Assembly (NCBI RefSeq): GCF_001463905.1
Contig: NZ_BBWR01000002.1
Coordinates: 1 to 64,000 of the forward strand
Reading direction: 5' to 3'
From: Aureimonas frigidaquae
Lineage (GTDB): Bacteria; Pseudomonadota; Alphaproteobacteria; Rhizobiales; Rhizobiaceae
DNA: 64,000 nucleotides
A program made the translations under genes and the position numbers. The notes under the pieces are model-generated. The model had not been told where the DNA came from and did not search any database. It saw nothing but the letters and a program-made list of their open reading frames with translations. Positions 1 through 64,000 of this stretch are shown piece by piece (position 1 is the first letter of the stretch; every line of letters begins with the position of its first letter).

Positions 1-225
1 GACAACACCCTTCATCGCTTCCAGCCCGGCCGCATCGGCGCAAGACAGGACAAGCGTCAAAGCCTCATCGTCGCGCGACAGCGACAGGCTGGACTGCGCG
101 CTGAAGGCAATCCGACCCGTGTCCACGCCGTGCTCGACTTCAAAACGGTGGCTCCAGTGCTTGCACAGCTGCTGAAGGTAGCGACCACCATGGGACGTGA
201 GGACACGGGATGTCGCAATGAGCAT
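1..225 (-). CDS. DUF2218 family protein, C-terminus beyond the window
   Basis: The first 75 codons run off the left edge. The frame opens with ATG at 225, preceded by AGGA about ten bases upstream. The N-terminus has the hallmark of DUF2218 proteins: a TSHGGRYLQQLCKHWSH stretch at residues 11-27, followed by a segment matching the family's small beta-rich fold. DUF2218 proteins are about 90-100 residues and are often found alone or fused to siderophore-interacting proteins. The biochemical role is not established. The family assignment is from pattern recognition. About 20 residues are missing. Confidence 0.8.
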   Translation of the reverse strand, partial: MLIATSRVLTSHGGRYLQQLCKHWSHRFEVEHGVDTGRIAFSAQSSLSLSRDDEALTLVLSCADAAGLEAMKGVV

Positions 226-311
226 GAACAGGCTTCCTGATAAACGGGCATAAGCAAGCGGGCGATAAGGGTGGTATGGGCGACGCACGGCGAATGAGGA
301 CGGCATAATGG

Positions 312-470
312 TTAGCCTGTCCAAGTGGTTCGCATACATGGATGAATCGAGACGCGGATGCCGTTGCCCTCGATCGTTCGAGTAAGACCTTTGGCCATTA
401 TGTCGTCCTCGATAGCCTCCCGCAATCTGCTTAGGAACGATGCTAGAGAACGGTCCCGTAACGACGTCAC
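312..470 (-). CDS. possible very small protein (52 aa), unrecognised
   Basis: A minus-strand frame ends with TAA at 312-314. From a possible GTG at 470 it encodes a segment with an amphipathic, charged character (SLASFLSRLREAIEDD) followed by a beta-like tail. The only ATG in frame is at 398, which would leave just 28 residues. No good ribosome binding site precedes the GTG. It may be the end of a decayed gene rather than a living one. No family was recognised. Confidence 0.18.
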   Translation of the reverse strand: MTSLRDRSLASFLSRLREAIEDDIMAKGLTRTIEGNGIRVSIHPCMRTTWTG

Positions 471-1096
471 CAGGGCCGATATCGCATCTGGATGGTCCTA
501 AGTGACGCCTGGGACGAAGCGCCTTCGCGTTTGGAGCCGTGACAGAACATTGCTGCAAGAGTGCCGGGCGGATGTTATCGCGTCGGCATGCCAAGAGATT
601 TGGAAGGGGAATGAACCAGTAGCGGTGTAGATACGCTTCATAGACTGGCTTGGGGCAGTCACTCGGCAGGCCGTGATCAAGGCCACAACACCGTATACCC
701 ATTGGGACACAAACTTCACTTCAGATGCAATCTGATCAGTTCGCGCCCCGGTTTTTCCCATGTCTTCCGGCGGGACTTTCCCGCAAAAGCCGTAGCAGTC
801 CGGAGATCTGGTGAGTGTGTCCAAAGAGAAATGATTCGGTCAAAACCATCGTCTCAGTCGAAACCACGGCAATGCGCAGGTGGCGACGACGGCTTGCTAC
901 GCCGGGGCGCGCCATACGCATGATCCTCTAGCATGCTCGTATCGTCTCAGCTCAGGCAGACATGATCATCCAGCAGTGACGTGCTGGATCCTTCCGCTGT
1001 TGCAAAGCGATGGGGCTGGCGTGTCATAAGGGCGTCGTCCGGGCGGCCACCGGCATTCCCCTTGCAGGCTGACACCGTAGATGCGTGACGCCTGCG

Positions 1097-1225
1097 TCAC
1101 TGTCCGTCGACGATACGCCGGAGCCGGTCGTTGATATGCAGATGGTCGCAAACCAGCGCTACCGCCGCCGACGCTATGCCAAGGGTCACATCAATGCAGC
1201 CCTGACATTCTGCGCCATCGCACAT
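1097..1225 (-). CDS. possible small protein (42 aa)
   Basis: ATG at 1225 follows an ACGGGG element about five bases upstream, and the frame closes with TGA at 1097. The product is balanced in composition: a Cys-containing N-terminus (MCDGAECQGC), a short hydrophobic middle, and a charged C-terminus ending RLRRIVDGQ. It lies 43 bases downstream of another small frame on the same strand. No family was recognised, and a chance ORF cannot be excluded. Confidence 0.25.
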   Translation of the reverse strand: MCDGAECQGCIDVTLGIASAAVALVCDHLHINDRLRRIVDGQ

Positions 1226-1268
1226 CCAGCCCCGTCAGACGACGGGACGTGCGCATATCGTAGAAGTG

Positions 1269-1400
1269 CTATTTCAGGCCCAAAGCAACCCGTGCGTATC
1301 CTGCTCTCATCATGGGCGACAGCGCGTTACGTTGCGTTGGTGAGACGAACGAAACAGGAAATCGGCGCTCTTCGCTCAGGCCAGTCTCAAACGTCGCCAT
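1269..1400 (-). CDS. possible small protein (43 aa)
   Basis: ATG at 1400 lies about ten bases after a GGGGG run, and the stop is TAG at 1269. The product has mixed, protein-like composition (it begins MATFETGLSEERRFPVSF), but third-position GC is clearly lower than in the flanking genes. It is followed on the same strand by a second small frame at 1097-1225. No family was recognised. Confidence 0.25.
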   Translation of the reverse strand: MATFETGLSEERRFPVSFVSPTQRNALSPMMRAGYARVALGLK

Positions 1401-1830
1401 GTCGTATGACCCCCGCGGTGAAGGTAATCGATCCTGTCACAGTGGGTCGCGCATGGCGTTCTTGTTCGGTCGCTTCCCTAGGTAGGGGCCGGGAGGGACA
1501 AAATCCGCCAAGCCTGCGGAAATCCAGAGGGGCAACGGGTCTGTCGTTTTACCGAATTCACGAGATGACCTCGGCGCGTTGCGGACGCATGAGTCGCTAT
1601 GCCTGCCGACCGCTTGAAACTGGTCCGCAACCCATCCGGCATTCTCGCCTGCGTCTGGATTGGTTGGCGCGACGCGATGTGTCGACAAACAAAATAACGC
1701 TTCCGATCTAAGCTTCGTGTATCCTCGCTTTGCCTGCGGGACCCTGTATATCGGCGGACACACATCCGTTTCGGGGTCGCCGGCGTGGTCGCAGGTCAGG
1801 GCCGGACGTCATTTTGATATCGGGGTGAAC

Positions 1831-3240
1831 GTGGACATAGAGAAAGCTGAACCGCTTTCGCATGAGCTCGGGTCAGGGTGGAAGGCGATTGCAGAGGATA
1901 TCCGGGAAGGTCTTTTCGTCGGAGAGGTCATCCGCAGCGCCACCGGCATCATCACCGACTACGTCATCATCTATGCCAACCCATCCTTCGCCCGCATGAC
2001 GGGCGTTCCGCTTGAGGTTGCGATCGGTTCACGGTTGACGGCGCTGTTCCCGCTTGCCGGTGACGCGCCGCTCCAGATCTGCCGACGTGTGGTCAGCACC
2101 GGAATTTCCGAAGAGTTCGACATGCCCTTCGACGATCCCGTTGGATGGTATGAAGGGCGTGTTCGCCGCCTTTCCGAAAACCGCTTCACGGTCGTCTTTC
2201 AGAACACGACGAAACACCACAGTGCCGAGCTTGCCTTGGCTGCTGCGCAAGACCGATACCGCCGGTTGTTCGATGCGATCGATGAGGGCTTCTGCGTCAT
2301 CGAGATGATCTTCGACGACGATCAGCCCGTGGACTACCGGTTCCTGGAAGCGAACCCGGCTTTCGAGCGCCATACGGGGTTGGTCGATCCGGTCGGCAGG
2401 ACAGCGCGGGAGATGGTGGACGGGCTCGAAGCGCACTGGTTCCAGACCTATGGCGCCGTCGCTCGGGATCGACGGGCGGTCCGCCTGACGCTACCCGCCC
2501 CCTCCATGGGTCAGCGCACCTTCGATATTTTTGCCTTTCCGGTTGCCGAAGAGCTGCCGAACCAGGTCGGCATCCTCTTCATCGACGTCTCGGAACGGGT
2601 TGCCATGGAAGAGCAGCGCTCCTTCCTGAACCGCGAACTCGGACACAGGTTGAAGAACACGCTGGCGGTTGTTCAATCCGTCGTGTCCCAGACATTGCGC
2701 TCCGCACCGGACATCGAGTCGGCACGACAGTCGCTGTCGTCGCGGATCCATGCGCTTGCCCAAGCCCATGAAGTGGTTCTGAAGGGGGAGCAGGAGGGGG
2801 GCCAGATCTGCGATATCATCCGCGCCGCCGTGGATATCCACGATCCCGAATGCCGGGTCGACATCAATGGCGAGCCGATGGTCGTCCACCCCGCTGCAGC
2901 CCTGTCCCTTTCCATGGCCATGAATGAGCTCGCCACCAATGCCACCAAGTACGGGGCGCTTTCGACTGCGGCGGGCCGGGTGCGCGTGTCGTGGGAGCTG
3001 ACCCGGCTCGCGCATGGAACCCGGCTTTGCCTGTCCTGGATCGAAAGCGGTGGCCCGCCCGTCCGCCAGCCCGATCGGCAGGGATTCGGCTCCCGCCTGA
3101 TCGCACGCGGCATCAGCGGGGCGGCCGATGGTTCGGTGGTCATGGACTTTCCGGTGGAAGGGTTGGAATGCCGTATAACGGCTGTTTTGCCATACGTTAC
3201 GCCCCAGGCCACGACTGGGGACAGCGCCGAAGCCCGCTGA
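1831..3240 (+). CDS. PAS-domain sensor histidine kinase, HWE family
   Basis: A soluble sensor kinase of about 469 residues. Two PAS-like sensor regions (roughly residues 18-130 and 140-262) precede an HWE-type kinase core. The phosphoacceptor is His272 in RELGHRLKN. The N box follows at about residues 360-380 and the WxE motif at 403-405 (WIESGGP). HWE kinases normally carry a His before the N-box Glu-Leu-Ala; here it is Asn365. No transmembrane segment is seen, so it probably acts in the cytoplasm. The start is uncertain: I chose GTG 1831 behind a GGGGTG element, with GTG 1825 and TTG 1660 also in frame. No response regulator is adjacent. Confidence 0.85.
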   Translation: MDIEKAEPLSHELGSGWKAIAEDIREGLFVGEVIRSATGIITDYVIIYANPSFARMTGVPLEVAIGSRLTALFPLAGDAPLQICRRVVSTGISEEFDMPFDDPVGWYEGRVRRLSENRFTVVFQNTTKHHSAELALAAAQDRYRRLFDAIDEGFCVIEMIFDDDQPVDYRFLEANPAFERHTGLVDPVGRTAREMVDGLEAHWFQTYGAVARDRRAVRLTLPAPSMGQRTFDIFAFPVAEELPNQVGILFIDVSERVAMEEQRSFLNRELGHRLKNTLAVVQSVVSQTLRSAPDIESARQSLSSRIHALAQAHEVVLKGEQEGGQICDIIRAAVDIHDPECRVDINGEPMVVHPAAALSLSMAMNELATNATKYGALSTAAGRVRVSWELTRLAHGTRLCLSWIESGGPPVRQPDRQGFGSRLIARGISGAADGSVVMDFPVEGLECRITAVLPYVTPQATTGDSAEAR

Positions 3241-3251
3241 CAGGGCTCGGT

Positions 3252-3869
3252 TCAGAACTCGAAGAGTTGCCGTGCACCATCGGCAACGAACTGCACCGCC
3301 AGGGCTGCCAGAAGGACACCGAGAAGCCGGGTAACCACCGCGCGTCCCGTCGCGCCCATCAGCCGGTCCAGCCTGTCGGCGACCGACAGGAACAGGAACG
3401 TGGCCGCGCAGACCAGCGCAATGACCATCAGGAGCAGGCTCTGGCCGAGAAGGCCGGGCAGATTGCCGGACAGGAGAATGACGGCCGATATCGCGCCCGG
3501 ACCCGCCAGCAGGGGAATGGCAAGCGGGAAGGCCGCGACATCCGGCGTATCCTCCGGATGGGGAACCGCTTCCCCGGCACTCTTTTCCTTGCGGTGCTGC
3601 CGCTTTTCAAAGACGAGCTCGAAGGCGATGGTGAAAAGGAACAGACCGCCCGCCACGCGGAATGCCCCCAGCGATACGCCGATGGCCTCGATCAGCGCCA
3701 GCCCGAAGAGGGCGAAGACCGCCAGGATCAGGAAGGCGATGGTGCTGGCCTGAAAGGCGATCCGCCGCCGCTCGTCGCGCGAGCGGCCGGGCGTGAGCGT
3801 GAGGAACAGGGGCACGAGCCCGAACGGGTCGATGATGACGATCAGCGTGATAAAGCCCGTCAGAAGCAT
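3252..3869 (-). CDS. MarC family integral membrane protein
   Basis: About 205 residues, rich in hydrophobic helices. The N-terminal pattern is typical of MarC/UPF0056 proteins (ITLIVIIDPFGLVPLFL), and six membrane segments are expected. The family was once linked to multiple antibiotic resistance in E. coli, but that link was withdrawn and its function remains unknown. I chose ATG 3869 because the family normally begins just before this first helix; GTG 3878 is an alternative. The 3' end faces the kinase gene at 1831-3240 with an 11-base gap, and it is divergent from gyrA. Confidence 0.85.
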   Translation of the reverse strand: MLLTGFITLIVIIDPFGLVPLFLTLTPGRSRDERRRIAFQASTIAFLILAVFALFGLALIEAIGVSLGAFRVAGGLFLFTIAFELVFEKRQHRKEKSAGEAVPHPEDTPDVAAFPLAIPLLAGPGAISAVILLSGNLPGLLGQSLLLMVIALVCAATFLFLSVADRLDRLMGATGRAVVTRLLGVLLAALAVQFVADGARQLFEF

Positions 3870-4115
3870 ATCGTACACGGTGCCGAATCTCCCCCGCCAG
3901 AATCGCTCGCCGAAGAGCGCCGCGGCCGATCCTGCGCCCTTGCGGGCCGGATGGCGACGCAGAGCGGCAGATAATTTCAAGACAGCCCGTCTAAGCCGTC
4001 ATAAGATATTGATTTATATGGATTTATACGCCCCGTTCCAGGGCGTCGGATTTGCCAAGACGGGGCTGCGCAGGCTATAAGCGGTGCAGGTCGATAGTAC
4101 AGGCAAGGAAGCGTC

Positions 4116-6899
4116 TTGGCAGACGATCAGAACGAGACTTCGCCGCCGGAGCGCCCGCGCGGAATCGAACCCGTATCCATTGTCGAGGAGATGCAGCGCT
4201 CATACCTCGATTACGCGATGAGCGTGATCGTGAGCCGTGCTCTGCCCGACGTGCGCGACGGGCTGAAGCCGGTGCACCGCCGCGTCCTCTACGCCATGTC
4301 GGAAATGGGCCTGGTCCACAACCGGCCGTACCGCAAGTCGGCGGGTGTCGTCGGCGAGGTGATGGGCAAGTTCCACCCGCATGGCGACTCATCCATCTAC
4401 GACGCCCTCGTGCGCATGGCGCAGGATTTCTCGCTTCGGGCGCCGCTGATCGACGGGCAGGGCAATTTCGGTTCGATCGACGGCGATCCGCCGGCGGCGA
4501 TGCGGTACACTGAGTGCCGCCTCGAGAAGCTGTCCGACATGCTGCTCGAGGATATCGACAAGGAAACGGTCAACTTCCAGGAAAATTACGACGGCCGTGA
4601 GCTGGAGCCGACCGTGCTTCCGGCGCGGATCCCGAACCTTCTGGTGAACGGTTCGGGCGGCATCGCCGTCGGCATGGCGACCAACATTCCGCCGCACAAT
4701 CTGGGCGAGGTGGTCAATGGCTGCATCGCCATGATCGACAATCCCGGCATCAGCCTGCCGGAACTGATGGAGATCATCCCCGGTCCGGACTTCCCGACCG
4801 GCGCTATCGTGCTCGGCCGTGCCGGCATTCAGTCCGCCTATTCCACCGGGCGCGGCTCCATCCTGATGCGCGGCAAGGTCCATATCGAGACCGGGCGGGG
4901 CGAGCGGGAATCCATCGTCATCACCGAGGTGCCGTATCAGGTCAACAAAGCCTCGATGATCGAGAAGATGGCCGAGCTGGTGCGCGACAAGCGCATCGAG
5001 GGCATCTCCGACATTCGCGACGAAAGCGACCGCGAAGGCTACCGCGTCGTCGTCGAGTTGAAGCGCGACGCGTCGTCCGATGTCGTCCTGAACCAGCTCT
5101 ACCGCTTCACGCCGCTGCAGACGTCCTTCGGCGCCAATATGGTGGCGCTCAACGGCGGCAAGCCGGAGCAGATGACGCTGTCCGACATGCTCGCGGCCTT
5201 CATCGCCTTCCGCGAAGAGGTCGTGAATCGGCGCACCAAGTTCCTGCTGCGCAAGGCACGCGAACGGGCGCATGTGTTGGTCGGGCTCGCCATCGCTGTC
5301 GCCAATATCGACGAGATCATCAAGCTGATCCGCGAGGCGCCCGATCCGGCAACCGCGCGCGAGCAGCTCATGACGCGCGACTGGGATGCCAAGGATGTGG
5401 CGCCCCTGGTGCGGCTGATCGACGATCCGGTCTATCGGATCAGCGACGCCGGCACCTACCGCCTGTCCGAAGCGCAGGCGCGGGCCATTCTGGATCTGCG
5501 CCTGCAGCGCCTGACGGCGCTCGGACGCGACGAGATCGGGGATGAGCTGAACAAGCTTGGCGCCGAGATCCGCGACTATCTGGACATCCTGTCCTCCCGC
5601 GTGCGGGTGCGCGACATCGTCAAGGACGAGCTGATCGCCGCGCGCGACGAATTCGCTACCCCGCGGCGCACGGAACTGTCCGAGGGCGCCGCGGACATGG
5701 ACGACGAGGACCTGATCCCGCGTGAGGACATGGTCGTCACGGTGAGCCATGGCGGCTACATCAAGCGCGTGCCGCTGACCACCTACCGGGCGCAGCGGCG
5801 GGGCGGCAAGGGCCGGTCCGGCATGACGCTGAAGGGAGAGGAAGACTCTGTCACGCGGCTTTTCGTGGCCAACACCCACACGCCCGTGCTGTTCTTCTCG
5901 TCCCGCGGGATCGTCTACAAGGAAAAGGTGTGGCGCCTGCCTCTGGCGACGCCGCAATCCCGCGGCAAGGCGCTGGTGAACATGCTGCCGCTCGAAAAGG
6001 GCGAGCGGATCACCTCCATCCTGCCATTGCCCAACGACGAGGAAGCCGCCGAGCGCCTGAACGTCATGTTCGCCACGACACGGGGAACGGTCCGGCGCAA
6101 CAAGCTGTCGGATTTCGTTCAGGTCAACCGAAATGGCAAGATCGCCATGAAGCTCGACGAGGCCGGGGACGAAATCCTGGCGGTCGCGACCTGCTCGGAA
6201 GATGACGACGTCCTTCTGACGGCGGCATCTGGCCAGTGCATCCGCTTCCCCACGACGGATGTGCGCGTCTTCGCCGGCCGCAATTCCGTCGGCGTGCGCG
6301 GCATGGCGCTGGCCGACGGTGACCGCCTCATCTCCATGGCGATCATGCGCCATGTCGATGCCACGCCGGCCGAGCGCGCGACCTATCTGCGCATGCGGCG
6401 CGCCGTGGAGGGCGAGGCCGGAGCCGATGTGGTGAGCGACGAGGAAGGCACGGTCGAGGATGTGTCCCTGTCGCCGGAGCGTTATGCCTTCCTGGGGGCG
6501 AATGAGGAGTTCGTGCTGACGATTAGCGAATTCGGCTTCGGCAAGCGCTCGTCCTCCTACGATTTCCGGACGATCGGGCGTGGCGGCAAGGGCATCCGCG
6601 CCACCGACGTGTCACGGCTGGCCGATATCGGCGCGCTCGTGGCGGGCTTCCCGGTCGAGGAGGGCGACCAGCTCCTGCTCATCTCCGATCGGGGGCAGAT
6701 GATCCGCGTGCCGGTCAACGGCATCCGCATCGCCAGCCGCGCGACCAAGGGCGTCACGATCTTCAACACGGCTGAGGGCGAGCGGGTCGTCTCCGTGGAG
6801 CGCATCCCGGACCAGGGAGAGGAAACCGGCATCGCGCCCGATGACGATCTTGCCGACGGTGCGCCGGAGCCGGACGCGCCGCAAACGCCGGAAGGCTGA
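4116..6899 (+). CDS. gyrA: DNA gyrase subunit A
   Basis: Breakage-reunion subunit of DNA gyrase (927 aa), forming the A2B2 enzyme that introduces negative supercoils. Translation most likely starts at TTG 4116, behind AAGGAAG. The catalytic tyrosine is Tyr131 in MRYTE (E. coli Tyr122). The quinolone-resistance region [10 protein letters not shown] is wild type at Ser92 and Asp96 (E. coli Ser83 and Asp87). The gyrase-specific GyrA box QRRGGKG appears in the C-terminal domain, separating it from topoisomerase IV ParC. The C-terminus is acidic and proline-rich. A strong hairpin follows the stop codon. Confidence 0.98.
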
Positions 6900-6909
6900 C
6901 ACGAAAAAC

Positions 6910-6936
6910 GGGGCGCGATCCGGCCGATCGCGCCCC
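6910..6936 (+). terminator. gyrA downstream hairpin
   Basis: An 11-bp perfect inverted repeat (GGGGCGCGATC and its complement) with a five-base loop lies ten bases after the gyrA stop. Only a weak T-rich stretch follows, so termination is likely but not proven. The stem is symmetric and could also serve the small minus-strand gene that converges from 7117. Confidence 0.75.
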
Positions 6937-6988
6937 GTCTCGTCATCACATTGGGAACGGCCGCACCGTCCCGGCAGGCAGGTCGTTC

Positions 6989-7117
6989 TTAATACATGAC
7001 GCGATGCTTGCGCACCGACGCCTTCACACGTGCCTTGTCGGCCTCGTTGTGGATAGTGATGGCAGTGGCCGTGAGAAGCGTGACGACCATGGCCAGGGAC
7101 AATGCGAGTATCAGCAT
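6989..7117 (-). CDS. small single-pass membrane protein (42 aa)
   Basis: ATG 7117 is preceded by an excellent Shine-Dalgarno (CTGGAGGCTTAGGA), and the frame ends with TAA at 6989. One hydrophobic helix spans about residues 2-22 (LILALSLAMVVTLLTATAIT), followed by a basic tail ending KHRVMY. It sits between gyrA and coaD in a gap that would otherwise be called empty. The function is unknown. The clear ribosome binding site, full-length helix and high third-position GC make it more credible than a chance ORF. Confidence 0.6.
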   Translation of the reverse strand: MLILALSLAMVVTLLTATAITIHNEADKARVKASVRKHRVMY

Positions 7118-7312
7118 TCCTAAGCCTCCAGATTTGCAGGGAAAACGTGGTTAATCCCCGCTTGGTTCCACGCCTTCCATGCCCCGTTCCGCAATGCGGT
7201 GTCAGGGCATCTCCGTGATGCACAGAGTGCGACAAATTCCTTGGCAGAGGGGTTTCAGGATCATGTCCAATTTTAACGAAACGGCTCTGCCGTCGCAGAG
7301 GGTTACGAAGCG

Positions 7313-7804
7313 ATGAACGCAGAGCGCCGCGCCCTCTACTCGGGCTCCTTCGACCCCGTCACCCATGGCCATGTCGACATATTGGCGCGGGGACTGGCGC
7401 TCTATGACCGGGTCATCGTGGCCATCGGTATCCATCCAGGCAAAGTGCCGCTCTTTGCTTTCGAGGAGCGGGCGGAGCTGGTGCGCGGAGCCGTCCGGAA
7501 CCTTTCGGGGGCCGAACGGCTGGATGTCATCTCTTTCAAGGGCCTGGCGATCGATGCTGCGCGGGCGCAAGGGGCGCAGGTCATGCTGCGCGGACTGCGC
7601 AGCGGCACGGACCTCGACTATGAAATGCAGATGGCGGGAATGAACGGTGCAATGGCGCCCGACGTCGAAACCGTCTTCCTGGCCGCAAGCCCGGCCGTCA
7701 GGCCCATAACCGCCACATTGGTCCGTCAGATCGCGAGCATGGGCGGCGATGTCGGCCATTTCGTCCCGGCCAATGTCGCTGCTGCCCTGAAAGCCAAATT
7801 CTAA
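7313..7804 (+). CDS. coaD: phosphopantetheine adenylyltransferase
   Basis: Catalyses the fourth step of coenzyme A synthesis, adenylating 4'-phosphopantetheine to dephospho-CoA. The 163-residue length is normal. The nucleotidyltransferase motif is at the N-terminus ([15 protein letters not shown], the family's TxGH site) and the second signature is near the C-terminus ([18 protein letters not shown]). It is cytoplasmic. The gene starts a plus-strand housekeeping run that continues through two PPIases, queA and tgt, in an order conserved in Rhizobiales. Confidence 0.97.
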
Positions 7805-7844
7805 GGGCTTTCCTGCCGCCGCCCTTCCACTGGAGTCCACCCAC

Positions 7845-8399
7845 ATGACCTTGCTCGCCCGCCTCGGCCTCGTTGCCGGCATCCTCGTCTCAGCCTTCAC
7901 CATGCAGGCCGTCGCCCAGGCGCCCGATCCCGAGAACCAGATCAAGGTCACGACGGACAAGGGTGATTTCGTCATCCAGCTCCGTCCTGACCTTGCGCCC
8001 AAGCATGTTCAGCAGATCAAGACGCTGGCTGCCGAGGGCTTCTACAACGGGGTCGTCTTCCACCGGGTGATCGACGGCTTCATGGCCCAGACGGGCGACC
8101 CGACGGGCACCGGCACCGGGGGCTCGCATCTGGCCGATCTTCCGGCCGAGTTCTCCAACGAAACCTTCGATCGGGGCACGGTGGGCATGGCCCGCGCGCA
8201 GGACCCCAATTCCGCGAACTCGCAATTCTTCATCATGCTGGCGGATGGCGATTTTCTGGACGGCCAGTACACGGTGGTCGGCGACGTGATCTCCGGCATG
8301 GATGTCGTGGACCAGATCAAGAAGGGCGATCAAGCCGCCAATGGCAAGGTCGACGATCCGGACAAGATGGTCGCGGTGACCGTCGGCGCTGCAGAGTAG
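7845..8399 (+). CDS. periplasmic cyclophilin-type peptidyl-prolyl isomerase
   Basis: A cyclophilin of 184 residues with a cleavable signal peptide (hydrophobic segment 5-22, likely cleavage after AVAQA). It should act as a proline isomerase and folding helper in the periplasm. The active-site region FHRVIDGFMAQTGDPTGTG and the SANSQFFIML motif are intact. The gene lies 40 bases after coaD and about 100 bases before a second, cytoplasmic cyclophilin. A 48-base block (8067-8114) is identical in the two genes. Confidence 0.93.
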   Translation: MTLLARLGLVAGILVSAFTMQAVAQAPDPENQIKVTTDKGDFVIQLRPDLAPKHVQQIKTLAAEGFYNGVVFHRVIDGFMAQTGDPTGTGTGGSHLADLPAEFSNETFDRGTVGMARAQDPNSANSQFFIMLADGDFLDGQYTVVGDVISGMDVVDQIKKGDQAANGKVDDPDKMVAVTVGAAE

Positions 8400-8501
8400 C
8401 ATCGCTCCAGCGGTTGTACTCCATGCCCGAATGGGGCATTGACGGCACATGCCTGGGCGGCCTTCCGGCCGTCCCGAACCCAAAGAGGAAGGAAGAAGGC
8501 C

Positions 8502-8972
<471 letters not shown>

Positions 8973-8991
8973 AGCGGACGACAGCACGGAC

Positions 8992-10038
8992 ATGCGGGTC
9001 GACCTGTTCGATTTCGACCTACCGGAAGAGCGGATCGCCCTGCGACCCGCTCTTCCGCGTGAATCGGCACGGCTGTTGCGCGTGGCGCCCGCAGGTCCCT
9101 TCGAGGACCGGACGGTGGCCGACCTTCCGGCGCTCCTGCGGCCGGACGACTGCCTGGTCTTCAACGATACGCGCGTTATTCCGGCGCGGCTGGCGGGGCT
9201 GCGGCAGCGTGGCGATACCACGGCCCGGGTGGAGGTCACGCTGCATATGCGCGTTGCGCCCGATCGCTGGCGCGCCTTCCTGAAACCCGCCAAGCGTGTC
9301 GCGAAGGATGAAACCATCACCTTCGGGCCGGACCTGTCCGCGCATGTGATCGACAAGGCCGATGGCGGCGAGGTGACGCTCGCCTTCGATCGTTCGGGGC
9401 CGGCGCTCGATACGGCGATCGCCACGACCGGCTTCCTGCCGCTGCCACCCTATATCGCCGCCCGTCGGCCGGTGGATGATCAGGACCGGCAGGATTACCA
9501 GACCATCTATGCCCGGGAGGACGGGGCCGTCGCGGCGCCGACCGCCGGGCTGCATTTCACGCCGGAGCTGATGGCTGCGCTCAAAGCGCGTGGGTTGGAG
9601 ACGCTGTTCGTCACCCTGCATGTGGGCGCCGGCACCTTCCTGCCGGTCAAGGCGGACGATACGGCCGCCCATGTCATGCATTCGGAAATCGGCGAGATCG
9701 ATGCCGGGACGGCGGAGCGCCTGAACGCCGCGCGCGCGGCCGGACGGCGGATCGTCGCCGTGGGGACAACCTCGCTGCGCCTTCTGGAATCAGCGGCCGA
9801 CGAGACCGGACGGTTGCATCCGTTCCGGGCGGCGACGGATATCTTCATCACGCCCGGTTACCGCTTCCGCGCCGTGGATGCGCTGGTGACGAACTTCCAT
9901 CTGCCGCGCTCCACCCTATTCATGCTCGTATCGGCCTTCAGCGGGCTGGAGCGCATGCGGGCGGCCTATGACCATGCCATCGCAGGGCAGTACCGCTTCT
10001 ATTCCTATGGCGATGCCTGCCTGCTGGAGAGATCATGA
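8992..10038 (+). CDS. queA: S-adenosylmethionine:tRNA ribosyltransferase-isomerase
   Basis: QueA (348 aa) transfers and isomerises the ribosyl group of SAM onto preQ1-modified tRNA to form epoxyqueuosine. The start is ATG 8992, matching the family N-terminus [13 protein letters not shown]. Family motifs include AAPTAGLHF (about residues 182-190), HVGAGTF and YSYGDACLL near the C-terminus. The stop overlaps the start of tgt by four bases (ATGA), so the two queuosine genes are translationally coupled. Confidence 0.97.
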
Positions 10039-11171
10039 CGCCTGAATTTACCTTCCAGTTGCTCGCAACCGATGGTCGCGCACGCCGGGGCGAGATTTCC
10101 ATGCCGCGCGGCACGGTGCGCACCCCCGCCTTCATGCCGGTGGGAACCGCCGGTACGGTGAAGGCCATGTATCTCAGCCAGGTGCGGGAGCTTGGCTCGG
10201 ATATCATCCTGGGCAACGTCTACCACTTGATGCTGCGGCCGGGGGCCGAGCGCGTGGCGCGCCTGGGCGGGCTGCACGACTTTGCCCGCTGGCCCTGGCC
10301 GATCCTCACCGATTCCGGCGGCTTTCAGGTCATGTCGCTGGCGGGCCTGCGCAAGCTGACGGAAGAGGGCGTAACCTTCCGATCGCATATTGACGGGTCG
10401 GTCCATGAACTGACACCGGAGCGCTCCATCGAAATCCAAGGCCTCCTGGATTCTGATATTCAGATGCAGCTCGACGAGTGCATCCGCCTGCCGGCGCCGC
10501 GCGAAGAGATCGAGCGCGCCATGGAACTGTCGCTGCGCTGGGCCGAGCGCAGCGCGGTGGCCTTCGGCAACCAGCCCGGAAAGGCCATGTTCGGGATCGT
10601 GCAGGGGGGCGACCAGCCCGACCTGCGCATCCGCTCGGCCGAGCGCCTGACGGCGATGAACCTGAAAGGCTATGCCGTGGGCGGGCTTGCCGTCGGCGAA
10701 CCGCAGCATGTCATGCTGGAGACGCTCGACGGGACGCTCCCTTCGCTCCCCACGCACAAGCCGCGCTACCTGATGGGCGTCGGCACGCCGGACGACATAT
10801 TGCAAAGCGTGGCGCGCGGCATCGATATGTTCGACTGCGTCATGCCGACCCGCGCCGGGCGGCATGGCCTGGCCTTTACGCGCCATGGCAGGGTCAACCT
10901 GCGCAACGCCGTCCATGCGGAGGATCCGGCGCCCCTCGACGCAACCTCCGACTGTCCCGCCACGCGCGATTATGCGCGGGCCTATCTGCACCACCTCGTG
11001 CGTAGCAACGAGGCGCTGGGCGGCATGTTGCTGACCTGGAACAATCTGGCCTACTACCAATCTTTGATGGCCGGCATCCGGGATGCCATTTCGCAAGGGC
11101 GTTTTGCGACCTATGCGGCGGAGGTCTCCGAGGGATGGGCGCGGGGCGAGGCGCTGCGCAAGGCCCGTTAG
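10035..11171 (+). CDS. tgt: queuine/preQ1 tRNA-guanine transglycosylase
   Basis: Tgt (378 aa) exchanges guanine-34 of GUN-anticodon tRNAs for preQ1, upstream of QueA in the pathway. Asp93 (LTDSGGFQ) and the nucleophile Asp267 ([13 protein letters not shown]) are present, so catalysis is expected. The C-terminal zinc site is degenerate. Where the family normally has Cys-x-Cys-x-x-Cys and a His, this protein has Ser305, Cys307, Thr310 and Asn336, so only one ligand remains. It overlaps queA by four bases. Confidence 0.97.
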
Positions 11172-11310
11172 CCAAGAGGACCGCCCGGTCAGGGGCCGGC
11201 CGGGTAACGAGGATTGAACGCTGTGTTCGCGCGAGGCGCGCTCCGGCCGGTATGGCGGAATGGACCGCGAAGGTCCATATGCTGGCTATGAATAGTGACG
11301 AGGTTGTGCC

Positions 11311-12450
11311 GTGAATCACGACAGGGCCGCCGCCAATGGCGGTGCCATCGGCAAGCTGGTCTTCGGTACGGCGGGGACATTGCGGGCGGAACGGGCCGTG
11401 GCCGAACTGCGGGCCGGCAGGCCCGTCATGCTGCGCCGCACGGAGCCGAAGGCCAACCGGGCGATCCTGGCGCTCGATACCGCCTCGCCCGCCGTCTACG
11501 AAGCCTTCATGGCTGCCACGCTCGCCCGTGCCGAGCTTTACCTGACGCCGGCCCGGGCGCATGTCCTGGGCCTCGATGCTCCGGAAGGGGCGCGCGTGCC
11601 GCTGACGGGCCTTAACTACGACGCTCTCTGCCAGATCGGCTATCTGCGCCATGCCGCAACGCCGTCCGCTTGGCGCCCCGGTGATGCGCTGGACGCAGAA
11701 GCCGCGCATCTCGCCCGGTTGGCGTTGCTTCTTCCGGCCGTCCTGGTGGCCGACGTGGCGGAAGAGGACCCGCTTTTCCTGTCCTGCAACGCAGTGGAGC
11801 CGGGCGACCTGTCCGAAGGTTTCTCGACCGCGGCGCTCTCCTTCAACGAGATCGCTCGCACACCGGTCCCATTGAAAGATGTGGGCGAGGTCGTCTTCGC
11901 CGTCTTTCGGGGTGGCTTTGCCCAGCGCGATCAGCTGGCCATTATCGTCGGCGCGCCGGATCCGACGTCGGCGGTCCCGGTCCGCATCCATTCCTCCTGC
12001 ATCACGGGGGATCTTTTCGGCTCGCTCAAATGCGATTGCGGCGACCAGCTCCGCAACGGCCTTTCCATTCTGAAGGAGATGGGCGGAGGGGTGCTCCTCT
12101 ATCTCGATCAGGAAGGGCGCGGCACGGGGATCGCCTCCAAGATGCGCGCTTACGGGCTGCAGCATGAGGGGCTGGATACGGTGGATGCGGATGCCGAACT
12201 CGGCTTCGGCGGCGATGAGCGGCGCTATGAGGCCGCCGTTGCGATCCTGAAGGCACTGAAGATCGGAACGATCCGCCTTTTGACCAACAATCCGTCCAAG
12301 ATCGCCTATCTACGCGGAAGCGGTTTGTGCGTGGAGGAGCGGATTCCCGTGGAAGGCGCGGTCACGGGCGAGAACGAGAACTATCTGCGCACGAAGGTCC
12401 GGCGAGCGGGGCACCTGATGGATGTCGATGCAATGACACGTCGCCCATAA
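11311..12450 (+). CDS. ribA: GTP cyclohydrolase II
   Basis: Converts GTP to 2,5-diamino-6-ribosylamino-pyrimidinone phosphate, the first step of riboflavin synthesis. The C-terminal catalytic domain (about residues 180-375) holds the zinc cysteines Cys230, Cys241 and Cys243 (SSCITGDLFGSLKCDCGDQL) and the QEGRGTG motif. The N-terminal about 170 residues look like a degenerate relative of RibB; no acidic DHBP-synthase active site (DEEDRENEGD type) is visible, so this is probably not bifunctional. The start is GTG 11311 behind GACGAGG. Confidence 0.92.
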   Translation: MNHDRAAANGGAIGKLVFGTAGTLRAERAVAELRAGRPVMLRRTEPKANRAILALDTASPAVYEAFMAATLARAELYLTPARAHVLGLDAPEGARVPLTGLNYDALCQIGYLRHAATPSAWRPGDALDAEAAHLARLALLLPAVLVADVAEEDPLFLSCNAVEPGDLSEGFSTAALSFNEIARTPVPLKDVGEVVFAVFRGGFAQRDQLAIIVGAPDPTSAVPVRIHSSCITGDLFGSLKCDCGDQLRNGLSILKEMGGGVLLYLDQEGRGTGIASKMRAYGLQHEGLDTVDADAELGFGGDERRYEAAVAILKALKIGTIRLLTNNPSKIAYLRGSGLCVEERIPVEGAVTGENENYLRTKVRRAGHLMDVDAMTRRP

Positions 12451-12552
12451 GGCTGCGCGCCACCCTTTGGGGTAGGCGTCTGCGCGAAGGGTCGAATTGA
12501 TCCGCTACGCCTTGTCGCGCAACATGATGCGCACGAGTCGTAAGAGCGTTTT

Positions 12553-13926
12553 ATGGCATCCTCACCCAAAGTCCTGATCGTCAGTGAAAACGCGTCGATG
12601 ATGTTCGGCGGCGAAGCCTCGCTGCCCTGGCATTATTTCACGCGGCTGCGGGCGCGCCGTGTGGATACGTGGCTCGTGGTGCATGAGCGCACGCGTGACG
12701 AGCTCCTCCGCCTTGCGCCTGAGGCTGCCGACCGGATCCACTTCATCCCGGATGACCGGTTCAACGTCTTCTGCTGGAAGATGGGCCGCAAACTGCCCGC
12801 ACAATTGGCCGACATCACCTTCGGCTATGCCAGCCGCATCGCCAATCAGCTTGCCGCGCGCAAGCTCGTGCGCGCCCTGGTGCGCGAACACGGTATCGAG
12901 GTCGTGCACCAGCCCATCCCCGTATCGCCGCGCGAGCCGTCGCTGATGGCCGATGTCGGCGTGCCGGTGGTCATGGGGCCCATGAACGGCAACATGTCCT
13001 ACCCACCGGCCATGGATACGCAGCGGCGCGGCATCGTGCGCAGCATCATGAGCGCGGCCCGTTCGCTGTCCGAACATCTCCATTCCGTCATGCGCGGCAA
13101 GCGGGATGCCGCGCTGCTGCTCGTCGCCAATGAACGCACGCGCAAGGGCCTGCCGCGACACTGCCGGGGGGCCGTGGTGGAACTCGTCGAAAACGGGATC
13201 GACACCGAGCTCTGGCAGCCGGGCAGGGTCCATGGCGGCGCGCAGGACGGAGCATCCTTCCTGTTCCTGGGCCGCCTGGTGGACTGGAAGGCCGTGGACA
13301 TCATCCTGGAGGCGATGCAACGCCTGCCGGAAAGCCTGAACGCGACCTTAGACATTATCGGCGACGGGCCGCAGCGTCTGCATCTCGAGGCAATGGCGCA
13401 AGAAATGGGCTTGACGGACCGCGTGCGGTTCCATGGGTTTCTTCCCCAGGCCGATTGCGCGGAGCGCATGCGCAAGGCCGATATCCTGCTTTTGCCGAGC
13501 ATCTATGAGTGCGGCGGCGCCGTCGTGCTGGAAGCCATGACCGCGGGCCTGCCGGTCATAGCCACGGCTTGGGGCGGGCCGATGGACTATCTGGACGAAA
13601 GCTGCGGCATTCTGATCGAACCGACGAGCCGGGCGGATCTGGTGGCGGGTTTTGCATCCGCCATGACGGACCTTGCGGGCGATCCGGCGCGCCGCGCCGC
13701 GATGGGCCAGGCGGGCCGCAACCGCGCCCTGCGCCGGTTCGACTGGGACGACAAGATCAGCCGCATTCTGTCGCTCTATGCCAGCGTCGTCAGCGGGCGC
13801 CCCATCGAGCCGGAGCCTGTCGATGACCGCTCCGCGGATCGCCTGCAGCGCCATCAGTTCATTCTGCGGCCGTCTCCCCATGCGAGGGCCGGGCAGCCGG
13901 CAGATCAGTCCAGTGGCCCTCGATGA
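12553..13926 (+). CDS. GT4-family glycosyltransferase
   Basis: A 457-residue retaining glycosyltransferase with two Rossmann-like halves. The C-terminal nucleotide-sugar binding half shows FLFLGRLVDWKAVDIILEA (about 235-253), a GDGPQR motif, and the acidic E-x7-E region around YECGGAVVLEAMTAGLPVIA. The acceptor and sugar are unknown. The gene stands alone on the plus strand. Its last 68 bases overlap, in opposite orientation, the 3' end of the esterase gene at 13859-14872. The last about 40 residues are polar and proline-rich and may be a result of that overlap. Confidence 0.88.
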   Translation: MASSPKVLIVSENASMMFGGEASLPWHYFTRLRARRVDTWLVVHERTRDELLRLAPEAADRIHFIPDDRFNVFCWKMGRKLPAQLADITFGYASRIANQLAARKLVRALVREHGIEVVHQPIPVSPREPSLMADVGVPVVMGPMNGNMSYPPAMDTQRRGIVRSIMSAARSLSEHLHSVMRGKRDAALLLVANERTRKGLPRHCRGAVVELVENGIDTELWQPGRVHGGAQDGASFLFLGRLVDWKAVDIILEAMQRLPESLNATLDIIGDGPQRLHLEAMAQEMGLTDRVRFHGFLPQADCAERMRKADILLLPSIYECGGAVVLEAMTAGLPVIATAWGGPMDYLDESCGILIEPTSRADLVAGFASAMTDLAGDPARRAAMGQAGRNRALRRFDWDDKISRILSLYASVVSGRPIEPEPVDDRSADRLQRHQFILRPSPHARAGQPADQSSGPR

Positions 13927-14872
13927 AGGTGAGGCCGTCCCGGATCGTCTGCGACCAGAGTAACCAGACATGGTCACCGTCGGTCACGCGGAACTCGACG
14001 GGCCGGTCATCCGCCTTCATGGTTTCAAAAAAGGCGATCGCACCGCGCCACAGGGCGTGACTGTCGTCATCGCCGACAGTCACATACATGGCCGGCAGCG
14101 GAACATCGGCGATAATGGCGTCCTCCAGCAGCGTGAAGACGTTGAGCCGGTTGAAGAGCCGCCCGTCGAAGGGCTGGCCGAAGGACGCGCCGAAATAGGG
14201 AGGGGCGGGCGGTATGTCCACGCCCTCGGTCACGTCGTCCACGCTGTTGCGGTGGAAATACTGGCTCTTGCCGATGACCGACATGGCTTCGGGGGCGAGA
14301 TCGAGCTCATCCGCCGGGATGTTCTGCCACATGCCGGGCGACAGCGCGACAGAGGCGATGAAGCTGTCCGGGTGCGCGAGCGACAGGCGCAAGGCCCCAA
14401 AGCCGCCCATGGAAAGCCCGGCAATGGCGCGCCCCCCGCGATCGCGCCGGACGGGGTAACGCTCTTCGACGGCGGCAGGAAGATCGCGCGTCAGCGCGGT
14501 TTCGTAATTGCCGGGACCGCCGACGGACGCTGAATCCACATACCAGGAATCACCGACCCCAGGCATGACGACAAGCTGTGGCCGGATGGCCCCGCTGCCG
14601 ATCATTTCGTCCAGCGTCGGCCCGATATCGCCGAGGTCCCGCCAGCTCGTTTCGTCCCCGCCATGCCCGTGCAGAAGGTAGAGGACCGGCCAGCCTTGTG
14701 CCGGCGCATCGCCGCTCGGCGTATAGACGAGCACCGGCAGCTCCCGGCCGAGCGCCGCGCTGGCAAAATGTTCGGAAGCGATCTGTCCGGCATAAGCACC
14801 GGGGGCGGCGAAACAGGCCGCGCCCATGACAATGCCTGAAACGACCCTTATGCCCATGCGTCGGATGCCCAT
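13859..14872 (-). CDS. secreted esterase (esterase D / PF00756-type alpha/beta hydrolase)
   Basis: A 337-residue protein with an N-terminal signal peptide (hydrophobic core to about residue 27, AYAG cleavage region), so exported. The nucleophile elbow is GLSMGGFG (about residue 173), with YLLHGHGGDETSW upstream as the oxyanion strand and a late DGDHVW carrying the catalytic His. This is the usual order for the esterase D/S-formylglutathione hydrolase-like fold. The substrate is not predictable. The 3' end overlaps the convergent glycosyltransferase gene. Confidence 0.85.
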   Translation of the reverse strand: MGIRRMGIRVVSGIVMGAACFAAPGAYAGQIASEHFASAALGRELPVLVYTPSGDAPAQGWPVLYLLHGHGGDETSWRDLGDIGPTLDEMIGSGAIRPQLVVMPGVGDSWYVDSASVGGPGNYETALTRDLPAAVEERYPVRRDRGGRAIAGLSMGGFGALRLSLAHPDSFIASVALSPGMWQNIPADELDLAPEAMSVIGKSQYFHRNSVDDVTEGVDIPPAPPYFGASFGQPFDGRLFNRLNVFTLLEDAIIADVPLPAMYVTVGDDDSHALWRGAIAFFETMKADDRPVEFRVTDGDHVWLLWSQTIRDGLTFIEGHWTDLPAARPSHGETAAE

Positions 14873-14939
14873 GCTCTGCCGTCCTCCAGCTCATGCGTCA
14901 CGGCACAAACTATAGCAGCTATGTCTTCAGGACAGGCAC

Positions 14940-15134
14940 TCAGCGCCGCGGCAAGTTCCGTGCGAGTTCCTCGCCATAAGCGCCGATGGCGTAGAAGGCT
15001 GCCTTCACGACATCCTTCTTGCTGGCGGCCGGATGGCGTTCCCGGACTTTGCGGATGATCTTCCGGTGGGCAAGCCCGGGGCGGGCGATGGTGACCAGGG
15101 TCGCGGCAATATCAAAAAGGGCGTCTTTGCTCAC
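14940..15134 (-). CDS. small hypothetical protein (64 aa)
   Basis: Starts with GTG 15134. The product is a compact, mostly helical basic protein (MSKDALFDIAATLVTIARP at the N-terminus, ending ELARNLPRR). No family was recognised. Composition and codon use resemble neighbouring genes. It lies between the esterase and a GrlR-like gene, all on the minus strand, with gaps of about 70 bases on each side. Confidence 0.55.
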   Translation of the reverse strand: MSKDALFDIAATLVTIARPGLAHRKIIRKVRERHPAASKKDVVKAAFYAIGAYGEELARNLPRR

Positions 15135-15205
15135 GAATGAAACTCAAGGTTGATACTCTTGAGGGGCCCATACGGCAGGTTCGTAACAGCCATGTGACGG
15201 CCGGC

Positions 15206-15520
15206 TCAGGCGGAAATCCACGTCATGATGGCGTGGAACGGGAGGGCGCCGGGGTCCTTGGCCGAGCCATCGATGATCACCGTCGGCCCTTCGATACGTC
15301 CGTCGAAATTCACGACGATATTGCCCTTGCGGGGCACCGCATCGAGCTGGTGGATCAACCGCACCGTGCCCATGATCCGTTGGCCGAGGACGACGTAGGA
15401 GCCGGCGAATCCCTGCATGGGATTGATGCAGTAGAGCCTGCCGCCGCAGGCGACGGCGTAGCCCCGCCCGTCCAGGCGGTGCGCCAGCCCGTATGTCGCA
15501 ACATAGAGTCCCTCCCGCAT
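15206..15520 (-). CDS. GrlR-like small beta-barrel protein
   Basis: A 104-residue protein from ATG 15520, with AAGGGGG about ten bases upstream. The pattern MREGLYV, then G-x-AV-x-GGRLY, FAGSYVV and GTVRLIH resembles the lipocalin-like GrlR family, named for the negative regulator of type III secretion in pathogenic E. coli. A clear relative sits at 62126-62437 (MREGLFL, SAVLINGRIF, FSGSFEV). No type III secretion genes are nearby, so the regulatory role is only a family name here. Confidence 0.6.
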   Translation of the reverse strand: MREGLYVATYGLAHRLDGRGYAVACGGRLYCINPMQGFAGSYVVLGQRIMGTVRLIHQLDAVPRKGNIVVNFDGRIEGPTVIIDGSAKDPGALPFHAIMTWISA

Positions 15521-15703
15521 GTCGATACGGCCCCCTTGTCGTCGTTGCGCCTGCATTCGGGCCAGCTAAAACGGCCGCGTCGTGCGGCGCAACCCGTCAA
15601 TCTGGAGGAGGGTGCGCCCAGGCCCTTGCCTATGAAGGCAGGTTCGCGCCGCACTCTGCGGTTTCGCTGTATCGACAGTGTTGGCGTTACATTGGATATC
15701 ACA

Positions 15704-18700
15704 TCACTCCGCTGGCAGCGCCTGCGCACTATCGGCATGCCCGTTCTGTATGGCTGCCGGCGCGCCCGTTCCCTCCCTGGTCTTCGGCGCTTTGACTCGG
15801 AACCAGGTCGCGTAGAGGGCCGGGAGGAAAAGCAGGATCAGGATCGTGCCGCCGGCGGTGCCGCCGATCAGCGTGTAGGCCATCGAACCCCAGAAGACCG
15901 AATGCGTCAGCGGGATGAAGGCCAGCACCGCGGCAAGTGCCGTCAGGATGACCGGGCGCGTTCGCTGGACGGTTGCCTCGATCACGGCATGGTAGTCATC
16001 CAAACCTTCGGCCTTGTTCTCGCGGATCTGCTCAATGAGGATCAGCGTGTTGCGCATCAGTATGCCGGCAAGGCCGATCATGCCGAGGATGGCGTTGAAG
16101 CCGAACGGCTGATTGAAGGCGAGAAGGATGGGCACAGCACCGACGAGGCCGAGGGGCGCCGTCAGCACGGTCATGAAGGTTGCCGAAAACGAGCGGACCT
16201 GGAACATGATCACGATCAGCGTCAGGACGATCATGATCGGAAAGACTTTCACGAGCGCGGCGTTCGCCTTCAGCGACTCGTCTATGTTGCCCCCCGTCTC
16301 GATGCGGTAGCCTTCTGGAAGCCCGGCGATCAGCGGCTGGAGGGCGGCGAGCACCGCGGTCGACACTTCTGGCGGCTGGGCCGTCTCTGCGATGTCCGAC
16401 CGGATTGTGATCGTGGGCGTGCGGTCGCGGCGTTTGAGGATCGGATCCTCCATGCCGATCTCGGTTCGGCCGATCTGGTCGAGCGGGATCAGTCGGCCAT
16501 CGCGGCTCGTCAGCGAGAAATCCTTCAGACGCGCGGGATCGAGACGCTCCTCGCCGGCGCTGCGAGCGATGATATCGACGGTGCGAATGTCTTCGCGCAT
16601 CTGCGTCACCGTGATACCCGAGAGCAGGAACTGAAGCTGCTGTGCAGCTTCGACCGGCGACAGGCCAATGAGCCTCAGGCGGTCCTGGTCGAGCACGAAG
16701 CGGAGTGTCGGCGAGCGGCTGCCCCAATCGCGGTTGACCTGCCGCACATCCGGCACGCTTCGCATGATCGACATCGCCTCGCTCGAGATGCGCACAAGCT
16801 CGCCTGCATCCGGCCCCATGACGCGGAATTCGACGGGGAACGGCGTATAGGGACCGAACACGAGTTGCGTCACCCGGACGTAGGCTTCCGGCGCCAGGCC
16901 CTCGGCAATCGCCTTGCGCAGCCGCTGCTTCAGCACTTCGCGGGTATCGGCATCCCGGGTCAGGACGACCATCTTGGCGAAGGACGGATCGGGCATTTCC
17001 GGCGACATGGCCAGAAAGAAGCGTGGCGCGCCCTGGCCCACATAGCTCGACACGCGTTCGGCTTCGGGCTGCGCCTTCAGCCAGGCTTCGAGCTTTGCAA
17101 CGGTTTCGGTGGTGGCCTCGATGCTGGATCCTTCGGGGAGGCGCACCTCGACCAACACTTCCGGGCGATCCGAGGATGGGAAGAATTGCTGCTTCACGCC
17201 GCCCATGCCGATCACCGCGGCACCGAAGGCCAGTACAACGAACCCGCAGGTCAGGAATTTGTGGCGCACGGCCGCGGTGATGACGGCGCGCAGGCGCCGG
17301 TAGTTCGGGGTGTCGTAAATCGCGTGTGCGCCGCCAGGCACGGGCTTGATGTCGGGCAGCAGCTTGACCCCGAGATAGGGCGTGAAGATGACCGCCACCA
17401 CCCAGGAGGCAATCAGTGAGAAGCCGACGATCCAGAAGATGTTGCCGGCATATTCGCCTGCTGTCGACTGGGCGAAGCCGACGGGCATCAGGCCGATCAC
17501 GGTGACGAGCGTACCTGACAGCATCGGGGCGGCGGTATGGCTCCAGGCGACAGCGGCGGCCGAGACACGGTCCATGCCTTCCTCCATCTTCACCACCATG
17601 ACCTCGATGGCGATGATGGCGTCGTCCACCAGCAGGCCGAGGGACAGGATCAGGGCACCGAGCGTGATACGGTCGAAGAAGCGCCCGGTGTCGAGCATGA
17701 TCAGGAACACGACCGCGAGCGTCAGCGGCACGGCGAGCGCCACGATGATGCCGGCGCGCCAGCCGAGCGCGATCAGGCTGACCAGGAGGACCACCCCGAG
17801 CGCCATGACGAACTTCACCATGAACTCGTTGATCGAGCCGGAGATGTTGACGGCCTGATCGGTTACCTTGGTGAGGCTCATTCCGAGTGGCAGGCGGGCC
17901 CCGATCTCGGCGGTCTTCGCCTCCAAAGCCTTTCCGAGGTCAAGCCCGTTCCATGCATCCTGCATGATGACCCCGAGCATCAGCGCGGGCTCGCCTTCCG
18001 TACGGATCTGGAAGGTCGCGGGGTCTTCGTAGCCGCGGCGCACTTGCGCGACGTCAGACAGGCGCAACGATCGTCCGACCGCCACGATCGGCGTATCGGC
18101 GATAGTCTGGAGATCGTCATAGGCGCCGTCGAGGCGCAGGAAGATCTGCGGTCCGGCCGTGTCGATCGAGCCGGCAGGCGCGACGGTGTTCTGGCGCTGG
18201 AGTGCCAGGAACACATCCTGCGCCGAGATGCCCAGGGTGGCGAGCTTGGCATAGGAGAACTCGACGAAGATGCGCTGTGGGCGCTCGCCAAGGATGTTGA
18301 CCTTCTTGACGCCAGGAACGCCCAGAATTTGCTGGCGCATGGCTTCCGCCTCCCGCACCAGCGCACGCATCGGCATGCCAGGCGCCTTAAGGGCGTAGAG
18401 GCCGAAGGTCACGTCGGAGAACTCGTCATTGACGAAGGGGCCGACGGTGCCGTTCGGCAGATTGCGTGCCTCGTCACCCAGCTTCTTCCGGGCCTGGTAG
18501 AACTCGTCCTGCACGGCACTTGGCGGTGTGTCGTCCTTGAGTGTCAGCGTCAGAAACGCGACACCGGGGCGGGCAATGGTCTCGACACGGTCGTAGTAGC
18601 GCAGCTCTTGGAGCCGCTTTTCCAAGGGCTCGGCAACCAGATCCTGCATCTCCCGGGCGGTCGCGCCTGGCCAGGCGACTGTGGTTACCAGCGTCTTGAC

Positions 18701-18829
18701 GGTGAAGGCCGGGTCCTCGGCACGGCCGAGCTGCAAAAAGGCGAAGGCACCGGCAAGTGCCACGACCATGATGAGGAAAAGTGTCACCGAGCGATGGCGC
18801 ACTGCAAGCGCCGAAAGGTTGAAGCTCAT
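15704..18829 (-). CDS. RND-family efflux transporter, inner-membrane permease
   Basis: A 1041-residue AcrB/MexF-type proton antiporter with two repeats of one helix plus a large periplasmic loop plus five helices. The proton-relay acidic pair is present (LLVDDAIIAIEVM). Substrates cannot be read from sequence. It begins three bases after the stop of the adaptor gene, and together they form an efflux operon. No TolC-type outer-membrane channel is encoded in the window, so it presumably uses a channel from elsewhere. Confidence 0.93.
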   Translation of the reverse strand: MSFNLSALAVRHRSVTLFLIMVVALAGAFAFLQLGRAEDPAFTVKTLVTTVAWPGATAREMQDLVAEPLEKRLQELRYYDRVETIARPGVAFLTLTLKDDTPPSAVQDEFYQARKKLGDEARNLPNGTVGPFVNDEFSDVTFGLYALKAPGMPMRALVREAEAMRQQILGVPGVKKVNILGERPQRIFVEFSYAKLATLGISAQDVFLALQRQNTVAPAGSIDTAGPQIFLRLDGAYDDLQTIADTPIVAVGRSLRLSDVAQVRRGYEDPATFQIRTEGEPALMLGVIMQDAWNGLDLGKALEAKTAEIGARLPLGMSLTKVTDQAVNISGSINEFMVKFVMALGVVLLVSLIALGWRAGIIVALAVPLTLAVVFLIMLDTGRFFDRITLGALILSLGLLVDDAIIAIEVMVVKMEEGMDRVSAAAVAWSHTAAPMLSGTLVTVIGLMPVGFAQSTAGEYAGNIFWIVGFSLIASWVVAVIFTPYLGVKLLPDIKPVPGGAHAIYDTPNYRRLRAVITAAVRHKFLTCGFVVLAFGAAVIGMGGVKQQFFPSSDRPEVLVEVRLPEGSSIEATTETVAKLEAWLKAQPEAERVSSYVGQGAPRFFLAMSPEMPDPSFAKMVVLTRDADTREVLKQRLRKAIAEGLAPEAYVRVTQLVFGPYTPFPVEFRVMGPDAGELVRISSEAMSIMRSVPDVRQVNRDWGSRSPTLRFVLDQDRLRLIGLSPVEAAQQLQFLLSGITVTQMREDIRTVDIIARSAGEERLDPARLKDFSLTSRDGRLIPLDQIGRTEIGMEDPILKRRDRTPTITIRSDIAETAQPPEVSTAVLAALQPLIAGLPEGYRIETGGNIDESLKANAALVKVFPIMIVLTLIVIMFQVRSFSATFMTVLTAPLGLVGAVPILLAFNQPFGFNAILGMIGLAGILMRNTLILIEQIRENKAEGLDDYHAVIEATVQRTRPVILTALAAVLAFIPLTHSVFWGSMAYTLIGGTAGGTILILLFLPALYATWFRVKAPKTREGTGAPAAIQNGHADSAQALPAE

Positions 18830-18832
18830 GGC

Positions 18833-19945
18833 TCAAAACCCCTTGCCGACGATAAGCCGCACAGCGGCTCCCTCGTGAAGGAGATGCGCTCCGAGCGCTG
18901 CGACGGTCGTTCCGGGTTCGAGGCCGGATACGGTCACGGTCTCCTCGCCGAATTCCATGATCGTCACCGGCCGCAACGACACTCGGGACGTGGCGCGATC
19001 GACGGACCAGACGCCGGTCTTCCCGTTCTCGTCGAGGATGGCGCCGATCGGCACTTCGGCCGCATCCGTTGTCACCGGATTGCCGATCCAGACGGTGACA
19101 GTGGAGCCGATCGGAGCCTCCGCCGCCTCGCCATCTAAAACGAAGCGCGCGTCAAAGGTGCGTGTCTGCGTATCGGCAGCGCTGGAGAGCTGACGCAGCC
19201 TCGCACCCCAGCGTCGGTCGCCAAGACCATAGACGCGGGCTTCGGCCGCCGACCCGATGGCCGGCCTCACGGTTTCAGGCAGCGATACGGTCGCTTCCCG
19301 CTGGCCGTCATGGGCAAGACGCACGACGGCCTGGCCCGCCGACACGACCTGGCCGGGCTCGCCAAGGGTCTCCACGACTGAACCGTTGGAATCTGCGACG
19401 AGGATCGCATATCCGGCCTCATTGCGTGCAACGTCGGCTTCAGCCTGCGCGGCCGCAAGCTGGCCTTCGGCAGAGTCGAGCGCGGCCTTGGCCTGCTCGT
19501 AGCGCTGGCGCGTTGCCTGGCCGAGCTTCAGAAGGGTGGCGTAGCGCCTCTCGTCAGCCCTGGCCTGCACAGCCATGGCACGCGCCGCATCCGCCGCCTT
19601 GGATCTCGCGGTGAGCGCCAGGCGAAGGTCTCGTTCGTCGATGCGCATGAGGGGCTGACCGATCTTCACCTGATCGCCCGTATCCACGAAGCGTTCAACG
19701 ATCTTGCCGGGCACGCGAAAGCCGAGATTGCTCTGCACACGTGCGGATACCGTTCCAGTGAAAGCCCGTTCAGATACGCCGATGCGCCGGGCCTCTACCG
19801 CCGCAACCAAAGGCGGCTCGGTTCGCGCATCTATCGTTGCGGACTTTGCGGAGGGTTCGTTGGCGGCGAGCGATGGGTAGATGACGACAGCTGCAGCGGC
19901 GGCCAGCGCAGCAGATGCAAGCGCAATGAGGGATGCGATTCTCAT
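18833..19945 (-). CDS. RND efflux periplasmic adaptor
   Basis: A membrane-fusion protein of 370 residues. It has an N-terminal hydrophobic anchor (about residues 5-27), a beta-barrel/lipoyl start (VSARVQSNLGFRVPGKIVE), a long alanine-rich coiled coil (about 110-185), and a C-terminal barrel with GTTVAALGAHLLHEG. It bridges the RND pump at 15704 to an outer-membrane channel. It is transcribed divergently from the TetR-type gene at 20049, and the shared 103-bp region carries TATAGA half-sites. Confidence 0.92.
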   Translation of the reverse strand: MRIASLIALASAALAAAAAVVIYPSLAANEPSAKSATIDARTEPPLVAAVEARRIGVSERAFTGTVSARVQSNLGFRVPGKIVERFVDTGDQVKIGQPLMRIDERDLRLALTARSKAADAARAMAVQARADERRYATLLKLGQATRQRYEQAKAALDSAEGQLAAAQAEADVARNEAGYAILVADSNGSVVETLGEPGQVVSAGQAVVRLAHDGQREATVSLPETVRPAIGSAAEARVYGLGDRRWGARLRQLSSAADTQTRTFDARFVLDGEAAEAPIGSTVTVWIGNPVTTDAAEVPIGAILDENGKTGVWSVDRATSRVSLRPVTIMEFGEETVTVSGLEPGTTVAALGAHLLHEGAAVRLIVGKGF

Positions 19946-19983
19946 GGGACCACCTTGTTGACGGTACGACGACCCAAGCCCAT

Positions 19984-20018
19984 TATAGATTGTGTTTAAA
20001 CTCTATATCGACGATAGA
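19984..20018. promoter_or_regulatory. candidate operator for the TetR-type regulator
   Basis: The divergent promoter region has three copies of one hexamer: TATAGA at 19984, its exact inverse TCTATA at 20002, and GATAGA at 20013. The last pair also forms a near-palindrome centred on ATCGACGAT. TetR-family regulators commonly bind such palindromes next to their own gene. Binding is inferred, not shown. Confidence 0.5.
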
Positions 20019-20048
20019 TGTTGAACGCAATCCAATTAGGAGAAGTCC

Positions 20049-20648
20049 ATGAGAGTTTCCCGTGCGCAGGCCGAGGTGAACCGCGACAGGGTGATCGACG
20101 TCGCCAGCCGCCTGTTCCGTCAGCACGGGTTCGACGGGATCGGCCTCAAGGATTTGATGGCTGCTGCCGGTCTGACGCAGGGCGGCTTCTATAAGCAGTT
20201 CACCTCCAAGGAAGATCTGGCCGCCAATGCCTGCACACGTGGCTATGCAGCCGTTCGCGAACGCTGGCGCGAATTCGCGGCCGGCGATCCGCAGCGCCCC
20301 CTCGAGGCGCTGGTGCGCGCCTACCTTTCCTGCGAGCATCGCGACGAGCAGGCAGAGGGCTGCGTGATGGCGGCGCTGGGCCCGGATGCCGCGCGGGCGG
20401 GCCCGGCAATCCGCACGGCGATGGAGGAGGGCGTGGTTGCCTATGTGGATTTCATCGAGGCCTACCTGCCCAACGCGGCAAGCGACCGCCACGGGCGAGC
20501 TATGGCAATCGCCTCGACGATGATCGGGGCAATCGTGCTGTCGCGCAGCGTGAACGATCCAGCCTTGTCCAAGGAGATCCTCGACGCGTCCGTCCGCGAC
20601 ATATTGGAACGCTCGGGCGCCCCAAAGAGCGACGATGGACGAGAATAG
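20049..20648 (+). CDS. TetR/AcrR family transcriptional regulator
   Basis: A 199-residue repressor with an N-terminal helix-turn-helix (about residues 10-56; RLFRQHGFDGIGLKDLMAAAGLTQGGFYKQF) and an alpha-helical ligand-binding domain. AGGAGAAG precedes ATG 20049. It is divergent from the RND adaptor-pump operon and most likely represses it, with derepression by an unknown inducer. The C-terminal half resembles regulators of QacR/AcrR type only in general outline. Confidence 0.9.
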   Translation: MRVSRAQAEVNRDRVIDVASRLFRQHGFDGIGLKDLMAAAGLTQGGFYKQFTSKEDLAANACTRGYAAVRERWREFAAGDPQRPLEALVRAYLSCEHRDEQAEGCVMAALGPDAARAGPAIRTAMEEGVVAYVDFIEAYLPNAASDRHGRAMAIASTMIGAIVLSRSVNDPALSKEILDASVRDILERSGAPKSDDGRE

Positions 20649-20866
20649 ACCTGGCGGTCATACAACGGATCCGACGCAGTGGTGGCCCTGCGCTTTGCGG
20701 CTGCCGGCGGGCTCCTCAAAACACGCGAAAGGCGATCACCAAACAGGCGGCACGGGTTTTGCGCTGGCCGTCAGTGGGTTGCCGTGCAATCGTAAATCCG
20801 ACGGCCCCACTCGGTACCTTGCATTTTCATTTGCATATCGCGCAGAAGCAGCCGAGTGCCCCCGCT

Positions 20867-21106
20867 TTACGGCAGGTTCGTATCGCAATTGGCGAGTTCG
20901 GCCGTGATGCGTGCCCGGTCGGCATCGCTCAGCGGCGTGCCGTCTTCCGTCGTGCCGCGCTCCAGCATGCTGGCGGCAAGGCCGCAGCTTTCGGCCTCGG
21001 CCGTTTCGTCGTCGGCGAGCTGCCACTGCAGGATCCAGCCCCCAAGGGCAATGATCATGACGATGACGAGGGCGATGGTTACGGATTTCGTCATGCGTTG
21101 CGTCAT
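20867..21106 (-). CDS. small membrane-anchored hypothetical protein (79 aa)
   Basis: One N-terminal transmembrane helix (about residues 8-28, VTIALVIVMIIALGGWILQW) is followed by an acidic, probably periplasmic domain with two cysteines (SCGLAASML and ELANCDTNLP) that could form a disulfide. ATG 21106 is the likeliest start, with an in-frame ATG at 21094. No family was recognised. It lies downstream of tRNA-Pro on the same strand. Confidence 0.6.
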   Translation of the reverse strand: MTQRMTKSVTIALVIVMIIALGGWILQWQLADDETAEAESCGLAASMLERGTTEDGTPLSDADRARITAELANCDTNLP

Positions 21107-21188
21107 GGCGTCTCGTCACCAGAGGTCAGGCACCGGCGCCGCAGAAAGGGTGCCCATGCGTTGGGGAAGAAGGGTTTTTCAGTGAAAA

Positions 21189-21265
21189 TGGTCGGAGCGA
21201 GAGGATTCGAACCTCCGACCCCCTGAACCCCATTCAGGTGCGCTACCAGGCTGCGCTACGCTCCG
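21189..21265 (-). tRNA. tRNA-Pro (anticodon GGG)
   Basis: A 77-base cloverleaf on the minus strand. The 7-bp acceptor stem is CGGAGCG with CGCTCCG, the D-arm is GCGCAGCCTGGTAGCGC, and the anticodon loop is ATGGGGT giving GGG. The T-arm is GGAGGTTCGAATCCT, with a genomically encoded ACCA end. It reads proline CCC and CCU codons. Confidence 0.97.
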
Positions 21266-21684
21266 ACGGGCGAAGGCTTATGAAATCTCGGGGGGCAGCG
21301 CAACTTATTTTTCGGCCTGCCGACACGGGGTACGGGCATCAGCAAATGTATCAGCCAAAATGTGTAGGGCGATGGCCTCTACGGTAAAGTCCGCCTGCCG
21401 GACCGCCATGAAGAAGGCGGCCATCTGTCGGTCTTATTCATTGCGTATCGATTAAAGGATGGTAGGCATCTGTTCGCGAGCGACGGTATGTAATTCTGTG
21501 CGCCCAGGCTGGCAGGATGAATTGAAAATTCCAAGTTTTCGGATTGAATTATACTTAAAACGGTCTCGTCACAGTTTCGTCAAATATTTGGGAATTTGCT
21601 ACGCTGTGACTTTCGACTTGCGCAGCGGCCGTATCGCGCGTAGTCTTTGGAAATGAGGGGCGAATGGGACAGGAGGACAGGGCG
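21266..21684. other. about 420-bp intergenic region, relatively AT-rich
   Basis: No convincing gene. The stretch around 21530-21600 is noticeably AT-rich and probably holds the promoter of the small gene at 21685. It also contains the upstream region of tRNA-Pro on the other strand. An open frame at 21459-21656 has no ribosome binding site and no protein-like character. Confidence 0.5.
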
Positions 21685-21888
21685 ATGAGCGGTATGACCC
21701 ATCATAGCATTTCCGACCCATATGTCATGGATATCGGTGGTGACCAGCTCGTATCGCAGGCGACGGCACCAGGTTTGATTCTGCGTCTGCGGGACAGCAA
21801 TCGCGCTTTGGAGAATCTGCTGCGCGAGCTGCGGCGTGATGAATGCATCTATGGCGACGGCGCGCAGGATACGCAGGCTTACGTGTAA
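21685..21888 (+). CDS. small hypothetical protein (67 aa)
   Basis: A strong AGGAGG lies eight bases before ATG 21685; an alternative in-frame ATG at 21664 also has a GAGGGG upstream. The product is acidic, with a helical middle (LILRLRDSNRALENLLREL), and no cysteine or membrane segment. No family was recognised. A tight GC-rich hairpin follows about 40 bases after the stop. Confidence 0.55.
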   Translation: MSGMTHHSISDPYVMDIGGDQLVSQATAPGLILRLRDSNRALENLLRELRRDECIYGDGAQDTQAYV

Positions 21889-21928
21889 TGGCCGTCCGGC
21901 CGGAATAAATCACATGGTATGAATGGAA

Positions 21929-21954
21929 ACGGGCCCGCAAGCGGGCCCGTCGTC
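21929..21954. terminator. bidirectional hairpin between 21685 gene and wrbA
   Basis: Perfect 10-bp arms (ACGGGCCCGC and its complement) separated by two bases, which would fold as an 8-bp stem with a six-base GCAAGC loop. CGTCGTTT follows on the plus strand. It lies between two convergent genes and can serve both. Confidence 0.7.
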
Positions 21955-21975
21955 GTTTGCGCGGATGGTGTTCCG

Positions 21976-22578
21976 TCAGGCGGACAGCTTGCCGGCGATC
22001 TCAGCGATATGGCGGCCCTGGAAGCGTGCACCGTCGAGCTCAACCTCGCTCGGCTGGCGCGAACCGTCGCCCGCGGCGATGGTCGTGGCGCCGTAAGGCG
22101 AGCCGCCGGCGATGGCATCGAGGGTCATCTGGCCGGCAAAGGCGTAAGGCAGGCCGACGATGACGAGGCCATGATGCAGCAGCGTCTTGTGCATCGACAG
22201 AAGGGTCGCCTCGTTGCCGCCGTGCTGCGTGGCCGAGGATGTGAACGCGCCACCGACCTTGCCGATCAGCTTGCCCTGCGCCCAGAGGCCGCCGGTGCGA
22301 TCCCAGAAGGATGCCATCTGGGAGGCCGGGTTGCCGTAACGCGTCGGGGTGCCGACGATGATCGCGTCATATTCGGCCAGATCGGCCGGCTGCGCTTCGG
22401 GGTGCGAATGATCGGTCACGAAGCCGGCAGCCGCCACGACCTCGGCCGGTGCGGTTTCGGGGACGCGCTTGATGTCCACCGTGGCGCCGGCGGCAGCGGC
22501 GCCCTCGGCGACGGCCTCCGCCATGGTCTTGATGTGGCCGTAGCTCGAATAGTACAGCACCAGAACCTTCGTGGTCAT
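21976..22578 (-). CDS. wrbA: NAD(P)H:quinone oxidoreductase, type IV
   Basis: A WrbA-type flavodoxin-like FMN enzyme (200 aa) that reduces quinones by two electrons. The FMN phosphate loop is at the N-terminus ([15 protein letters not shown]), followed by the family motifs [13 protein letters not shown] (about 76-88), [12 protein letters not shown] and [17 protein letters not shown]. It is cytoplasmic, normal in length and monocistronic. Confidence 0.96.
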
Positions 22579-22736
22579 TATGAAGCTCTTTCCTTGTCAG
22601 CGTTGCAGCTTGCTCTTGACCCAAGATACGCAACTGCGCAGGAAGTCGAGAGCCCCCGGCCAGTGACGGACTGTCCACACGGATCGAACCATCACGCGCC
22701 GGGCCCTGATGGCCGCGCGATACAAGGACAATCGGC

Positions 22737-23474
22737 ATGATCGAAACCGCTTCCATGCTGGCCATCGGGGACGAACTCCTGTCCGGGCGGACCAAGGACA
22801 AGAATATCGGCCACCTGGCCGACGTTTTGACCCTGGCCGGAATCGACCTGAAGGAAGTGCGGATCGTCGGGGACGAGCCCGATGGAATAGCCGAGGCCAT
22901 CAACGCGTTGCGCGCCCGGACCGATTATCTGTTCACCTCCGGCGGGATCGGGCCGACCCATGACGACATGACCGCCGATGCGGTGGGCCAGGCCTTCGGG
23001 CTGGATGTCGGCTTCCACCCGCAGGCCTTCGCGCTCCTGGACGCCCATTACCGCAAGCGGGAAATGCCCTTCACGCCGGCGCGCCAACGCATGGCGCGCA
23101 CGCCGGTCGGCGCATCGCTGATCGACAACAGCGTGTCGGTGGCGCCGGGCTTCCGGGTCGGGAACGTCTTCGTCATGGCAGGCGTGCCGGCCGTGTTCCG
23201 GGCCATGCTGGAAAGCGTCGTGGCCGCCCTGCCGCAGGGCCAGCGCATTCTGTCGGCCGCGATACCCTGTCCGGTCGGAGAGGGCGATATCGGCGGCCCG
23301 CTCGCCGAGATCCAGGCCAGGCACAAGGATGTGGTGATCGGCTCCTACCCGAAGTTCGACGGCGCCGGCTACTCGACCGAACTCGTCGTTCGTTCGCGCG
23401 ATGCCGATGCGTTGGAGCGGGCGAGGGCCGATGTCGCCCAGATGGTGGAAACCATCGTAAGGGAGCGTTCGTAG
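22737..23474 (+). CDS. CinA-like competence/damage-inducible protein A, short form
   Basis: A 245-residue protein of the MoaB/MogA-like fold. The motif TSGGIGPTHDDMTADAV (about 67-83) and the N-terminal AIGDELLSGRTKD are diagnostic of the CinA N-terminal domain. The C-terminal nicotinamide-nucleotide amidase (PncC) domain of full-length CinA is absent; such short forms are common in alphaproteobacteria. The activity of the short form is uncertain, with pyrophosphatase-like activity reported for the domain family. Confidence 0.88.
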   Translation: MIETASMLAIGDELLSGRTKDKNIGHLADVLTLAGIDLKEVRIVGDEPDGIAEAINALRARTDYLFTSGGIGPTHDDMTADAVGQAFGLDVGFHPQAFALLDAHYRKREMPFTPARQRMARTPVGASLIDNSVSVAPGFRVGNVFVMAGVPAVFRAMLESVVAALPQGQRILSAAIPCPVGEGDIGGPLAEIQARHKDVVIGSYPKFDGAGYSTELVVRSRDADALERARADVAQMVETIVRERS

Positions 23475-23539
23475 CCGACTTGCGGCTCCGTTCCCTACGG
23501 GTTATCGCAACTGCACCATTACGGAGCGATTGAAAGCCA

Positions 23540-24034
23540 ATGTCGAGCGAGAAGTCCTTCCCCGTGTCCTGGGACCAGTTCCACCGCGATGCGCGCGCCC
23601 TGGCCTGGAGATTGGCCGGCGTCCGGCCCGATTGGAAGGCGATCGTCTGCATCACGCGCGGGGGGCTCGTCCCCGCCGCCATCATCGCCCGCGAGCTCGG
23701 CACCCGCATGATCGAGACGGTCTGCGTGGCCTCCTATCACGATTACGATACGCAGGGTGAGCTGGCCGTCCTGAAGGGGATCACGCCGGAACTCAAGGTG
23801 GATGACGGTGATGGCGTGTTGATCGTCGACGACCTGACCGACACGGGCAAGACCGCGGCGCTCGTCCGGTCCATGCTGCCGAAGGCGCATTTCGCCACCG
23901 TCTATGCCAAGCCCAAGGGCCGCCCCCTGGTCGATACGTTCATCACCGAAGTATCGCAGGATACGTGGATCTTCTTCCCCTGGGATATGGGCCTGACCTT
24001 CCAGGCGCCCATTTCCAAAGGCGTCGCGGGCTAA
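23540..24034 (+). CDS. gpt: xanthine phosphoribosyltransferase
   Basis: A purine-salvage enzyme (164 aa) joining PRPP to xanthine or guanine. The PRPP-binding loop is [13 protein letters not shown] (about residues 93-105), and [16 protein letters not shown] near residue 38 is typical of Gpt. The C-terminal WIFFPWD is the base-recognition region characteristic of this family. It lies 65 bases after the CinA-like gene on the same strand. Confidence 0.95.
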
Positions 24035-24093
24035 AGGCCGGGCAAAGCCCCGGCCGGAGCCTTGCCTCGGCCCGGCCACGGCCTCGACTTTCC

Positions 24094-24774
24094 TCAGCTC
24101 CAGGACGCATCCACCCGGGTGGCATCTTCGATGCCGCGCACCTCCGGGATGCTTTCCGCCGCCAGCCGCAGAGCCAGGCGCTCACGCTGGCTGGCAAGGT
24201 TGCCGGAATAGCGCACGATGCCGTCCTGCACCTCCACATTGTCGTCGCGCAGGTAGAACCAGGGTTGTCGCCGCAGGTCCTCCAGCAAACGCCGGCGGAT
24301 CTCCGCATCGCCGATCGGCTCCGGGGCGCGGGGCGGCGTCGCCTGAATGGCCTTCAGTATGTCCGAGCGCGTGACGATGCCGACGGGCTTTCGATCGTCC
24401 AGGATGACGATGGACCGGATCTTGCGGGCGACCATCTCGGCAACGATCTCCGCCAGGTCGGCATCCTTGGGCAGGGTGCGGACCTTGGTGGACATCATGT
24501 CCCCGGCCGTGTTGGCATGGCTGCGGATGTAGTTGTCGAGCATTTCCCGCGGGCTCTTGCGGTCCCAGGACCACCAGTTGCTCGGCAGCAGGGTATCGAT
24601 GCTGCGTCGGACGATGAAGTCCGTTGTGGTGACGATGCCGACGAGATACCCAGCCGCATCGACGACGGGCAGGGAATTGACCCGCTTCTGCGCCAGGATC
24701 TCCGCGACTTCGGCCACGGAAACATCGGGTGTGATCGTCATGATGGGCGATACCATCAGGTCGGACGCTTTCAT
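24094..24774 (-). CDS. CBS-domain pair plus BON-domain protein
   Basis: A 226-residue protein. Two CBS motifs (about residues 5-60 and 95-150; TTTDFIVRR and TRSDILKAI end each one) form a likely adenine-nucleotide sensor. A C-terminal BON-like region (about 160-226) follows, with DDNVEVQDGIVRYSGNL. The start is ATG 24774 behind AAAGGA. The gene is 62 bases downstream of the siderophore permease and probably co-transcribed, though its role in uptake is unclear. The conserved reading frame ends here; upstream open sequence in this frame is antisense to nothing conserved and was not used. Confidence 0.85.
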   Translation of the reverse strand: MKASDLMVSPIMTITPDVSVAEVAEILAQKRVNSLPVVDAAGYLVGIVTTTDFIVRRSIDTLLPSNWWSWDRKSPREMLDNYIRSHANTAGDMMSTKVRTLPKDADLAEIVAEMVARKIRSIVILDDRKPVGIVTRSDILKAIQATPPRAPEPIGDAEIRRRLLEDLRRQPWFYLRDDNVEVQDGIVRYSGNLASQRERLALRLAAESIPEVRGIEDATRVDASWS

Positions 24775-24836
24775 CGCAATCCTTTCTGCCATCTTCAACT
24801 GCACCGCGCCCTCCCGGACGGGCGGCGGCCGACGTC

Positions 24837-26786
24837 TTATCGGCGGCTGATCAACAGGATCAGATAAAGACCACCAATCAATGACGCAAAGAGCCCGACC
24901 GGCATCTGGTACGGAAAGCCGATCATGCGGGCCAGCCAGTCGGCTCCGGCCAGGAGGATCGCGCCCAGCATCACCGCTGCGGCCGCCTCGTGCAAGGGCT
25001 TGGCAAAGCCGATCTGCCGGGCAAGATGCGGGCCGATCAACCCGGCGAAGGAAAGGGGGCCGACCTGCAACGTCGCCGCGGCGGAGGCCGTGGCCGCAAG
25101 GATCAACATCGCCCTGGTCGCGCCATCGACCGGCACGCCGAGGGAACCGGCCGCCGGGCGGCCCAGCGGCAGGAGCACCAGCCAGCGGGCCAGAAGCGGC
25201 AGCGGCGCTAGAAGAAGAACCGCGCTGAGGAGCGCCGCCACGCCTTGCCGGGCCGTCGAGCCCTGCAGGGCGCCGCTCAGCCATTCCAGCATCTGCATGG
25301 CCTCTGGCCCGCCATCGGAAATGACGGTGGTGACGGCGGCGCCCGTGCAACTGCCCAGCGCCACACCGGCCAGGAGCAGGCGCTCCGGCCCGCCGCTGTT
25401 GCGTGCGGCGATGGCGAGGATTGCCGCCAGCGCCACGGCCGATCCCGCCAGGACGGCGCCGAAACGCAGCGCCGGCCCCGGCATGTCCACCAGCATCAGA
25501 AGGGCAGCCAGAGCCAGGCCCGCCCCCGATGCGATGCCGAGGACCTCCGGGCTCGCCATCGGGTTTCCGGTGACCCGCTGGAGGAGGAAGCCGGACAGGG
25601 CCAGGAGCGCGCCGCTGCCCACCGCGACCGCAAGGCGCGGGGCGCGATAGGGCATGAGCTCCGCGAAGGCGGAGCCCGTCGCCAGGAACCAGCCTTCGCC
25701 GTCGCGCCCCACGCACAGGGCGACGGCCACGACGGCAAGGAGCACCAGGGCGATGATCGCCAGGGCGATGCGCGGATGCGCCAGGCGGTGAAGGACGCGT
25801 GGCGACGGCACCTGCTGCAGGGAGAAGCGCAGGCGCGGCAACGCCCACAGAAGGATCGGGCCGCCGATCAACGCCGTGAAGGCGCCCGTCGGCAGAAGAT
25901 CGCGGCCGCCCACCGTGGCAGCCAGGACGAGCCCGTCTGCGAGCCAGAGCAGAAGCGCGCCGGCGATGGGCGCGGTCAGAAGCTGCATGCCGATCGTGCG
26001 GGCTCCGGCGGCCCGGACCAGCGCGGGCGCCGCCAGTCCGATAAAGCCGATGATGCCGATCATGGAGGTGACGGAACTGGCCAGGAAGACCGCCAGCGCC
26101 AGCGCCACGAGCCGTATGGTTCCCACACCGAGGCCAAGGCTCTTTGCGCTTTCTTCCGCCAGACCCAGTATGACGAGCGGGCGGGTGATCAGCCCGGCGA
26201 AGAGCGCGGCCACGCCGAAGCGCCAGCCGAGCTGCACGGTCGGCTCCCAGCTTTCCTGGGACAGCACCCCGCCACCCCAGATGAAGATCGACATGACATA
26301 ATCGCCATGGGCAAGCGTGAGCGCGGCGCCGAGGGAGGCCGCGACGAGCGACAGGAGCAGGCCCGTCAACACGGTGCCGACCGGCTCCAGCCGACGCCGC
26401 CAGTTGATCAGGATGATCAGCCCCAGCATGGCGCTGCCGCCGACAAAGGCAACCATTCCCCGCCCGCCGGCCAGGAGCGCGGGGGCGTAGAGCGTGGCGA
26501 GGGTCAGCGCAAGCTGCGCTCCGGCCGCGACGCCGAGCGTCGACGGATCGGCGATGGGATTGCGCAGCACCCGCTGCAGAAGAAGGCCCGACAGGCCCAG
26601 AGCCGCCCCGGCGATCAGCGCCATGGCCGCGCGGGGAAGCACGGCATAGGCGAAGTAGATCTGGGCAAAGGCGCTGGTGCCGGCGGCCTGGAACGCCGGC
26701 CAGGCATCGGCAGCAAAGAGCACGGATGCAAGGCCGGCCGCGACGAGGAAGGGCGCTGTGCGCAGGGGTTCCACCTCGGCTTTCAT
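24837..26786 (-). CDS. fused FecCD-type siderophore ABC permease (FhuB-like)
   Basis: A 649-residue inner-membrane permease with two FecCD halves in one chain, each about 320 residues. Similar motifs recur in both halves (GLSGLLLQRVLRNPIADPS and ALSGFLLQRVTGNPMASPE; FIGLAAPALVRAAG and FAGLIGPHLARQIG). This is the FhuB arrangement used for ferric hydroxamates. Translation is coupled to the upstream binding-protein gene by an ATGA overlap at 26783-26786. No cognate ATPase is present in the window. Confidence 0.93.
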   Translation of the reverse strand: MKAEVEPLRTAPFLVAAGLASVLFAADAWPAFQAAGTSAFAQIYFAYAVLPRAAMALIAGAALGLSGLLLQRVLRNPIADPSTLGVAAGAQLALTLATLYAPALLAGGRGMVAFVGGSAMLGLIILINWRRRLEPVGTVLTGLLLSLVAASLGAALTLAHGDYVMSIFIWGGGVLSQESWEPTVQLGWRFGVAALFAGLITRPLVILGLAEESAKSLGLGVGTIRLVALALAVFLASSVTSMIGIIGFIGLAAPALVRAAGARTIGMQLLTAPIAGALLLWLADGLVLAATVGGRDLLPTGAFTALIGGPILLWALPRLRFSLQQVPSPRVLHRLAHPRIALAIIALVLLAVVAVALCVGRDGEGWFLATGSAFAELMPYRAPRLAVAVGSGALLALSGFLLQRVTGNPMASPEVLGIASGAGLALAALLMLVDMPGPALRFGAVLAGSAVALAAILAIAARNSGGPERLLLAGVALGSCTGAAVTTVISDGGPEAMQMLEWLSGALQGSTARQGVAALLSAVLLLAPLPLLARWLVLLPLGRPAAGSLGVPVDGATRAMLILAATASAAATLQVGPLSFAGLIGPHLARQIGFAKPLHEAAAAVMLGAILLAGADWLARMIGFPYQMPVGLFASLIGGLYLILLISRR

Positions 26787-27679
26787 GCCGCTTGCGCACC
26801 GAGGCTGGCCGACAAAAGCCGGATGAAGCGGCGCGCGGTCGGCAGCGCGCCGAAGGCGTTCATGTTCGGCAGAATATGCGCGCGTCCGGAGGCGACGGCC
26901 GGTATGGCCTGCCACAGGACGCTGTGTTCCAGGGCGGCTTCCGCATCCGGTGGAATCGGTCCCACGATGACGATGGCCGCGTCCGGGCGCTCGGCCATGG
27001 CCTCGATGCCGACGGGGGCCGATGCCGCGTAGCGCGTGGGCCCGGAAAACGCATTCTGAAGCCCCATCGCGGCCATGATGCTGCCGAAGAGCGAGTCCGG
27101 GCCGAAAACGCGAGCGTGCCGCGCATCTCCCAGATTGATCAGATAGACTGGCCGTGACGCCCGTCCGGCGAGCGCCTGACGCGCCGCTTCGAGTTCGGCC
27201 TTCGTGTCAGCGATGTAGGACTGCGCCTCTGCCGCGCGGCCGAGCGCATCGCCCATCTGCCGGGTGACGGTGATCGCCTGTTCGAAGGGCGGTGTCTGCG
27301 TACCGAAGATTTCATAGAAGCGCAGCGGCGCGATCGGCTCGATGAGCGGCATCGCCCAGCTGTTGAAGGGCGATACATAGATGGCGTCCGGCCGGAGCGA
27401 TGCCAGGAGCTCCAGATTGAACGATCCGCGCAGGCCGAGATCGATGACCTGCGGCGGGACGGTGGGCTCGACCGCGAGCTTGCGGAACAGCACCAGCTCC
27501 ACGGCGGCGACGGGTACGGTGCCGAGCGCCAGAAGACATTCCAGAAGAGCCCAGTCCAGGACGGCGAGCCGCTGTCCGCCAGCCGCCTGGGCCAGGCCGG
27601 CCGGCGCGGCAAAGGCGGCAGCCAGGGGGGTGGCCAAGGTGCCGGCCAGGAACCGGCGCCTGTCGAAGCCCCCTGCCAT
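26783..27679 (-). CDS. iron-siderophore ABC transporter substrate-binding protein (FhuD-like)
   Basis: A 298-residue periplasmic binding protein with a Tat-type signal (DRRRFLAGTLATPLAAAFA). The fold follows the class III binding-protein pattern (LAVLDWALLECLLALG near the mature N-terminus, RPDAIYVSPF, and a late IPAVASGRAHILP). It lies between the TonB receptor and the fused permease, all on the minus strand, so it should pass the ferric siderophore from receptor to permease. Confidence 0.92.
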   Translation of the reverse strand: MAGGFDRRRFLAGTLATPLAAAFAAPAGLAQAAGGQRLAVLDWALLECLLALGTVPVAAVELVLFRKLAVEPTVPPQVIDLGLRGSFNLELLASLRPDAIYVSPFNSWAMPLIEPIAPLRFYEIFGTQTPPFEQAITVTRQMGDALGRAAEAQSYIADTKAELEAARQALAGRASRPVYLINLGDARHARVFGPDSLFGSIMAAMGLQNAFSGPTRYAASAPVGIEAMAERPDAAIVIVGPIPPDAEAALEHSVLWQAIPAVASGRAHILPNMNAFGALPTARRFIRLLSASLGAQAA

Positions 27680-27694
27680 GCCGCACGCTCCCCC

Positions 27695-29854
27695 TTACCA
27701 GGTGTAGCCGACGGAGGCGATCACGCTGCGGCCTTCGCCGTAGTAGCAGCCGAAGTTGCAGCTTGCGACATACTCTTCATCCGCGATGTTGTTGATGTTC
27801 AGCGCGGCCTTGAAGTCGTTCTTTTCGAAGCGGATCGCGGCATCGACCAGCGTCACGGCCGACAGGTCGATCGTGTTGGCATCGTTGCCATAGCGGGTGC
27901 CGATGTAGCGCACGCCGGCACCCAGCGACACGCCCTCCAGCGCCGTTCCGGACTGGAAGGCGTAGTTGAGCCACAGCGCCCCGGCATGTTCGGGGACATT
28001 GGCCGGCCGGTTGCCGGTCGTCGACGCGGTGATGATGCCAGCGGCGCTGACCGTGTCGTCGCCTTGGGTGATCTCCACATCCGTATAGGTGTAGTTGCCG
28101 ACGAGACTCAGCCCGTCCACAAGGGTCGCCGTGCCTTCCAGTTCGAACCCGCGGGACTCGATCTCACCCGTCTGGCCGGTGACCTGCTGCAGCAAACCGT
28201 CGATGGGCAGGGCCTGCGACGATACGATGTTGGTCTGCGTGATGTTGAAGATCGACGCCGTGATGAACCCGTCCCAGCCGGTCGGCTGGTACTTGATGCC
28301 GCCTTCGATCTGCTTGCCCTTGGACGGCTTGAAGAGTTCGCCGGCCTCGGTCTCCCCGATCAATGGGTTAAAGGAGGTCGCGTAGCTGACGAAGGGCGCC
28401 AGGCCATTGTCGAACAGATAGACGGCGCCGACACGGCCGGTGAGGGCATCGTCGTCGGCCGACTCGGCGCTGTTGGACAGCTGCGACCAGTCCTGCCGCA
28501 GCCCGGTCGTGACGACGAGCTTGTCGAAGCGGATCTGGTCCTGCGCGTAAAGGCCGGTCTGGCGCAGGTCGTTGTCGGTCAGGTTCGCGGCATCGGGATC
28601 GACGGTGATGGTCTGTCCGTAGACCGGGGCGAAAACGTCGATGCTCGGCTGGCTGAAATTGAAGTTGGAGCTGCGGAACTGGCTGTTCTGGCGGTAGTCG
28701 ACGCCCATCAGCGCCGTATGCTCGAGCACGCCGGTGTTGAATTTGGCTTCCAGCTGATTGTCGATGCCGACGCTTTCGCTCAGCTCCGACTGGACCGACG
28801 AGCCGCGGAACACCGTGCGCTGGTCCGCGCCCAGGCCGGAGAAATACAGGTTCTGGTAATCGAAATCGAGCCGCAGATACTGGGCATTCTGACGGAATTC
28901 GAGCGCGTCGTTGAAGCGGTGGCTGAACTCATATCCGATCGTGCCGAGCCAGCTGTCCGAATCGTTGAAATCCGGCTCGCCGATATAGGTGCTCGGCGGA
29001 ATGACGCCGTTGGGGTTGAAGTCCAGAGTGCCGGCCTGCGGCAGGCCGAGGGGCGAATCCGCCTTGTCGTATTGCAGCGAGCCGAGGATCGTCAGCGTCG
29101 TATCGTCGCCGGGCTTCAGCGTGATGGACGGCGCCAGATAGACGCGGTCGTCATCCACGGAGTTCTGCTGCGTTTCCGACAGACGGGCCAGGCCCACCAG
29201 GCGGTAGCTGACATCTTCGTTGACGACGCCGCCCACATCGAACTTGGCGACGTAGCGGTCGTTGTTGCCGACCTCGGCCCCGACGGAGGCGAAATCGGTG
29301 AAGGTCGGCCGCTTGGAAACGAGGTTGATGATGCCACCCGGCTCACCTTGGCCGTACAGGACGGAGGCCGGACCCTTCAGCACCTCGATCCGCTCCAGGC
29401 CATAGGGCTCGAAGGAGAGGGCGCCGAAATCGCGGATGAAGCGGAAGCCGTTCAGATAGACACTGTTCGTCGCCTCGAAGCCGCGGATGATCGGGCTGAA
29501 GAAGCGCGGATCCTGGCCGAAGGGCTCGGTGACCACGCCGGAAGTGTAGTTGAGCGCCTGCGCGATATTCTGGACCGCGCGATCTTCCATCTGGTCGGTC
29601 GTCACGATGGAGATGGACTGCGGAACCTCGATCAGCGGCGTATCGATCTTGGCCCCGGTGCGGACCTGCGTGGCGACATAGCCATCCACCGGACCCGTCG
29701 CCGCGGAAACACCGCTGCCGGCCGTGCCGCCTCCGGCCGACCCGTCGACAACCACCGTATCGAGCTGGACCGTCCCGCCGTCCTGGGCAAGGGCAGGCGT
29801 GTATGGGAAGGCGACAGTGGCCGCGAGGATCGCGACATGTTGGGCGAGACGCAT
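27695..29854 (-). CDS. TonB-dependent siderophore receptor
   Basis: An outer-membrane receptor of 719 residues. ATG 29854 follows GGAGGTTCTT. A signal peptide (to about residue 23, ALAQ) is followed by a TonB-box-like LDTVVVDG, a plug domain (about 60-190, with GPASVLYGQGEPGGIINLVS), and a 22-strand barrel ending in aromatic SVGYTW. Receptor, FhuD-like protein and FhuB-like permease form one operon, pointing to a hydroxamate-type ferric siderophore. No Fur box was recognised upstream. Confidence 0.95.
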   Translation of the reverse strand: MRLAQHVAILAATVAFPYTPALAQDGGTVQLDTVVVDGSAGGGTAGSGVSAATGPVDGYVATQVRTGAKIDTPLIEVPQSISIVTTDQMEDRAVQNIAQALNYTSGVVTEPFGQDPRFFSPIIRGFEATNSVYLNGFRFIRDFGALSFEPYGLERIEVLKGPASVLYGQGEPGGIINLVSKRPTFTDFASVGAEVGNNDRYVAKFDVGGVVNEDVSYRLVGLARLSETQQNSVDDDRVYLAPSITLKPGDDTTLTILGSLQYDKADSPLGLPQAGTLDFNPNGVIPPSTYIGEPDFNDSDSWLGTIGYEFSHRFNDALEFRQNAQYLRLDFDYQNLYFSGLGADQRTVFRGSSVQSELSESVGIDNQLEAKFNTGVLEHTALMGVDYRQNSQFRSSNFNFSQPSIDVFAPVYGQTITVDPDAANLTDNDLRQTGLYAQDQIRFDKLVVTTGLRQDWSQLSNSAESADDDALTGRVGAVYLFDNGLAPFVSYATSFNPLIGETEAGELFKPSKGKQIEGGIKYQPTGWDGFITASIFNITQTNIVSSQALPIDGLLQQVTGQTGEIESRGFELEGTATLVDGLSLVGNYTYTDVEITQGDDTVSAAGIITASTTGNRPANVPEHAGALWLNYAFQSGTALEGVSLGAGVRYIGTRYGNDANTIDLSAVTLVDAAIRFEKNDFKAALNINNIADEEYVASCNFGCYYGEGRSVIASVGYTW

Positions 29855-30012
29855 AAGAACCTCCGGCTTGCAGGACACGCTGCTTACCTGTGCTTATGCG
29901 CGATAAACTGGAGTGGAAAGTTCAATTTAACCGGGATGCTGCAAATGGCGCGCCCCTGTGGATCGCGCGCAACAGCTTCCCATGCAAATGTTCCCGGCTC
30001 GTCCCGCTCCCG

Positions 30013-31101
30013 TCAATCGACCGGTGCTGCGTTCGGCTCGTGGATCGGGCACCGATTGTAGCGCGCGCGGTACTCGGCGGAATGGCGGTAGGTGTCGCGC
30101 CGGGCCCGGTTGATGTTGCCCAAAGGGCGATGTGCCGCCAATCCGGTCCAGACGCTGAAGCGCATCCGCTCGTCGATCTCGTCCACTTTGGCCTTGGACC
30201 AGCTGTCCTGCGGCTCGGCCATGATGGTCGCCACGACGGCGAAGGGCGCTTCGTCTTCCGACCATTCGCGTGTCGGATCCTCGACGGGCTGATTTTCCAG
30301 ATCACGGCAGAGCTGGACGCGAAATTCCCAGACCGGCGCGCGCGTGCGCAGCTCCGAGCGAACGGTCTGGCGGATCGCATCCGGGCTGTCCTTCGTCTCC
30401 ACGATATTGCCCTTGAGCTCCAGAAGATCGCTCGAAATCGGCGCCAGGCTGAACTTGGCGATATGGTCGCCATAGCGGAAGGGCGTCACGCTGTAATAGG
30501 TCTCTCCCAGCGGATCGACGTTCGGCGCGCCGCCCAGTGCGTTGAGCGTCGTGCTCTGCACGCCCACCGTTTCCAACGCGGCGCTGACCCCGCGCAGGAC
30601 AGACGACATCGCCTTCTTGGCGCCGTCCAGCCGGTCGGTGGTCAGTGCCAGGGCGCGCAGGCTCGTCAGGAAGCGGCCGGCATTCGGTGCCTGGAACACC
30701 TTGCCGTTGACCATCACGAAATCCTGCGTCGTGCCTTCCGCGTCCGGCAGCCGCGCGCCGTCCACGCCGATCACCTTGAGCGCGACGCCGCGCGGCAGCG
30801 AAACGGAATCATCGAGAATGTCGCCGGCATTGGTGGACAGGCGCATGACCACGTCATAGTTGCCCGGTTTTGCGAACAGACCCTGCCGCAGCTCGGGCGG
30901 CAGATCCTCGCGCACCGTCATGCGCCCCACGATCAGTCCATGCCCCTTGGCATGGACGGCGCGCACGGCATGGCCGTAATCGGTGGCCGTCGTCGCCAGG
31001 ACGCGGTCGAAGGTTTCGTTCAACTGCCCGATCGTTTCCGCTTCGTCGGGCAGGATCGTCTCGACATCGTCACTGTAATGCACGGGTGGGTTCAGCGGCA
31101 T
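30013..31101 (-). CDS. catalase-family (SrpA-like) heme protein
   Basis: A 362-residue member of the short catalase-related family. ATG 31101 follows GGAG at good spacing. Features include RAVHAKGHGLIVGRMTV near the N-terminus, the heme-side segment MRLSTNAGD, the TQDFVMVNGKVF segment, and a late HRPLGNINRARRDTY that resembles the C-terminal conserved block of these proteins. No signal peptide is seen. True catalase activity is not certain for this clade. It is divergent from the phospholipid cassette at 31265. Confidence 0.82.
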   Translation of the reverse strand: MPLNPPVHYSDDVETILPDEAETIGQLNETFDRVLATTATDYGHAVRAVHAKGHGLIVGRMTVREDLPPELRQGLFAKPGNYDVVMRLSTNAGDILDDSVSLPRGVALKVIGVDGARLPDAEGTTQDFVMVNGKVFQAPNAGRFLTSLRALALTTDRLDGAKKAMSSVLRGVSAALETVGVQSTTLNALGGAPNVDPLGETYYSVTPFRYGDHIAKFSLAPISSDLLELKGNIVETKDSPDAIRQTVRSELRTRAPVWEFRVQLCRDLENQPVEDPTREWSEDEAPFAVVATIMAEPQDSWSKAKVDEIDERMRFSVWTGLAAHRPLGNINRARRDTYRHSAEYRARYNRCPIHEPNAAPVD

Positions 31102-31264
31102 GGATGGGCTCCAGTTCAGTCCGATTCCAAACTGGAAAGCCGTCTCTTCGTTCCGAAGCCGCCTAAAGGATCCGGCGCTGCCGTTGATGCGGCAAGCAAG
31201 GGCACTTGGCGTCGGCTTCACGATCGTGTCAGATTCACCCGCAAGTTGCGTGGGAGAGAATCGG

Positions 31265-31900
31265 ATGCCAGATATGTCAGCGGATCGCCGTCCGCTCGCC
31301 TCACGCAGGACGCCTTGGGCGGCGGGTCTGACGCGACTGGCCCTGCGCACCAGCATCACCCCCAACACGATTTCGGTCCTGGGGATCGGCTTTGCCATGA
31401 TCGGCGGTGCTGCGCTGACCTTTGCCCCGCTGCGGCCCTGGTTGTTCCTGCTGGCCGCGCTGATGATCCAGCTCCGGCTGGTATGCAACCTCCTGGACGG
31501 GCTCGTCGCGGTGGAAGGCGGCCGGCATTCCCCATCGGGTGCACTCTACAATGAAGCGCCCGACCGCGTGGAGGATGCCGTGCTCCTGATCGGCTGCGGC
31601 TATGCCGCGCTTCTGCCGGAAATCGGCTATCTGGCGGCAATCGCCGCCGTCGGCACGGCCTATCTGCGCGCTTTCGGCGCGTCACTCGGCTTTGGCCAGG
31701 ACTATCGCGGACCGATGGCCAAGCAGCATCGCATGGCGGCGCTGACCATCGGCTGCATTGCGGCCTTCGTCGAGATCCTGTGGCTCGGCAGCCTCTATGC
31801 GCTGCAGGTCGCGCTCCTCCTCATTCTGTTCGGAACGGCGGTGACGATCGTGCGGCGCCTGCACCGCATCTCACTCCGGCTGCATGGGGTGGACCGATGA
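31265..31900 (+). CDS. CDP-alcohol phosphatidyltransferase with altered active-site motif
   Basis: A 211-residue membrane enzyme that would join a CDP-linked lipid to an alcohol. The start is ATG 31265 behind GGGAGAG. The signature aligns exactly in spacing with the canonical D-x2-D-G-x2-A-R-x8-G-x3-D-x3-D but reads N-x2-D-G-x2-A-V-x8-G-x3-N-x3-D (NLLDGLVAVEGG, then SGALYNEAPD). The first and third Asp are Asn and the Arg is Val. It overlaps the acyltransferase gene by four bases and begins a three-gene lipid cassette. Confidence 0.83.
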   Translation: MPDMSADRRPLASRRTPWAAGLTRLALRTSITPNTISVLGIGFAMIGGAALTFAPLRPWLFLLAALMIQLRLVCNLLDGLVAVEGGRHSPSGALYNEAPDRVEDAVLLIGCGYAALLPEIGYLAAIAAVGTAYLRAFGASLGFGQDYRGPMAKQHRMAALTIGCIAAFVEILWLGSLYALQVALLLILFGTAVTIVRRLHRISLRLHGVDR

Positions 31901-32505
31901 TCGGGGCGTTGATCGTCGGGCTTGCCCGTTTTCTGGTGGGCGGGCGCCCGGAATGGGTCGGCAGTCTGCCATCGGGCCTGCCGCGCATCTACTTCGCCAA
32001 TCATGGCAGCCATCTGGATACGGTGCTTCTTTGGGCCGCGATACCCGAACACTATCGCGGCCGGACGCATCCCGTGGCCGCCGCCGATTACTGGGGCCGC
32101 AACCGGCTGACCCGGGCCGTCTCGCTCGGTGTCCTGCGCTCCGTGCTGGTGGACCGGCGCGGCGGCGCTGCGGCGGGTACCGATGTCTTGAAGCCGATGG
32201 AAGACGTGTTGAACAACGGTGAATCGCTCATTCTCTTTCCCGAAGGAACGCGCGGCACGGAGCGTCTGCCGGGGCCTTTCAAGAGCGGGCTCTACCGGCT
32301 CGCCGAGCGCTGCCCGGAGGTGGAACTCGTGCCTGTTTATCTTCAGAACCTGTCGCGCGCCTTCCCGCGCGGGGCGCTTCTGCCGGTTCCCATTTCCTGC
32401 GGCGTGCGCTTCGGCGCGCCGCTCGCCCGGCTGCCGGAGGAAGGGCGTGACGCCTTTCTGGAACGCGCCCGCAATGCGGTGATCCAGCTTGCGGAGCCGG
32501 CCTAA
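31897..32505 (+). CDS. lysophospholipid acyltransferase (PlsC-like)
   Basis: A 202-residue acyltransferase. The catalytic H-x4-D is in NHGSHLDT (about residue 36), and the FPEGTR substrate-binding motif (about 114-119) is intact. It probably acylates a lysophosphatidate-type acceptor at the inner membrane. ATG 31897 overlaps the preceding stop (ATGA), and its own TAA shares a base with the start of the CdsA-like gene (TAATG), so all three genes are translationally coupled. Confidence 0.9.
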   Translation: MIGALIVGLARFLVGGRPEWVGSLPSGLPRIYFANHGSHLDTVLLWAAIPEHYRGRTHPVAAADYWGRNRLTRAVSLGVLRSVLVDRRGGAAAGTDVLKPMEDVLNNGESLILFPEGTRGTERLPGPFKSGLYRLAERCPEVELVPVYLQNLSRAFPRGALLPVPISCGVRFGAPLARLPEEGRDAFLERARNAVIQLAEPA

Positions 32506-33443
32506 TGGATGGCGTCTTCATCGGGCTCATCGCGGGCCTCGTCGCGCTTCTGACGCTGGCGACGGTCACCGGGCAGATCCTGGCGGCGCGCGCCCGCGGC
32601 GCGGATTCCATCGCCACCATGGACAATCTGAACAAGCGGATCCGATCCTGGTGGCTGATGGTGGCGATCCTGGCCATCGCCATGTTCTTTGGCCGCACGG
32701 TGACGCTCGTCTTCTTTGCGCTCACTTCCTTCTACTGCCTGCGCGAGTTCATCTCTCTCACGCCGACGCGGCCTGCCGACCACCGGGCCCTGGCGGCCGC
32801 CTTCTATGTGTTCCTACCGCTGCAATACATCCTGATCGGAATCGACTGGCAGACGCTCTTTTCCATCGCCATTCCCGTCTATGCCTTCCTGGCACTGCCG
32901 GTCCTGTCGGTCCTGGCGCACGAAACGGACGGTTTTCTGGAGCGCAGCGCCAAGGTGCAATGGGCGCTGATGCTGACGGTCTATTGCATCAGCCATGCGC
33001 CGGCGCTGCTCATCCTCGACATACCGGGCTTCGAAGGGCGTACGGTGCTCCTGATGTTCTTCCTCCTGTTCGTCACGCAGGCGAGCGATGTTCTGCAATA
33101 TGTGTTCGGCAAGCTCTTCGGCCGGCACCGCATCGCCCCGATCGTCAGCCCGAACAAGACCTGGGAAGGCTTCCTCGGCGGCGGGCTCTGCGCCACGCTC
33201 CTTGGCGCGGCGCTTTTCTGGATCACACCCTTCACGCCGCTTCAGGCCGCGGGCATGGCGCTCGCCATCGTGCTGGCCGGTTTCTGCGGCGGCCTGGTCC
33301 TGTCCGCGGTCAAGCGGTCCATGGGCGCCAAGGACTGGGGCAGCATGATATCGGGCCATGGAGGGGCGTTGGACCGGATGGACTCCGTGTCCTACGCCGC
33401 GCCGCTCTTCTTCCATCTGGTGAATTATTATTTCGTGCCGTGA
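32505..33443 (+). CDS. CdsA-like phosphatidate cytidylyltransferase
   Basis: A 312-residue polytopic membrane enzyme making CDP-diacylglycerol from phosphatidate and CTP. The family signature is near the C-terminus: SAVKRSMGAKDWG, then SGHGGALDRMDS. Eight or so hydrophobic helices are visible. With the upstream CDP-alcohol transferase and acyltransferase it gives acylation, activation and head-group transfer in one operon. This resembles the ynbAB arrangement of E. coli in gene content. It is probably a paralogue of the essential cdsA. Confidence 0.9.
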   Translation: MDGVFIGLIAGLVALLTLATVTGQILAARARGADSIATMDNLNKRIRSWWLMVAILAIAMFFGRTVTLVFFALTSFYCLREFISLTPTRPADHRALAAAFYVFLPLQYILIGIDWQTLFSIAIPVYAFLALPVLSVLAHETDGFLERSAKVQWALMLTVYCISHAPALLILDIPGFEGRTVLLMFFLLFVTQASDVLQYVFGKLFGRHRIAPIVSPNKTWEGFLGGGLCATLLGAALFWITPFTPLQAAGMALAIVLAGFCGGLVLSAVKRSMGAKDWGSMISGHGGALDRMDSVSYAAPLFFHLVNYYFVP

Positions 33444-33450
33444 GGCGCCG

Positions 33451-34566
33451 TCAGTCCCAGCGCAGTGATCCGCCATTCTGGTATTCGATCACGCGTGTCT
33501 CGAAGAAGTTCTTCTCCTTGCCGAGGTCCATGGCCTCGCTCATCCAGGGGAACGGGTTCTCACAGGCGGGAAACACCGCTTCGAGCCCAAGCTGCGCGCA
33601 GCGGCGATTGGCGATGAACCGCATATAGGTTTCGCACTGGTCGGCATTCAGGCCGAGCATGCCGCGTGGCATCGTATCGCGGCCATAGGCGGCTTCCAGT
33701 GCGGCGCCGTCGCGGATCATGCCGCGGACTTCCTCGTTGAACGCATCCGTCCACAGATGCGGGTTCTCGGCCCGGATCTGGTTGATGACGTCGACCCCGA
33801 AATTCAGGTGAAGGCTCTCGTCGCGCAGGATGTACTGGTACTGCTCGGCGATGCCGACCATCTTGCCACGCCGGCCGAGGGCCAGGATCTGCGCAAAGCC
33901 GGTATAGAACCACATGCCCTCGAAGACGACGTAGAAGGCGACGAGGTCCCGCAACAGGGTCCTGTCGGTGGCTTCCGTTCCCGTGCGGAAAGCCGGGTCC
34001 TCGACGCTCTGCGTATAGGCCAGTGCCCAGGCCGCCTTGTCGGTGATGGACGGCACCTCCCGGTACATGTTGAACAACTCGCCCTCGTCCATGCCGAGGC
34101 TCTCGACGATGTACTGGAAGGTGTGGGTGTGGATCGCCTCCTCGAAAGCCTGCCGCAGCAGGTATTGGCGGCATTCCGGATTGGCGAGATGGCGGTAGAT
34201 CGCCAGGACGATGTTGTTGGCGACAAGCGATTCCGATGCCGCAAAGAAGCCGAGATTGCGCTTGACCAGCCGGCGCTCGTCCTCCGTCAGCCCGTCGGTG
34301 GATTTCCAGAGCGCGATATCGGCCTGCATCGACACTTCCGTCGGCATCCAATGGTTGTTGCAGGCGGCAAGGTATTTTTCCCAGGCCCAATGATACTTCA
34401 TCGGCAGGAGCTGGTTCACATCGGCGCGGGCGTTGATCATCCGCTTTTCGCCGATGCTTACCCGCCCGCCGGCACGGTCGATGGCGCCAAGGCCCGTATC
34501 GGCAGCGGTGCCTGGTGTGGGGGCGCCCGGCGCGGGGGCAGGCGGGGCGAAGGTCGTGTCGAACAT
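33451..34566 (-). CDS. nrdB: class Ic ribonucleotide reductase, small subunit
   Basis: The radical-generating subunit (371 aa). The metal ligands Glu112, Glu143, His146, Glu216, Glu250 and His253 are all present. The position of the radical tyrosine of class Ia enzymes is Phe150 (EEAIHTHTF), and the first ligand is Glu rather than Asp. These are the hallmarks of class Ic enzymes such as Chlamydia trachomatis NrdB (Glu89, Phe127), which use a Mn/Fe cofactor and no tyrosyl radical. Tyr152 matches the electron-transfer Tyr129 of that enzyme. It lies 29 bases after nrdA in the same operon. Confidence 0.93.
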
Positions 34567-34595
34567 GGTTGAGTCCTTTCCTGATGTCGGGCCGG

Positions 34596-37391
34596 TCACT
34601 GGCAGGCTTCGCAGTCGGGCTCGTCGATGGCGCAGGCGCGCACCGCCACGGGCACGGCGTTGAGGCGGCCGTCGCTGACATCGAGAGTCGATTTTTCCAC
34701 GTGGCTCGCCGAGCGCGTCCGCAGGTAGTAGGTCGTCTTCAGGCCGAGCTTCCACGCCGTCCGGTACAATGTGTCGAGCGCGCGCCCGCTGGGATCGGCA
34801 AGATAGAGGTTGAGCGATTGCGCCTGGTCGAGCCAGGTCTGGCGCCGGGCCGCGGCGGCCAGCAGCCATTGCGAATCGATCTCGAATGCGGTGGCGTAGA
34901 GCGCTTTCAGCTCCCCATCCACGCGATCCAGCGGGGCGAGGGCGCCATCGTAATACTTCAGGTCGGAGATCATCACCGCGTCCCAAAGGCCGCGCTCCTT
35001 CAGGTCCCGCACCAGGTAGGGGTTCGCCACGGTGAAGTCACCGGACATGTTCGCCTTGACGAAAAGGTTCTGGTAGGTCGGCTCGATCGATTGCGAAACG
35101 CCGCAGATGTTGGAGATAGTCGCCGTCGGGGCAATCGCCATGCAATTGCTGTTGCGCATGCCCTGACGGCGGACCGTCTCGCGCAGGCTGTCCCAGTCCC
35201 GCGTGCCGCCGACGGGCAGCACCGTCCCCCGCGCTTCGGCCAACAGGGCCAGGGAATCCGGGGGTAGTATGCCCTGCGACCACAGGGAACCCTCGAAACT
35301 CGGATAGCGCCCGCGCTCCGCCGCAAGCGCGCTCGACGCCGCGATGGCGTGATAGGCGATGGCCTCCATGCTGGTATCGGCAAAGGTGACAGCCGCTTCG
35401 CTGGCATAGGGGATACGCTGGATGTGCAGCGCATCCTGGAAGCCCATCAGGCCGAGGCCGACCGGGCGATGGGCAAGGTTCGAGCGGCGCGCTTCCGGGA
35501 TCGTGTAGAAGTTGATGTCGATGACATTGTCCAGCATCCGCATGGCAACGCGCACTGTCTGCGCCAGCCGCTCCTCGTCCAGGCCGCCATCCGCGCTCAC
35601 ATGCGCCGCAAGGTTGACCGAGCCGAGGTTGCACACCGCCACCTCGTCGCCGGAGGTGTTCAGCGTGATTTCCGTGCACAGGTTGGACGAATGGATCGTG
35701 CCGACATGGCGCTGGGGCGAGCGGATGTTGCAGGCATCCTTGAAGGTGATCCAGGGATGCCCGGTCTCGAACAGCATGGTCAGCATGCGGCGCCACAGAT
35801 CGACGGCGCGCACCTTGCGATGAACCCGCAATTCCCCGCGTTCGGCGCGCGCCTCCGCGGCTTCATAGACTGTTTTGAAGGCAGGGCCGTAGCTGTCGTG
35901 GAGTTCGGGAACCTCGTCGGGGGAAAAGAGCGTCCAGCTTTCGTCGGCTTCCATGCGCTGCATGAAAAGGTCTGGAACCCAGTTGGCCGTGTTCATGTCG
36001 TGCGTGCGGCGCCGGTCGTCGCCCGTGTTCTTGCGCAGATCCAGGAAGGCTTCGATATCGATGTGCCAGCTTTCCAGATAGGCGCAGACCGCCCCCTTGC
36101 GCTTGCCGCCCTGGTTCACCGCGATCGCCGTATCGTTGGCGACCTTCAGGAAGGGGACGACACCCTGGCTCTTGCCGTTCGTGCCGCGGATATGGGCGCC
36201 CAGGCCACGGACATTCGTCCAGTCATTGCCGAGGCCGCCGGAGTACTTGGCCAGAAGGGCGTTGTCCCGGATGGATTTGAAGATGTCCGACAGATCGTCG
36301 CCGATCGTGGTCAGGAAGCAGGATGAAAGCTGTGGCCGCGGTGTTCCGGCGTTGAAGAGGGTCGGCGTCGAGGCCATGAAGCGAAAGGACGACAGGAGAT
36401 CGTAGAAGGCGATGGCAGAGCCTTCCCGATCCACTTCCTGCCGCGCCAGCCCCATGGCCACGCGCATGAAGAAGGTCTGCGGCATTTCGATATGCCGGCC
36501 GTCCGCTTGCAGAAGGTAGCGGTCATACAGCGTCTGCAGGCCGAGGAGTTGGAAGTTCCGGTCCCGCTCCGGGCGCAGCGCGGCGGCAAGACGGGGCAGG
36601 TCGAAGGCCAGGAGTTCGGGATCGATCAGCCCCGCACTGACCCCGTGGCGAAGATAGGCGGAAAGACCCTCGACGCTGTAGAGATCCGGCGCTGCGCCCT
36701 TCACGCCGAGCGCGGCCGAGACGCGGCCGGCAAGCTTGGTCAGGAGCAGCCGGGCGCTGGCATAAGCGTAGTCGGGATCGGTCTCCACCAGGCTGCGGGC
36801 CGCTAGGATGGGCGCATCGGCGAGTTCGTCCACCGACATGCCATCATAGAGATTGGCCATGGCGCCCGAAAGAATCTGGCCGGCATCCGCACCGGACAGG
36901 TCTTTGCACGCATCCTCGATGCGCCGGGCAAGGGTGGAGAGGTCGATCGGCCGCCGCGTGCCATCGGGTGATGCCAGATGAAACACCGGCGCGGGCGCCG
37001 CTGCCTCCTGCGCCTGGCGGTCAAGCGCGCGTTCCTCCCGGTACAGTACATAGGCGCGCGCCACCTTGTGATGGCCGCCCCGCATCAGGGCCAGCTCGAC
37101 CTGATCCTGTATGTCCTCGATATGGACGACATGATCGCGACCGGCCCGGCGTTCGACAGCGGCCACCACGGCCTGCGTCAGGGCGGCGACCAGATCGTGC
37201 ACCCGGGGCGAGCCCGCGGCCGAGCGCCCTTCGACCGCCAGGAAGGCCTTGGTCATCGCCGCGGCGATCTTGGCCGGGGCGAAGCGGTCCGTCGCGCCAT
37301 CGCGCCGGATGACGCGCAATGCGGTGCGCAGCGCGTCTTCGTTCAGCGGGGATGCCGTATCGTCGGACCGGGTTTGCAGGAGTGTGGACAT
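34596..37391 (-). CDS. nrdA: class I ribonucleotide reductase, large subunit
   Basis: The catalytic subunit (931 aa). An ATP-cone (about residues 22-110) sits at the N-terminus and should give dATP inhibition. Active-site elements are [19 protein letters not shown] and VAVCNLGS (the three cysteines), KTTYYLRTR (the Tyr-Tyr radical-transfer pair), and a C-terminal DCEACQ thiol pair. ATG 37391 is the expected start, with GGAG upstream. Its leader carries a cobalamin riboswitch and an NrdR box. It forms an operon with nrdB. Confidence 0.95.
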
Positions 37392-37519
37392 GCTGCGTGT
37401 GCTCCGTTGGGTGGAGCGGGGACGAGCGGAACCGTGCACGACCGCGGCTGGGACGATCCCAAGGAGCGCCCGCCGCACGACACGATCCACCGGGACACCC
37501 CGCCCGGGGAAAGATCTGG

Positions 37520-37700
37520 CGTCGCGGCAGGTCTCCTGACTTGCGGGTCATCGTCCGGTGCCGAACCTTCCCAGACTTGAAGTCCAGTGGTTGGAGCGTG
37601 GCATCGAACTCGTCGCATACAGTTGCGGGGGCAGTTCCGGCTTTGCGGTAAGCGTACCGGATTCCCTCTTAGCTTCCATGCTTTGTGGTCATGGAAGACC
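37520..37700 (-). ncRNA. cobalamin (AdoCbl) riboswitch in the nrdAB leader
   Basis: Reading the minus strand, the leader holds the cobalamin-riboswitch landmarks in order: GAGGGAATCCGGT, then CCGGAACTGCCCCCGCAACTG, then a variable part, then ACCCGCAAGTCAGGAGACC with the B12 box ending CTGCCG (near 37526-37545). A 5' inverted repeat CTTCCATG/CATGGAAG (37673-37697) fits the P2/P3 arm. About 130 bases separate it from the nrdA ATG and contain a GGGATCGTCCC hairpin that could be the expression platform. Bound B12 should switch the operon off. Confidence 0.93.
37673..37688 (-). promoter_or_regulatory. possible second, degenerate NrdR box
   Basis: CCACAAAGCATGGAAG keeps only part of the NrdR consensus, but its centre lies exactly 32 bp (three helical turns) from the strong box at 37705, the usual spacing for paired NrdR sites. 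The same bases also belong to the 5' arm of the riboswitch, so the resemblance may be coincidental. Confidence 0.35.
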
Positions 37701-37704
37701 GTGA

Positions 37705-37720
37705 CCACAATATGTTGTGT
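37705..37720 (-). promoter_or_regulatory. NrdR box upstream of nrdAB
   Basis: ACACAACATATTGTGG on the minus strand matches the NrdR consensus acaCwAtATaTwGtgt at about 14 of 16 positions. It lies just upstream of the riboswitch, where the promoter should be. NrdR is a nucleotide-sensing repressor of ribonucleotide reductase operons. Confidence 0.75.
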
Positions 37721-37848
37721 GATGGGCCGCGGGCTGTCAACCCGCCCGCGCGGCTATCCACATCCGTGGGGTGGCTAAGGATACGGATAACGTCAGTTGT
37801 GCATGTCTTTGTTTGCGCAATTGTACTTTGCGCACGGGTGCGGCAAAG

Positions 37849-39375
37849 ATGCACGAAATCTTCGTGGTCGAGCGTTTCATGCCCATCAGCCAGCGACAAT
37901 TCTACCTGCGCACCTCCGCCTTCCTGGCGGCCGGTCTCATCCTCCTGGTCGTGATCGTGGCGTGCTCGCTCTATCTGACGGAGCGCACATCGGCCAATTT
38001 CGACCGCGTCGTCGCCACGCGGGAGTTGCGCAGCTCCGCCGCGGATCTGATGAGTGTTCTGACGGAGGCCGAATCGGGCCAGCGGGGATACCTTCTGACG
38101 CAGGACGAGCGCTACCTTGCCCCGTATCGCCTGGCGTTGGGCCGCCTGGAAACAATGCTGGAGCGGCTGGAGCAGGCCCAGCGCAACGTGACCGGAACGC
38201 CGCTGGATTTTGCGGAACTGAAGCAGGGGGTCGAAACCAAGATCGCCGAGCTGGAAGATACGGTGCGTGAGGTCGATGCCGGCAACACGCAAACCGCGCT
38301 CGAAACCCTGCGTTCCGGCACCGGACTGGCGTTGATGACGCAGATCCGCGAAAAGCTGAACCGTACCCTTTCCACAAGCGAGGCGGAACTTCAGATCGCC
38401 ATTGCCGATCAGGAGCGGATCGGCGCCTGGCTGCGCAATACGACGATCTTCGGTGCGCTGGCGCTGCTTGCCATGGCAGTTGCCGCAGCCGTGATCATCC
38501 TGCGCTACACGCGGGAGATCGTCGATGCCCGCAGCGAGGTGGAGGCGGCCAATTCGGCCCTGGAAGCGCGGGTGCAGGAGCGGACCCAGGATCTGATGAA
38601 GGCCAATGAAGAGATCCAGCGCTTCGCCTATATCGTCACGCACGATCTGCGCGCGCCGCTGGTGAACATCATGGGCTTTACGAGCGAGCTCGAGGCCACG
38701 TTCGAACCCGTCCGCACTTACCTCGAAAAGCTGCCCGATGCCGATCCGCGGCTCAAGGAGGCCGCCGATCTGGCCATGCGCGAGGATGTGCCGGAGGCCA
38801 TCACCTTCATCCGCTCCTCGACCCGCAAGATGGATGGGCTCATCAATGCCATCCTGCGCATCTCGCGCGAGGGGCGGCGGACGCTGAAGCCCGAGCGGGT
38901 CGATCTTGCGGAGGTTGTGGAAACGGCGACGGGCGCCGTCCATCACCAGACCGTGGAAGATGGCGGGGAGATCGTGACCGAGCTGCGCGCCGGCAGCATC
39001 GTGACGGACCGCCTGTCGCTCGACCAGATGCTCGGCAACCTCCTCGACAACGCGATCAAGTATCGCAATCCGGGCCGGCCGCTGCGCGTCGTCGTGCGCA
39101 CGCGGCAGGATGCTTTCGGCCGCGTCGTCATCGAGGTGGAAGACAATGGCCGCGGCATCGCGTCCACCGACCATGAACGGGTGTTCGAACTCTTCCGCCG
39201 CTCGGGCAAACAGGATAGGCCGGGCGAGGGCATCGGGCTGGCGCATGTGCGCACGCTGGCCCGCAATCTGGGCGGAGACATCAACGTCGCGTCGGAGTTG
39301 GGAGTGGGCTCGACCTTCACCATCTCTCTTCCGGCAGATATCAGAACCGTGAAGCGGAGCATCGAAAGCGCATGA
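37849..39375 (+). CDS. CHASE3-domain membrane sensor histidine kinase
   Basis: A 508-residue kinase. Two membrane helices (about 22-44 and 199-219) flank a periplasmic CHASE3 domain with the AESGQRGYLLT motif near residue 75. A short coiled coil (225-255) leads to a HisKA/HATPase core with phosphoacceptor His265 (IVTHDLRAPL), an N box (LLDNAIKYRN) and a G box (GEGIGLAHV). The start is uncertain; ATG 37849 or 37879 are likeliest. The stop overlaps the receiver gene by four bases, so the receiver is its probable partner. Confidence 0.9.
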   Translation: MHEIFVVERFMPISQRQFYLRTSAFLAAGLILLVVIVACSLYLTERTSANFDRVVATRELRSSAADLMSVLTEAESGQRGYLLTQDERYLAPYRLALGRLETMLERLEQAQRNVTGTPLDFAELKQGVETKIAELEDTVREVDAGNTQTALETLRSGTGLALMTQIREKLNRTLSTSEAELQIAIADQERIGAWLRNTTIFGALALLAMAVAAAVIILRYTREIVDARSEVEAANSALEARVQERTQDLMKANEEIQRFAYIVTHDLRAPLVNIMGFTSELEATFEPVRTYLEKLPDADPRLKEAADLAMREDVPEAITFIRSSTRKMDGLINAILRISREGRRTLKPERVDLAEVVETATGAVHHQTVEDGGEIVTELRAGSIVTDRLSLDQMLGNLLDNAIKYRNPGRPLRVVVRTRQDAFGRVVIEVEDNGRGIASTDHERVFELFRRSGKQDRPGEGIGLAHVRTLARNLGGDINVASELGVGSTFTISLPADIRTVKRSIESA

Positions 39376-39815
39376 CCAACGCCAAGCCCGTCCAGATCGT
39401 CATGATCGAGGATGATGAGGGGCACGCCCGCCTGATCGAGAAGAACATCCGCCGCGCGGGCGTCAACAACGAGATCATCCCCTTTGCGAACGGCACGGAG
39501 GCGCTGGCCTTCCTGTTCGGAGACGACGGCTCGGGCGAGGTGAGCGCCGGGCGGCATCTCCTTATCCTCCTGGACCTCAACCTGCCCGATATGGGCGGCG
39601 TGGACATATTGGAGCGCGTCAAGGCGAACACCCATCTGAAGCGCTCGCCCGTCATCGTGCTGACGACGACCGACGACAGCCGCGAGATCCAGCGCTGCTA
39701 CGATCTCGGCGCCAATGTCTACATTACCAAGCCGGTCGATTATGAGGGCTTTGCCAACGCCATCCGCCAGCTCGGCCTGTTCTTCTCGGTCATGCAAGTG
39801 CCCGAAACGGAATGA
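39372..39815 (+). CDS. single-domain response regulator (Rcp1-like)
   Basis: A 147-residue stand-alone receiver with phosphoacceptor Asp68 (ILLDLNLPDM), the acidic pair EDD at 13-15 and the conserved Lys in YITKPVDY. The insertion between the third helix and strand (DDGSGEVSAG) is typical of Rcp1-type receivers paired with phytochrome-like or CHASE3 kinases. It has no output domain and so should relay phosphate or bind a partner. It is translationally coupled at both ends (ATGA overlaps). Confidence 0.92.
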   Translation: MTNAKPVQIVMIEDDEGHARLIEKNIRRAGVNNEIIPFANGTEALAFLFGDDGSGEVSAGRHLLILLDLNLPDMGGVDILERVKANTHLKRSPVIVLTTTDDSREIQRCYDLGANVYITKPVDYEGFANAIRQLGLFFSVMQVPETE

Positions 39816-40894
39816 GTGACCTGGCGGCTCCCGGCACGGCGGCGACGCCGGCGGTACGTGTTCTCTATATCGATGACGACCCGGTGGCGGGGCGCCTGGC
39901 GCAGCGCGCGCTCGGGCGGCTCGGCATCGATGTCGTACACGCGCCCGATGCCACGGCCGGCCTGGCGTTGTTGACGCAGGGCAGCTACGACGCCGTCATC
40001 CTGGATCACGATCTCGGCACAAGCTCCGGCATGGACGTGCTCGCGGCGCTGTCGGGGATGGAGCATGCCCCGCCGGCGGTCTACGTGACGGCTTCGACGG
40101 AACTGTCGATCGCCGTGGATGCGCTGAAGGCCGGGGCTGTCGATTATGTTGTGAAGACGGTGGGGAGCGAGTTCGACGTGCTTCTGGCCGCCGCCGTTCG
40201 CGCCTCCGTCGAAAAGGCGCGCCTGCGCCGTGCCAAGGAACAGGCCGACGAGGCCGTCCGCGAAGCGCGCGACCGGGCCGAGGCCATGCTGGCGGAAGTG
40301 AACCACCGTGTCGCCAACAGCCTGGCGCTCGTGGGCTCGCTCGTGCGCATGCAGAGCCATGATGCAAGTGACCCTGCCGTGCGCGAAGCCCTGTCGGAGG
40401 TTCAGGCCCGCATCACCGCAGTCGCCAATCTGCACCGCAGCCTCTATACGAGCGCCGATGTGCGACAGGTCGATCTGGACGCCTATCTCGGCACCTTGGT
40501 CCACGACCTGGCCCGGTCCATGGCCGATGGCAGCACCGTTCCACATATCCGGCTGGCGGCCGAACCGATGCAGGTTTCGCCCGACAAGGCCGTCGCGATC
40601 GGCGTCATCGCCACCGAACTCGTCACCAATGCCATCAAATATGCCTACCCGGCGGAGAAGGGGGAAATCCGCGTCAATCTGGTTCGTTTGGCTGGCCAAA
40701 GAACGGAACTCTCGGTAGAGGATGATGGTATCGGATGGCGCGGCGCTGGCCCGATCAAAGGGACGGGCCTGGGGGCCAAAATCGTGACGGCGCTGTCCCG
40801 CAGCCTGGACAGCGAGCTCGTTTACGAGGCGATGCCGCGGGGAACACGCGCCGTCATCGCCTTCGACGCGCCGGATCCGGGGGGCGTGGGGTGA
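39812..40894 (+). CDS. hybrid receiver-histidine kinase (HisKA_2/HWE type)
   Basis: A 360-residue protein with an N-terminal receiver (Asp65 in VILDHDLG, residues 15-125), a coiled-coil linker (135-160), and a HisKA_2-type kinase with phosphoacceptor His165 (EVNHRVANSLALV), an N box (ELVTNAIKYAYP) and a G box (GTGLGAKIVTAL). It has no sensor domain of its own, so input probably comes by phosphorylation of the receiver from the upstream kinase. The only nearby receivers are its own and Asp68 of the upstream protein. Confidence 0.9.
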   Translation: MSDLAAPGTAATPAVRVLYIDDDPVAGRLAQRALGRLGIDVVHAPDATAGLALLTQGSYDAVILDHDLGTSSGMDVLAALSGMEHAPPAVYVTASTELSIAVDALKAGAVDYVVKTVGSEFDVLLAAAVRASVEKARLRRAKEQADEAVREARDRAEAMLAEVNHRVANSLALVGSLVRMQSHDASDPAVREALSEVQARITAVANLHRSLYTSADVRQVDLDAYLGTLVHDLARSMADGSTVPHIRLAAEPMQVSPDKAVAIGVIATELVTNAIKYAYPAEKGEIRVNLVRLAGQRTELSVEDDGIGWRGAGPIKGTGLGAKIVTALSRSLDSELVYEAMPRGTRAVIAFDAPDPGGVG

Positions 40895-40910
40895 TCGTTT
40901 GGGGGAAAGC

Positions 40911-42158
40911 ATGCGCAGTACAGCCAGGCGTGTCCTCGTTCGGGCGCAGGTTCTGACACTTGGCCTGTTGGTCCTGGCGGGTTGCGCCGGCGGACCGCAA
41001 GGCGTTCTGACGCCGCTGCGCGTCGATCCCGCCGCCTTCGGCGCCAGCCGTATCGACATGCTCGTGGCGACGACACGCCAAGCCGTGGACGACCCCGCAT
41101 TCCTGTATGGCGGAGAGCGCGGGCCTAACCTGTCGCTCCTGGATATGGAAATCTCTATCCCGCCGGATGCCAACCGTAAGATCGGCGAGGTCCAGTGGCC
41201 CAAACGCCTGCCGCCAAATCCGGCGCGGGACTTCACCACCCTCCTGGCAAACCCCATGTCGGCGCACCAGAGCCGCACCTGGCTGAACGAGAACCTGACA
41301 CCCAGCCGCAACGTCCTGATCTTCGTACACGGCTTCAACAACCGCTTCGAGGATTCCGTCTACCGCTTCGCGCAGATCGTCCATGATTCCGGGGCGGATG
41401 TGACGCCGATCCTCTTCACCTGGCCCTCCCGCGCCAGCGTCTTCGGCTATAATTACGACAAGGAAAGCACCAACTATTCCCGCGATGCTTTGGAAACCCT
41501 GTTCCGCGAAGTGGCGAAGGATCCGCGCGTCCGGGAGGTCACCGTGATGGCCCATTCCATGGGCACCTGGCTCGCCGTCGAATCCCTCCGGCAGATGGCC
41601 ATCCGCGACGGGCGTATCGCTGCCAAGATCCACAATGTCATCCTGGCCTCGCCCGATATCGATATCGACGTGTTCCGCCAGCAGTGGATCCAGTTCGGGG
41701 AACGCAAGCCGCATTTCACCATCTTCGTCTCCACTGACGACAAGGCGCTCGCGGTCAGCCGCATCCTGGCCGGCAACAGCCGCCTGGGTGCGGTCAATCC
41801 TGCGGAAGAGCCCTACAAGTCGGAGTTCGAGAAAGCGGGGATCGACGTCGTCGACCTGACGGGGCAGGGTGGCTCGGACTATCTGAACCATTCGCGCTTT
41901 GCGGAGAGCCCCGAAGTCGTCCAGCTCATCGGCCGGCGGCTGATCAACGGCCAGACGGTCACCGATTCCCATGTCGGCGTGGGCGAGGCGATCGGCGCTG
42001 TCGCCATCGGCGCGACACAGGCCGTCGGGCAGACCGCCTCCGCAGCTATCAGCCTGCCGATCGCCGTCGTGGATCCGACGACCCGCCGCAACCTCGGCGA
42101 TCAGTTCGACGCCGCGGTGGATTCCACGGCCGGCACGCTGGAGGCTGCCAGGCCCTGA
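40911..42158 (+). CDS. lipoprotein alpha/beta hydrolase (DUF900 type)
   Basis: A 415-residue protein with a lipoprotein signal (lipobox LLVLAGC, Cys about residue 24), so membrane-anchored on the periplasmic side. The DUF900 hydrolase core has VLIFVHGFNNRFEDS (about 139-153), LFTWPSRASVFGYNYD, and the nucleophile elbow VMAHSMGTWL (about 210-219). ATG 40911 follows GGGGGAA. The substrate is unknown. It follows the signalling trio on the same strand after 16 bases, but no functional link is evident. Confidence 0.88.
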   Translation: MRSTARRVLVRAQVLTLGLLVLAGCAGGPQGVLTPLRVDPAAFGASRIDMLVATTRQAVDDPAFLYGGERGPNLSLLDMEISIPPDANRKIGEVQWPKRLPPNPARDFTTLLANPMSAHQSRTWLNENLTPSRNVLIFVHGFNNRFEDSVYRFAQIVHDSGADVTPILFTWPSRASVFGYNYDKESTNYSRDALETLFREVAKDPRVREVTVMAHSMGTWLAVESLRQMAIRDGRIAAKIHNVILASPDIDIDVFRQQWIQFGERKPHFTIFVSTDDKALAVSRILAGNSRLGAVNPAEEPYKSEFEKAGIDVVDLTGQGGSDYLNHSRFAESPEVVQLIGRRLINGQTVTDSHVGVGEAIGAVAIGATQAVGQTASAAISLPIAVVDPTTRRNLGDQFDAAVDSTAGTLEAARP

Positions 42159-42164
42159 ACCGCC

Positions 42165-42704
42165 CTACCAGGGGCGCATGCGCCACAGGACCCCGTCCCG
42201 CCGCACGATACCGTGATAGAGCGCGGCGGCGACATGCAGCGCAATGAAGACGATCAGCACGGTCTTGGCGCTGTCATGCAGGCCAGAGGCGAGGTTGGCC
42301 AGGGCGTCGGAGCGGGGGACCAGCGGTGGCAGGCCGATCGCGTCCAGAAGCTCCACCGGGTATCCGCCCGCCCGCACGCTGACATAGCCGGTCAGGATCA
42401 TGACGAGAAGCAGCGTGTAGAGCGCGGCGTGATTGCCGATGGCAAGCGCCGCCTGCCATGCCGGCATGCCGGCCGGCAGCGGCGGCGCGGGATGCCGCGC
42501 ACGATAGGCCAGCCGTGCCAGGACCAACAGAAGCAGGAGGACGCCGGTGTTCTTGTGGAACAGGAACAGCGCATCCTGAAGCGGGCGGCCGATGTTCGAT
42601 CCCGTCATGACAAGGCCCGCCGGGACCATGGCAAAGACCGCGACCGCCACCACCCAGTGGAGAATGCGGGCGGTCGGCCGGTAGGACTGTGGAAGCACTG
42701 CCAT
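42165..42704 (-). CDS. cytochrome b561-type membrane protein
   Basis: A 179-residue four-helix diheme cytochrome of the bacterial b561 family. Heme-ligand histidines are seen in RILHWVVAVAVF (about 16), FLFHKNTGVLL (about 50), AALYT with IGNHA just before it (about 92), and IALHVAAALYHGIV (near the C-terminus). It probably exchanges electrons between quinol and a periplasmic partner. It ends six bases after the convergent lipoprotein gene and is divergent from the gene at 42849. Confidence 0.92.
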   Translation of the reverse strand: MAVLPQSYRPTARILHWVVAVAVFAMVPAGLVMTGSNIGRPLQDALFLFHKNTGVLLLLLVLARLAYRARHPAPPLPAGMPAWQAALAIGNHAALYTLLLVMILTGYVSVRAGGYPVELLDAIGLPPLVPRSDALANLASGLHDSAKTVLIVFIALHVAAALYHGIVRRDGVLWRMRPW

Positions 42705-42848
42705 GCGATACCCCCGATCCGTTGTCCCGCCAGAGTGAACCTTTGGTTGCGCTCGTCAAGGCCATGCGCTTGACAGAGGCGCCCGCCTTGTCTGTCCTGT
42801 GCCGGCATGGGCGCCGGAGCGTTGCAGGCGCACTTGGGGAGGCATGAT

Positions 42849-43553
42849 GTGACCGCAGCCGGTGTGACGCCTGCCATGCGCCTTGGCCTGACGGGCCTGC
42901 CGCTCTCAGTCGCTGTCCTGCTGCTGGCGCCCCACCTGGCGCCGGAACGGCCGGCCGCCGGCCTTGCGGTGGCCCTAACCCTTCAGCTTGCCGTCACCGG
43001 TCTGGCGGTGGCGGGCCTGTCGCGCGGCTATCCCTATGACAGGCTCGGCCCAGCCAACCTTGTCACGCAGGGGCGGGCTGCGCTGACGGCGAGTCTGTCG
43101 GCAGCGCTCGTCGTCATGCCGGACGCTGCGGTCCTGTGGGCCGTTACGTCCATTGCGGTCCTTTGCCTCTTCCTCGACGGCGTCGATGGGCAGCTTGCCC
43201 GCAGGAGCGGGCTCGTTTCCCGGTTCGGGGCCCGCTTCGACATGGAAACCGACAGTCTGCTTGCGCTCCTGCTGGCGCTGGTCGCTTTCCGGAGCGGCAG
43301 CGGGGGCGTGCTGGTCCTGGCTCTCGGACTGCCTCGCTATGGCTTCTGGGTGCTTGGCCGCATCTATCCGCGCCTGTCGGGTCCATTGCCGGAGCGCATG
43401 GGGCGCAAGCTGGTCTGCGTCATCCAGATCGTGGCCCTGCTCCTGATCGTCAGTCCGCTGACGGGGCCGGCAAGCTCCGACATGCTGGCACTCTTCGCCC
43501 TGGCGTGCCTTGCCTGGTCGTTCGGGCGGGACATCCTCTTCCTGTGCCGTTGA
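42849..43553 (+). CDS. CDP-alcohol phosphatidyltransferase family enzyme
   Basis: A 234-residue membrane enzyme with the perfect canonical motif D-x2-D-G-x2-A-R-x8-G-x3-D-x3-D (DGVDGQLARRSG, then RFGARFDMETD). GTG 42849 follows GGGGAGG. It should transfer a phospho-alcohol from a CDP-activated donor to an unknown acceptor. It starts a compact plus-strand run ending at 49593. The 3' end overlaps the next gene by about ten bases, implying coupled translation and a joint pathway. Confidence 0.88.
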   Translation: MTAAGVTPAMRLGLTGLPLSVAVLLLAPHLAPERPAAGLAVALTLQLAVTGLAVAGLSRGYPYDRLGPANLVTQGRAALTASLSAALVVMPDAAVLWAVTSIAVLCLFLDGVDGQLARRSGLVSRFGARFDMETDSLLALLLALVAFRSGSGGVLVLALGLPRYGFWVLGRIYPRLSGPLPERMGRKLVCVIQIVALLLIVSPLTGPASSDMLALFALACLAWSFGRDILFLCR

Positions 43554-45073
43554 CGCAAGGCCTACGCCACATCGCACCGGCTGCCGCGCTCCTGGCATGC
43601 TGGTGCATCTTCGCCTTGCCCGGCCTTGGCGCATCCTGGCGGTGGATGCCACCGGAGGCGCTTGTCATCCCGTTCCTCATCGCCATTCCCATGCGGGGGC
43701 CGGCCGGCTTTCCGCCCGCGCTGGCCGCCCTGTTCCTGACGGGGCTTCTCGTCCTGAAACTCGCCGATATGGCAACGATGGCGGCCTATGGGCGGAGCTT
43801 CAACATCCTGGCCGATAGGGAACTGCCCGGCGCGGCCGCAAATCTTCTGGCCGGCACGCTCGGACTGCCGCGCCGTCTGATCGAGCTTCTCTTCATCGCC
43901 GTTCCGCTGGCGGTCTTCATCCTGCTGCGCTGGCTGCTTGGCCACCTGCAAAGCCTGTTGCAAGGCCTGCCGCACCGCCGCGCCGTGCCTCTCGCCCTTA
44001 TCGCCGCTGCCCTTGCGATCCTGCCTGGAAATTACCGCGCCCTCCTGGCCCGCGCGCAAGACACGGCGCAATTTGCAGCCACCCTGTCGCAGTTCGACCG
44101 CGATCTGGCCCAGCCGGCGCCGCGCCATGCCGATCTGTCAGCCCTTCAGGGCGCGGATATCGAGATCATCTTTGTGGAATCCTACGGGCGGGCGAGCTTC
44201 GAGGTCCCGCTCTATGCGGCGGAGCATACGCCATTGCGCCGGGCGGCGGAGGCGTCCCTGCGGGCCGCCGGGCTGTCCAGCCTGTCAGGCTGGCTAGCGG
44301 CGCCGGTGGCCGGCGGGCAGAGCTGGCTGGCCCATGCCACCTTTGCCGCTGGTGTGCCTGTGCCCGATCAGTTGCGCTACAGGCGGCTTCTGGCGAGCGC
44401 GCGGCCGACGCTGTTCCAGATCGCCCGCGATGCAGGCTACCACACCGCCGCTTTCATGCCGGCCATCACGATGGACTGGCCGGAGGGCGACAGGCTCGGC
44501 TTCGACACCATCATTGCCGCCGACGGCTTCTCCTATCGCGGGCCGGCCTTCAACTGGGTGACAATGCCGGACCAGTTCACCCTGCAGGCCGTCGAGCGTC
44601 TGTCCGCCGGCCTGCCGCATCCGCGCCTCAGCCAGATCGTGCTCATTTCCTCGCATGCGCCCTTCACGCCCATACCGCCCATCCTCGATCCCGGCGCGGT
44701 CGGCGATGGAACGGTCTTCCAGCGCTTCGCCGCATCCGGCCCGGCGCCGGACGAACTCTGGCGCGATCGCGAGCGCGTGCGGAGCGCCTACGGCACGGCG
44801 CTGGCCTATTCGCTCCGCGTCGCCCTGGCCTATGGGCAGGTAAGGGCCGGGCAAGGCGCGCTCGTCATCATCCTGGGCGATCACCCGCCGGCCGGCTTTA
44901 TTTCCGGCATCGGCTCACCGGACGTCCCCATACACCTGATCGGCAGCCCGGAGCGCCTGGCGCCTTTTCACAGCCTGTCCTTCACGCCGGGGCTCGACCC
45001 GGCAACGCCGTCCTGGCCGATGGAAACGTTCCGTGACCGCTTCCTGGCGGCCGCCTCGCAGCGGCAGGATTGA
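43544..45073 (+). CDS. membrane-anchored alkaline-phosphatase-superfamily (sulfatase-like) enzyme
   Basis: About 509 residues. Four or five N-terminal hydrophobic helices (to about residue 165) are followed by a periplasmic sulfatase/LTA-synthase-like domain. Metal-site features are IEIIFVESYGR (about 203-213), GGQSWLAHATF with a possible Ser nucleophile, ISSHAPFTP, and IILGDHPPAG. Relatives with this layout are phosphoglycerol or phosphoethanolamine transferases or hydrolases. The start is uncertain: GTG 43544 or TTG 43550, both overlapping the upstream CDP-alcohol transferase. That pairing suggests both act on a phosphodiester-linked head group. Confidence 0.8.
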   Translation: MPLTQGLRHIAPAAALLACWCIFALPGLGASWRWMPPEALVIPFLIAIPMRGPAGFPPALAALFLTGLLVLKLADMATMAAYGRSFNILADRELPGAAANLLAGTLGLPRRLIELLFIAVPLAVFILLRWLLGHLQSLLQGLPHRRAVPLALIAAALAILPGNYRALLARAQDTAQFAATLSQFDRDLAQPAPRHADLSALQGADIEIIFVESYGRASFEVPLYAAEHTPLRRAAEASLRAAGLSSLSGWLAAPVAGGQSWLAHATFAAGVPVPDQLRYRRLLASARPTLFQIARDAGYHTAAFMPAITMDWPEGDRLGFDTIIAADGFSYRGPAFNWVTMPDQFTLQAVERLSAGLPHPRLSQIVLISSHAPFTPIPPILDPGAVGDGTVFQRFAASGPAPDELWRDRERVRSAYGTALAYSLRVALAYGQVRAGQGALVIILGDHPPAGFISGIGSPDVPIHLIGSPERLAPFHSLSFTPGLDPATPSWPMETFRDRFLAAASQRQD

Positions 45074-45146
45074 ACCCGTTAGGCTTGAACCATCGGCGGG
45101 AATGCCAACAATACGTAAAGCCGCTGCGTCCAGTTCGGGAGTTTTC

Positions 45147-46145
45147 ATGATCGTGCCCGCCCGTTCCGCCCTGTCCCGCCGGCATTTCCTGGCTGCAACG
45201 GCCGGCATCGCCACCCTGGCGCGGCATTCGTTTGCTCACGCGCAGACGCAGGATGTGGCGTTGCAACTTTCCTGGCTGCATTCGGTCCAGTTCGCGGGCA
45301 GCTACGTGGCGCAGGAACGCGGTTTCTGGCAGGAGGAAGGACTGGCGGTAACGCTCATGCCCGGCGGTCCGAACGCGCCGGTCGAGCCACCTGTCGCGGC
45401 GGGCACGGCGCTGATCGGCATATCCGCCGCCGATTACGCGGCCAATGCCGTGGCTGCCGGAGCGCCGTTTCGCATCATCGGCGTCGCCATGCAGAAGAAC
45501 CCCTTTGCCATCGCGTCCCTGGCGACGGCGCCGGTTCGCGAGCCGGCCGATCTGAAGGGGCGCCGCATCGGCATGGCGCTGGCCAACACGCCCGTCCTCC
45601 AGGCGCTGTGCCGGCTGAACGGCGTGGATATCGAATCCATCGAGATCGTTCCGACCCAATATGACATTGCACCGCTGATCGCCGGGCAGGTGGACTGCCT
45701 TCTGTGCTGGGAGACGGACCTTCCCGTCGCCATGACCGTGCGGGGTATCGACAACGTCACCATGCTCCTGGCCGATTACGGCTACAGCATTCATTCGCAG
45801 ACCTATATCGCCACCGATGACAGCATCGCCAACCGTCGCGCCGAACTCGTCGGCTTGTTGCGCGGCGAAGCGCGCGGCTGGGATGCCGTCGCAGCCGACA
45901 CGCCGGCCGCGGTCCGCCTGACGCTGGACCGCTTTGCCGATCAGGGGCTCGATCCCGCCGTGCAGGAACTTCAGGCGGAGCGCCAGAAGCCCCTGATGTA
46001 TTCCGCCGATACGCAGGCCCATGGCTTCGGCTGGTTCTCGGACGCGTCCGTGGCGGCCAATGTGGAGACGTTGGCCCTGATCGGCAAAAGCGCCACGCCG
46101 CAATTGTGGAACCGCAGCCTGATCGAGGAAGCGCATGGGCGCTGA
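45147..46145 (+). CDS. ABC transporter substrate-binding protein (NMT1/THI5-like)
   Basis: A 332-residue periplasmic binding protein with a Tat-type signal (SRRHFLAATAG). ATG 45147 follows GGGAG. The mature N-terminus shows the NMT1 pattern (LQLSWLHSVQFAGSYVAQ, then GFWQEEGLAVTLMPGG) and DLKGRRIGMAL follows. NMT1-type proteins bind thiamine pyrimidines, nitrate, taurine or other small organics; no thiamine riboswitch precedes it, so the ligand is open. Its end overlaps the ATPase gene by 11 bases. Confidence 0.88.
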   Translation: MIVPARSALSRRHFLAATAGIATLARHSFAHAQTQDVALQLSWLHSVQFAGSYVAQERGFWQEEGLAVTLMPGGPNAPVEPPVAAGTALIGISAADYAANAVAAGAPFRIIGVAMQKNPFAIASLATAPVREPADLKGRRIGMALANTPVLQALCRLNGVDIESIEIVPTQYDIAPLIAGQVDCLLCWETDLPVAMTVRGIDNVTMLLADYGYSIHSQTYIATDDSIANRRAELVGLLRGEARGWDAVAADTPAAVRLTLDRFADQGLDPAVQELQAERQKPLMYSADTQAHGFGWFSDASVAANVETLALIGKSATPQLWNRSLIEEAHGR

Positions 46146-46938
46146 GGTTCCGCCGCCGCCCGAGATCACCTGTACCGACCTATCCCTGCGCTACCGCAAC
46201 GGCGCGGGCTGGCTCGACGTGCTGACCCCGCTGACGGCGACGTTTCAGGCCGGGCACACGACGGCGATCCTCGGCCCGTCGGGATGCGGCAAGTCGAGTT
46301 GGCTCCGCCTGATCGCCGGGCTGGAGGATGGAAGCTCCGGGGAGGTGTCGATCGGAGGCCTTTCGCCGGTGCAGGCCGCGCGGGCCGGCCGCATCGCCAT
46401 GGCCTTCCAGGACCCATCGCTCCTGCCGTGGCGCAGCGTGCGCGGCAATGTGGCGCTCGCCCGCCGGTTGGCTCGGCAGGCGCCCGATCCCTCCGGCGTG
46501 GACGAACTCATCCGCCTTGTCGGGCTCGATTCTTTTGCGCAGGCGCGGCCGCACGCTCTGTCGGGTGGCATGCGCCAGCGTGCCGCCATTGCCCGCAGCC
46601 TGGCCACCCGGCCGGGGCTCTTGCTCCTCGATGAGCCTTTCGCGGCCGTGGACGAAATCACCCGCATGCGGCTGAACCGGGAGTTGCCGCCGCTCTGGCG
46701 CAGCCGGGGCACGACGGCGATCCTCGTCACGCATTCCATCTCGGAGGCCGTCCTTCTGGCAGACCGTGTGCTTGTCCTGTCGGAGCGGCCGGCCAGGATC
46801 ATCGCCGATATGCCCATCACCATCGGCGGCGGCGATGCCGATGCGCGGCGTGCCGCGCCCGGCTTCGGCCAGACCGTCAGCGCGCTGCAGGCCATTCTGG
46901 CCGACGCCACGTCTCGGCCGGTGGGCGCTGTCGCATGA
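46135..46938 (+). CDS. ABC transporter ATP-binding protein
   Basis: A 267-residue ATPase of the nitrate/taurine type. Walker A is GPSGCGKSS (about residues 47-55), the Q-loop is MAFQDPSLLPW, the signature is LSGGMRQR (about 142-149), and Walker B is LLLLDEPFAAVDE, followed by a switch His in VTHSISEA. It powers the importer formed with the binding protein at 45147 and the permease at 46935. Overlaps of 11 and four bases couple it to both neighbours. Confidence 0.95.
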   Translation: MGAEVPPPPEITCTDLSLRYRNGAGWLDVLTPLTATFQAGHTTAILGPSGCGKSSWLRLIAGLEDGSSGEVSIGGLSPVQAARAGRIAMAFQDPSLLPWRSVRGNVALARRLARQAPDPSGVDELIRLVGLDSFAQARPHALSGGMRQRAAIARSLATRPGLLLLDEPFAAVDEITRMRLNRELPPLWRSRGTTAILVTHSISEAVLLADRVLVLSERPARIIADMPITIGGGDADARRAAPGFGQTVSALQAILADATSRPVGAVA

Positions 46939-48518
46939 GCACTCTGGCGCCGGCCGCCGCATCGGCGCGGCCATCCATGCGCGGGGCCGCGTGGGCGGCC
47001 TTCATTCTGGTGGCGCTTGCCGCATGGCAATGGAGCGCCCACCGCTTCCACCAAGGCCTTATCGTGGCCGGCCCGCTGGACATTGCCGGCTATCTCGTCG
47101 CCAATGCCGCATCGCTTGGCCGGGCGACCATGGCCACCTTGACGGCGGCCGGGTGGGGCTTCCTGTTCGGCAATGGCGCGGCAGTGGCATTGGCGGTCCT
47201 GTGCCAGCTCGTGCCGGCGCTGCGATCCGTCCTGACCGGCCTGGCGCTCGCCATCTTCTGCCTGCCGCTGGTGGCGACCGGGCCGATCCTGCGCATCCTG
47301 TTCGGTCCCGGGCTCGGGCCGCAGGTCACTCTGGCGGCTCTTGCCGTCACCTTCCCGACCTTCCTGTGCGTCTGCGTCGGGCTGCGGGCGGCGCCGACAT
47401 CCTGGTTCGACCTCACGCGTCTTTATGGCCGCGGCGCCGTGGCGGAACTCGTCTATGTGCGCGCGGGCGCCGCTTTGCCCTATCTTTTCGCCGGGCTGCA
47501 GATCGCCGCGCCGGCCGCCATACTGGGCGCCATGGTGGGTGAGTTCACCGGCGCGGAGCAGGGGCTCGGCCTGCGGGCTATCCGCGCCATGGGCGCCATC
47601 GATACGGCCGCCATATGGAGCGTGGCCACCATTGCCGCAATTCTGTCGATCCTGGCCTATGGGGCCGTATCCCTCCTGGCGCGCCGCCTCGGCACGCCGC
47701 CGCCGCTGATGATCGGCCGTGGCCAGACCGGACGGCTGGCGCGCCGGTTCTGGGGTCTTTCGTCGGCCGTCACGGTTCTGATCATCCTTGTTCTGTGGCA
47801 GGCGAGTTTCGCGGCCTTCGGCCTCAGCACCTATGCGGCCAAACGGCCGCTGGATGTCTGGGCCTTCCTGTTGACGGTGCCGGACGCTGCCGCCAACCGC
47901 GCCACGCTCGGCGCGGCGCTCATGGCCACGCTCAAGGTCGCCGTACCGGGCTATCTCGGCGGGTTGTCGCTCGGCGCCGGGCTCGCGGCTTTCGTGGTCC
48001 TGTGGCCGCGGCTGACAGGGGTCGTCATGGGGCCGGCCATCGCCGCGCGCTCCATCCCGATCGTCAGCACGGCGCCGCTCATCGTCCTGATGCTCGGCCG
48101 TGGCGGCGCGTCCACGACGGCCATCGTTGCCATCATGGTCTTCTTCCCGGCGCTCGTCGCGTCCCTGCGCGGCATGCGGCAGCTTCCCGGCCAGGCCGGG
48201 GACCTCATGCGCATCTATGCCGCGCGCCGGTGGGACGCGCTGATCCTGGGGCGTCTGCCCGCTATGCTGCCGGCCTTCTTCGCGGCGGCGCGCATGCTGG
48301 TGCCCGCGGCCATCCTGGCGGCGACGACTGCCGAATGGCTGGCGACCGGGCGCGGCATGGGTGGCCTCATCGCCACGACGGCCTCCACATCGGGCTATGC
48401 CATGTTGTGGAGCGCCACCGTGGTGCTCACGGCAACCTCCGGCATTCTCTACGCGCTGGTCGGCCAGGCCGAAGCGATCGTCCTGCGCCGCTATGCACCG
48501 GAACAACTGACTGCATGA
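46935..48518 (+). CDS. ABC transporter permease, two domains fused in one chain
   Basis: A 527-residue permease, twice the normal length for this family (about 250). Each half has about six membrane helices and its own EAA-type coupling loop (GEFTGAEQGLGLRAI near residue 200 and AEWLATGRGMGGLIA near 460). One polypeptide can therefore supply both membrane subunits of the importer. The start overlaps the ATPase stop (ATGA). A glycosyltransferase follows after 19 bases. Confidence 0.92.
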   Translation: MSTLAPAAASARPSMRGAAWAAFILVALAAWQWSAHRFHQGLIVAGPLDIAGYLVANAASLGRATMATLTAAGWGFLFGNGAAVALAVLCQLVPALRSVLTGLALAIFCLPLVATGPILRILFGPGLGPQVTLAALAVTFPTFLCVCVGLRAAPTSWFDLTRLYGRGAVAELVYVRAGAALPYLFAGLQIAAPAAILGAMVGEFTGAEQGLGLRAIRAMGAIDTAAIWSVATIAAILSILAYGAVSLLARRLGTPPPLMIGRGQTGRLARRFWGLSSAVTVLIILVLWQASFAAFGLSTYAAKRPLDVWAFLLTVPDAAANRATLGAALMATLKVAVPGYLGGLSLGAGLAAFVVLWPRLTGVVMGPAIAARSIPIVSTAPLIVLMLGRGGASTTAIVAIMVFFPALVASLRGMRQLPGQAGDLMRIYAARRWDALILGRLPAMLPAFFAAARMLVPAAILAATTAEWLATGRGMGGLIATTASTSGYAMLWSATVVLTATSGILYALVGQAEAIVLRRYAPEQLTA

Positions 48519-50463
48519 ATGGACGAGGGAGACTGCCATGCCTGCCGCCGCCGCCTTTGCGATCCCCGGTGAACTGGAGCAGAAGACCGGCGGGTACATC
48601 TACGAGCACCGGCTGCTCATGGGCCTGCGCAAGCTTGGCCATGCGGTGGACCATATCGTCCTGTCGGCCGGCTTTCCCACGCCGGATGCGCGCGCCATGG
48701 TCGAGGCTGTGGAAGCCATGCGCAAGGTCCCGCCCGACATGCCGCTGATCGTCGACGGCCTTGTCTTCGGCGCCGTCGATCCGGCGGGGCTGCGCCAGGT
48801 GCAGGCGCCGGTCATCGCCATGCTCCATCACCCGCTCGGGCTCGAAACGGGCCTTGCGCCAAAGCTGGCGGAGACGCTTCTGGCGACGGAGGCCGAGAAT
48901 CTTCAGCGTGCGGACCATGTCGTCTGTACGAGCGCGCACACGGCGCGTCTCTTGCAGGACCGGTTCGCCGTCGCGCCCGCGCGGATCACCGTGGCGATAC
49001 CGGGCTTCCCCCCGGTGCCGGCCCCGGTGGCCGCCAAAGCGGAGCCGCCACTCATCCTGTCGGTCGGGCTCATGGCGGAGCGCAAAGGCCACGATGTCCT
49101 GTTGCAGGCGCTCTCCACGATCACCGATCTGCCCTGGCAGGGGGTCATCGTCGGCAAGGTGCATGATGCCGGTGTGGCCGATGGGCTGAAGCGACTGGCG
49201 GCGGATCTGGGGCTCAGCGGCCGGGTCCGCTTCGCCGGCCTTGTCAGTGATGGTGAACTGGCCAGCCTTTATGCGCAGGCGACCCTCTTTGCCTTGGCCA
49301 GCCGCTATGAGGGCTACGGCATGGCCTTTGCCGAGGCGCTGCGCAACGGCCTGCCGGTCGTCGCCTGCCATACGGGCGCTGTTCCGGACACGGTGCCGTC
49401 CGGTGCCGGCCTGCTCGGCCCGGTCGACGATGTGGCCGCCTTCGCGGCCAATCTGCGGCGGCTGCTTGTTGATCCGGTCCTGTTCCACGCTTTGTCGGAT
49501 GGTGCCCGGTCGGTGGGAGACAGCCTGCCGGATCTGGACAGCCCGGCGCGGATCATGAGCGGCGTGATCGAGCGCCTTCATGCGGCGGCATAAGGACCGG
49601 CGGGGCGCCGCCCATCGCGCGCCGGCCACGCACAGGACGACGCCTGAGGTCGCGAAGAGCATGGCGGGGTCGATCCGCTCGCCCAGGAAGAGGCCCGCCA
49701 GGGCTAGCCCGATGAAGGGCTGCAAGAGCTGGAGCTGGCCGATCCGCGCGATGCCGCCCAGCGCCAGCCCGCGATACCAGAAGACGAAGCCGATCAGCAT
49801 GCTGAAGAGCGACACATAGCCGAGGGCAACCCAGCTCGCGCCGCTGATGGCGCCCCAATCCTGCGGCCGTGTGGCGAGCGCCAGCACCAGCATGACCGGC
49901 GCAGCCAGAATGAGCGCCCATGAAATGACCTGCCATCCGCCAAGACTCCGGGACAGTCTGCCGCCCTCCGCATAGCCGAGCCCGCACAGGAGCACGGCCG
50001 CCAGCATGGAGAGGTCCGCTAGGGGAGACACCGTCACGCCCGCACGCAAGGCAAAGCCTGCAACGCAGAGGCTTCCGAGGGTGGAGAAGACCCAGAAGCC
50101 GGCCCGCGGCCGCTCGCCCGCCCGCAGGACGGCAAAGCCGGCCGTCGCCAGGGGCAGGAGGCCGACAAAAACGATGGAATGGGCCGCGCTCACCCATTGC
50201 AGGGCGATGGCCGTCAGTAGCGGAAAGCCCAAAACAACGCCGCCTGCAACGATTGCCAGCGGCAGGAGCATAGCCCGGTCCGGCCGCGCCTGCCGCATGC
50301 CCGCCAGCAGCAAACCGGCACAGCCCGCCGCGATGACGGCCCGGGCCGATGTCAGGAAGATGGGGTCGAACCCCTGTAGCGCCGCCCGCGTTGCCGGCAG
50401 CGAACCTGCAAAGATGATAACGCCGGCCATACCGCTCAGCCAGCCGTGTGACGCGCGTTCCAT
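48427..50463 (-). CDS. EamA/DMT-family transporter with no stop at its normal end
   Basis: From ATG 50463 the first about 290 residues (50463 to about 49594) are a normal ten-helix EamA exporter with two repeats. Typical features are GMAGVIIFAGSLPATRAAL, and FWYRGLALGGIARIGQLQ in the second half. Homologous sequence ends about ARWAAPRRS, but the frame has no stop there and stays open for another 1.17 kb to 48427, wholly antisense to the glycosyltransferase gene. The tail is low-complexity shadow sequence. Either the stop was lost by mutation or frameshift, or a long tail is made. It is divergent from a MocR-type regulator. Confidence 0.7.
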   Translation of the reverse strand: MERASHGWLSGMAGVIIFAGSLPATRAALQGFDPIFLTSARAVIAAGCAGLLLAGMRQARPDRAMLLPLAIVAGGVVLGFPLLTAIALQWVSAAHSIVFVGLLPLATAGFAVLRAGERPRAGFWVFSTLGSLCVAGFALRAGVTVSPLADLSMLAAVLLCGLGYAEGGRLSRSLGGWQVISWALILAAPVMLVLALATRPQDWGAISGASWVALGYVSLFSMLIGFVFWYRGLALGGIARIGQLQLLQPFIGLALAGLFLGERIDPAMLFATSGVVLCVAGARWAAPRRSLCRRMKALDHAAHDPRRAVQIRQAVSHRPGTIRQSVEQDRINKQPPQIGREGGHIVDRAEQAGTGRHRVRNSARMAGDDRQAVAQRLGKGHAVALIAAGQGKEGRLRIKAGQFTITDKAGEADPAAEPQIRRQSLQPIGHTGIMHLADDDPLPGQIGDRGERLQQDIVAFALRHEPDRQDEWRLRFGGHRGRHRGEARYRHGDPRGRDGEPVLQETRRVRARTDDMVRTLKILGLRRQKRLRQLWRKARFEPERVMEHGDDRRLHLAQPRRIDGAEDKAVDDQRHVGRDLAHGFHSLDHGARIRRGKAGRQDDMVHRMAKLAQAHEQPVLVDVPAGLLLQFTGDRKGGGGRHGSLPRPFMQSVVPVHSGAGRSLRPGRPARRECRRLP
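48538..49593 (+). CDS. GT4-family glycosyltransferase, last gene of the 42849-49593 run
   Basis: A 351-residue retaining glycosyltransferase. An N-terminal acceptor half is followed by the donor half with ILSVGLMAERKGHDVLLQAL (about 175-194) and the conserved acidic region ASRYEGYGMAFAEALRNGLP (E-x7-E, about 258-277). Its neighbours suggest it glycosylates the product or precursor of the upstream head-group enzymes, but that is inference. The opposite strand is open across nearly the whole gene because of the EamA frame described separately. Confidence 0.88.
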   Translation: MPAAAAFAIPGELEQKTGGYIYEHRLLMGLRKLGHAVDHIVLSAGFPTPDARAMVEAVEAMRKVPPDMPLIVDGLVFGAVDPAGLRQVQAPVIAMLHHPLGLETGLAPKLAETLLATEAENLQRADHVVCTSAHTARLLQDRFAVAPARITVAIPGFPPVPAPVAAKAEPPLILSVGLMAERKGHDVLLQALSTITDLPWQGVIVGKVHDAGVADGLKRLAADLGLSGRVRFAGLVSDGELASLYAQATLFALASRYEGYGMAFAEALRNGLPVVACHTGAVPDTVPSGAGLLGPVDDVAAFAANLRRLLVDPVLFHALSDGARSVGDSLPDLDSPARIMSGVIERLHAAA

Positions 50464-50533
50464 GCCGACGCCCCCCCCTTTTTTCCGAGGACGCCGGGAT
50501 AGCGTGCCGGTCTTGTCGCCGACAGACACGGTA

Positions 50534-50559
50534 CAGTACACTTCAAACGAACTGTACTG
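50534..50559. promoter_or_regulatory. inverted-repeat operator between EamA and MocR-type genes
   Basis: CAGTACA (50534-50540) and its exact inverse TGTACTG (50553-50559) are separated by 12 bases that themselves hold TTC-AAAC-GAA. GTAC steps recur around them (GGTACAGTACA). The site lies 18 bases before the regulator start and in the promoter region of the transporter. MocR-type proteins bind paired sites of this kind; the assignment is by position. Confidence 0.6.
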
Positions 50560-50577
50560 GAACGTAGGGCCATACGC

Positions 50578-51981
50578 ATGGGAAAGATCGATGATGTTGT
50601 GCAGGCGGTGCGGGGGCGGATCGTCGGCGGCCTCGCGACCCCCGGCACGCAGCTCCCGTCGATCCGGCGGCAGGCGCAGCAACACAGCGTTTCCGTATCG
50701 ACCGTCGTGGAAGCCTATGAGCGCCTTGCCGGTGAGGGGCTGGTCTACGCACGGCCCGGCGCCGGCTTTTACGTGGCCGGGCAGGTTCAGCCATCGCCCC
50801 TGCGCGATATGGCGCCCCGGCGGGCGCGCAACGTGGATCCGCTCTGGATCTCACGCCAGTCGCTCGACGCGCCGGACGGGGCGATGATGCCGGGTTGCGG
50901 CTGGCTGCCTGCGGATTGGATGTTCGTGGACGGCATGCGCCGCGCCATGCGCAAGGTCGGCCGTGCGCCGGCAAGCGCCCTGACGGACTACGCCACCCCG
51001 CTCGGCCATAACGGGCTGCGCCACGTCCTTTCGCGGCGACTGCAGGATCTTGGAATCGCCGCAGATTCGGACCGGATCGTCTTGACGGAATCCGGGACAC
51101 AGGCGCTTGACCTCGTCTGCCGGTTGCTGCTGCGGCCCGGGGACCGCGTGATCGTGGACGATCCCTGCTACTTCAACTTCCATGCGCTTCTGAAAGCGCA
51201 CCGGGTGGAGGTTTTCGGTGTTCCCTGGAATGCTGAAGGGCCGGACCTTTCGACACTGGACAGTCTGTGCCGCGCACATGGGCCGGGCCTCTACGTCACC
51301 AACTCGGCCATTCACAATCCAACGGGTGCCACGCTGGCGCCCGATGTCGCGCACAGGCTTCTGAAGCTGTGCGAAAGCCACGGCCTCGTCGTCGTGGAGG
51401 ACGATATCTTCGGCGATTTCGAACCCGTTCCGGCGCCGCGCCTGGCCGCGCTGGATGGGTTGAGCCGCGTCGTGGTTATCGGCAGTTTCTCCAAGAGCAT
51501 CTCCGCTTCCGTGCGCTGCGGCTATATCGCGGCACGCGCGGACTGGATCGATCCGCTCGTCGACATGAAGATCGCAACGGGCTTCGGTGGCGGCCGGATG
51601 GCGGCCGAACTCCTCTATGCCGCGCTGACCGACGGTGCGCTGCGCCGCCACAAGGAGGCGGTGCGCCGGCGCTTGTCCGCCGCCATGGAACGGACAGCGC
51701 AACGGCTGGCCGATCTTGGCATCGAGCCCTGGCTGATGCCGCGTGCCGGAATGTTCCTGTGGTGCCGGATGCCCCAGGGGGTCCATTCCGGCACGCTCGC
51801 GAGCCTGTGCCTTGCCGACGGTGTCGTGCTGGCGCCCGGCAATGCCTTTAGCCTATCCGGCACCATGCAGGACTACATGCGCTTCAACGTGGCGCAGATG
51901 GGCGAGGAGCGGGTCTTCACCTCGCTCGCCCGCAATCTTGCCGCCGCGCGCGATCAGGCCGGATCGGGCGATGTTGCATAG
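50578..51981 (+). CDS. MocR-type GntR/aminotransferase transcriptional regulator
   Basis: A 467-residue fusion. The N-terminal winged helix (about residues 1-70, [20 protein letters not shown]) is joined to a type I aminotransferase fold (about 100-460) that should bind PLP. The PLP lysine is in [15 protein letters not shown] (about residue 305), with an NPTGA motif at about 247. It is divergent from the EamA transporter and most likely controls it. Its last 28 bases overlap the convergent BCCT gene. Confidence 0.92.
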
Positions 51982-53939
51982 AGCTGGGTCGACGGCTCGC
52001 TCGTCAGCACCTGGTAGCGCTCGAACTGCGCCAGAACGTCGGCCAGCATGTCATCGCGCGTGAAGCCCATCACGTCATAGCCGCGGCTGCCATCGGCAAA
52101 GACGGTCCGCGCCGACCAGACATGGGAGCGGCGCGCATCCGGCCGTGTCACCTCGGCGGCGGAGAAGGCGAGCGCCAGCTGCGCGACCGGCTGAACGCCA
52201 TAGACGAAGTTGCGTGTCGTCGACGAATGCACGGTCAGCTGCACGCTGCCGGCGCTGTCGTCACGCTCGACGACCGCCTCGACATTGCGCCGCTTGAGCG
52301 CATCGCGCACGTCGGTGAGTGCCGGCTCGACCGTCCGGCCGATGAAGGCTTCCACGTCCTTGCGGCTCGGCTGGTACAGAATGGATTGCAGACGTTCCTG
52401 CCAGCCGATGGTCCGCATGGGAACCGCGGGCTGCGATTGCGCCTGCTTCTCGGCGCGGGCCATGTCGGCCTTCATGCCCTTCAAGAGCCCATAGGCCAGG
52501 AGCAGCAGAATGATCGTGAAGGGCAGGGCGGAGATGAGCGTCATGGTCTGCAATGCCGTCAGCCCGCCGGCCAGCAGCAACAGGGCCGCGACGATCCCCT
52601 CCATGCTGCACCAGTAGATGCGCTGCCAGACGGGCGTATCCTCGTTTCCGCCGGAGGCGATCGTATCCACCACCATGGAGCCCGAGTCGGAAGAGGTGAC
52701 GAAGAAGACCGCCACGAGCACGATGCCGAGGACGGAGGTGAAGGTCGGCCATGGCAGATACTGGAAGAACTGGAACAGCGCGACGGAAATGTCGTTGCCC
52801 ACGGCCTGCGAGATGGCGCCGGACGCAACGCCCATATCGAGGCTGATGGCGGTGTTGCCGAAGGTCGTCATCCAGAAGAAAGTGAAGGCGGAGGGCACGA
52901 AGAGCACGCCCACGACGAATTCGCGGACCGTGCGCCCGCGCGAGATGCGGGCAATGAACATGCCCACGAAGGGCGACCAGGAAATCCACCACGCCCAGTA
53001 GAACAGCGTCCAGTCGGAGATCCAGCTCTTCGGCTCATAGGCGTAGAGGGTGAAGGTCCGCTCCAGGATGCTGTCGAGATAGGTGCCGACATTCTGGACG
53101 AAGGCCCGGAACAGGAATTCCGTCGGCCCGACCACCAGCACGAAGAGCATCAGGAGAATGGCGAGGATCAGATTGCCTTCCGACAGGCGCCGGATGCCGA
53201 CATCGAGGCCTGAGACCACCGACAGCGTTGCCGCGAGGGTGACGACAGCGATCAGCGCCACCTGCACCAGCGCGGTCTGCGGCACGTCCAACAGGTAGTT
53301 GAGGCCTGCATTGATCTGCAGGACGCCGAGCCCGAGCGAGGTGGCGATGCCGAACAGCGTTCCGCAAATGGCGAAGATGTCCACGGCGTGGCCGATGGGT
53401 CCGGAGATCCGATCCTTGATCAGCGGGTAGAAGCCCGAGCGGATCGTCAGCGGCAGGTTATAGCGAAAGCAGAAATAGGCGAGCGACAGGCCGACGACGG
53501 CATAGATCGACCAGGCATGGATTCCCCAGTGGAAATAGGTGATCGCCATGGCCTGGCGCGCCGCCGCATAGGAACCGGCTTCCGCTTCCGGCGGAACGGA
53601 ATAGTGCAGGATCGGCTCCGCCACGGCATAGAACATGAGGCCGATCCCCATGCCCGCGGCAAACAGCATGGCCAGCCACGACAGGTAGGAATAATCCGGC
53701 TCGGCATCGTCCGGTCCGAGCTTCAGGGTGCCGTAACGGCTGATCGCCAGGAACAGTGCGAAGAAGACGAAGACGCCCACCGCCAACAGGTAGAACCAGC
53801 CGAACGTATCGAGGACCCAGGCCTGGGCGGCCCCGAAGATGCGGTCGGCATCCCGCGGGAAGACGATGCCGATCATCACCAGAAGGGCGATGATGGCGCT
53901 GGCCCCGAAGAAAACGGGGCGGTTGATGGTGCTTGTCAT
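51954..53939 (-). CDS. BCCT-family transporter (choline/betaine type)
   Basis: A 661-residue twelve-helix carrier for choline, glycine betaine or carnitine. BCCT hallmarks are [20 protein letters not shown] (about 96-115) and the tryptophan-rich segment [20 protein letters not shown] (about 320). A cytoplasmic C-terminal tail of about 150 residues follows the last helix, as in proton-coupled BetT-type members. No betaine-synthesis genes are adjacent. Confidence 0.93.
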
Positions 53940-54153
53940 GCGGTATCGAATATCCGTGGCGAACTGAAATTGAGGCGAAAGCTTGGCTGTCTCACGAGAG
54001 AGTTAGCGCACGCTCCGCCCGGACAAGCCTTTTGCGAAGCCTCGGCCCTTGTTGCGATGCAAAACTTACGGTTATCGATGGCATCGATCCCGTCCCGCCG
54101 CCCTATCTGGCCGCGGGACGGGTCCGCTCGGACGAAAGCCAGAAGGAAAAGCC

Positions 54154-55533
54154 ATGCAGAACATCGAACCGACCATGGGCGCCGGGCCGCTCCTGGTCAT
54201 TGCGGCGGGCGCCATTGCGCTGCTGCTTGTCCTGATCATCCGCTTCAACGTGCATGCTTTCATCGCGCTGATCCTCGTCAGTCTGGTGACTGCCCTCGTC
54301 GCCGGCATTCCGGCTGCCGACATCGTCACCACCATGACGCAGGCCTTCGGCTCGACCCTGGGAGGCGTGGCGCTCCTGGTGGCGCTCGGGGCCATGCTCG
54401 GCCGCCTTCTGGAAATTTCCGGCGGCGCACAGGCGCTTGCCAACGCGCTCGTGGCCCGGTTCGGCGAACGGCGTGCGCCGCTCGCGCTCGGCATCGCATC
54501 CTTGATTTTCGGCTTCCCCATCTTCTTCGATGCGGGCCTCGTGGTCATGCTGCCCGTCGTCTTCACCATTGCGCGTCGGCTCGGCGGCGGCCTGCTCATT
54601 TACGGCATGCCCGTTGCAGCGGCCTTCTCCGTCATGCACGTCTTCGTGCCCCCGCATCCCGGGCCCGTGGCGGCCGCCGAACTTCTGGGCGCCGATGTTG
54701 GCCTTCTGATCGTGATCGGGCTTGTGGTCGCCATTCCGGTCTGGATCCTGGCCGGGCAGCTCTTCGGCGTCTGGATCGGCCGCAAGATCATCCTGCCCGT
54801 GCCCGACATCCTGTCCGGCGGCCCGCAGGTCGAGGATGCGTCCACACCGCCGCGCCCGTCGACGGTGGTCCTTCTTCTTCTCCTTCCGCTGCTTCTGATC
54901 TTCGTCAATACCGGGCTGGACTATGCGCGGGTGGCCGGTTGGGTGAATGCGGATGCGCAATGGTACGGCCTGGCCCGCACGCTCGGATCGACGCCGGTCG
55001 CGCTGCTCATCGCCGTCCTGGTCGCGGCCTATGTCATCGGCGTGCGGCGCGGCCGCTCGACCAAGAGCATCGAGGGCATTCTGGAATCCGCCCTTGGGCC
55101 CGTCTGCTCCATCATCCTCATCACCGGCGCGGGCGGCATGTTCGGTGGGGTACTTCGCGCATCCGGCATCGGCGATGCCTTGGCAGGCGCCCTGGACGGG
55201 ATCGGAATGCCGATCTTCGTGGCCGGCTTCATCATTGCGACAGCCCTGCGCGTTGCGCAAGGCTCCGCCACGGTGGCGCTCATCACGGCGGCGGGCCTGG
55301 TCCAGCCGGCGGTCGTCGCAGCCGGCTATGACGGGGTGCAGCTTGCATCGCTCGTCGTGGCGCTGGCGGCCGGCTCCGTCATGCTGAGCCATGTCAACGA
55401 TTCCGGTTTCTGGCTGGTGAGCCGCTTCTTCGGAATGGATGTAAAAACCACGTTTCGGACCTGGACGGTCATGCAAACGCTTGTCGGGCTGCTGGGATTT
55501 GCAATAGCCGGTGCGCTTTTTGCAATGGCATGA
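54154..55533 (+). CDS. GntP-family gluconate/organic-acid permease
   Basis: A 459-residue polytopic proton symporter. ATG 54154 follows AGAAGGAAAA. GntP features include SLIFGFPIFFDAGLVVMLPV (about 142-161), HVFVPPHPGPVAAAELLGAD and the late MLSHVNDSGFWLVSRFFGM. The substrate may be gluconate, glycerate or a related hydroxy acid. No kinase or regulator is adjacent; the upstream 210 bases separate it from the divergent BCCT gene. Confidence 0.93.
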   Translation: MQNIEPTMGAGPLLVIAAGAIALLLVLIIRFNVHAFIALILVSLVTALVAGIPAADIVTTMTQAFGSTLGGVALLVALGAMLGRLLEISGGAQALANALVARFGERRAPLALGIASLIFGFPIFFDAGLVVMLPVVFTIARRLGGGLLIYGMPVAAAFSVMHVFVPPHPGPVAAAELLGADVGLLIVIGLVVAIPVWILAGQLFGVWIGRKIILPVPDILSGGPQVEDASTPPRPSTVVLLLLLPLLLIFVNTGLDYARVAGWVNADAQWYGLARTLGSTPVALLIAVLVAAYVIGVRRGRSTKSIEGILESALGPVCSIILITGAGGMFGGVLRASGIGDALAGALDGIGMPIFVAGFIIATALRVAQGSATVALITAAGLVQPAVVAAGYDGVQLASLVVALAAGSVMLSHVNDSGFWLVSRFFGMDVKTTFRTWTVMQTLVGLLGFAIAGALFAMA

Positions 55534-55720
55534 CGCAGAAAGGACACGCGTTCTCTATTTAGAATTGAATCAGAGGTAGTAGTTTAACGTTTGGTTTCTT
55601 GTGGGCGGAAAACCGCGCTGGTTATGACTCTTACGTATGGTTGACGAGTTTGTCCTGGGATCCGGGCCCGTTCGACAACCTTCGCCGTAAACGGTCCGTT
55701 CCAGGAAGGTCTCCGCCCAC

Positions 55721-56668
55721 ATGCCGTCGCGCTCTTCGCATCGTGTCGCCCAGTACCGCCCACGTCGGGCGTCCCATCGTCGTGCCTTGCTGCTCTCGAC
55801 GGCTTTGGTCGGTCTCATCATACTGCCCGTTGCCGGTGGAACGCCTGCCTGGGCCCGCGGTGGGTCAAGCGGGGAGTCCGGCAGTGTCTCATCGTCGGGA
55901 GGCCAGGATTCCGTGACCGGCACCGGCAGCTCCGGCGGCACGTCATCGTCCAGCTTGTATGGCGGCGGCGGTGGTGGCGCTGGTTCCGTAGGCGGTAATG
56001 GTAGCGCCTCCAGCAACGGCTCTGCCGGTGGAGCGGGCGGTGCCACGGCAGGAGCTGCCGGCTCTGACGGAAGTTCCGGCGGCTACGGCGGTGGCGGTGG
56101 TGGCGGCGGCGCTCACGGTTATGTGGGCAGCACCTTGCCGACAAATCAGTCCGCCATCGTGGGTGGAGCCGGCGGGCATGGCGGTGCGGCCAGCAACCTG
56201 GGCGGTGGTGGCGGCGCGGGTGGGTACGGCGTCGTCTTCACCGGCTCCGGCAGCGAAGACTGGACCGGCATTACTGCGACGATCACCGGCGGTCGGGGTG
56301 GCAACGGCTACTACTCGGGCTCCGGGAACATCTATCAGGGGGGCAGCGGAGGCTCGGGCGGTATCGGCCTATACTTCGTGAACGTAGCCAGCGCGACCTT
56401 GGGCGAGAATTTGTCCATTCAAGGGGGGCAAGGCGGGGATGGTACGCGCGGAACAATCGGTGGAAGCGGAATTGTTCTTGCGGGTGTTGGGCTGAATCAA
56501 CTTACTATCCTCGGCTCAGTGACGGGTGGCACCAACGGGTCGGCCCTGAACGGCGTGACAAATGATGCCGGTAACGGCATACGCGTTCTAGACGAAGAAG
56601 CGTCGCTCGAACTGAATTTGGGTCAGAACGGAACGATCACCGGAGCGAGCGGGACGGGCGGTGCTTAA
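55721..56668 (+). CDS. 5' fragment of the autotransporter: signal peptide and glycine-rich passenger
   Basis: 315 residues before the TAA. A long basic N-terminus precedes a hydrophobic core (about 22-40) and an AWA cleavage site near residue 45. The rest is strongly glycine- and serine-rich (runs such as GGGGGGGGAHGYVG at about 125), like the start of PE-PGRS-like or adhesin-type passengers with parallel beta-helix potential. AGGAAGG lies about ten bases before the ATG. Confidence 0.75.
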   Translation: MPSRSSHRVAQYRPRRASHRRALLLSTALVGLIILPVAGGTPAWARGGSSGESGSVSSSGGQDSVTGTGSSGGTSSSSLYGGGGGGAGSVGGNGSASSNGSAGGAGGATAGAAGSDGSSGGYGGGGGGGGAHGYVGSTLPTNQSAIVGGAGGHGGAASNLGGGGGAGGYGVVFTGSGSEDWTGITATITGGRGGNGYYSGSGNIYQGGSGGSGGIGLYFVNVASATLGENLSIQGGQGGDGTRGTIGGSGIVLAGVGLNQLTILGSVTGGTNGSALNGVTNDAGNGIRVLDEEASLELNLGQNGTITGASGTGGA

Positions 56669-56698
56669 GGTGCCGACGCTGTCTATCTGCAGGGCGCG

Positions 56699-59600
56699 TT
56701 GACGGGTTCCATAAACGGAACGGTTACCGGTGGTAGCGGGGCGCCTTCTGCCCAATATGGCGCCCGTGGCGGTCACGCCATTCTAGCAAACTCGATAGTT
56801 CTTTCGGTGGGTACCACAGGGGTAATCAAAGCAGGATCGGCCTCTTCCAATACTGGCGGGGAGGGGCAGGCTGCCATCACCGCATATGAAAATTCTGAAA
56901 TTTTCGTCGAGGGGACGATTAAGGGCGGCAATGCCATTCCCGGCTCCTATTCAGAGTATGGCGGCGCCGGCATCGAATTTTCCGGTGGTGGTAAAATCAC
57001 ACTGGAGGGCGGAGTGGTAGAAGGCGGTAGCGGCGCCGGAACGAGCGAAGGTGGCAGAGCCATTTCGATTTCGAACGCGTCCATCAGTCTGGATGCCGCG
57101 TCCAAGGTTTCAGGCGGGCTAAACGGTAATGGGGTAGGACGCGCCGCTGCAATTTACATGTATGGCCTCAGCAACACGCTCGATCTGAAGGGCGACATCA
57201 ATGCTTCGCAGTCCTACGCTAAAATCGAAGGTACGGTACAGGGAGCCACTTATGATCAGGCGGTCGATACGCTGAAGCTAACGGGCACCGGCGGAATTTT
57301 CGATCTCGCTAACATCGGTCCCGCAGCTCAGTTTCGAAACTTCGATGTGATTGACATCGCGGCGGGAAACTGGACGATGTCCGGCACCAGCACCGCGGAC
57401 GCAGCGACCAACGTAGCGGCCGCCAGCGGCCTTAGCCTGGGAGGTGCGCTGGGTCCGGCTTCGATCGGCGGCAATCTGTCCGTCAAAGGGTTCGGCAGTC
57501 TCGACAACGTCAGTTCGGACAATTCCGGAAACCCGGTTTCGGGTGCCGCCACCATTCGAGGGTCACTGACTATCGAAGCGAAGGGCAATCTGAACGTACA
57601 TGCCTTGACCTCGGGCACGACGGCCCTTGCGATCGAGAAGAGCTTCTCATTGAGCCCTACCTCGGCCTTCGGCGTCTGGCTGCGCGCACCGAGTGCCACG
57701 CCTTTGATCACCGTCGGTGATGATGTTGCTCTCAACGGCAGTGTGCACGTCTACAATGATGGTGGCATGTCCACGGGAACGTATCGACTTCTCGGCTACG
57801 ACGCGGGTGCGACCGTTTCCGGCTCCGGTTTGACCTTGGGCGATACGCCGTCCGTGGCGTGGAGTTACGCGCTGGATCAGGGTTCCGGCTACCTCGACCT
57901 TATCGTTTCCAGCGGGGCGAGCTTCTGGAACGGGACGACATCCGCGCCGGGCGGGACCGTCGCCGGGGGCGACGGGATTTGGGTTGCAGGTGGGACGAAC
58001 TGGACGAGCTCGGACGGTTCGGCGCAGCTGACCGCTTCGGTTTCGGCGCCGGCTGTCTTCTCCGGGCATGCCGGGGAGGTCACGGTCGACACATCGGCCG
58101 GTGCCGTCGGCGCAACCGGCCTGTCTTTCCAGACGAGCGGTTACAGCCTGGTCGGCGGGGTTCTGACCCTGGCCAATGGCACCGCTACGCCGCGTGTGGA
58201 GGTGGGCGGTACCGCAACGAGCGCCACTATAGCCACGACCTTGGCCGGTACGCATGGTTTGGAAAAGATCGGCACGGGCACTTTGATCCTGACAGGGGAG
58301 AACACCTACACGGGCGGCACGACTGTCTCGGCCGGTACGTTGCAGATCGGTGATGGTGGGACGACGGGTTCGGTGACGGGCGACATTGTCAACAACGCCA
58401 CGCTCGTCTTCGCGCGGTCGGACGCTTACGATTTCCCCGGCACGATCAGCGGCACGGGGGCAGTTGTTCTAAAGGGCGGCACGGTCAATTTTACGGGGGC
58501 GTCGGGCTATAGCGGCGAGATTGCCGTGCAGGACAGCGTGCTGACGCTGTCGCGGGGTTCGACCTCAACGGCGAAGTTCGCCGTCGGCAATGGGGGCACG
58601 ATCGCCGGCACGGGTACCATTGGCGGTCTGATCGTGCGCTCCGGCGGCCGGGCTTCCCCCGGCTACTCGCCGGGCACGATCAGCGTGAACGGCGATGTGA
58701 CCTTCGATGCAGGCTCCATCTATGTGGCCGAGCTGCGCGGCGCAGACCACGATCTGATCGCGGCCACGGGCACGGCCACCATTCATGGCGGGACGGTGCA
58801 AGCCGTGGGCCTGTTGACGAGTCCCGTGGTGAACCAGCCCTACCGCATCCTGTCGGCCGATGGCGGCGTGACGGGGCAGTTCACAACCGTGACCAGCAAC
58901 TATGCCTTCGTGACACCGTCACTCAGCTACGATGCGAACGCAGTTTATCTTACCCTGCTGCAGGATGTGGCCGGTGAAAACCTGCCATCTGGTGCGGTGT
59001 TCAGCAAGGTCGGCATCACGCCCAACCAGATCGCCACTTCGGGTGCGCTGGAGCAGCTCGGCGTGAGCAACCCGATCGTGTCGGCGCTCACGCTGCAGTC
59101 GGCAGACACGGCGCGCGCAGCCTATGACGCGCTGTCGGGAGAGGTGCATGCCTCTGCCCGCACCATGCTCCTGGAAGACAGTCACTTCGTGCGAGATGCG
59201 ACGGGCCAGCGCCTACGGGCGGACGCGCTCGACCTGCAGGCATCGGGCTGGGTGCAGACCTATGGGTCGACATCGAGCCGCGGGGGCGACGGCAATGCGG
59301 CTGGTTTCGACCGGGATATTGGCGGTCTCCTGGTGGGGAGCGACGGCTTCGTGGCCGATGCCTACCGGCTAGGTGTGGTCGGCAGCTACGGGCATTCGTC
59401 GCTGAAGCTCGATGCGGGCCGCGGTACGACAAGCGTGGATACGTTCGGGTTCGGCGTTTATGGCGGCCGCGAATGGGGCGCGCTGGGTGTCAGCGCGGGT
59501 GTGAACGTGGCCTGGCATGCTCTGTCGAGCGAGCGCAGCGTCGCCTTCCCGGGCTACACCGACAGCCTCACCGCCGATCACGATGCGCGCACGGTGCAAG

Positions 59601-60061
59601 CCTATGGGGAGGTCGGCTACGAGATCAGCCTCGGGCAGGCGACCGTCGAGCCCTTCGCTGGCCTCGCGCAAGTCTGGCTGCACACGTCCGGCTTCCAGGA
59701 GCAGGGACAGGCGGCAGCACTGACGGTGAACGGCGTTGATACGGATGTCAGCTTCAGCACAATTGGCGTGCGGGCGCGCACCCAGTTCACGCTGGGTGGC
59801 ATGGCTTTCCAGGCAAACGGCATGGCTGGCTGGCGGCATGCCTTGAACGACGTGACGCCGACGAGCCTTGGGTCTTTCGCCGGCGGCCAGGCCTTTGGGG
59901 TGCAAGGTTTGCCCGTTGCGCAGGATGTGGGGATCGTGGAGGCCGGTGTCAGCGCAAAACTGAACCGGCGGACCACGCTCGGCCTCAGCTATACGGGGCA
60001 GTTCGGCTCCGGCGTATCGGACCACGGCGTGCGGGCGAACCTCTCCATCGCCTTCGACTAA
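56699..60061 (+). CDS. 3' fragment of the autotransporter: passenger repeats and beta-barrel
   Basis: About 1120 residues in the same frame. The passenger includes a PATR-type repeat (LEKIGTGTLILTGENTYTGG near residue 520, then TTVSAGTLQIGDGGTTGS) and a pertactin-like stem. From about 59150 the C-terminal autotransporter beta-domain begins (GWVQTYGSTSSRGGDGNAAG) and ends with the barrel strand NLSIAFD. The start shown at 56699 is only the first possible one after the stop; there is no signal peptide, so export in this form is unlikely. Confidence 0.75.
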   Translation: MTGSINGTVTGGSGAPSAQYGARGGHAILANSIVLSVGTTGVIKAGSASSNTGGEGQAAITAYENSEIFVEGTIKGGNAIPGSYSEYGGAGIEFSGGGKITLEGGVVEGGSGAGTSEGGRAISISNASISLDAASKVSGGLNGNGVGRAAAIYMYGLSNTLDLKGDINASQSYAKIEGTVQGATYDQAVDTLKLTGTGGIFDLANIGPAAQFRNFDVIDIAAGNWTMSGTSTADAATNVAAASGLSLGGALGPASIGGNLSVKGFGSLDNVSSDNSGNPVSGAATIRGSLTIEAKGNLNVHALTSGTTALAIEKSFSLSPTSAFGVWLRAPSATPLITVGDDVALNGSVHVYNDGGMSTGTYRLLGYDAGATVSGSGLTLGDTPSVAWSYALDQGSGYLDLIVSSGASFWNGTTSAPGGTVAGGDGIWVAGGTNWTSSDGSAQLTASVSAPAVFSGHAGEVTVDTSAGAVGATGLSFQTSGYSLVGGVLTLANGTATPRVEVGGTATSATIATTLAGTHGLEKIGTGTLILTGENTYTGGTTVSAGTLQIGDGGTTGSVTGDIVNNATLVFARSDAYDFPGTISGTGAVVLKGGTVNFTGASGYSGEIAVQDSVLTLSRGSTSTAKFAVGNGGTIAGTGTIGGLIVRSGGRASPGYSPGTISVNGDVTFDAGSIYVAELRGADHDLIAATGTATIHGGTVQAVGLLTSPVVNQPYRILSADGGVTGQFTTVTSNYAFVTPSLSYDANAVYLTLLQDVAGENLPSGAVFSKVGITPNQIATSGALEQLGVSNPIVSALTLQSADTARAAYDALSGEVHASARTMLLEDSHFVRDATGQRLRADALDLQASGWVQTYGSTSSRGGDGNAAGFDRDIGGLLVGSDGFVADAYRLGVVGSYGHSSLKLDAGRGTTSVDTFGFGVYGGREWGALGVSAGVNVAWHALSSERSVAFPGYTDSLTADHDARTVQAYGEVGYEISLGQATVEPFAGLAQVWLHTSGFQEQGQAAALTVNGVDTDVSFSTIGVRARTQFTLGGMAFQANGMAGWRHALNDVTPTSLGSFAGGQAFGVQGLPVAQDVGIVEAGVSAKLNRRTTLGLSYTGQFGSGVSDHGVRANLSIAFD

Positions 60062-60099
60062 GGCAGGGACTGCAATTCCAGCGACAAGTTTATGCAAGG

Positions 60100-60130
60100 C
60101 GGCCGGAGCGGGAACGTTCCGGCCGTTTTA
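60100..60130 (+). terminator. rho-independent terminator after the autotransporter
   Basis: An 8-bp stem (CGGCCGGA with TCCGGCCG) with a ten-base loop is followed directly by TTTTATGTTT. It lies 39 bases after the autotransporter stop. Confidence 0.85.
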
Positions 60131-60230
60131 TGTTTGCCGGATGTGTCATTCCATACGGCTGGAGCACATGCCGTTAGGCATCTAATCATCGGGTGCGGCG
60201 GCATGCCTTTCCCCGGCAATTTATGCAGCT

Positions 60231-61421
60231 ATGTTTAGCTGGCAACTTTCGTTCCCTTCAGGCCGGACAAGGCGGAGCCATTTACACTTGAAACCGCTTG
60301 CATCCGCCGATCTGCCTCCCAGCGACGCCACCATGCTGCATGCGCTGGATCTGGTCATACGCGGAAGTACGCCGGAAGAACTCGATCCTGCCCTTTCCGT
60401 CCTGGTGGAATTCGGTCTTCTCGACCGGTTCATTCTTCCTGACGCCTTCGGGGGCGGCTTCCGCTACGTGGCTGCCTGGGTAGATGTCCTGAAGCTGCTA
60501 TCGGGCCTGGGCGGCGTCGATTTGAGTGTCGCACGGATCCTGGAGGGGCATTTGAATGCCCTGCAGCTTGTCGCCACCTATGGCCAACCGGACCAGCAGG
60601 CCATGGTGCTGCGCCATGCAGGCCGCGGTGATCTCCTGGGCGTCTGGGGCGCCGATGCGACCGAACCCGTCCGCATGCACGCTGACGGCCCCGGCAGTTG
60701 GCGCCTGACCGGCGCCAAGCGCTATGCGACAGCCGTCGGAACGGTGCAGCGTGCCGTCGTGCCCGTCACGGATGACAATGGTCAGATCCAGCTTCTCCTC
60801 CTCCCGGTTGCGGACGACCGGCGCGTCGATCTGGCATCATGGAACCACCGTGGAATGCGCCGATCGGCGTCCGGGACATTCCGGTTCGATGGCATGAGGA
60901 TCGGGCCATCTGCCATTCTCGGAGCGCTCGACGATTACCGCCGGGAACCGCTCTTCGTCGGTGGCATATGGCGCTGCGCAGCCGCGCAGCTCGGCGCGAT
61001 CGAGGCGGTCGTGGCAGGCATATGCAGGGAGCTGAGTGATACGGGGCGTGATGCCCATCCGTTGCAGATGGCCCGGATCGGGTCTGCCATCCTGGCAGCG
61101 CGGACGGCGCGCCTCTGGGTGGAGGATGCGGCCGCAAGGGTCGAGGCTTGCTCGCCGGATGCGCCCCGCGCCCATATCGAGCATGTGGTCGCACTGGCGG
61201 CCTATGCGCGTCTGGCGACGGAGAAGGCTGCGATGGAGGTTATCGATCTCGCCGAACGGGGTCTTGGCCTGGCATCCTTTGCCGCCGGTCACGCCGTCGA
61301 AGCGCTGACGCGCGACCTTGCCGTCTATATCCGCCAGGCCAATCCCGACGCCGTGCTTCTGCAGCATGGCCGGGTCCTGGCGCGCCGGCTCTCGGACGGC
61401 GTGACGGACGACAGCGTCTGA
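60231..61421 (+). CDS. acyl-CoA dehydrogenase-like flavoprotein
   Basis: A 396-residue protein with the acyl-CoA dehydrogenase order: an N-terminal helical domain, a middle beta-domain (GVWGADATEP, then GSWRLTGAKRYATAVG at about 155-170), and a C-terminal helical bundle. The match is distant and the usual catalytic Glu region is not clear, so the substrate and even the reaction are uncertain. ATG 60231 is the first start; later ATG 60333 is possible. In related bacteria such genes often stand beside PIG-L deacetylases and glycosyltransferases, but none is seen here. Confidence 0.72.
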   Translation: MFSWQLSFPSGRTRRSHLHLKPLASADLPPSDATMLHALDLVIRGSTPEELDPALSVLVEFGLLDRFILPDAFGGGFRYVAAWVDVLKLLSGLGGVDLSVARILEGHLNALQLVATYGQPDQQAMVLRHAGRGDLLGVWGADATEPVRMHADGPGSWRLTGAKRYATAVGTVQRAVVPVTDDNGQIQLLLLPVADDRRVDLASWNHRGMRRSASGTFRFDGMRIGPSAILGALDDYRREPLFVGGIWRCAAAQLGAIEAVVAGICRELSDTGRDAHPLQMARIGSAILAARTARLWVEDAAARVEACSPDAPRAHIEHVVALAAYARLATEKAAMEVIDLAERGLGLASFAAGHAVEALTRDLAVYIRQANPDAVLLQHGRVLARRLSDGVTDDSV

Positions 61422-62125
61422 CAGGCAGGCCCAAAGCGACACGTGTTCCGCAACGTTGTCTTGGCGAGCCCGGATGTCGATGATCGTGCCGTCCGGTCCG
61501 GGCCGTAGACCGCCCGCGGTTTGTGTAGAACACCCCCTCGATCCTTCTTCCGCCTGGAAGCCCATCTCCGTCTGGTGATCTCGAATGATGCGATCGATAT
61601 CATCGCTCGCCCTTCGAATGCGGCTTGGCCTAGGGAGCGTTCGCAGCCTGCTGCAAGGTTCTGGACAGGCACGCGACCGTGCCCCAACGATCGGCTGCAC
61701 TGCCCAATCCCAAACCATGCTGCTTTCAGCATGGACGGTTCTGGATGCGCAGAACACCCATCTCGAACCTTCGAGCGCTATGAACGCCTGTCTGCGTCCG
61801 GCGATCGAAAAGCTCCGGTGGCCCTTCTCCCTGTGTGGTCAGTTACGCGGTCCATGCGCTGATGCGCCAGCGAAACGTCTCTGTCCGTTGCGCCGCCAAG
61901 GTTGGGTCAACGTTCTCTGGCGTTGAACAATGCGGCGCCTGGAACGGCGCATGGCTTAAGCGAAACGCGTCGTCCACACGAAGCTTCGGTCAAACGCACC
62001 ATTCGGCGTCAGCACGGAGCTCAAAAATTGCCCGTGTTTCCATCTCATGACGCGGGCAGGGCGTTCGACCCAGGTCCCCTTACGCGAGCGAGCCTGCGCT
62101 GTTCCGCGGGCCTATGGGGCTATCA
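61422..62125. other. 700-bp stretch without an intact gene
   Basis: No frame on either strand has convincing protein character or a ribosome binding site. Minus-strand pieces around 61450-61730 look slightly coding-like (for example DDIDRIIRDHQTEMGFQAEEG split across the region) but are broken and unrecognised. Probably decayed DNA at the start of the gene-poor right end. Confidence 0.45.
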
Positions 62126-62437
62126 TCAATCGAGCCGGGTCAGAACGGCCGTATACGGCTCTTCCGGATTGTCGTCAGGAATGCAATCCATATGGATCGC
62201 ATCCCCCTCGATGGCGCCTTCGAACAGGACGGTGTGGGGAACGCCGGTCGGTCCAAAACCGATCTCGTAGACGAGCGAAGCCTTGCCGAACAGCCGATCG
62301 TCAATGACTTCGAAACTGCCGGAAAAGAGCTGCCCTTCACTGGTGGCGAAGATGCGTCCATTGATCAGAACCGCAGATCCCTGGGCGTCTCGACGCTCCC
62401 TTGGGCCCGTCGTATACAGGAAGAGACCTTCACGCAT
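62126..62437 (-). CDS. GrlR-like small beta-barrel protein, second copy
   Basis: A 103-residue protein with AAGGG about ten bases before ATG 62437. It opens MREGLFLYTTG and continues with SAVLINGRIF and FSGSFEVIDDRLFG, the same layout as the gene at 15206-15520; the two are clearly paralogues of the GrlR-like lipocalin-fold family. It has an acidic C-terminal half. No secretion system is near it. A role as a regulator is inferred only from the family name. Confidence 0.6.
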   Translation of the reverse strand: MREGLFLYTTGPRERRDAQGSAVLINGRIFATSEGQLFSGSFEVIDDRLFGKASLVYEIGFGPTGVPHTVLFEGAIEGDAIHMDCIPDDNPEEPYTAVLTRLD

Positions 62438-62471
62438 TGCCGTTACCCTTCACATGGTCCGGCAAAAGCAA

Positions 62472-62684
62472 TTAGAGGGCAGTGTCGGCAATTAAATAGA
62501 ATTCGAAGCCTCCGACAATGTGCCGCATGCCAGCCAGCTGCTTGCGATGCAGGTTCTCGAAGACTTTGATGGATCGGACGTCGCAGGGCATCCCATGCCA
62601 CTTATGGCCGGAACGGCGGAGCTGGACCGTACCCTTTTGAAGATGCCCGAGTGCCAATGACTCGCTTGCCGATAGTCTGTTCAT
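62472..62684 (-). CDS. small hypothetical protein (70 aa)
   Basis: From ATG 62684 the frame gives a basic protein: MNRLSASESLALGHLQKGT, then a middle with RSIKVFENLHRKQL and a late GFEFYLIADTAL. The layout (helix, turn with Gly/Trp, helix, strand) resembles small winged-helix-like alphaproteobacterial proteins, but this is a weak impression. No family was recognised and the ribosome binding site is weak. Confidence 0.4.
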   Translation of the reverse strand: MNRLSASESLALGHLQKGTVQLRRSGHKWHGMPCDVRSIKVFENLHRKQLAGMRHIVGGFEFYLIADTAL

Positions 62685-62803
62685 AGAGCCGCCCAAACCT
62701 TTTCGTGGTGGTGCGCAGCCCCTTGTATACGATTATGTGGTAAAACTACGTTCTCCCTGCCGAAGTCATCCTTAGCCTGCGCAGGACCCGCGTGACGGAG
62801 CTG

Positions 62804-63025
62804 CTAAGCGACCTCCGGTGACAGGACGCGAACTGCCTTTTCCAGAAGCCGTGCCGCTTCTTCCCTAGCTGCAGCCTCGACGCGGGACCTACTCCCCTCG
62901 CAGGAAGAGATGGGCAACTGGACACTCATCGAAGCATAGCGCTTCTGCACGTCGAAACCCCGCAGATTGATGCTTGCCTCGTTGTTCATGACATCGATAC
63001 GGACGTCTCTGACGACGAGTGTCAC
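62804..63025 (-). CDS. small hypothetical protein (73 aa)
   Basis: Starts with GTG 63025. A beta-strand-rich N-terminal half (MTLVVRDVRIDVM, then EASINLRGFD) leads to a helical, alanine- and glutamate-rich C-terminus (VEAAAREEAARLLEKAVRVL). Composition is good for a real protein. No family was recognised. Confidence 0.5.
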   Translation of the reverse strand: MTLVVRDVRIDVMNNEASINLRGFDVQKRYASMSVQLPISSCEGSRSRVEAAAREEAARLLEKAVRVLSPEVA

Positions 63026-63507
63026 GCCATTCTTCTACTGCCGGAGCTATTCAACAAGGTACGTCTGACGGCCCAATTCCAGACCGCCAGTATCCAATGC
63101 TGACGTGATAGGTAGTGCGGCAAGTAACTAAAAGCTGTTTCGGTAGACGCCTTCGCAATTCCGGGTGCTTTTGCTACAGCGCAGGGCGTATCCCCGCGTG
63201 GCCGAGCGTGACCTATGCGTCGGCACCAGTGAGGATAGAGCGGAAGGGACCCCTAAAGCTCGCCGCCACTCTGGTCTGCCACCGCCTTCCACACAGTCGA
63301 GCGCAGCAGCGACACTGCGATGGCGTGTTCCATGGAAGCTGGAGGGGGAGGGTTTCCTGGTACGACGCCCGGAACAACTGTGTCCAATCGCATAAGGCCG
63401 CGAGCGTCTTCGAACAGATTGACGTAGCGAACCTCATGGCGCTAAACACCGCCTCACAAGGCTTTTGCTGCACGCGCAATTCGCTGCGGCAGGCGCATGG
63501 AAGCCTT
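63026..63507. other. about 480-bp region without a recognised gene
   Basis: Plus-strand frame 63115-63591 is open but has no protein character, and its last part is simply the translated tRNA-Ser fragment. The opposite frame across 63213-63956 is arginine-, cysteine- and tryptophan-rich shadow sequence. GC content is lower than in the window's core. Confidence 0.45.
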
Positions 63508-63546
63508 GGAAGGGTGGCCGAGTGGTTTAAGGCAGCGGTCTTGAAA
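63508..63546 (+). pseudogene. 5' part of a tRNA-Ser(TGA) gene, cut at the anticodon loop
   Basis: GGAAGGG-TG-GCCGAGTGGTTTAAGGC-A-GCGGT-CTTGAAA matches the acceptor strand, D-arm, anticodon 5' stem and loop of tRNA-Ser with anticodon TGA. The next bases should be ACCGC to close the stem but are TTCGG, and no variable arm, T-arm (GGTTCGAATCC) or 3' acceptor strand follows. The sequence therefore breaks at the end of the anticodon loop. Breaks inside tRNA genes usually mark integration or recombination points. Confidence 0.75.
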
Positions 63547-63653
63547 TTCGGTTGCGGGCGTGTCGCTCTATACCTTCGGATGACCGCATAGCCCGATTTG
63601 CAGGGCCTTACACGCCAGTGCGTCCAGCTCTGTATGATGCTGTATCGTGCGCT

Positions 63654-63682
63654 GCTACCGAGTTGGGTAGCAAAATGGTAGC
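63654..63682. repeat. cluster of three GGTAGC repeats beside the tRNA-Ser fragment
   Basis: GCTACC at 63654 and GGTAGC at 63666 form an inverted pair with a six-base loop, and a second GGTAGC at 63677 makes a direct repeat of GGTAGCA with the first (11-bp period). Such repeats flank many tRNA-borne integration sites as recombinase-binding arms, but a chance or promoter role is possible. Confidence 0.45.
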
Positions 63683-63813
63683 ACGATGTTCTCTCCACGT
63701 TCTCCTTGGTCCGAGCGTCTGCGTTCGTCTCGACAGCTGGACGCATACGGACATGTTGATTGACGAACCAATCTCTACGCTGGCATTCTTGTCTCAAACG
63801 GGAGCGCCAAACT

Positions 63814-64000
63814 ATGCCCAATATCCTTCGCAAACCATTGATTAAGCCGCTTCGTGAGATCCAGATTGGCGAGCTGTTTAAAATGCCGTTGCGTAACAGC
63901 TGGGCCCTATGCCTTTTGCTGGACGAAGCGGGCCCACGCCGACTTTTAGGGATCATATCTAGCCCGGAGGCCGGTCATCCCTTTTTCTTACGAGCTGAAA
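63814..64000 (+). CDS. hypothetical protein, continuing past the right edge
   Basis: ATG 63814 follows GGGAGC at good spacing, and the frame stays open to the end of the window (62 codons). It begins MPNILRKPLIKPLREIQIGE and contains LCLLLDEAGPRRLLGIISS. The composition is that of a real, soluble protein. Codon use is less GC-rich than in the core of the window. No family was recognised from this piece. Confidence 0.5.
   Translation, partial: MPNILRKPLIKPLREIQIGELFKMPLRNSWALCLLLDEAGPRRLLGIISSPEAGHPFFLRAE

Follow-up and report, generated by a model that had tools for sequence, protein, structure and literature searches.

The nrdAB genes in the 64,000-nucleotide stretch of Aureimonas frigidaquae DNA analysed here (the window) very probably encode a B12-repressed, class Ic ribonucleotide reductase (RNR) that backs up NrdJ, the B12-dependent class II enzyme encoded in the same genome. 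As judged from the gene and leader sequences, B12 most likely keeps nrdAB off while NrdJ can work. When adenosylcobalamin is plentiful, it would be bound by the leader RNA and nrdAB expression would be shut, with NrdJ supplying deoxynucleotides; under B12 shortage, the leader would be open and the class Ic enzyme produced. NrdR, acting at a single promoter box, would damp nrdAB transcription once deoxynucleotides suffice. The interval 33451-37720, which the earlier note gave for this system, proved to be right, and the features in and beside it are as follows:

33451 to 34566, minus strand: nrdB, class Ic-type small subunit, 371 aa (NF005550, 653.9 bits)
34596 to 37391, minus strand: nrdA, class I RNR large subunit, 931 aa, ATG start (NF005544, 1532.6 bits; cut-off 965)
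37401 to 37417, minus strand: hairpin enclosing the Shine-Dalgarno (SD) sequence GGAG directly 5' of the ATG, called from SD pairing probability
37490 to 37507, minus strand: P13-like hairpin, loop CGGGG (37502-37498) complementary to aptamer L5 CCCCG (37630-37626)
37509 to 37718, minus strand: cobalamin riboswitch aptamer RF00174, full model, 129.7 bits
37705 to 37720, no strand assigned: NrdR box ACACAACATATTGTGG, palindromic, 14/16
37735 to 37740, minus strand: -35-like TTGACA, 20 bases upstream of the NrdR box

An nrdJ gene, which the reasoning of the earlier note presupposes, is present in the genome (1267 aa; NF005736, 2284.7 bits), and so is nrdR (TIGR00244, 167.8 bits; cut-off 124.65), as membership of an NrdR regulon calls for. 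Three further B12 riboswitches in the genome are associated with core MetE, an ABC transporter and cobW/cobN.

The B12 switch tracks the class Ic signature across loci from many alphaproteobacterial genera. Among the named loci (the best 80 of 385 related loci), a riboswitch lies upstream of nrdA in 77, and first-ligand Glu together with radical-site Phe (E/F) is found in 80/80. A riboswitch precedes class Ic nrdA in 77/78 nrdJ-bearing genomes counted. Of the seven class Ic genomes without nrdJ, four, from three lineages, lack it or carry a decayed copy, and the other three retain a match. This comparison supports the proposal that B12 turns off the B12-independent enzyme, and repression is the predicted sign of the B12 effect on nrdAB. 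Locus L094 carries nrdJ and lacks the riboswitch, and neither was found at L093, L135 and L136, the last two of which belong to another class. Riboswitch matches without detectable nrdJ occur at L048, which is a MAG, at L058, in which the aptamer core is mutated, and at L090, whose 97.0% identity to Brucella pseudintermedia over 7.1 kb marks it as recently moved or a contaminant. The association between nrdJ and the riboswitch is not significant in the 78 named genomes alone (Fisher p = 0.10), and reaches p = 8e-5 when same-genus and distant genomes are included, a value computed on genomes that are related and not independent. These counts leave out L033 (leader beyond the contig), L023 (contig without nrdB), L049, L015, L017, L018 and L021, the last four taken as repeats of the genomes of L026, L025, L027 and L031 on account of their similar leaders, and L137-L144 as possible duplicates of named loci, 8/8 of which have riboswitch and nrdJ; L083 was scored nrdJ-positive from a contig-edge fragment below the cut-off.

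The nearer class Ia (Asp/Tyr) relatives have a riboswitch upstream of nrdA in 0/30 cases (Rfam on 18 + 12), with nrdA adjacent in 30/30. Since 14 of these 30 genomes carry nrdJ, we rejected, for these relatives, the rule that nrdJ alone brings a riboswitch. That the riboswitch is exclusive to class Ic was likewise rejected, with RF00174 found upstream at L178 and L179, two distant Asp/Tyr loci of one genus, and at the cyanobacterial plasmid locus L184.

We next consider the promoter region. The strong NrdR box that the earlier note had described was recovered: scored against ACACWATATATWGTGT, which we take to be the consensus, it is the sole match with two or fewer mismatches in 64 kb, where 0.01 would be expected. 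NrdR boxes usually come as a tandem pair; such a pair was looked for in the window leader, and only one box was found. The -35-like TTGACA (37740-37735) sits just beyond the 33451-37720 interval, and a TTGA/TTGC-type motif starts 20-22 bases upstream of the best box in 52/82 leaders; a sigma-70 consensus scan of 37300-37900 returned no promoters, the TTGACA being without a good -10 partner. A rival reading is that the conserved box is mainly a -10 promoter element, which we regard as unlikely. Its position is roughly that expected of a -10 element, the box is single, and just 38/82 leaders score at least 11/16 (vs 4% of shuffles). Nevertheless, the box is a poor -10 against consensus, its 14/16 score is hardly expected by chance in 64 kb, and nrdR is encoded in the genome. 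Moreover, the palindrome positions are C and G in 38/38 of the better matches, partly as a result of score selection, and the riboswitch-less L135 and L136 show, by eye, a tandem pair of similar boxes. NrdR thus probably binds the window box, to judge by its sequence. The box and the riboswitch match overlap by 14 bases, at the 5' end of the latter. The physical part of the earlier claim that B12, Mn/Fe and nucleotide sensing are linked at one promoter consequently stood, whereas we obtained no evidence of cross-talk.

Assignment of the small subunit to class Ic rests on its metal/radical site, at which the translation places E112, E143, H146, F150, E216, E250 and H253. The earlier note had read Phe150 and Glu112 as class Ic marks; translation and phmmer alignment to Chlamydia NrdB (1syy/4d8f, E about 1e-126) agree with this reading, with Phe and no Tyr at the radical position, Glu instead of Asp as the first metal ligand, and the remaining five ligands retained. 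The offset of 23 from the Chlamydia protein, also claimed previously, is constant across the metal-site region (1syy numbering), which single-residue gaps flank on both sides; we take the published Chlamydia numbering to be E89, E120, H123, F127, E193, E227 and H230. In a tree of 47 NrdB rows, the window protein groups with Chlamydia and Saccharopolyspora, apart from Tyr-type relatives, and all E/F rows lie on one side of a branch with support 86/95; the two signature columns were kept in, and Chlamydia and haloarchaeal L185 were flagged as long branches. Across NrdB reads, E occurs with F in 89/89 and 14/51 and D with Y in 37/51, with no mixed pairs. The closest solved relative, Saccharopolyspora erythraea R2 (PDB 6y2n; PMC7467353), is 79.6% identical over 338 residues and carries the E/F signature. 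The partner subunit, NrdA, contains PF02867, PF00317, an N-terminal ATP-cone (PF03477) and a C-terminal Cys pair (CEAC).

On these residues, the NrdB metal is predicted to be Mn/Fe. Two Mn or two Fe serve as the metal pair in some RNR classes that lack a radical tyrosine, and residues alone do not set the metal. That the window enzyme belongs with these is nonetheless improbable, as the Phe and the first-ligand Glu, both class Ic marks, are present and co-vary, and NrdB lies on the Chlamydia class Ic side of the tree, its E/F-bearing relative 6y2n pointing the same way.

The cobalamin riboswitch that the earlier note had called clear matches the whole RF00174 model (E 2.7e-32, 129.7 bits vs a gathering score of 31.5), with the conserved aptamer core intact. 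The window leader shows L5-L13 complementarity (CCCCG/CGGGG), presumably the kissing loop whose role is known from solved class-I cobalamin riboswitches. CGGGGTG is present in 81/82 leaders and CCCCGC in L5 in 81/82, one locus, L058, having neither; the elements are invariant, hence covariation offers no proof of the pairing. The alternative in which the riboswitch is neutral or a relic and nrdAB is controlled by NrdR alone can point to missing or decayed riboswitches at L019, L093 and L094, and to the 30 sampled Asp/Tyr relatives that manage without one. We consider it very improbable for the window, in which the full-length, high-scoring aptamer retains its core, and given the near-universal retention of the L5 and L13 elements.

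R2-like ligand-binding oxidases (R2lox) are also Mn/Fe proteins in which the radical tyrosine is absent, yet NrdB is almost certainly not one of them, R2lox identity being refuted by model scores (29.5-59.6 bits, below cut-offs of 194-346, vs 653.9 for the RNR beta model NF005550), and nrdA adjoins nrdB in the window and lies 3' of the riboswitch in 86/86 leaders.

How the B12-repressed standby might be switched was approached through leader folding. In-frame GTG codons upstream of nrdA are alternative starts; the ATG is preceded by the GGAG. Mean SD pairing probability is 0.95 vs 0.86 in shuffled upstream sequence, with 70/75 leaders above their shuffles (75 of the 82 leaders were used, the other seven lacking an obvious SD at the start codon selected). 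Because SD-region stems are barely longer than those of shuffles (mean about 6.5 vs 6.1 pairs), it is mainly pairing probability that supports the hairpin. A search of the nrdA strand of the leader turned up no intrinsic terminator, in keeping with translational control, and the folding models suggest that such control may operate through the SD hairpin. An antisequester in which the L13 module pairs with the anti-SD arm appeared plausible by eye in the window and was rejected: duplex energies beat the shuffle mean in just 38/75 loci, overlap with the anti-SD arm reached at least 3 bases in 31/75, and the window duplex was equalled or beaten by 90/100 shuffles. The window leader folded alone gave no signal (z = 0.37). 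RNAalifold on 52 non-redundant leaders, five further leaders being excluded, returned a candidate long-range helix.

Several features of this system have precedents. The class Ic RNR of Chlamydia trachomatis (1syy, 2ani, 4d8f) resembles that of the window in its radical-site Phe, first-ligand Glu and side of the tree; we know of no B12 riboswitch or NrdJ partner for it. The title of Borovok 2006 reportedly names Streptomyces coelicolor nrdABS class Ia. According to PMC3293853, nrdABS is a B12-riboswitch-controlled, oxygen-dependent RNR beside nrdRJ; common to both genomes are nrdAB behind a B12 riboswitch, NrdJ and NrdR, whereas S. coelicolor differs in its class Ia description, an AraC-like nrdS in the operon, and its phylum. 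Propionibacterium acnes nrdAB (PMC3848588) has a cobalamin riboswitch in its 5' UTR and just one NrdR box, which overlaps the promoter, with nrdRJ elsewhere, and the same logic is proposed; RNA-seq there suggests termination ahead of the first gene, in contrast to the SD hairpin and terminator-free nrdA strand of the window. Control of class I RNR by B12 riboswitch plus NrdR is thus already known, while the class Ic tie, the disappearance of the switch alongside nrdJ and the common association with metE, on a plasmid too, are apparently less known.

A broader reading, which we hold only tentatively and at somewhat less than even chances, is that in Alphaproteobacteria class Ic nrdAB forms a mobile module conferring independence from B12, frequently accompanied by metE and carried on plasmids as well. 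Its riboswitch would be under selection only while NrdJ is present, and would decay after nrdJ loss hands the work to class Ic. If so, the Mn/Fe enzyme would be a regular partner of the B12-dependent RNR in Alphaproteobacteria, and the manganese demand of the cell would rise under B12 scarcity. In Sinorhizobium meliloti, nrdJ is described as essential (PMC6759758, which also describes a delta-nrdJ laboratory strain living on E. coli nrdAB), and growth that depends on NrdJ as needing 25 times more cobalamin than growth that depends on MetH, or 15 times more of a benzimidazole analogue (PMC12013260); acquisition of the nrdAB module thus plausibly frees the cell from its most B12-demanding step.

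The same-genus, one-contig genome G007 offers a natural experiment on whether the switch is needed only while NrdJ is there. It has no nrdJ, and its aptamer has decayed to 52-53% identity, compared with 84-93% among sister species; three other RF00174 matches above cut-off are retained. The 60 bases upstream, 43-56% identical, have diverged as much as the aptamer, so that neutral drift across the entire leader could account for the decay. As for metE, the other B12-replacing gene, it is linked to nrdAB in 29/80 named loci. Like nrdAB, B12-riboswitch metE encodes a B12-independent isozyme, serving methionine synthesis instead of deoxynucleotides, and the core-MetE leader of the genome shares the P13 module CGGGCGGGGTGTCCCGG.

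The two reductase genes and their leader comprise the following features.

33451-34566, minus strand: nrdB, 371 aa (NF005550, 653.9 bits)
34596-37391, minus strand: nrdA, 931 aa, with an ATP-cone (NF005544, 1532.6 bits)
37718-37509, minus strand: cobalamin riboswitch (Rfam RF00174), 129.7 bits over the whole model, the sole one in the window
37705-37720: NrdR box, 14/16, the sole such match in the window (0.01 expected)

Reading of the NrdB sites placed E112, E143, H146, E216, E250 and H253 as metal ligands and F150 at the radical position, the Glu-plus-Phe (E/F) signature of class Ic as distinct from the Asp-plus-Tyr (D/Y) of class Ia. The earlier note had claimed a constant offset of 23 to Chlamydia NrdB, and alignment to 1syy (E 2.7e-126) bore this out over the metal-site region. 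The top solved-structure match, 6y2n, described in PMC7467353 as R2 of Saccharopolyspora erythraea, was 79.6% identical over 338 residues, with the seven site residues identical; the nearest named relatives were Aureimonas (NrdB identity up to 91%). At the base of the P13 hairpin, a GTG (37490) can be read in frame into nrdA with no intervening stop; the ATG at 37391 is preferred as the probable start.

There is a single NrdR box, where a tandem pair is usual, and it overlaps the aptamer match at the 5' end of the latter. In the 9 kb around nrdJ and the 8 kb around nrdR, no NrdR-like site reached 13/16. TTGACA lies 20 bases upstream of the box, a sigma-70 consensus scan of the leader region returned 0 passing sites, and no terminator-like site was found on the nrdA strand of the leader. 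The hairpin immediately upstream of the start codon contains the Shine-Dalgarno sequence, whose mean pairing probability was 0.95, compared to 0.86 when the sequence upstream was shuffled; the real value was the higher one in 70 of 75 leaders. The motif CGGGGTG, 3' of the aptamer, was kept in 81 of 82 leaders and in the window forms a hairpin loop complementary to the aptamer CCCCG, a complementarity that fits the kissing loop known from cobalamin riboswitches of class I. An antisequester expected to couple the aptamer and the Shine-Dalgarno hairpin performed no better than shuffles and was rejected. Divergent from nrdA, and sharing its upstream region, is a sensor histidine kinase gene followed by two response-regulator-like genes (37771-40894).

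The window's own genome (4.10 Mb, 99.99% complete) has a single nrdR, a single nrdJ (1267 aa; NF005736, 2284.7 bits against a cut-off of 1737) and four cobalamin riboswitches, including that of the nrdA leader. The second (L009 5693-7891, near 84 kb of contig C2) precedes a putatively DUF1852-like gene, together with a gene for a core-type methionine synthase (666.1 bits to NF006589), and its P13 module matches that of the nrdA leader; an NCBIfam search of the stretch given for the DUF1852-like gene returned no match. The third precedes a siderophore/B12-type ABC transporter (model matches below cut-offs), and the fourth a gene run including cobW and cobN.

A genome scan yielded 385 related loci, of which the best 80 were kept (NrdB identity 79-91%; nearly all labelled Alphaproteobacteria). 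Together with the window and nine same-genus loci these made up 90 loci, four of them probable duplicates, and E-E-H-F-E-E-H was present in all 89 readable NrdBs, L023 having no nrdB on its contig. Using our own covariance model, built from 12 riboswitches, we found a riboswitch ahead of nrdA in 77 of these best 80 loci; the misses were L033 (contig edge), L093 and L094. RF00174 matched 8 of 9 same-genus nrdA orthologue loci, and a search of L024, a distant same-genus nrdA of another family, found none.

The class Ic-type enzyme is infrequent in wide genome samples. A close relative (at least 80% identity) occurred in 3 of 289 genomes of the class sample, own included, and a distant NrdB (27-33%) in 82; of the 398 genomes in the phylum sample, 72 matched at 1e-60, and identity was at least 80% in eight, own included. 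We read the sites of 51 extra loci (from 45 of the 72 matching genomes, from G340 of the class sample and from five plasmid records): 14 were E/F, 37 D/Y and none mixed. Neither our model nor RF00174 found a riboswitch at any of 30 D/Y loci at ~60-67% identity, and 14 of these 30 genomes had a separate nrdJ above the TIGR02504 cut-off. Among six more distant D/Y loci, two of one genus had a riboswitch ahead of class Ia nrdAB (L178, 2834-3041; L179, 5082-5375), and some of the other four may be cut before the leader. On a cyanobacterial plasmid of Acaryochloris marina (L184, 877-1021), a riboswitch likewise precedes a small gene and class Ia nrdAB, with cobW downstream; thus, class Ic is not alone in having the riboswitch. 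In a tree of 47 NrdB rows, one change sufficed between D/Y and E/F (support 86/95) and the window grouped with Chlamydia and Saccharopolyspora, Chlamydia and the haloarchaeal L185 being flagged as long branches.

NF005736 detected nrdJ in 41 of 43 genomes, 39 of them above cut-off; in a set of 39 genomes, L093, L058, L048 and L090 either gave no TIGR02504 match apart from nrdA or gave one that was not class II-like. L083, with nrdJ only as a contig-edge fragment, was scored present. Among the 78 named genomes in which both features could be scored, 73 had both nrdJ and the riboswitch, one nrdJ only (L094), three the riboswitch only (L048, L058, L090) and one neither (L093), which by itself gives Fisher p = 0.10. 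Adding the window, three same-genus genomes with both (L016, L020, L022), and L019, L135 and L136 with neither, gave 77, 1, 3 and 4, respectively (p = 8e-5), a value that is only a guide because the genomes are related.

The informative cases are separate lineages. The one-contig congener G007 (locus L019), whose nrdB is sister to that of L020 among the tree rows, contains no nrdJ. Its aptamer is decayed, with 52-53% identity to sisters that share 84-93% mutually; the 60 bases upstream have diverged as much, a P13-like hairpin with a changed loop remains visible upstream of nrdA, and three other riboswitches score above cut-off elsewhere in the genome. L093 likewise has neither nrdJ nor a riboswitch match ahead of nrdA and keeps two other riboswitches. 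L135 and L136, of another class, also lack both and show a tandem pair of NrdR boxes by eye. L058 retains a match that has lost the otherwise invariant aptamer-loop (L5) and downstream hairpin-loop (L13) elements. Counter to a proposed rule that the riboswitch is retained only with nrdJ are L048 (a metagenome-assembled genome), L090 and L094. L090 (1-7098, Erythrobacter tepidarius) is 97.0% identical over 7.1 kb to L078 of Brucella pseudintermedia, which would reflect either recent transfer or assembly contamination.

The regulatory arrangement is already known, since PMC3293853, citing Borovok 2006, places Streptomyces nrdABS under B12-riboswitch control, and PMC3848588 describes Propionibacterium acnes nrdAB as having one NrdR box together with a cobalamin riboswitch, with the same logic proposed. 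Those enzymes, compared by description rather than by NrdB sequence, might themselves be class Ic-type. Our literature search, in which subscription journals were poorly covered, found no publication that connects a B12 riboswitch with class Ic. The parts worth following are riboswitch retention with nrdJ and the linkage to metE.

In 29 of the best 80 of 385 loci, the flanks covered (up to 6 kb) include metE (27) or a core metE (2). Among the example loci examined, metE beside nrdAB usually had its own B12 riboswitch (L030, L043, L064, L068, L075, L096, L182 at 6125-8479, and others). Of 21 genomes of the genus, the window's own among them, only 10 have nrdA, one copy being a fragment, and nrdB at 82-84% identity occurs on seven plasmid records. 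The three plasmids examined (Aureimonas, Methylocella, Phyllobacterium) all carry the riboswitch and E/F sites. On that of Methylocella tundrae, metE adjoins nrdAB and has a second riboswitch. Taken together, nrdAB and metE appear to form a B12-independent enzyme set that can be transferred.
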